Below are positions 1 through 44,386 of a stretch of 44,386 bases of DNA, one piece after another; within the stretch, counting starts at the first letter, position 1, and each line of letters opens with the position of its first letter. The notes under the pieces were generated by a model. That model did no database searches, was not told the origin of the DNA, and saw nothing but the letters and a program-made list of their open reading frames with translations. Both the position numbers and the translations under genes were made by a program. The stretch spans positions 1 to 44,386 of the forward strand of contig JADINA010000027.1 in the NCBI GenBank assembly GCA_017694295.1. The letters are read 5' to 3'. Source of the stretch: Candidatus Alloenteromonas pullistercoris (GTDB lineage Bacteria > Bacillota_I > Bacilli_A > RFN20 > CAG-826).

Positions 1-1
1 C

Positions 2-187
2 GCCGGGGTCAAGAACCTCGTCTCCAAAGTCTACGGCTCCCGCGCGCCCATCAACGTCATCCGGGCCGCCGACGCCGGGCTTAGGAGCCTGAAGCGCTAC
101 GACGAGGTCATGGTCCTCCGCGGCCTTAAGACCGAGGAGGAGATAAAAGCCCGCCGGGCCGAGCTCCGCGAGAAAGGAGATAAGTAA
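2..187 (+). CDS. rpsE: 30S ribosomal protein S5, C-terminal part (5' end outside window)
   Basis: This frame is open from the left edge to TAA at 185-187 and gives the last 61 residues of S5. The conserved C-terminal half is visible: a GS-x-x-P-INV segment followed by the AA-D-AGLRSL helix, which is typical of S5. S5 is a 30S protein that helps decoding accuracy and mRNA entry. It is followed after 2 bp by rplO. In most bacteria rpmD (L30) lies between these two genes, and it is absent here. The identification rests on the C-terminal motif plus spc-operon context and is confident. Confidence 0.9.
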   Translation, partial: AGVKNLVSKVYGSRAPINVIRAADAGLRSLKRYDEVMVLRGLKTEEEIKARRAELREKGDK

Positions 188-189
188 GC

Positions 190-642
190 ATGTCATCCCT
201 ATCGAACCTTAAAAACGCCGAAGGGGCCCGAATCGACTCCTTCCGCAAGGGCCGCGGCCGCGGCTCTGGCAACGGCAAAACCGCCGGCAAAGGCACCAAG
301 GGCCAAGGGGCCCACTCCCACACCAAGAGCAACGGCTACGAAGGTGGCCAGACCCCCATCGCCCGCCGTTTGCCGAAGTTTGGCTTCCGCAAATCGCATA
401 AAAACCGCCGCATCGTCTATGTGACGGTCAACCTCGATAAGCTAAACGCCTTCAAAGACGGCGATCTCGTGAACGCCGCCACCCTGAGGGAAAAGAACAT
501 CATCAAGAAAGACTTCGATGGTGTTAAAATCCTCGGGAAAGGAGAGCTTTCGCGGAAACTCACCGTCGAAGCCGCCGCCTTCTCCGCCTCGGCCAAAAAG
601 GCCATTGAGGAAAAAGGCGGGGAAGCCAAGGTCATAGAATAA
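190..642 (+). CDS. rplO: 50S ribosomal protein L15
   Basis: The 150-residue product has the classical L15 N-terminus: a basic, glycine-rich stretch (roughly residues 18-50, with GRGRGSGNGKT and a KGQ-x-x-R/H-type segment) that threads into 23S rRNA, then the GGQTPIARRLPKFGF signature around residues 52-66. An AAAGGAGAT Shine-Dalgarno lies just before the ATG, inside the end of rpsE. The stop codon overlaps the secY start (TAATG), which indicates translational coupling. Its position directly after rpsE and before secY is the standard spc order apart from the missing rpmD. Confidence 0.97.
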   Translation: MSSLSNLKNAEGARIDSFRKGRGRGSGNGKTAGKGTKGQGAHSHTKSNGYEGGQTPIARRLPKFGFRKSHKNRRIVYVTVNLDKLNAFKDGDLVNAATLREKNIIKKDFDGVKILGKGELSRKLTVEAAAFSASAKKAIEEKGGEAKVIE

Positions 643-2003
643 TGAAAAAGTTCGTCTCGATCTTCAAAAACAAAGATATCGTCGGCCGCATATTCTTCAC
701 GGTCATGATCCTCTTCGTCCTTAGAATCGGGGCGGCTATCACGGTCCCGGGCGTCGCGGTCGGGGAAGAGCTCGATCAAGCCCTCTCCTCCGGCAACGCG
801 ATCGCCATGATGGACCTCCTCGGCGGCGGTGCCTTGTCGAACTTCTCCGTGTTCGCCTTAGGCGTCTCCCCTTACATTACCGCCCAGATCATCATCCAGC
901 TGCTCTCGAAAGACGTCTTGCCGGCGTTGACCGAGCTATCCAAGCAAGGCCAATACGGCAGGAAGAAAATCGAGATGGCGACCCGTTACCTGACCCTCCT
1001 GCTTGGGGCGGTCCAGGCCTATGGCATCATCTTGACGATGCAGAACAACTCCTACATCTCGCTTACGATGGAGGACAACTTCTGGACCTACGCCTACATC
1101 GTCACCGTCCTATTGGCCGGAACGATGCTAAGCATGTGGTTAGGCGACCAAATTACCGAGAAGGGGCTCGGCAATGGCATATCCGTCATCATCTTCGCCG
1201 GCTGCGTCCGCAGCCTTCCGGTCCAAATCTCCACGGCTTGGACCAAATGGATCAGCGCCAACATCGGGCATGGCTCGACGGCCCTGATCACCGGCGCCTT
1301 CCAATTCGCCCTCTACATCCTCGCCTTCATCCTGATCGTGGCCGGGGTCGTCTTCTTCGAGACGAGCCGGCGGAAGATCCCGGTGCAGCATGCGGGGAAA
1401 AGCGGGCCCAACGCCTCGATGTCGAAGGCTTCCTACCTCCCCATCAAGGTCAACAGCGCCGGCGTCATCCCCGTCATCTTCGCCTCGTCGATCATGATGG
1501 CCCCCTCGGTCATCGCGAGCTTCATCTCCGCCGACGCGGCCAATGCCTCCTGGCTTGGCATCTTCAACTATTCGCAGATGTATGAGATGCCCTGGTTCAA
1601 CGACCAGACATGGAGCATGCCTTGGGGCTTGCTCATCTACATCGCCCTCATCATCGTCTTCGCCTTCTTCTACGCCCAAATGCAGATCGACCCGGAGCAG
1701 CTATCCGAGAACTTCCAGCGCAACGGCTCCTTCATCCCCGGCATCCGCCCGGGCAAGGAGACGGCCCGCTACGTCGGAAAGGTGCTCAACCGCGTCACCT
1801 GCATCGGGGCCTTGGCCCTCGCCGTCATCTCGGCGCTGCCGCTGGTCCTAGTCCTTTCTGGGGTCTTCGGCGGCGATTCGAGCCTCGCCATCGGCGGAAC
1901 CGGCATGATCATCATCGTCGGCGTCTGCATCGAGCTCAACAACCAAATCGACGGCTTGCTGGCCGGCAAATCGTTTGAGGAAGTCTCAGGAGGAATGCAA
2001 TAA
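642..2003 (+). CDS. secY: Protein translocase subunit SecY
   Basis: The 453-residue, strongly hydrophobic product has the ten-helix pattern of SecY, the central channel of the Sec translocon in the cytoplasmic membrane. Recognisable family segments include the N-terminal KDI..RI.FT start, the GVSPYITAQIIIQLL plug/TM2 region near residue 83, LGDQITEKGLGNGIS (TM4-5 loop), the R-R-K-IPVQ cytosolic loop and the C-terminal GGTGMIIIVGV segment. The length is normal for the family. Its ATG overlaps the rplO stop and its stop overlaps the adk start (TAATG), so it is translated within the spc operon. Its partner SecE is encoded at 22713. Confidence 0.97.
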   Translation: MKKFVSIFKNKDIVGRIFFTVMILFVLRIGAAITVPGVAVGEELDQALSSGNAIAMMDLLGGGALSNFSVFALGVSPYITAQIIIQLLSKDVLPALTELSKQGQYGRKKIEMATRYLTLLLGAVQAYGIILTMQNNSYISLTMEDNFWTYAYIVTVLLAGTMLSMWLGDQITEKGLGNGISVIIFAGCVRSLPVQISTAWTKWISANIGHGSTALITGAFQFALYILAFILIVAGVVFFETSRRKIPVQHAGKSGPNASMSKASYLPIKVNSAGVIPVIFASSIMMAPSVIASFISADAANASWLGIFNYSQMYEMPWFNDQTWSMPWGLLIYIALIIVFAFFYAQMQIDPEQLSENFQRNGSFIPGIRPGKETARYVGKVLNRVTCIGALALAVISALPLVLVLSGVFGGDSSLAIGGTGMIIIVGVCIELNNQIDGLLAGKSFEEVSGGMQ

Positions 2004-2656
2004 TGCTCAACATCATCCTCATGGGCCCGCCCGGGGCCGGCAAAGGCACCCAGGCGACCCGCTTAGTCGATAAATTCGCCATCCCGCACATCTCCACCGG
2101 CGACATGTTCCGCGAGGCCATCGCCGCCAAGACCCCGCTTGGGCTCCAAGCCCAGGCCATCATCGCCAGGGGCGACCTCGTCCCCGACGACGTGACCTGC
2201 GCCTTGGTCAAGGAGCGCCTATCGAAGGACGATTGCCAAAACGGCTATCTCCTCGACGGCTTCCCCCGGACCATCCCCCAAGCCGAGGCGCTTGAGAAGA
2301 TGGGCGAGGAAATCGGCCGCCCGGTGACCTTGGTCATCGACCTTGAGGTCGGCGAAGCCGAATTGGTCCGCCGGATCTCGGGAAGGCGCGTCTGCCCCAA
2401 ATGCGGGGCCTCCTACCACGTCGACACCATGAAGCCGAAGGTGGAGGGGGTTTGCGACCGCTGCGGGGCCGAGCTCATCCAAAGGAAGGACGACAACGCC
2501 GAATCCTTCAAGGTCAGGCTCGCCAATTACTACAAATCCACCCAGCCGCTCGTCGACTTCTACAAAGCCAAGGGCCTCTATAAGGCCTATGACGGCACCA
2601 AGCCAAGCGAGCAGCTGCTAAGTGAGATCTCGTCTGAGCTAGAGGCGCTTAAGTGA
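2003..2656 (+). CDS. adk: Adenylate kinase, zinc-binding long form
   Basis: The 217-residue product begins with the P-loop GPPGAGKGT (residues 8-16). It contains the DGFPRT motif and a long LID domain with CPKC and CDRC pairs, the structural zinc site common in Gram-positive adenylate kinases. The enzyme interconverts ATP plus AMP with two ADP in the cytoplasm. The ATG overlaps the secY stop, and the adk TGA overlaps the map GTG start. The secY-adk-map-infA order is the usual Bacillota arrangement. No missing catalytic residue was noticed. Confidence 0.97.
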   Translation: MLNIILMGPPGAGKGTQATRLVDKFAIPHISTGDMFREAIAAKTPLGLQAQAIIARGDLVPDDVTCALVKERLSKDDCQNGYLLDGFPRTIPQAEALEKMGEEIGRPVTLVIDLEVGEAELVRRISGRRVCPKCGASYHVDTMKPKVEGVCDRCGAELIQRKDDNAESFKVRLANYYKSTQPLVDFYKAKGLYKAYDGTKPSEQLLSEISSELEALK

Positions 2657-3417
2657 TCGTCATCAAAAGCGAGCGGGAGATCAAGCTGATGGAAGAGGCG
2701 GGGCAAGTCCTCGCCAAAGTCTTCGAGGAGATCGAGCCCCTGGTCGTCCCAGGGGTCTCGACCCAGCAGCTTAACGACAAATGCGAGCAGATCATCCGCG
2801 GCGAAGGCGCCATTCCGACCGAACTTGGCTACCAAGGCTATCCGGCCGCCATCTGCGCCTCCGTCAACGAGGTCATCCTCCATGGCATCCCATCGCCTAA
2901 GAAGATCCTTCGCGACGGCGACATCGTGAGCCTTGATATGTGCGCCACGAAAAACGGCTATGTGGCCGACGCCTGCCGCACCTTCCCAGTCGGCATATGC
3001 GGAGAAAGGCAACTTCGCCTCCTCCGCATCGCCAAGGAATGCTTCGACGAGGCCGTTAGCTTGCTTCGGCCCGGCGTCCACCTCGGCGACATATGCCACG
3101 CCATCGGGGCGACGGCCGCGAAATACTGCTGCTCGGTCCCTCGGGAGTTCACCGGGCACGGCATCGGGACGTCGATGCACGAGGATCCCTACATCCCCTG
3201 CTTCGGCACCCCCGGCACCGGCCCAATCCTGCGCGAAGGGATGACGCTGGCCATCGAGCCGATGATCTTCGAGGGGAAAAACGCCATCCGCATCCTAAAT
3301 GACGGCTGGACTGTCGTCGCCAAAGACGGCAAGCTGACCGCCCATTACGAGAACACCGTCGCCATCACCAAGGATGGCTATCGGATATTGACGATGAAAA
3401 AGGAGGTAAACGTTTGA
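2653..3417 (+). CDS. map: Methionine aminopeptidase, type I
   Basis: The 254-residue product removes initiator methionine from nascent proteins. The pita-bread metal ligands are visible: D in [19 protein letters not shown] (two aspartates), H in FTGHGIG, E in LAIEPM and E in HYENT. The start is a GTG at 2653 that overlaps the adk TGA (GTGA), and the next codons give [12 protein letters not shown], a normal N-terminus for the family. Its own stop overlaps the TTG start of infA. Length and motifs are normal. Confidence 0.95.
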
Positions 3418-3635
3418 GCAAAGAGGACTGCATCGAAGTCGAGGCGACCGTCATCGAGTGCCTTCCCGGCACCAACTTCAAGGTGAAACTCGCCAACGGA
3501 GCCGTGGTCCAAGCCTGCGTTTCGGGCAAAATCCGGATGAATTACATCCGCATTCTCCCCGGCGATCGGGTCACGGTCCAATTCTCACCTTACGATTTAA
3601 CACGTGGGCGCATCACGTTCCGCCACCGGAACTGA
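3414..3635 (+). CDS. infA: Translation initiation factor IF-1 (TTG start)
   Basis: The 73-residue OB-fold protein has the typical IF-1 order: SKED.IE.E..V.E.LPGT.F.V.L.NG, then [16 protein letters not shown]...PYDL..GRI..R. IF-1 binds the ribosomal A site during initiation. The start is an unusual TTG at 3414, supported by a strong AAAAAGGAGGT Shine-Dalgarno at 3397-3407 and by exact agreement of the following codons with the IF-1 N-terminus. The TTG overlaps the map stop, consistent with coupled translation. A weak start codon on an essential factor may limit its synthesis. Confidence 0.96.
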
Positions 3636-3652
3636 AATTAGGAGCAAAAACA

Positions 3653-3766
3653 ATGAAAGTAAGACCGTCCGTCAAGCCGATCTGCGACAAGTGCAAAGTC
3701 ATTCGGCGCCATGGCAAAGTCATGGTCATCTGCCCCAACCCCAAGCATAAGCAGCGTCAGGGTTGA
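3653..3766 (+). CDS. rpmJ: 50S ribosomal protein L36, zinc-type
   Basis: This short gene encodes 37 residues, [20 protein letters not shown] and onward to a basic C-terminus. It has the C-x2-C, Cys27 and His32 ligand set of zinc-binding L36. An AGGAG motif precedes the ATG at 3653. Its position between infA and rpsM is the universal bacterial order. It lies in a different frame from the longer reading frame that covers the same region. Confidence 0.96.
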
Positions 3767-3791
3767 GCGAAAGAAAGGAAATTAAGCAAAT

Positions 3792-4166
3792 ATGGCACGT
3801 ATTGTCGGGGTTGATATCCCCAACGAGAAGCGCATCGTCGTTTCGTTAACCTACATCTACGGCATCGGGCCCTCGACCGCCGAGAAGATCTGCCGCGATT
3901 GCGGCGTCTCCGTCGACATTAGGACAAAGGACCTGACCGACGAGCAATTGACCAGCCTCCGCAACGAGGTGGCCAAATACCACACCGAGGGCGACCTCCG
4001 CCGCGAGACGGCCCTCAACATCAAGCGCCTTCAGGAAATCGGCTGCTACCGCGGCATCCGCCATAAGCGCGGCCTCCCGGTCCGCGGGCAAAGGACCAGG
4101 ACCAACGCCAGGACCCGCAAGGGCAAGCGGAAGACCATCGCCAACAAGAAGCAGGCGACCAAGTAA
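3792..4166 (+). CDS. rpsM: 30S ribosomal protein S13
   Basis: The 124-residue product starts [26 protein letters not shown], followed by the helix-two-turn-helix core. It ends with the [28 protein letters not shown] tail that contacts the P-site tRNA. An AAAGGAAAT motif lies upstream of the ATG. It is followed 14 bp later by rpsK, as in other alpha operons. The length is normal. Confidence 0.97.
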
Positions 4167-4180
4167 GGAGGAAAGGTTAA

Positions 4181-4591
4181 ATGGCCAGCAACAACAAAGC
4201 CAAAGGCAAATCCACCAGCGCCCGCAAGAAGAAGATCAAACGGTCGTTCACCCGTGGCGTCGCCCACATTCACGCCACCTTCAACAACACCATCGTCACC
4301 ATCACCGATCAGCAAGGCAACGTCATCGCCTGGAGCTCGGCTGGCGCGCTTGGCTACAAAGGGGCCAAGAAATCGACCCCCTTCGCCGCCCAACTCGCCT
4401 CCCAAGCCGCGGCTAAGACCGCCTTCGATCAAGGCCTTCGCCAAGTCGACGTCGAGGTCAAAGGACCGGGCGCCGGCCGCGAATCCGCCGTTCGCGCCCT
4501 TGCCTCTTCCGGGCTTCAGGTCCTCTCCATCGAGGATACCACCCCGATCCCGCATAACGGCTGCCGCCCGCCTAAGCGCCCGCGCGGCTAG
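4181..4591 (+). CDS. rpsK: 30S ribosomal protein S11
   Basis: The 136-residue product has a basic N-terminal extension rich in Lys, Ser and Arg. The S11 core follows: [18 protein letters not shown], then the [21 protein letters not shown] region and the C-terminal [16 protein letters not shown]-type end. It forms part of the platform near the E site. The start is supported by a GGAGGAAAGGTTAA Shine-Dalgarno region. A small hairpin separates it from rpoA. Confidence 0.97.
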
Positions 4592-4603
4592 TCCAACCGA
4601 CTT

Positions 4604-4619
4604 CTAGCTCCAAAGCTAG
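4604..4619 (+). promoter_or_regulatory. Small hairpin between rpsK and rpoA
   Basis: CTAGCT and AGCTAG form a perfect 6-bp stem with a CCAA loop in the 64-bp rpsK-rpoA gap. No U-tract follows, so it is unlikely to be a terminator. It could be an mRNA processing or stability element, or a binding site for an autoregulating ribosomal protein of the alpha operon. The function is inferred only from position. Confidence 0.4.
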
Positions 4620-4655
4620 GCCACATGAAGCCGTTAAACCATAGGAGGTAATAGA

Positions 4656-5663
4656 ATGGCATCAACCAAATCCACCGACACCATGGCCCCGGAGCTCAAG
4701 CTCCCGCATCCCTTCGAACCGGTTAGCATCGAGACCCACGAAGACAGCGCCGACAACTACGCCAAGTTCGTCGTCAAGCCGCTTGAAAGGGGATTCGGCA
4801 TCACCGTCGGCAACGCCCTCCGCCGTGTCTTGCTTAGCGCCCTCCCCGGCGCTTCGGTAGTCGCTGTCCAAATAGAAGGCGCGCCCCATGAGTTCACCGC
4901 CCTCCCGGGCATCAGCCCCGACGTGACGGGCATCATCCTCAACCTCAAGGACCTCGTCTTGAAGATCGACGACAACTCGACCGACCTCAAGCGGATCGAA
5001 GTCGACGTCAAGGGCCCCTCCGTCCTCAAAGCCGGCGACCTCAAATTGCCCTCGCTTTGCACCGTCTGCAACCCCGAGCTTGAGATCGCGACCGTAAACG
5101 AAGGCGCCCACCTGGTCATGACCATCTTCGTCGGCAATGGCCGGGGATACGTCACCAGCGACCAAAACAAGGTCGAGCGCCACATCGACACCGTCGGCGT
5201 CATCGCCACCGATTCGAATTACTCGCCGATCGAGAAAGTCGCCTTCCACGTCGATCCGACCCGTGTCCTGCACGATTCGGATTTCGATTGCCTGACCCTC
5301 GAGGTCACGACCAATGGGTCGGTCACCCCGAATGAGGCGGTCGCGATGGCGGGGCAACTGCTCGTCGCCCATTTCCAGAAGTTCGTCGAGCTGCAAAGCT
5401 CGGTCGCCGACTACAAACTCGTCAAAGACGAGGTCAAACCGGAAGAAAACAAATATCAGGGGATGTACATCGAGGAGCTCGACCTAAGCGTCCGCTCCAA
5501 CAACTGCCTGAAGCGGGCTGGCATCTCGACCGTCATGGAGCTCACCCAAAAGAGCGAGGAAGACATGATGAAGGTCCGCAACCTCGGCAAGAAGTCCCTA
5601 AAGGAAGTCAAGGAGAAACTCGCCGCCATCGGCCTCCACTTCCGCGATTACGTAGGAGAATAA
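4656..5663 (+). CDS. rpoA: DNA-directed RNA polymerase alpha subunit
   Basis: The 335-residue product has the usual two-domain build. The N-terminal assembly domain (about residues 25-245) contains the FVVKPLERGFGITVGNALRRVLLSALPG segment. After a linker, the C-terminal domain (about 265-330) has the helix-hairpin-helix motif R..NCLKRAGI.TV.EL and RNLGKKSL.EV, used for UP-element and activator contacts. A TAGGAGGTAA Shine-Dalgarno precedes the ATG. It lies between rpsK and rplQ; rpsD is absent, as in Bacillus. Confidence 0.98.
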   Translation: MASTKSTDTMAPELKLPHPFEPVSIETHEDSADNYAKFVVKPLERGFGITVGNALRRVLLSALPGASVVAVQIEGAPHEFTALPGISPDVTGIILNLKDLVLKIDDNSTDLKRIEVDVKGPSVLKAGDLKLPSLCTVCNPELEIATVNEGAHLVMTIFVGNGRGYVTSDQNKVERHIDTVGVIATDSNYSPIEKVAFHVDPTRVLHDSDFDCLTLEVTTNGSVTPNEAVAMAGQLLVAHFQKFVELQSSVADYKLVKDEVKPEENKYQGMYIEELDLSVRSNNCLKRAGISTVMELTQKSEEDMMKVRNLGKKSLKEVKEKLAAIGLHFRDYVGE

Positions 5664-5666
5664 TCA

Positions 5667-6071
5667 ATGGCTGCACAAGGAAGAAAAAACGTCCACGGCA
5701 AAGCGGGCGTCCGCTTCAAGGCCGGCTACACCGCCTCGAAGAACAAATCGATGCTGCGCAACGTCGTGACCGATCTCATCCTCAATGAGGAAGTCAAGGT
5801 CACCAGCGGCGTCACCAAGGAACTCAAGACCTTGGCCGACCGGCTCGTCACCTGGGCCAAGCGCGGGGATCTCCATTCCCGCCGGCTTGCCGCCCAAGTC
5901 GTTCGCCCGACCGTCGTCGACAAAGACGGGAAAACCGCCCTCGACAAGCTCTTCGGCGAAATTGGCCCCCGGATGGCCAACCGCAACGGCGGCTACACCA
6001 AAGCCTATAAGCTCGGCCTCCGCCGCGGCGATTCGGCTGAGGTTACTTTGGTCCGCTGGTCGGATAAGTAA
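5667..6071 (+). CDS. rplQ: 50S ribosomal protein L17
   Basis: The 134-residue product contains the L17 motifs: a basic N-terminus, S.NKSMLRN.VT.LI..E.V.T...A/KELK..A..L.TWAKRGDLH, and the C-terminal NGGYTKAYKLGLRRGD..E....V repeat. It is slightly longer than usual owing to the N-terminal basic lead. It begins 3 bp after rpoA and ends the alpha operon, before an intrinsic terminator. Confidence 0.97.
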   Translation: MAAQGRKNVHGKAGVRFKAGYTASKNKSMLRNVVTDLILNEEVKVTSGVTKELKTLADRLVTWAKRGDLHSRRLAAQVVRPTVVDKDGKTALDKLFGEIGPRMANRNGGYTKAYKLGLRRGDSAEVTLVRWSDK

Positions 6072-6084
6072 TTGCCTAACGTTT

Positions 6085-6113
6085 AAAAGAGGCTCGGGAA
6101 CGGGCCTCTTTTC
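6085..6113 (+). terminator. Intrinsic terminator of the spc/alpha ribosomal operon
   Basis: AAAAGAGGC pairs with GCCTCTTTT around a short G/C loop, and the right arm ends in TTTTC. This is a canonical Rho-independent terminator 14 bp after the rplQ stop. It separates the GC-rich core operon from the AT-richer cassette that follows. Confidence 0.9.
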
Positions 6114-6115
6114 TA

Positions 6116-6143
6116 TTGACTGCCGTTTTCTCTATGTTACTAT
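6116..6143 (+). promoter_or_regulatory. Promoter of the secreted protein/ABC cassette
   Basis: TTGACT (6116-6121) and TACTAT (6138-6143) are separated by 16 bp. The expected start of transcription is near 6150, just before the AGGAGG at 6153-6158. It lies immediately after the rplQ terminator, so the cassette has its own transcription unit. Confidence 0.65.
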
Positions 6144-6163
6144 TAATAAATCAGGAGGCATTT

Positions 6164-7132
6164 ATGCTAAAAGAGTTGTTGCTTGTTGTTGCGTCTGCTT
6201 TGCCGTTTTCCAATGGTTTGACTTCCGGCGACCACATCGAATTCATCGATTGCGGAACCGAAATTATCTATGTTGAGCCTTCGGCTGTATCGCCTATGTC
6301 GGTGGGCCTTCACCCGGAAATTCCTGGCTTTGATTGGGTGTATAGTTTCGATGCGCCACGATACATCGACGATGACAGGGAAACTAATAAAATTGGCTAC
6401 ATGCATATGGACTTGGACCTTTATACAACGAGATTTACTGATAAGTCATGTCTTTTGTTGATGCATACCAAGACCGAATGCACATCTGGTAACACGGCTT
6501 CCAAGCTTTTTGAAAATTTTAATGCACGCCTAGATTTAGATTCGATTAAAGTCCTTACCGAAGTCCCGCAAATGAAGGACAATTCGAATGGCTACACGAC
6601 CGGTAGCGTTCATTTATTGGAATATTGGCCTCACTCGGATAATGTGTCAGAGACTACAATCGCGTCAACCACCGGTTTGGGTTTGACTTTGGGTTCTGGT
6701 TTTGAAATTGGGATTGAGGCTGGCGATGCAACGCTGAAATTGTCTCCAAGTGGTGGGCTTACGATTAATTTTGGAAAACAAGCCATCAATAGCGAAACTG
6801 AGCCTTTTCTCGATTCTGGACGTTCTCCAAAAACCGATGATTGGCCATTCAATTCATATTATTTTAACGTTCAATATGATGGGCTTGGAAAAGTAACATA
6901 TACCTTTGAAACATATAGTTTATTCGAGATTATCGATGATGAAATTGGTTTCAACGAATTCAGCTTTGTTGCTATTTATGACGCAACAATGGACGTCGTC
7001 GAAAATAAAGATTTGCCTATCAAAGAATGGCCATTTTTAGAGAAACATTATGAATTGTATAAGGGGACACAGATTAGATTTAATTTGGGATATGACCCAT
7101 CTAACGTAACCTTCTTCAATACGCTGAATTAA
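6164..7132 (+). CDS. Secreted beta-rich protein of unknown function
   Basis: The gene encodes 322 residues from the ATG at 6164, chosen because it follows AGGAGG by 5 bp; an upstream in-frame ATG at 6116 lies within the promoter. A short hydrophobic N-terminus (LLLVVASALPFSNG) looks like a signal peptide. The body is acidic and rich in aromatic and beta-forming residues. Residues about 165-205 alternate small/polar with hydrophobic residues and many glycines, in two strands around a Ser-Pro-Ser turn. This resembles an amphipathic beta-hairpin of the kind found in beta-barrel pore-formers or adhesins. No enzyme motif was recognised. Codon use is much more AT-rich than in the ribosomal genes, suggesting transfer. 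Only 4 bp separate it from the first ABC gene, so secretion, immunity or substrate handling by those transporters is plausible but unproven. Confidence 0.75.
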   Translation: MLKELLLVVASALPFSNGLTSGDHIEFIDCGTEIIYVEPSAVSPMSVGLHPEIPGFDWVYSFDAPRYIDDDRETNKIGYMHMDLDLYTTRFTDKSCLLLMHTKTECTSGNTASKLFENFNARLDLDSIKVLTEVPQMKDNSNGYTTGSVHLLEYWPHSDNVSETTIASTTGLGLTLGSGFEIGIEAGDATLKLSPSGGLTINFGKQAINSETEPFLDSGRSPKTDDWPFNSYYFNVQYDGLGKVTYTFETYSLFEIIDDEIGFNEFSFVAIYDATMDVVENKDLPIKEWPFLEKHYELYKGTQIRFNLGYDPSNVTFFNTLN

Positions 7133-7136
7133 AAAT

Positions 7137-9029
7137 ATGATCAAAGTCTCTAATATAAATAAGCTTATTGGGGGCTTTGCGTTAATAATCTCTGATTTGG
7201 ATCTGCCTTCTTTCGGCTTTGTATTATTGCAAGGTCCTAACGGTTCTGGTAAATCAACTTTATTTGGCATTTTGTCCGGACGCGACACTGATTACGATGG
7301 TTCGTTTTACCTTGATGGCGAATTGCTTGGCAAAAAGGAATTAATGGATTATGCCGATGCCTATGTGGCCTATTGTCCTCAGGATAGTTTGATCTTCGAT
7401 GACGAAACCTCTTTGAAAAACGTACTGCTTCCTTATTCTAGGAAGAACAAAAAGGAAGCTATTGGTATTTTGAATCAATTGGGCCTTGGCAATGTCATCT
7501 ACTCTAAAGCCCGCGATCTCAGCAGCGGCGAAAAGCAGCGCGTTGCGATTGCCAGGGCTTTGTATTCGAAACGGCCAGTCTTGTTGTTCGATGAGCCCTT
7601 CTCCCTTCTGGATGGGGAAAGCCGAGACAAAGCCGTTAAGGCCCTTATTGCAGCGTCTAAGGAAAACCTGGTTATTTGCAGCACCAATGAGGATATTCCC
7701 GACGGATTGCTCGATGGAGAAGACGTTGGCAGAATCGTTTTGGAACAAGGGCGGTTGAAAGAAGCGGCCTTCCCGGATAATCAAAAGAAAATAGCTGCTC
7801 CCCAAACATTTAAAAAGGGTTTTGCGGGCCGTTTAAAGGAAATTTTCGTTGGTAATAAGTTGTTTTATGCGATTTTAGGTTTATGTAGCCTTATTTTTTC
7901 AATTTGGTCAACTTTTGACGGAATGATGTCTACCTCTTTTTTCGGCACTGTTTTCGAAGAACCCCCCTTAGGATATAGGTATTCTTATCAAAAGCTAGCC
8001 TACGTTGAAACAAGCGATGTTTTAACTCAAAACGGGTTAATGGAAGGTAATCCAATTTTGTTAAAACATAATGAGAGTTTCCGTGTACTAAATGGCGAAG
8101 GCGAGCATAGAATCGTTACTTGCGCATCAATGACCGATTCTTTTGTCAACGACGATTATTGGTTGCTTGATAATAAAGTGCTGCTGGCTGGGAATTGGCC
8201 AAAAGAAGAGAGAGAAATCGCCCTTCCGACCGGATTGCTCAATTTATATTATGATATTGAGCCGGGAACCGCATGGGAATCTTTTTTGGGCAAAGAAGAT
8301 AACTTTTTCGAATATAGAGATTCGTATCACATCTGCGGCATTTTCGACGCGCCTATTCCCAATTGGGCTGAGGATCTTTATTTTTTTCTTCGCGGAGGCT
8401 ATCGAGGAGATGGCGATTTGATCTTTAATGATCAAGATGCCTGCATGTTTGGAGCCAATTATTATTTGGCCGTCGTTTATTCGTTTCGATCATCAGGCGG
8501 CTATTATTTTTACCCGCCTACCGAACATAACAAGCAAATTGCGAAATTGGTAGGCCATACATCCGATATCGCTATTGCTACGAAATCATTTTCTACGTCA
8601 ATAAGCCCGATGGATCGGTTGAATGATTTAGAAACATATTATTGGATAAACGCCTTTGCCTGCATTTGTCTTTTGTCATTTCCGTTTTCTTATTATCTTT
8701 CTAATCGCCGAAGGTTTATGCTTTTGCGGTTTGGCGGAATGGCCCGAAATCGCTTGGCTTCTCCTTTGCTGGCCGCCTTTAGCATCGTAATCGGCGGGCC
8801 TATATTGCTGGGGCTTGGGCTTGGAATCGGGTTATCTTATTTGATTGAGGCAATATATTTTTCCACATTGATCATGCCTGGGGTCGATTACATCGTTTTC
8901 GATTACTCTTCGTTTTTGGTGACGACGCTATTCGGGATTGCCGTCTTGCTTTTGACGTTTGCTTTCCTCTATTTCGTGCTACTGAAAAAGAACTTGGGCA
9001 AAGATTTGGCTAAGATTAAGGAAAAATGA
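7137..9029 (+). CDS. ABC transporter, ATPase fused to MacB/FtsX-like permease (first of pair)
   Basis: The 630-residue product has an N-terminal ATPase (about 1-215). Visible are Walker A GPNGSGKST (33-41), Q-loop Gln82, signature LSSGEKQ (128-134) and Walker B LLFDE (149-153). The switch position reads STNED, with Asn184 where the H-loop His is expected. A membrane helix follows near 235-258, then an extracytoplasmic domain of about 250 residues, then three more helices in the last 130 residues. This is the one-plus-three layout of MacB/FtsX-type permeases, which usually move substrates mechanically outside the membrane. No Shine-Dalgarno precedes it; it probably depends on coupling to the upstream gene. 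It overlaps the next ABC gene by 4 bp (ATGA). Base composition is AT-rich. Likely a heterodimer half; the substrate is unknown. Confidence 0.85.
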   Translation: MIKVSNINKLIGGFALIISDLDLPSFGFVLLQGPNGSGKSTLFGILSGRDTDYDGSFYLDGELLGKKELMDYADAYVAYCPQDSLIFDDETSLKNVLLPYSRKNKKEAIGILNQLGLGNVIYSKARDLSSGEKQRVAIARALYSKRPVLLFDEPFSLLDGESRDKAVKALIAASKENLVICSTNEDIPDGLLDGEDVGRIVLEQGRLKEAAFPDNQKKIAAPQTFKKGFAGRLKEIFVGNKLFYAILGLCSLIFSIWSTFDGMMSTSFFGTVFEEPPLGYRYSYQKLAYVETSDVLTQNGLMEGNPILLKHNESFRVLNGEGEHRIVTCASMTDSFVNDDYWLLDNKVLLAGNWPKEEREIALPTGLLNLYYDIEPGTAWESFLGKEDNFFEYRDSYHICGIFDAPIPNWAEDLYFFLRGGYRGDGDLIFNDQDACMFGANYYLAVVYSFRSSGGYYFYPPTEHNKQIAKLVGHTSDIAIATKSFSTSISPMDRLNDLETYYWINAFACICLLSFPFSYYLSNRRRFMLLRFGGMARNRLASPLLAAFSIVIGGPILLGLGLGIGLSYLIEAIYFSTLIMPGVDYIVFDYSSFLVTTLFGIAVLLLTFAFLYFVLLKKNLGKDLAKIKEK

Positions 9030-11026
9030 TTGAACTGAAGGATATTCGCATTGAGTTTAACCGGGTTGTGCTCGACTCTTTTTCCTGTTCGATCGGCGGC
9101 GGCATCAATGTTTTGGATGGGGAATCGGGGTCGGGAAAATCGACCATCATCAAATTGATTTTAGGTGAATCAGTGCCGTTTAAGGGAGAGGTAATAGTCC
9201 CGAGCGATTTGGTTTTTTCCTATTGTGGGCCCGACGCCTCGCTTATTTACGACAAGACCTTTTTGGACAACCTTCGCCTTTTCTTTGGTTTCGGCCAATT
9301 GCCGGAAACCTTATCGAAATTGGCGAATGATATTGGAGCGGCTAGTTTGCTTTCGAAGAAAATCGAAAACTGCTCCGGCGGGGAAAGAAGGAAACTCGAA
9401 ATCTTGTTTTGCCTTTGCAAGAACGCCGATCTATATATTCTTGATGAGCCGTTTTCCGCCTTAGACGAGGTAAGCAAGTCGGTTTTGCGGGATTTTCTCA
9501 TCGGTTTTCGGCGTAAAAAGAATTTTCTTATCGTCAACCACGACAAAACCGTCGATTTGCCTTATGATCATCTGGTGAAGATCAAAGGCGGCCGGGCTTT
9601 TGAGGAAGGGGATGTTATTCCCTTGTCCCATTCCGCCTCGTCCCATCAGGGAAAAAGGCTCTCCGTGCTTAAAACGGCTTGGTCTTTATTCCGTCAGTGC
9701 CGCCTTTCTTCGATTATCGAATCGTTTTTTGCTTTAGCCGGGGTGATTTTATCCTTGCTTGCCATTGCCTGCATCCCATGCGACCAAGCCCATGCCAATC
9801 GGAAAATCGTAGAAGCCGATCCATATGCCAGGCAGTTTTATGAGGCTTCCGACGTTTTGGATTTTAAAGAATTCCAATGTTGGCAGGATAACTCCCTTTT
9901 GGTTTTCCCGACGGGGAAAGTGGCGAATGAGAGCTTTGTTTCGACCAATGGCTATCTCGTTTCCTACGATGGCCCCGATTTCCTCGTTCTCCACGGGCAA
10001 GGCGGAGAATCCGGATTCGCCTTGCAGCCGGATTTCTCATATGAAAAAGATGGGAGCGTCGAGCAATGCCAATTCTCGTTTATCGAAGACGGCGATCCGC
10101 GGCTATCGTTTCTTTCTTCCTATCGGCGCTTCGAAAGCATTGGCGAATCGACAATGCTCTTCCTTTGCCCGAAAGAAGAATTGCCTTACGTCGTTTGCTC
10201 AATCGTCAACGGCGATTTCATCCACCAATCTTATGTGAAAGACGGACCAGTGTATTCGGAGATGGAACACATTTCCTTGCTTTGCCCAACTTTGGCCTAC
10301 GGGTTCCTCGAGTATAATGACCGGACATCATCTCACCCATTTTTGACTCCGGAAGACGATTATCGATTTTCTTCTTCCAGGTCCGAGGGCGGATTCGTCA
10401 AAACCAATCGCAACCAATGGCAGATACCATGTGAGGAAGGCGAGGATTCGATGAGCTTTGGGGCCTATGCCTATTTCTCTTTCCATTCCGGACTTTTGGG
10501 CTATGCCGGCTGCGGTTTGCTGGGAATCGGGAAAGTCGAGGCCTTGGAGAATCTTGAATTTGAAAATTTCGCCCCTTTGGATGTCATCCAATTTGATCCG
10601 GGGTGGCTTAAGATTAAACAACTCTATTTCGCGTTGGGGGCCGGCGGCGCGTTTTTCATCTTTGCCATCGTCGCGATATTCGGCGCCGAATCCAAGAGGA
10701 AGCGGTTTATCTCCTTGCGGCAGACCCTTATGCATAATGGGGATTCGCATAAAAAGGCTAATCGGAAACTGGCGTTTTCGATCGCCGCTCCTTATTTTCT
10801 TGTCCTTTTAGTTTCCTATTTGCTTTATTTCGCTTTGATCCTGCCTTGCGTGAATTATTGGCAGATGTCTTTGGATTATCCGTTAGGTTATGGGTCGATT
10901 GGCCCCCTGTATGAAAGGATATCGATGCTTTGGTTCCATTTGCCTTCCTGGTGGTTATTGGCGTTGGTCGCCGGAGCGGCCATATCGCTTATCCAGTTTG
11001 CCTTGCTATCCCGGCGGAAGCGCTAG
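9026..11026 (+). CDS. ABC transporter, ATPase fused to MacB/FtsX-like permease (second of pair)
   Basis: The 666-residue product mirrors its neighbour. The ATPase domain (about 1-200) has Walker A GESGSGKST (32-40), signature CSGGE (116-120), Walker B YILDE (137-141) and a normal H-loop His172 (NHD). The Q-loop glutamine is missing: the segment reads YCGPD with Pro69 at the aligned position. A helix near 232-255 precedes a large extracytoplasmic domain (about 256-535), then three C-terminal helices. The ATGA overlap with the first ABC gene implies equal expression and assembly as a heterodimer. GC content is between that of the first half of the cassette and the core genome. It ends 1 bp before a convergent gene with no obvious terminator between them. 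Family resemblance is to MacB-like or bacteriocin-associated exporters; the substrate is unknown. Confidence 0.85.
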   Translation: MIELKDIRIEFNRVVLDSFSCSIGGGINVLDGESGSGKSTIIKLILGESVPFKGEVIVPSDLVFSYCGPDASLIYDKTFLDNLRLFFGFGQLPETLSKLANDIGAASLLSKKIENCSGGERRKLEILFCLCKNADLYILDEPFSALDEVSKSVLRDFLIGFRRKKNFLIVNHDKTVDLPYDHLVKIKGGRAFEEGDVIPLSHSASSHQGKRLSVLKTAWSLFRQCRLSSIIESFFALAGVILSLLAIACIPCDQAHANRKIVEADPYARQFYEASDVLDFKEFQCWQDNSLLVFPTGKVANESFVSTNGYLVSYDGPDFLVLHGQGGESGFALQPDFSYEKDGSVEQCQFSFIEDGDPRLSFLSSYRRFESIGESTMLFLCPKEELPYVVCSIVNGDFIHQSYVKDGPVYSEMEHISLLCPTLAYGFLEYNDRTSSHPFLTPEDDYRFSSSRSEGGFVKTNRNQWQIPCEEGEDSMSFGAYAYFSFHSGLLGYAGCGLLGIGKVEALENLEFENFAPLDVIQFDPGWLKIKQLYFALGAGGAFFIFAIVAIFGAESKRKRFISLRQTLMHNGDSHKKANRKLAFSIAAPYFLVLLVSYLLYFALILPCVNYWQMSLDYPLGYGSIGPLYERISMLWFHLPSWWLLALVAGAAISLIQFALLSRRKR

Positions 11027-11027
11027 C

Positions 11028-12170
11028 CTATCCGATCATTATGCGTTCCGACTTGAAGGCCCGGTCGGTAAGGAAGGTGATGATCCCAGTCAATATGAGG
11101 TTGGCCAAAACCGTCATCCCAAAGAAAAGGTAATCGATTTGCCCCCTGGCCACCATGGTGAGGCAGGCGCAGGAGTTGATGAAGGGAACGAAGGCAAAGC
11201 CGATCGATGAGAGGTCGGCAAAGCTGGGGATAAGGGCGATTAGGACCGCGACCGCCGCCCCCGGGCCTAAATAGCTATTGGCTTCCTTGGTCGATTTGGC
11301 AAGGGAGCTTATAAGGGTGGCGAAGCTAATGAAAAGCAGTAGCAGCGACACGACCGCGAAGAAGTAAAGGACGTAGCCGCCGAATCCGATGTTGAGTTTG
11401 ATGTCGCCAAGCAACTGCGGGGTGGCGAAGATGGTGCAGATGGCGTTGACCGAACCGGAAAGGATGGAAAGCAAAGATAAGGCCAACAGCTTCCCGGCGG
11501 CGAATTCGGCGGGGGTGATGGGGGTGGCGAGGACTTTGAGCAAAGTCCCCCTTTCCTTCTCCCCGGCGATCGATTCCGGGCAGATCGAGAGGACGGTGCT
11601 ATAAAGAATCGAGATTGTGATCATCGGCAAAATAAAGCCGATGACGGTGTTCTCCATAAACGATTCGCTGCCGACGTTGGGGTCGATGCCCTGGTTGAAT
11701 TGGTAGGTCTTGAAAGTCGCGTCGACGAGGCTAGGCAGAAGGGCGAAGAGGGTCTCCGAGCTCGCCGAGGAGGAGTTGTAATAGGCTTTGACGTCTTTTA
11801 GCTCCCCCGAGGAGAAGGTGAAAAGCATGAGTGAGTCGATCTCGCCACTACGCAGCTTATCCATCTCATCTTCGAAAAGGTCGACGGTGTAATACTCAAT
11901 CGTCGGGGCGGCTTGCTCGGTTTGCGAGAAATAGGTGAGCAAGGTTGCCTCGAATTCCTCGCTTTTGCCTTCTTCGTTGATGGCGATCTTATAGGAATAA
12001 TCCGGCTCGACTCCCAAATTGGTGAAAACCGAATCGATTACCTGCCCAAGGATAGTGTAGAGGACGAAAATCATGACCCCAGGCAGGAAAAGGGCGCAAA
12101 GCATGCGCTTATCGAATAAAAAGCGGCGCATTTCTTTCTTAAAGACCGCAAAAACGCGTTGGAATTTCAT
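11028..12170 (-). CDS. ABC-2 type exporter permease (NatB-like)
   Basis: The 380-residue membrane protein has one N-terminal helix (about 24-44, LFLPGVMIFVLYTILG), an extracytoplasmic domain of about 130 residues, then five helices. The segment with IAGEKERGTLLKVLATPIT is characteristic of ABC-2 permeases of the NatB/YhaP type. Such systems export sodium, drugs or peptides. The start overlaps the upstream ATPase stop (ATGA), so the pair is co-translated. It runs convergent with the preceding ABC cassette. The substrate cannot be told from the sequence. Confidence 0.88.
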   Translation of the reverse strand: MKFQRVFAVFKKEMRRFLFDKRMLCALFLPGVMIFVLYTILGQVIDSVFTNLGVEPDYSYKIAINEEGKSEEFEATLLTYFSQTEQAAPTIEYYTVDLFEDEMDKLRSGEIDSLMLFTFSSGELKDVKAYYNSSSASSETLFALLPSLVDATFKTYQFNQGIDPNVGSESFMENTVIGFILPMITISILYSTVLSICPESIAGEKERGTLLKVLATPITPAEFAAGKLLALSLLSILSGSVNAICTIFATPQLLGDIKLNIGFGGYVLYFFAVVSLLLLFISFATLISSLAKSTKEANSYLGPGAAVAVLIALIPSFADLSSIGFAFVPFINSCACLTMVARGQIDYLFFGMTVLANLILTGIITFLTDRAFKSERIMIG

Positions 12171-12931
12171 ATTTCCTCCTCGTGGTAAACCGAGAAAAAC
12201 GCCTTTTCGACATCCCCCGTCTTCCTAATGTCCTCCATGTCCGCCTCGTAAGCGTTTTCCCCTTTGAGGATGATGAGGACGTGGTCGCAAAGCTTGTCGA
12301 TGAGGGAGAAGATGTGGGTCGAGACGATGATGGCCTTGCCTTGCTCCCTAAGCGAGGAAAGGTAATCCTCGACCGTCTTGGCGGCGAGGATGTCGAGGCC
12401 GTTTGTCGGCTCGTCGAAGATGACGATGTCCGGGTCGTTGATGAGTGAGGCGGCCAATGAGGCCTTTTGCTTCATGCCGGTCGAGAGCTCGCCGATTTTC
12501 CTAAAGGCGAAATCGTCGATTCCAAACAAATGGAAAAGCTCTTTTTTCTTTGCCTCGATTTGCTCTTTGCTTAAGCCGTATAAGGCGCCGAAGAAGGAGA
12601 AGGTGTAATCGGGCGTGAAGGCCGGGTCGAGGCGGAGGTCGCTGGTTAGGAAGCCGATCTTGGCCCGCAGATGTCCGCTATCCTTGGTGAGTCTCTCCCC
12701 AAAGATGGTTATTTCCCCTTCGCTAGGCGAGATGAGCCCGGAAAGCATCCTGAGCGTCGTGGTCTTGCCAGCCCCGTTTGGGCCCAATAGCCCGAATATC
12801 TCGCCCCGGCGGAGCGATAAAGACAAATTTGAGACGGCCAAAAATGTCTTTTCCCCGTTTTTCCTTTTCTTCCGGGGGAGGGCGAAGCGCTTCGAAAGGC
12901 CTTTCGCCTCGAGGATCGTTTCCTTTTCCAT
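12167..12931 (-). CDS. ABC transporter ATP-binding protein (NatA-like)
   Basis: The 254-residue ATPase carries Walker [10 protein letters not shown], a Q-loop-type region, signature LSTGMKQK, Walker [13 protein letters not shown] and a switch His in VSTHIFS. This arrangement (DEPTNGLD with LSTGMKQ) is typical of NatA/CcmA-type exporters that pair with ABC-2 permeases. It lies between a CBS-domain protein (3-bp gap) and the permease (4-bp overlap), forming a three-gene minus-strand operon. All catalytic motifs look intact. Confidence 0.92.
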
Positions 12932-12934
12932 TGC

Positions 12935-13609
12935 CTATTTGTTCCTTTTCACTTCTTCGGATACCACGTCGTAGATCGAGATAACCCCAAGCATCGCCTC
13001 TTCCTTCTTCCCGTGCTCGGTGACGATTATCAGCCCAAGCCGCTTATCCCCTTCGATTTGGGAAAAAGCCCTTTCGGCGTAGGCCATCGGCTCATTCCTC
13101 CCCATGAAGACGAAGCGTTTGGAATGGTTATCGAGGGCGAAGAGGGATTCATATTCGCCGATGGTCATCTTGGCCTTCGTCCCCTTTTCTAGTTGCTCGC
13201 CCATTATCTGCAATAGCTTCCCGGCGGTGATGATGCCCTGCACCCTTTTCCTTTCATCGACGATCGGGACGTAGGTGACGCCATGCCGGGCGAAGTTGAC
13301 GATGGGCAGTTGCAATGGGTCGAGGGAGGTGTAGGCGATCACGTCCTTGGTGGCGATGTCCAAACACGTTTTGCGCATCCGGATGAGGATTTCCTCCAAG
13401 TCGTCGCAGACCAAGCTCGACACCGCGACCGGGTAGCCGCCGCCATATTCCTCGTGGCTTAGGTAGTTGCGGATTTGCCGGTATTCGTCGAATTGCTCGT
13501 AGTATTTTTTCTTATAGTAGCCATAAAGGGACGAATTGGTGTCGCGGATCGTCTCCAACTGCCGGTATAGGTTAAGGAAGCGGTCTGTCGTCTGCTTGGT
13601 GTATTCCAT
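12935..13609 (-). CDS. CBS-domain protein with N-terminal HEPN-like motif
   Basis: The 224-residue product has an N-terminal helical region of about 75 residues and then a pair of CBS-like repeats (about 78-220), recognised from the segment pattern of CDDLEEILIRM, VTYVPIVDERKRVQGIITAGKLL and RLGLIIVTEHGK...GVISIYDV. CBS pairs usually bind adenosine nucleotides and act as regulators. The N-terminal region contains R47-N-Y-L-S-H52, which matches the R-x4-H signature of HEPN ribonuclease domains; this part is an inference. It leads the operon with the NatAB-like exporter, so it may sense energy or nucleotide state for that system. An AAGGAAAG Shine-Dalgarno precedes the start. Confidence 0.75.
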   Translation of the reverse strand: MEYTKQTTDRFLNLYRQLETIRDTNSSLYGYYKKKYYEQFDEYRQIRNYLSHEEYGGGYPVAVSSLVCDDLEEILIRMRKTCLDIATKDVIAYTSLDPLQLPIVNFARHGVTYVPIVDERKRVQGIITAGKLLQIMGEQLEKGTKAKMTIGEYESLFALDNHSKRFVFMGRNEPMAYAERAFSQIEGDKRLGLIIVTEHGKKEEAMLGVISIYDVVSEEVKRNK

Positions 13610-13669
13610 TGTCTTTCCTTCCTAAATAGTAGCAATTTTTCCGCCCTTAGGCTACAAAGCAAGGCCGGA

Positions 13670-13698
13670 TTGCCCTTGTTTTACATTGATTTGATAAA
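13670..13698 (+). promoter_or_regulatory. Candidate promoter of the small membrane protein gene
   Basis: TTGCCC (13670-13675) and GATAAA (13693-13698) are separated by 17 bp. Transcription would start near 13705, just before the AAGGAGGA at 13713-13720. The match to consensus is moderate. Confidence 0.45.
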
Positions 13699-13727
13699 GA
13701 GTAGACTTAGGGAAGGAGGATTTAGCC

Positions 13728-13931
13728 ATGAAGAAATACCTATTCGCGATCTCGCTGACCTTGATGTTCGGCGGGATGATGCTAATCGGCCTAGGGCAAA
13801 TCGCCGAGGCCTGCAAAACAACCTATTACGTCAACCTCTGGGCGACGGGGGCCGGGGCCGTTTTGGGAGCCGTCGGGCTCATTGCCAGCCTGGTGATCGC
13901 CTTAGTCAACATCAAGAAGAAAGGCGAATAG
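13728..13931 (+). CDS. Small two-helix membrane protein, unknown
   Basis: The gene encodes 67 residues with a good AAGGAGGA Shine-Dalgarno 7 bp before the ATG. Two hydrophobic helices are clear: about 4-26 (FAISLTLMFGGMMLIGLGQI) and about 38-62, with a loop containing one Cys. It ends in a basic KKKGE tail that probably lies in the cytoplasm. It is transcribed divergently from the CBS/ABC operon and sits before the hydrogenase operon, which has its own promoter. No family was recognised; it could be a small membrane modulator. Confidence 0.7.
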   Translation: MKKYLFAISLTLMFGGMMLIGLGQIAEACKTTYYVNLWATGAGAVLGAVGLIASLVIALVNIKKKGE

Positions 13932-13933
13932 CC

Positions 13934-13998
13934 ATTACCGAAAGGGAAACCCCGATGGATTCGGCATTAAGCCTTCTTAACATTTTCATATCGGTAAT
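13934..13998. repeat. Inverted and direct repeat elements before the hydrogenase promoter
   Basis: ATTACCGA (13934-13941) and TCGGTAAT (13991-13998) are perfect inverted 8-mers 49 bp apart. A 12-base sequence GAAACCCCGATG occurs twice (near 13946 and 14018), the second copy overlapping the hydrogenase -35 region. These could be operator half-sites for a hydrogenase regulator, but no protein can be assigned. Confidence 0.35.
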
Positions 13999-14015
13999 TA
14001 GCCGCCCTAAAAGCG

Positions 14016-14044
14016 TTGAAACCCCGATGCCATCTTTATAAAAT
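14016..14044 (+). promoter_or_regulatory. Promoter of the hydrogenase operon
   Basis: TTGAAA (14016-14021) and TAAAAT (14039-14044) are separated by 17 bp, each matching the sigma-A consensus at 5 of 6 positions. The start of transcription would be near 14051, leaving a leader of about 30 nt with GGAGGT before the hydC ATG. Confidence 0.75.
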
Positions 14045-14080
14045 TAACGTCGTTGCCAGCGGAATGCATGGAGGTCATAT

Positions 14081-14569
14081 ATGCCAATCCGTCATGAAGT
14101 CAAAGAAGGGGTGGAGAGCATTTGCGACCAATACGCGAATGAGCCTTCCCCTTTGATGATGATCCTTTCAGCCGTTCAGAAGAAATACGGCTACATCCCC
14201 TTGGAAGTCCAGGAGATTATCTCAAGCAAAACCGGGATACCCGTCGCCGAGATCTACGGCGTCGTCACCTTCTATTCTTTCTTCTCGCTTAAGCCGAAGG
14301 GGAAATACGTCCTCGGGGTGTGCCTTGGGACGGCCTGCTACGTCAAAAACTCCCAAGCCATCGTCGACAAGTTCTCGGCTTTGCTTAACATAGCCCCCGG
14401 GGAGACGACCGAGGATGGGCTTTTCACCATCGAGGCCGTCCGCTGCATCGGGGCCTGCGCCCTCGCCCCGGCCATGACGATCAACGGGAAGGTCTACCCG
14501 AAGGTGACCCCGGATCAGGTTGGCCAAATCATAGAAGAGTACCGGAAAATGGAAACGGAGGGCAATTGA
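14081..14569 (+). CDS. hydC: Hydrogenase gamma-type subunit, NuoE/HydC-like [2Fe-2S] protein
   Basis: The 162-residue product belongs to the thioredoxin-like [2Fe-2S] family (NuoE, HndA, HydC). The N-terminal helical part includes SPLMMILSAVQKKYGYIP. The cluster ligands are Cys81, Cys86, Cys122 and Cys126 in the C-x4-C and C-x3-C pattern. It passes electrons within the NAD(P)H-linked hydrogenase complex. It is the first gene of the operon, with a GGAGGT Shine-Dalgarno, and its stop lies directly against the hydB start. The length is normal. Confidence 0.93.
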   Translation: MPIRHEVKEGVESICDQYANEPSPLMMILSAVQKKYGYIPLEVQEIISSKTGIPVAEIYGVVTFYSFFSLKPKGKYVLGVCLGTACYVKNSQAIVDKFSALLNIAPGETTEDGLFTIEAVRCIGACALAPAMTINGKVYPKVTPDQVGQIIEEYRKMETEGN

Positions 14570-16444
14570 ATGGACCGCATCACCTCAAAGGAATCGCTTG
14601 AGAAAAGCATAAAAGTCTGCACCGAGGAGCTTTCCAAAAAGCTAAGCGGGGCAAACGGCAAACGGGCGGTCGTCGTCTGCGGCGGCACCGGTTGCATCGC
14701 CAACGGGGCGATCGACATCCAAAAGGAGCTCGAGGACCAGATCAAGGCCGCCGGGCTCGAGGATAAAGTGACCGTCAACCACGTCGGCTGCTTCGGCTTC
14801 TGCTCCCAAGGCCCCTTCGTCAAGATCTTCCCCGAAGACACCCTTTATAGGGCCGTCAAGGTCAGCGACGTCAAGCAGATCGTCGAGGAGGACCTTCTCG
14901 GCGGGAAGGTTTGCGAGAACCTCCTTTACGTCGACCCCGTCACCCACGAGAAAGTCGTTCGCCAAGACGACATCAACTTCTACAAAAAGCAAGTCCGGGT
15001 CGCCCTCCATGGCTGCTCGCTCATCAACCCCGACCTACTCGAGGAATCCCTTGGCTATGACGGCTTCAAGGCCTTGAAGAAGGTTTTGACCGAGATGACC
15101 CCCCAACAAGTCATCGACGAGGTTTTGGCCTCGGGCCTTCGCGGCCGCGGCGGGGCTGGCTTCCCGACTGGGAGGAAATGGCAATTCGCCGCCAACGTGC
15201 AAGCCGATCAGAAATACATCGTCTGCAACGGCGATGAAGGCGACCCCGGCGCGTTCATGGACCGCTCCATCCTCGAGGGCAACCCCTTCGAGGTCATCGA
15301 GGGCATGATGATCGCCGGCTATGCCTTCGGCGCCTCCAAAGGCTATTTCTACGTAAGGGCCGAATACCCGGTCGCGGTCGAAAGGCTCGAAAGGGCCATC
15401 AAGGACATGGAGGCCGTCGGGCTGCTTGGGGATAACATCCTCGGTACGGGCTTCTCCTTCCGCGCTTATTTGAGGCTTGGCGCCGGCGCCTTCGTCTGCG
15501 GCGAGGAAACCGCCCTCCTCAACTCAATCGAAGGGAAGCGGGGCATGCCCCGTCCGCGCCCGCCCTTCCCGGCCATCAAGGGCCTTTGGGGCAAGCCGAC
15601 CTGCGTCAACAACGTCGAAACCCTCGCCACCGTCCCCTACATTATAAGGGTCGGAGCGGAGGAATACGCCAAGATGGGCACCGAGAAGAGCAAAGGCACG
15701 AAGGTTTTCGCCCTCGGCGGAAAGATTAACAACGTCGGCTTAGTGGAGGTCCCGATGGGCACGACCCTAAGGACCCTCATCTTCGACATCGGCGGGGGCA
15801 TCCCCGGCGGGAAGAAGTTCAAGGCCATCCAAACCGGCGGCCCCTCCGGCGGATGTTTGACCGAGAAAGACCTCGACACCCCAATCGACTACGATTCGCT
15901 AGTCGCCAAGGGCTCGATGATGGGCTCTGGCGGAGCCATCGTCATGGACGAGGACAACTGCATGGTCGACGTCGCCCACTTCTACATGGACTTCATCTGC
16001 TCTGAATCCTGCGGGAAGTGCTCGCATTGCCGCATCGGCACCAAGCGCCTATTCGAGATGCTCACCTCCGTCACCAACGGAACCGCCACCCCGAAGACGC
16101 TTGACGACATGCAATATCTCGCCACCGTCATCAAAAACGGCGCGCTATGCGCATTGGGGCAAACCGCCGCCAACCCGATTCTCTCGACCATGGTCAACTT
16201 CCCCGAGGAATACAAGGCCCACGTCGAGGAGAAGAAGTGCCCGGCCCACGTCTGCAAGAAGCTCATGCGCTACGTCATCGACCCCAATCTTTGCAAGAAG
16301 TGCTCTCTTTGCGCCCGCAATTGTCCGGTCAGCTGCATCCACGGCGTCGTTGGGAAGGAACCTTACGTCATCGACCAGAGCAAGTGCATCAAATGCGGCT
16401 CCTGCATGTCGGGCTGCCGCTTCCACGCCATAATCAAGGAATAA
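14570..16444 (+). CDS. hydB: Hydrogenase beta subunit, NuoF/HydB-like (NADH- and FMN-binding)
   Basis: The 624-residue product has an N-terminal thioredoxin-like [2Fe-2S] domain (Cys37, Cys42, Cys74, Cys78). The NuoF core follows, with the FMN/NAD-binding G-x-GRGGAGFPTGRKW motif near 190-205 and the [4Fe-4S] ligands in SCGKCSHCRIGT near 480, plus a fourth Cys near 525. Two C-terminal [4Fe-4S] ferredoxin motifs are present: CKKCSLCARNCP and CIKCGSCMSGC. This is the HydB/HndC architecture, with the HndB-like domain fused at the N-terminus. In Thermotoga-type enzymes this subunit is part of the electron-bifurcating complex that couples NADH and ferredoxin oxidation to H2. Which nucleotide is used cannot be read from the sequence. 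Confidence 0.94.
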   Translation: MDRITSKESLEKSIKVCTEELSKKLSGANGKRAVVVCGGTGCIANGAIDIQKELEDQIKAAGLEDKVTVNHVGCFGFCSQGPFVKIFPEDTLYRAVKVSDVKQIVEEDLLGGKVCENLLYVDPVTHEKVVRQDDINFYKKQVRVALHGCSLINPDLLEESLGYDGFKALKKVLTEMTPQQVIDEVLASGLRGRGGAGFPTGRKWQFAANVQADQKYIVCNGDEGDPGAFMDRSILEGNPFEVIEGMMIAGYAFGASKGYFYVRAEYPVAVERLERAIKDMEAVGLLGDNILGTGFSFRAYLRLGAGAFVCGEETALLNSIEGKRGMPRPRPPFPAIKGLWGKPTCVNNVETLATVPYIIRVGAEEYAKMGTEKSKGTKVFALGGKINNVGLVEVPMGTTLRTLIFDIGGGIPGGKKFKAIQTGGPSGGCLTEKDLDTPIDYDSLVAKGSMMGSGGAIVMDEDNCMVDVAHFYMDFICSESCGKCSHCRIGTKRLFEMLTSVTNGTATPKTLDDMQYLATVIKNGALCALGQTAANPILSTMVNFPEEYKAHVEEKKCPAHVCKKLMRYVIDPNLCKKCSLCARNCPVSCIHGVVGKEPYVIDQSKCIKCGSCMSGCRFHAIIKE

Positions 16445-16457
16445 GGAGGGGAAGACA

Positions 16458-18266
16458 ATGGAAAAAGAAATCACGATCAAGATCGAGGGGCGCGAATATT
16501 CCGTCCCCGCCGACCTCACCATCCTTGAAGCGGCCAGGAAGCTTGGCTACAACATCCCGACCCTTTGCTATTGGAACCATGGCCACAACTCCTTGGCCTC
16601 CTGCCGCGTTTGCCTAGTCGAATTGAAGTCGGTCAGGGGATCGCGGCTGGTCGCCTCCTGCGTCTACCCGGTCTCCGAGTGCGACGCCTCCAAGGGCTTT
16701 GAGATCAAAATCTCCTCGCCCATGGCCATCGATGCACGCCGCACCTCGGTCGAGCTGCTTCTGTCCAACCATTCCAAGGATTGCCAGACCTGCGTCAAAA
16801 ACGGCCAGTGCGAATTGCTCCACGTCGCCAACCTCACCGGGGCGAGAAGCTCGCAATTCCTCGGCGAACACACCAAAACCACCTATGACGACGTCGCCCC
16901 CGGCATCGTCCGCGACACCAGCAAATGCATCCTTTGCGGCCGTTGCATAGAGAAGTGCAAGGAAGCCCAGGGCATCGGCATACTCGGCTTTGAGCAGCGG
17001 GGCTTCAACACCATCGTCGGCCCGGCCGAGAACCGCAGCTTCGCCTCCGTTCCTTGCCTTCAATGCGGGCAGTGCATCGAGGTTTGCCCGACCGGAGCTC
17101 TTTCCGAGAAGCGGGAGATCGACAAAGTCGACCAGGCCATGCACGAAGGCAAATACGTCATCGTCCAAACCGCCCCGGCCGTCAGGGCCGCCATCGCCGA
17201 GGAATTCGGCCATCCGATTGGCAGCCAAAACGGGACCGGCAAGATGGTCGCCGCCCTCCACCGGCTTGGCTTCTACCGCGTCTTCGACACCAATTTCGGG
17301 GCCGACCTCACCATCATGGAGGAAGCCCAGGAACTGCTCAACCGCATCAAAAACGGCGGAACCCTCCCCCAAATCACCTCCTGCTCCCCCGGATGGGTCA
17401 ACTACATGGAATACTTCTATTCCGACCTAATCCCCAACGTCTCTACCTGCAAATCGCCGCATGAGATGGAAGGGGCCATCATCAAGAGCTATTTCGCCTC
17501 CACCCACGGCCTAAAGCCCGAGGACATCTTCGTCGTCTCCATCATGCCCTGCACCGCCAAGAAGTACGAGGCCAAGCGGCCCGAGAACGCGGCGGTCAAT
17601 GGCCTCCCCGACGTCGACGCCGTCCTCACCACCCGCGAGCTCGCGGTCTTAATCCGCCGGGCCGGCTTGCTTTGGGATGAGCTGCCCGAGGAGGAATTCG
17701 ACAACGACCTGCTTGGCGAATACACCGGGGCCGGCGCCATCTTCGGCGTCACCGGCGGGGTCATGGAAGCGGCCCTTCGCACCGCCTACCACACCCTTAC
17801 CGGCAAGGAATACGACAAAATCGAGTTCACCGAGGTGCGGGGCCAAAACCCGGTCAAGGAAGCCGAAATCGACATCGCCGGCACCAAGATAAAGGTGGCC
17901 GTCGCCTCGGGGATGAAAAACGCCAAGCCGCTGCTAGACGAAATAAGGGCGGGCAAGTCGCCTTACGCCTTCATCGAGATCATGGGCTGCCCTGGCGGTT
18001 GCATCAACGGGGGCGGACAGCCTTTCGTCAAACCCAACCTCATCCCCAACCAAGGGGCCGACATCCTCGACAAGTATCGGGAGAAGCGGGCCGCCATCCT
18101 CTATTCGATCGACGAGGGGAAGCATATCCGCCAGTCCCACAACAACCCCGACATCCAAAAGCTTTACAAGGATTACCTTGGATCGCCTTGCGGCGGGGTC
18201 GCCGAGGAGCTGCTCCACACCCATTACGTCAAAAACCGCGAAACATTCCCCGCGGCAAAGAAGTAA
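16458..18266 (+). CDS. hydA: [FeFe] hydrogenase catalytic subunit HydA
   Basis: The 602-residue product is a multidomain (M3-like) [FeFe] hydrogenase. Domains in order: plant-type [2Fe-2S] ferredoxin (about 1-75), His-Cys3 [4Fe-4S] ligand segment (HSKDCQTCVKNGQC), two [4Fe-4S] clusters (CILCGRCIEKC and CLQCGQCIEVCP), then the H-cluster domain. Its three motifs are intact: TSCSPGW near 307, MPCTAKK near 362 and MGCPGGCINGGGQP near 510. A small-subunit domain closes the protein. It makes or consumes H2 in the cytoplasm with HydB and HydC. An AAGGAGGGG Shine-Dalgarno lies upstream. Maturases (HydE, HydF, HydG) are not in this window. Confidence 0.96.
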   Translation: MEKEITIKIEGREYSVPADLTILEAARKLGYNIPTLCYWNHGHNSLASCRVCLVELKSVRGSRLVASCVYPVSECDASKGFEIKISSPMAIDARRTSVELLLSNHSKDCQTCVKNGQCELLHVANLTGARSSQFLGEHTKTTYDDVAPGIVRDTSKCILCGRCIEKCKEAQGIGILGFEQRGFNTIVGPAENRSFASVPCLQCGQCIEVCPTGALSEKREIDKVDQAMHEGKYVIVQTAPAVRAAIAEEFGHPIGSQNGTGKMVAALHRLGFYRVFDTNFGADLTIMEEAQELLNRIKNGGTLPQITSCSPGWVNYMEYFYSDLIPNVSTCKSPHEMEGAIIKSYFASTHGLKPEDIFVVSIMPCTAKKYEAKRPENAAVNGLPDVDAVLTTRELAVLIRRAGLLWDELPEEEFDNDLLGEYTGAGAIFGVTGGVMEAALRTAYHTLTGKEYDKIEFTEVRGQNPVKEAEIDIAGTKIKVAVASGMKNAKPLLDEIRAGKSPYAFIEIMGCPGGCINGGGQPFVKPNLIPNQGADILDKYREKRAAILYSIDEGKHIRQSHNNPDIQKLYKDYLGSPCGGVAEELLHTHYVKNRETFPAAKK

Positions 18267-18273
18267 GAAAGGG

Positions 18274-18279
18274 TATAAT
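18274..18279 (+). promoter_or_regulatory. TATAAT box after hydA
   Basis: A perfect TATAAT sits between the hydA stop and the HAD gene, but no convincing -35 element lies 16-18 bp upstream. It could drive the HAD-cysS unit with a very short leader; the assignment is weak. Confidence 0.35.
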
Positions 18280-18283
18280 GGGG

Positions 18284-18307
18284 GTCGGCTAAAAGCCGGC
18301 CCTTTTG
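18284..18307 (+). terminator. Hairpin ending the hydrogenase operon
   Basis: GTCGGCT and AGCCGGC pair (one G-U) around an AAA loop and are followed by CCTTTT. This resembles a short intrinsic terminator. It lies only about 6 bp before the HAD-phosphatase start, so it could also act as an attenuator for the downstream genes. Confidence 0.55.
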
Positions 18308-18312
18308 AATTT

Positions 18313-18966
18313 ATGCGCACCGATATCATATTTGATTTGGACGGGACCCTCCTCCGCACCCTGCCCGACATCCGCCACGCCATCAACAAAGCCCTTTCCG
18401 ATTGCGGCTACCCTTATCGCTACTCGCTTAAGGAGTCGCGCCTGCTCATCGGCAACGGGGCCGACACGCTCGTTAGGCGGGCCTTGAGGGAAAAAGGCGA
18501 CGACGAGGAGGCTTTCGCCGCGCTTAAGGCCAAGTACATGCCTTATTACGCGGCCATGCAAAATGACCACGCCAAGCCCTATAACGGCATCAAGGGGGTC
18601 CTAAGCTACCTCAAGGACAAAGGGTGCCGCCTATTCGTGTGCACCAATAAGCCCGCTAAACTCGCCCGCGAGGTGGTCGAAATCCATTTTGGGAAGCTTT
18701 TCGAGGCCGTCGTCGGCCATGAGGAGGGGGCTCCGGTCAAACCCGATCCGACCATCGTCAACTCCCTTCTTTCCGCCTATTCGATCAAAAAGGAGGAGGC
18801 GCTTTTCGTCGGCGACTCCGCAGTCGACGTCGACACCGCCCGTAACGCCCTTTTGCCGTGTTGCTTGGTGAAGTGGGGCTATGGCCAATACAAGAAGGGG
18901 CTTTTGGAGAAGGCCGATTACGTCATCTCCAAACCCAAGGAGCTTATCGCGATCGCGTTGAGGTGA
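18313..18966 (+). CDS. HAD-family phosphatase (phosphoglycolate phosphatase-like)
   Basis: From the ATG at 18313 the product is 217 residues. This start is chosen because MRTDIIFDLDGTLL places the catalytic DxD motif (Asp8, Asp10) at the normal distance from the N-terminus. Motif II (VCTNKPAKLA), motif III Lys (KPDP) and motif IV (FVGDSAVDVDTA) are present, as in Gph/PgmB-type HAD enzymes with an alpha-helical cap. It probably dephosphorylates a small sugar phosphate or nucleotide; the substrate is uncertain. No Shine-Dalgarno is visible before the start, which is unusual here. It runs 4 bp upstream of cysS. Confidence 0.88.
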   Translation: MRTDIIFDLDGTLLRTLPDIRHAINKALSDCGYPYRYSLKESRLLIGNGADTLVRRALREKGDDEEAFAALKAKYMPYYAAMQNDHAKPYNGIKGVLSYLKDKGCRLFVCTNKPAKLAREVVEIHFGKLFEAVVGHEEGAPVKPDPTIVNSLLSAYSIKKEEALFVGDSAVDVDTARNALLPCCLVKWGYGQYKKGLLEKADYVISKPKELIAIALR

Positions 18967-18970
18967 AAAA

Positions 18971-20323
18971 ATGGGAAACATCGTCTTATTCAATTCTTAC
19001 GGCGGGAAGATGGAGGAATTCGTCCCCATCGAGCCTGGGAAGGTTTCGATTTACGTCTGCGGGCCGACCGTCTATAACCACCCCCACATCGGGAACATGC
19101 GCCCGGCCATCGTCTTCGACGTTTGGCGCCGGCTTTTCCTTCACGATGGCTATAAGGTCACCTACGTCTCCAACTACACCGACGTCGACGACAAGATCAT
19201 CAATCGCGCCGCCGAGCTTGGCATAAGCGAGAAGGAGCTCACCGACTCGATCATCGGCGAATACCGTTCCCTAATCGACGAGCTTGGGTCGATGCAGCCA
19301 GACGTCACCCCGACCCCAACCGCCTACATGGACAAGATCATCGCCTATATCGAGGACCTAATCGCCTCTGGGCATGCCTATGTCGCGGGCGGGGACGTCT
19401 ATTTTCGGGTCGCCTCCATCCCCCATTATGGCGAACTTTCCGGCAATACGGTCGATTCGCTTCTTTCCGGCGCCCGGATCGAGGTCAATTCCGATAAGGA
19501 AAGCCCCGTCGACTTCGCCCTTTGGAAGCAAACGAGCAAGGGGATCCGCTTCGACTCGCCTTGGGGCAAGGGACGCCCAGGCTGGCATAGCGAATGCTGC
19601 GTCATGATCGACTCGCTTTTCAAAAAAGAACACGGCTACATCGACATCCATGGAGGCGGGTTCGACCTTAAGTTCCCCCATCACGAAAACGAAATCGCCC
19701 AATCCCGGGCCCATAACGGCAACCCCTTGGCCCGTTATTGGCTCCACAACGGCTTCATCAACATCGATGAGGAGAAGATGTCGAAGTCGCTTGGCAACGT
19801 TTTGCTGGCCAAAGACGTCATCGCCGAATACGGGGCCATGCCCTTTCGCCTAATGGTCCTTTCCGCCCATTACCGGGCTCCCCTTAACTTCACCGTCGAG
19901 ACCATCGCCGAGGCCAAGAAAAACTACGAAAGGCTGCAAAGCTGCTACCGTTCCTTGGCGATATCCTTGCAAATCAATGGCGAAGACGTCGAAAACGCCC
20001 CGATTGTCGAAGACGACGATTTCATGGCCGCTTTGCGGGATGACCTCAACACGCCAAACGCCCTGACCGCCGTCTATTCGACTTTGAAATCCGCCAACCA
20101 GCAACTTCGCAAAAGCGCCACCCCCGTCTCTGAGCTAATGCAAACATTCGGCAAAATCCGCCTATATTCACAAACCCTCGGTTTGAATGTAAAATATCCG
20201 CATCTGGGGAAACAGGGTCAAGACCTCTACGCCGCCTATCATAAGGCCAAGGAAGAAAAGGATTACGCCAAAGCCGACGCGATAAGGAAGGAGATCGCCG
20301 ACCTCGGGTTCTGGATGGTTTGA
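18971..20323 (+). CDS. cysS: Cysteinyl-tRNA synthetase
   Basis: The 450-residue class I synthetase charges tRNA-Cys. Visible features: zinc-site Cys30 in YVCGPTVYN, the HIGN version of the HIGH motif (39-42), the HSECCVM and HHENEIAQ segments holding the other zinc ligands, and KMSKS at 269-273. The C-terminal anticodon-binding part ends in R.EIADLGFWMV, the usual CysRS end. It lies upstream of rlmB, matching the Bacillus cysS-mrnC-rlmB neighbourhood. Confidence 0.97.
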   Translation: MGNIVLFNSYGGKMEEFVPIEPGKVSIYVCGPTVYNHPHIGNMRPAIVFDVWRRLFLHDGYKVTYVSNYTDVDDKIINRAAELGISEKELTDSIIGEYRSLIDELGSMQPDVTPTPTAYMDKIIAYIEDLIASGHAYVAGGDVYFRVASIPHYGELSGNTVDSLLSGARIEVNSDKESPVDFALWKQTSKGIRFDSPWGKGRPGWHSECCVMIDSLFKKEHGYIDIHGGGFDLKFPHHENEIAQSRAHNGNPLARYWLHNGFINIDEEKMSKSLGNVLLAKDVIAEYGAMPFRLMVLSAHYRAPLNFTVETIAEAKKNYERLQSCYRSLAISLQINGEDVENAPIVEDDDFMAALRDDLNTPNALTAVYSTLKSANQQLRKSATPVSELMQTFGKIRLYSQTLGLNVKYPHLGKQGQDLYAAYHKAKEEKDYAKADAIRKEIADLGFWMV

Positions 20324-20332
20324 GGCAGCTAG

Positions 20333-21082
20333 ATGACCAGCATCGACGAATTGATCATAAGATGGTTCAACACCGACTTCGGGATGAACTTTTCTGGCGG
20401 CATCGTCGGCAACCTCCTGCTCATCTTCCTTTGCCTATTGGCGACCGTCCTCTTCTCCGGCGTCATCGGGTTTGAGCGCGAGTACTATGGGCACGCCGCC
20501 GGGCTTAGGACCCACCTCCTCATCTCGCTTGGCTCTTGCCTTGTCATGATCATCTCGATATATGGCTTCGCCTTTTGGGACGAGGGCGGTGGCACCCGCG
20601 ACCCGGCCAGGCTCGCCGCCCAGGTCATCCCGGGCATCGGCTTCCTCGGCGCCGGGACCATCGTCAAAAACGGCGTCTCGGTCCGCGGATTGACCACGGC
20701 CACGACCCTTTGGGTGTCGATGGCCATCGGCATCGCCTGCGGCTCAGGTTGCTTCGTCATCGCCGGGATCGCCACTTTGGTTTGCTTCGCCGTCTTGGTG
20801 CTCCTTAGGAAGTTCGAGACGTTTGCCTCGCGGAAGAACCCGATATTGCTTCTTGTCTTCCCAAGCGACCGCCCGGTCATGAAGGATATCCTTTTGATCG
20901 CGAGCCGTTATGGCATCGCCATCCGCGACACCAGCAGCGAGCTCATCACCTATCAGGAGAATTCGGCCATCCGGATGGTTTTGCGCCTTGCCTACGCGAC
21001 CAATTCCTCGGTTTCGGCTTTCGCCGATGAGCTTAGGATGTCGGTAAAGCCCCTTGAGCTTAAGGTGTCGACCGAGTTCTAG
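20333..21082 (+). CDS. MgtC/SapB-family membrane protein
   Basis: The 249-residue product has an N-terminal membrane region of four to five helices with the MgtC signature: GVIGFEREYYGHAAGLRTH, followed by PGIGFLGAGTIVKNG..VRGLTTATTLWV. A C-terminal soluble domain of about 80 residues resembles the ACT-like tail. MgtC proteins are linked to magnesium limitation and modulation of ATP synthase or phosphate transport in other bacteria; its job here is unknown. It lies between cysS and rlmB, where Bacillus has mrnC. Confidence 0.92.
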   Translation: MTSIDELIIRWFNTDFGMNFSGGIVGNLLLIFLCLLATVLFSGVIGFEREYYGHAAGLRTHLLISLGSCLVMIISIYGFAFWDEGGGTRDPARLAAQVIPGIGFLGAGTIVKNGVSVRGLTTATTLWVSMAIGIACGSGCFVIAGIATLVCFAVLVLLRKFETFASRKNPILLLVFPSDRPVMKDILLIASRYGIAIRDTSSELITYQENSAIRMVLRLAYATNSSVSAFADELRMSVKPLELKVSTEF

Positions 21083-21102
21083 GCTATTGCAAAAGGAAAA
21101 TC

Positions 21103-21828
21103 ATGAGTATAATTATTTACGGCAAAAACGCCGTCCGGGAATCCGTGGCCTCCGGTCGGGCCGAGAAGGTCAAGACCTTGGCCAAGTGGGGCAAAGACCC
21201 CATCGTCGCGGAAGCTCGGAAAAGAATGATTCCGGTCGAGTTCGCCTCCGAAAGCGAGCTGACCCGGATGGCCAGAAACCCCTCCCATCAGGGATTTGCG
21301 GCCATCTGCAAGGATTTCTCCGCCTGCCCCTTTGAGGATTTTTTGTCTCTTGGCAAGAAGGAGCCGTTGCTTCTCATGCTAGATGGCATCGAAGATCCCC
21401 ATAACATGGGGGCGATATTGCGCTCCGCCGATGCCTTCGGCGTCGACGGGGTCATCATCAAGAAGCGGGGCAACGCCCCCCTCAACGCGACCGTCGCCAA
21501 GATCTCTACCGGGGCCATCAACTACGTGAAGGTGGCCGAGGTGGCCAACCTGAGCTTTGCCATCAAAAAGCTTAAGGAGGCCGGTTACTGGATCGTCTCT
21601 AGCGACGGGGAGGCCAAAGCCTCCTACGACGAGGTCGACTACCATTGCCCGATCTGCCTTATAGTCGGCAGCGAGGGCTTTGGCATCTCCCGGCTTCTAT
21701 TGGAGAACTCCGATTTCGTGGTCAAGATACCGATGCATGGGCACGTCAATTCGCTCAACGCCTCGGTCGCGACCGGCATCTTCCTTTCCTTCATCTCCCA
21801 TTCCCGGGCCAAGCCGCTTGCCGATTAG
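21103..21828 (+). CDS. rlmB: 23S rRNA (guanosine-2'-O-)-methyltransferase RlmB (TrmH family)
   Basis: The 241-residue SPOUT methyltransferase has a substrate-binding N-terminus (IYGKNAVRE...) and the three TrmH motifs: DPHNMGAILRSADAFGVDGV, then IVGSEGFGIS, then IPMHGHVNSLNASVATGI. It forms the knot that binds SAM and probably methylates G2251 of 23S rRNA. An AAAAGGAAAA motif precedes the ATG. Position before the sigma factor, rpmG, secE and nusG matches Bacillota. Confidence 0.94.
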   Translation: MSIIIYGKNAVRESVASGRAEKVKTLAKWGKDPIVAEARKRMIPVEFASESELTRMARNPSHQGFAAICKDFSACPFEDFLSLGKKEPLLLMLDGIEDPHNMGAILRSADAFGVDGVIIKKRGNAPLNATVAKISTGAINYVKVAEVANLSFAIKKLKEAGYWIVSSDGEAKASYDEVDYHCPICLIVGSEGFGISRLLLENSDFVVKIPMHGHVNSLNASVATGIFLSFISHSRAKPLAD

Positions 21829-21838
21829 GAGGCTTTTT

Positions 21839-22501
21839 ATGCCCGACACTGCCTATTCGCCTTTAAGCGACGAAGAGCTTTTGCTCCGTTACCGCTCCGC
21901 CGATTTGCTAGCCCGCGATGAGCTCTCGGTCCGCTACTTCAGGTCGCGCCGCTTCCACCTAAGCAAAGCCGCTCCCTCGCTTGTCGGGGTGCTTGACGAT
22001 TGGACCTTCAACGAGGTTTTCTTCAACGCCTACTTGGCGGCCGAGTCGAGTTTTCGCTTCGGGGAGGGGCGCTTCATCTCCTTCTTCCAGGTCATTCTCG
22101 GCCACGAGGTGGCCAAGGAAGCGGACAAGGTCATCAAGGAGTCATCTTCCAGGCAATGGGTTTACTTCGATAAGCCCGATCCCGAGGATGGCCATTATTA
22201 CCTCCATGACATAATCCCCGACGGGTCGAGCCTAAATGACCCCAAGGCTTTCTCCATCTACGCCGAGACCCTATTGGAGCTAGGCAAGCTACCCAAAGGG
22301 ATAAAGCCGGAGGCGGTCGTCGTCTCGACGATGCTTAGCGACGGCTATTCCTTAGAGGAAGCCGCCTCCTTCCTCGGCTTGGTGCCTAGCAACGCCAGGA
22401 TGATGGCCTATAGGTTCCGCAAATGGGCGAAGAAGGTGATCGCCGAGGTGAAATCTGACAAGGCGATGGCCAAGCTTGAGCTTGCGTTAAGCAAGATTTG
22501 A
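21839..22501 (+). CDS. Divergent RNA polymerase sigma factor, SigH-like by position
   Basis: From the ATG at 21839 (preceded by TAGGAGG) the product is 220 residues. The N-terminus LSDEELLLRYR....ARDEL is the usual lead of sigma region 2, and the C-terminal part (about 155-205) reads as a region-4 helix-turn-helix: LSDGYSLEEAASFLGL followed by MAYRFRKWAKKVI. The core of region 2 is poorly conserved. In Bacillus sigH lies exactly here, between rlmB/yacP and rpmG-secE-nusG, which supports the call. It may direct an accessory regulon; the promoter it reads is unknown. In-frame starts further upstream would lie within rlmB. Confidence 0.7.
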   Translation: MPDTAYSPLSDEELLLRYRSADLLARDELSVRYFRSRRFHLSKAAPSLVGVLDDWTFNEVFFNAYLAAESSFRFGEGRFISFFQVILGHEVAKEADKVIKESSSRQWVYFDKPDPEDGHYYLHDIIPDGSSLNDPKAFSIYAETLLELGKLPKGIKPEAVVVSTMLSDGYSLEEAASFLGLVPSNARMMAYRFRKWAKKVIAEVKSDKAMAKLELALSKI

Positions 22502-22526
22502 CAAGAAGGGGATTAAGGCGTAGCCT
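22498..22526 (+). promoter_or_regulatory. Candidate promoter for rpmG-secE-nusG
   Basis: A perfect TTGACA (22498-22503) overlaps the sigma-factor stop. A weak -10 element, TAGCCT, lies 17 bp downstream (22521-22526). The -10 is poor, so this is tentative. Confidence 0.35.
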
Positions 22527-22549
22527 TTACACGCTGAAAGGATTAGGAT

Positions 22550-22699
22550 ATGTCAAGGGTAAAGGTTTTTTTGGTTTGCAGCGAGTGCCTTAGCCGGAAC
22601 TACACCCTCACCAAAAAGAAGGAAGACCCCGAACGCCTAAGCCTAAGCAAGTATTGCCCGCATTGCGGCAAGCATACGCTCCATAAGGAGAGCAAGTGA
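22550..22699 (+). CDS. rpmG: 50S ribosomal protein L33, zinc-type
   Basis: This small gene encodes 49 residues beginning [13 protein letters not shown]. Two zinc knuckle pairs are visible, Cys10/Cys13 and Cys36/Cys39. The N-x-T-KK and [14 protein letters not shown] segments are typical for L33. A GAAAGGATTAG Shine-Dalgarno lies upstream. The gene precedes secE and nusG, the conserved order. A zinc-requiring L33 fits with the zinc efflux operon nearby only by proximity. Confidence 0.95.
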
Positions 22700-22712
22700 G
22701 AAAGGAGCCTCA

Positions 22713-22907
22713 ATGGGACCTGTCAAGTACACCAAGGAAGTCATCAAGGAAGGCAAGCGCATCCGCTGGCCGAAGCGGGATATCCTTGTCCCGACCATCA
22801 TCGTCGTCATCTGCATCGCGGCCTTCGCCGCCATCTTCCTCTCGCTTGAGGACCTCACCGCCGCCTCCTTGATCCAGCAGCTGCGGGACGCTTTCGGAGG
22901 GAATTAA
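22713..22907 (+). CDS. secE: Preprotein translocase subunit SecE
   Basis: The 64-residue product has the minimal Gram-positive SecE form: an amphipathic segment K.VIKEGKRIRWPKRD.. followed by a single membrane helix (about 25-45, IIVVICIAAFAAIFL). The R-WPKR/T motif is the hallmark. It stabilises SecY in the translocon. AAAGGAGCC lies before the ATG. nusG follows after 3 bp. Confidence 0.95.
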   Translation: MGPVKYTKEVIKEGKRIRWPKRDILVPTIIVVICIAAFAAIFLSLEDLTAASLIQQLRDAFGGN

Positions 22908-22910
22908 GCA

Positions 22911-44242: not shown

Positions 44243-44268
44243 TCAAACCCCGACCGTTGCTCTATCAT
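44240..44268 (+). promoter_or_regulatory. Promoter of tuf
   Basis: TTGTCA (44240-44245) and TATCAT (44263-44268) are separated by 17 bp. The start would be near 44275, with TGGAGGAAA before the tuf ATG. Confidence 0.75.
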
Positions 44269-44314
44269 TATTCAGCCAACGAAAATCTCAAACCATTTTT
44301 GGAGGAAATAACAA

Positions 44315-44386
44315 ATGGCAAAAGAAAAATTCAACCGTGACCGCGTCCACCTCAACGTTGGGACCATCGGCCACGTCGACCACGGC
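44315..44386 (+). CDS. tuf: Elongation factor Tu, N-terminal part (runs off the window)
   Basis: The first 24 codons give MAKEKFNRDRVHLNVGTIGH and continue with VDHG, the start of the EF-Tu G1 loop. A TTGGAGGAAATAAC ribosome site precedes the ATG. The gene follows fusA as in the usual str operon, with its own promoter. The remainder lies outside the window. Confidence 0.95.
   Translation, partial: MAKEKFNRDRVHLNVGTIGHVDHG

Follow-up and report, generated by a model that had tools for sequence, protein, structure and literature searches.

A predicted leukocidin-fold protein encoded with two MacB-type ABC proteins in Candidatus Alloenteromonas pullistercoris: a candidate toxin-immunity operon

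RESULTS

Three coupled genes, here called SEC, ABC1, and ABC2, lie on the forward strand between rplQ and a convergent operon in a 44,386-nucleotide stretch of Candidatus Alloenteromonas pullistercoris DNA (contig JADINA010000027.1), referred to as the window. The features of the locus are as follows.

6085..6112, + strand: rplQ/alpha-operon terminator hairpin (fold of 6076-6118, -18.9 kcal/mol, z -5.5)
6116..6143, + strand: promoter-like site TTGACT-16-TACTAT, second hexamer preceded by TG (consensus match only, 9/12)
6153..6158, + strand: SEC ribosome-binding site AGGAGG (sequence inspection)
6164..7132, + strand: SEC, 322 aa, apparently secreted, predicted leukocidin/alpha-hemolysin fold, putative pore-forming toxin
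6632..6802, + strand: putative stem of SEC (membrane hairpin; residues 157-213), between conserved WP and DP motifs
7137..9029, + strand: ABC1, 630 aa, ATPase-permease fusion of MacB/FtsX topology, putative immunity subunit
9026..11026, + strand: ABC2, 666 aa, ATPase-permease fusion of ABC1-like topology, putative partner subunit

The open reading frames are arranged as a prior, sequence-only reading of this DNA had described, with 4 bp (7133-7136) between SEC and ABC1 and an ATGA overlap (9026-9029) between ABC1 and ABC2, which ends at 11026, 1 bp short of the end of the convergent ABC-2 permease gene (11028). The rplQ hairpin, absent from the output of a consensus terminator scan, sits between the ribosomal operon and the SEC-ABC unit, and the promoter-like site (1 found versus a mean of 0.1 in shuffles) follows directly behind it. 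The most likely start of SEC is ATG 6164, with AGGAGG ahead of it; an alternative upstream TTG at 6116 is part of the first hexamer of the promoter-like site. GC content drops from about 0.59 to 0.39-0.49 across the unit, and the AT-rich codon use reported earlier, strongest in the first two genes, was borne out by GC3 values of 0.41 (SEC), 0.44 (ABC1), and 0.57 (ABC2) against 0.74-0.86 in secY, rpoA, rplQ, and three convergent genes. SEC, ABC1, and ABC2 ranked 1, 2, and 4 in codon distance among the 25 ORFs that reach 200 aa, the SEC ORF being taken from 6116 for this ranking; rank 3 fell to a minus-strand ORF that is probably no gene.

The genome containing the window (1.42 Mb in 40 contigs) belongs to Candidatus Alloenteromonas, a genus of Bacillota incertae sedis. 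Its closest rpoA in the named-genome collection, from which very near records were possibly left out, is that of a Candidatus Alloenteromonas pullicola MAG (83%), and most of the records that follow come from rumen and faeces, which points to a gut habitat; the host is probably a gut-dwelling, uncultured bacterium. A scan of the named genomes for close relatives, with SEC as the query, found none.

Structure prediction now offers a name for the secreted protein, for which no family had been recognized in the sequence-only reading: SEC is predicted to have a leukocidin/alpha-hemolysin fold. All 50 matches listed in two structure comparisons with the SEC model were leukocidin/alpha-hemolysin pore-forming proteins, the solved relatives being LukF/HlgB, Hla, CytK, NetF, Epx1, and Vibrio cytolysin. 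The leukocidin-like region spans residues 47-310 of the model and includes the beta-sandwich and rim of that fold. Among the matches listed, identity to solved leukocidin-fold structures was 5-12% and query-normalised TM-scores were low (0.23-0.38), which we ascribe to the stem and N-terminus not being resolved in the model. Residues 160-211 have a pLDDT of <50. A stem-position segment of 52-75 residues is S/T/G-rich in 22/22 SEC relatives, and the amphipathic alternation expected for membrane hairpins was not significant there (Fisher p 0.06; 2/22 below 0.05). The signal peptide of SEC is plausible by inspection; a crude hydropathy scan flagged some family members and not the window SEC.

The fold assignment comes from structure comparison, as a PDB search with the SEC sequence returned 0 matches and one with a 22-sequence profile returned a single, chance-like tail-fibre match (E 0.062). 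No Pfam or NCBIfam family model names SEC. The Pfam leukocidin model had no match among 22 SEC family members, and the curated leukocidin model TIGR01002 (cut-off 245.6 bits) reached at best 15.9 bits in 19 genomes, with no match for SEC of the window genome. Weak family matches, including Shiga toxin B (E 0.083) and RGI1, were taken as chance. The predicted fold is the first structural name for a protein family absent from Pfam and NCBIfam.

ABC1 and ABC2 are ATPase-permease fusions of MacB/FtsX (type VII) architecture, defined by an ATPase domain, TM1, an external domain, and three further TM segments. ABC1 has this order (NBD, TM1, external domain, three TM), and ABC2 has four predicted TM segments. 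Both matched ABC_tran (E 3e-24 and 4.9e-15, respectively); FtsX matched ABC1 below the Pfam cut-off (E 0.00077; 19.9 versus 25.5 bits) and ABC2 not at all. Two long SEC-linked ABCs of other loci exceeded that cut-off (L042, 43.6 bits; L044, 34.2 bits), L012 gave 18.1 bits, and L057 and the second ABC of L049 gave no match. The ABC1 model matches MacB in structure comparison; beyond the ATPase it aligns, among the 50 matches listed, only with MacB (5lil, 5lj7, and 5lj6) and ABCA1 (7tbw), at an rmsd of 10-18. The H-switch His of ABC1 is replaced by Asn. A scan of the six proteins encoded between 6164 and 13609 found no MacA-like adaptor, and the upstream neighbours are rplQ and rpoA.

The two ABC proteins had been described as exporters, and export of SEC by the pair would suit the operon order and the top NCBIfam match for the ATPase of ABC1, which is to TIGR03608 (putative bacteriocin export ATPase). 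However, that match reached 88.3 bits, far under the cut-off of 254.85; SEC carries its own apparent Sec signal peptide (by inspection only); and SEC genes without an adjacent ABC exist. Furthermore, the MacB/FtsX architecture is unlike that of classical exporters, and MacB-type ABCs carry no substrate across their own membrane, according to the excerpted part of PMC5985334. We therefore regard export as highly improbable. A suggested role in defence also lost its footing, as PADLOC models matched nothing in SEC and only the generic ATPase domain (residues 4-192) in ABC1 and ABC2; an anti-phage function was rejected on this basis.

SEC relatives occur patchily within the same class. The SEC set comprised 26 places, of which 22 were kept in the alignment, and 11 new genomes brought it to 33; interrupted or fragmentary matches (G019:C52, G060:C38, G082:C8, and G030:C1:523489) were dropped. 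Setting aside L014 (198 aa) and four HTH fusions left 28 SEC genes, each of 200 aa or more. A fused ABC gene lies directly 3' in 14/28, versus 0/199 other genes at the same loci, and a small membrane protein, with no ABC there, in 10/28 versus 8/199. The Fisher p of 1e-21 for partner enrichment is in principle too small, since the test counts related loci as independent, uses mechanical ORF calls, and has a background that omits fused ABC genes. SEC is followed by two fused ABCs at eight of the 28 loci (the window, L012, L043, L044, L049, L057, L059, and L167) and by one ABC at six (L010, L011, L042, L045, L048, and L046, the last cut by a contig end). A 118-aa multi-helix protein is encoded just 5' of SEC in L015 and L017, so that a membrane partner adjoins SEC at 26 of the 28 loci (24 downstream and 2 upstream); no partner adjoins SEC in L016 and L161. 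The SEC-ABC loci occupy different chromosomal sites, and the recurring unit resembles bacteriocin immunity modules, a likeness that the sequence-only reading had seen.

The small downstream partners measure 65-162 aa, and 8/10 have two predicted helices. Six (L041, L157, L158, L159, L164, and L166) are connected to one another in blastp without composition correction (E 1e-3 to 1e-15) and may, judging from these links, form a single diverged family; the remaining small partners had no blastp match to any other partner. None of eight partner proteins tested (seven of the ten and that of L017) reached a Pfam cut-off. A diverse secreted protein that has either an ABC or a small membrane protein next to it, at the same position, follows the pattern of toxin-immunity genes.

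Scoring of the five best candidates in each of 224 family genomes gave at least 14 places with an ABC2-type gene (E up to 1e-50), spread over 12 genomes. Three of these places have an intact SEC, eight have none, two lie at contig ends and were counted with neither group, and one (L174) has a SEC remnant of 44 residues directly 5' of its ABC pair (41% to the L057 SEC, E 6e-6). The remnant was detected by blastp and tblastn against the L057 SEC and missed by the family profile, and the L174 ABCs group closest with those of L057 (support 0.87 and 0.98). Candidatus A. pullicola lacks SEC at the same rplQ site but has an ABC pair there. With a support of 0.99, the ABC1 of this species clusters among pairs from a different genus, apart from the window ABC1; its ABC2 does likewise, with a support of only 0.69. 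Thus, one site carries different ABC pairs in two congeneric species, with SEC gained or lost. Together with the atypical composition and patchy occurrence, this lends indirect support to the earlier idea of a mobile module, against which stands the finding that the unit had no match in plasmids and phages. SEC-free ABC pairs fit orphan immunity. Alternatively, as ABC2-type genes occur more often without SEC than with it, the pair may have uses of its own.

In four SEC relatives, an HTH-like N-terminus and a TM helix are fused to SEC, and HTH_3 was above cut-off in both fusions tested. These proteins look like sensing rather than toxicity devices, indicating that the leukocidin fold can serve sensing. 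SEC itself could likewise work with the ABC pair outside the cell, as its partner or its sensor: a leukocidin-fold ligand binder in envelope stress or peptide resistance; its tight operon with ABC genes is consistent with this, and extracellular partners are frequent in MacB-type systems (PMC5985334, in excerpt). Yet in ten of 28 cases the gene right after SEC encodes a small membrane protein instead of an ABC, and SEC is missing at eight of the at least 14 ABC2-type places, indicating that the two parts are separable. As the stem-position segment in 22/22 relatives also argues against such a role, we consider it unlikely.

DISCUSSION

On balance, we lean toward reading the SEC-ABC unit as a toxin-immunity operon, in which a secreted pore-forming toxin is encoded with genes for self-immunity. 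As such a toxin, SEC would probably be antibacterial. The data show the gene structure, the predicted fold, the recurrent linkage, the ABC architecture, and the existence of ABC pairs without SEC; secretion, pore formation, a bacterial target, and immunity with its mechanism are inferred. SEC would be made with an N-terminal signal, exit the cell via the Sec route, and oligomerise in a leukocidin-like manner on the target membrane, most likely that of other, related bacteria, where its Ser/Thr/Gly-rich middle segment would insert hairpins to form a pore. ABC1 and ABC2, as a heterodimer of MacB/FtsX architecture in the producer membrane, would use ATP to remove SEC from the outer face of that membrane before a pore forms. 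In relatives, immunity would be provided by a single ABC, by longer ABCs, or by a small, mostly two-helix membrane protein. These immunity genes would be exchangeable, with YknXYZ, AS-48FGH, and the lactococcin 972 transporter as models of how they work. Several observations weigh against a toxin-immunity operon: no family model assigns SEC to the leukocidins at its cut-off, TM-scores were low, and stem alternation was not significant; ABC2-type genes without SEC outnumber those with it (8 versus 3 of at least 14); and HTH fusions and the partnerless L016 and L161 exist.

Leukocidins are known for their action on animal cells. SEC could be a leukocidin-like cytolysin acting on eukaryotic cells, such as gut epithelium or protists, with the ABCs serving, for example, damage response or peptide defence. 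The solved structural matches listed are toxins of pathogens, the leukocidins tabulated in PMC9558359 (excerpt) act on animal cells and bind animal receptors or lipids, which also speaks against a toxin-immunity operon, and ABC2-type genes can lack SEC. However, a membrane partner adjoins nearly every SEC gene, and the swap of ABC for small protein at one position would be predicted by self-immunity and needless for an animal-cell toxin. We judge this alternative quite unlikely.

More broadly, the chances seem evenly balanced that uncultured, probably gut Bacilli employ a deeply divergent alpha-hemolysin/leukocidin branch as antibacterial toxins with exchangeable immunity (either a tiny membrane protein or a MacB-type ABC that is single or heterodimeric and comes in two size classes), and that this fold also became the sensor of a membrane-bound HTH regulator. 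If the toxin-immunity reading is true, the unit would pair a protein pore former with a defined immunity system and allow study of how MacB-type proteins remove pore formers from membranes.

Each part of the SEC-ABC unit is of a known kind, and among the matches listed from the open-licence literature no report described the combination. SEC resembles the leukocidin/alpha-hemolysin family in predicted fold, size, S/T/G-rich stem-position segment, and apparent secretion; it differs in its low identity (5-12% among the matches listed), in falling far below the TIGR01002 cut-off, and in its adjoining membrane partner genes, and its pore formation is putative. Antibacterial toxins, including pore formers, are usually co-encoded with immunity proteins (PMC9558359, in excerpt). 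In the sections of PMC5985334 drawn on here, Bacillus subtilis YknXYZ, which probably acts extracytoplasmically, protects against the Sec-dependent SDP, and Enterococcus faecalis AS-48FGH, with MacB-like AS-48G/H, acts against AS-48. ABC1 and ABC2 share with these systems the MacB topology, the place beside an exported (here putative) toxin, and probable protection, but differ in being ATPase-permease fusions, in forming two different subunits, and in the absence of a MacA-like adaptor from the six scanned proteins, and SEC would be a much larger protein toxin.

SEC had no match to the lactococcin 972 domain in Pfam or NCBIfam, and ABC1 is below cut-off against TIGR03608. Lactococcin 972 is small, and its transporter is split into two proteins, whereas each SEC-linked ABC is an ATPase-permease fusion. 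The gene order is nevertheless the same in the lactococcin 972 and streptococcin B operons, as excerpts of PMC4055356 and PMC11796350 describe them: a Sec-exported, beta-rich protein is followed by two putative immunity ABC genes, orf2-orf3 of the lactococcin 972 operon being the putative immunity transporter (PMC4055356). The roles of the operon genes are unverified according to PMC11796350, which describes lactococcin 972 as a beta-sandwich that acts on lipid II and is not thought to form pores. The BSAP toxins of Bacteroidales differ from SEC in their MACPF fold, outer-membrane receptors, and, in the excerpt of PMC12853789, no mention of an adjacent MacB-type ABC. They would be alike in that gut bacteria direct at bacteria a pore-forming fold whose best-known members are interkingdom toxins. 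If the toxin-immunity reading of SEC is true, a leukocidin branch in which immunity of the producer is built in would demonstrate that this fold, like MACPF in Bacteroidales, also serves bacterial competition, and SEC and its pumps hint that the hemolysin-type toxin fold is used between bacteria as well.

ABC pairs and SEC genes at other sites

Pairs of the same kind as ABC1-ABC2, the two fused ATPase-permeases of putative immunity function, were found in related genomes without SEC, the putative pore-forming toxin:

L060:9464-13337, ABC pair without SEC at the rplQ site of Candidatus Alloenteromonas pullicola (L168 lies on the same contig)
L171:4949-8892, ABC pair without SEC
L172:3388-7331, ABC pair without SEC
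L173:3546-7486, ABC pair without SEC

In the ABC2 tree, the pair at L171, L172 and L173 was the nearest to that of the window, and in the ABC1 tree it was nearest to L010, inside the same clade. These three loci represent one conserved site common to three species of the genus, where a probable glycoside hydrolase, recognized by eye, adjoins the pair. The Candidatus A. pullicola pair (GC, 0.56) belongs to a different subfamily from the window pair, and this species retains the first of two further features of the window at an identity of 58-67%:

Window 11028-13609, convergent run of three genes (ABC-2 permease, DrrA-like ATPase and CBS-domain protein)
Window 39686-40969, Fic/DOC-domain protein

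The Fic/DOC gene has a lower GC content (0.48; GC3, 0.61), and by eye its neighbours resemble rpoC and rpsL.

One neighbourhood, with rpsO and pnp identified by eye, is shared by two species and looks like a cassette-exchange site:

L012:7670-15669
L013:8137-15207

L012 carries SEC-ABC1-ABC2 and, near pnp, a 59-aa SEC fragment, whereas L013 carries two SEC genes, each paired with a small membrane protein.

SEC-like domains in single-chain proteins

In four proteins, a single chain carries an HTH-like N terminus, one TM helix and an extracellular domain that resembles SEC:

L160:7482-8522, HTH-TM-SEC protein
L162:7766-8815, HTH-TM-SEC protein
L163:7667-8704, HTH-TM-SEC protein
L165:7730-8800, HTH-TM-SEC protein

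HTH_3 scored above the cut-off in both fusions tested (L160 and L163). By eye, the stem segment, the S/T/G-rich putative membrane hairpin of SEC, seems in large part missing from all four. These proteins may be membrane-bound regulators with a toxin-like fold as the sensor.
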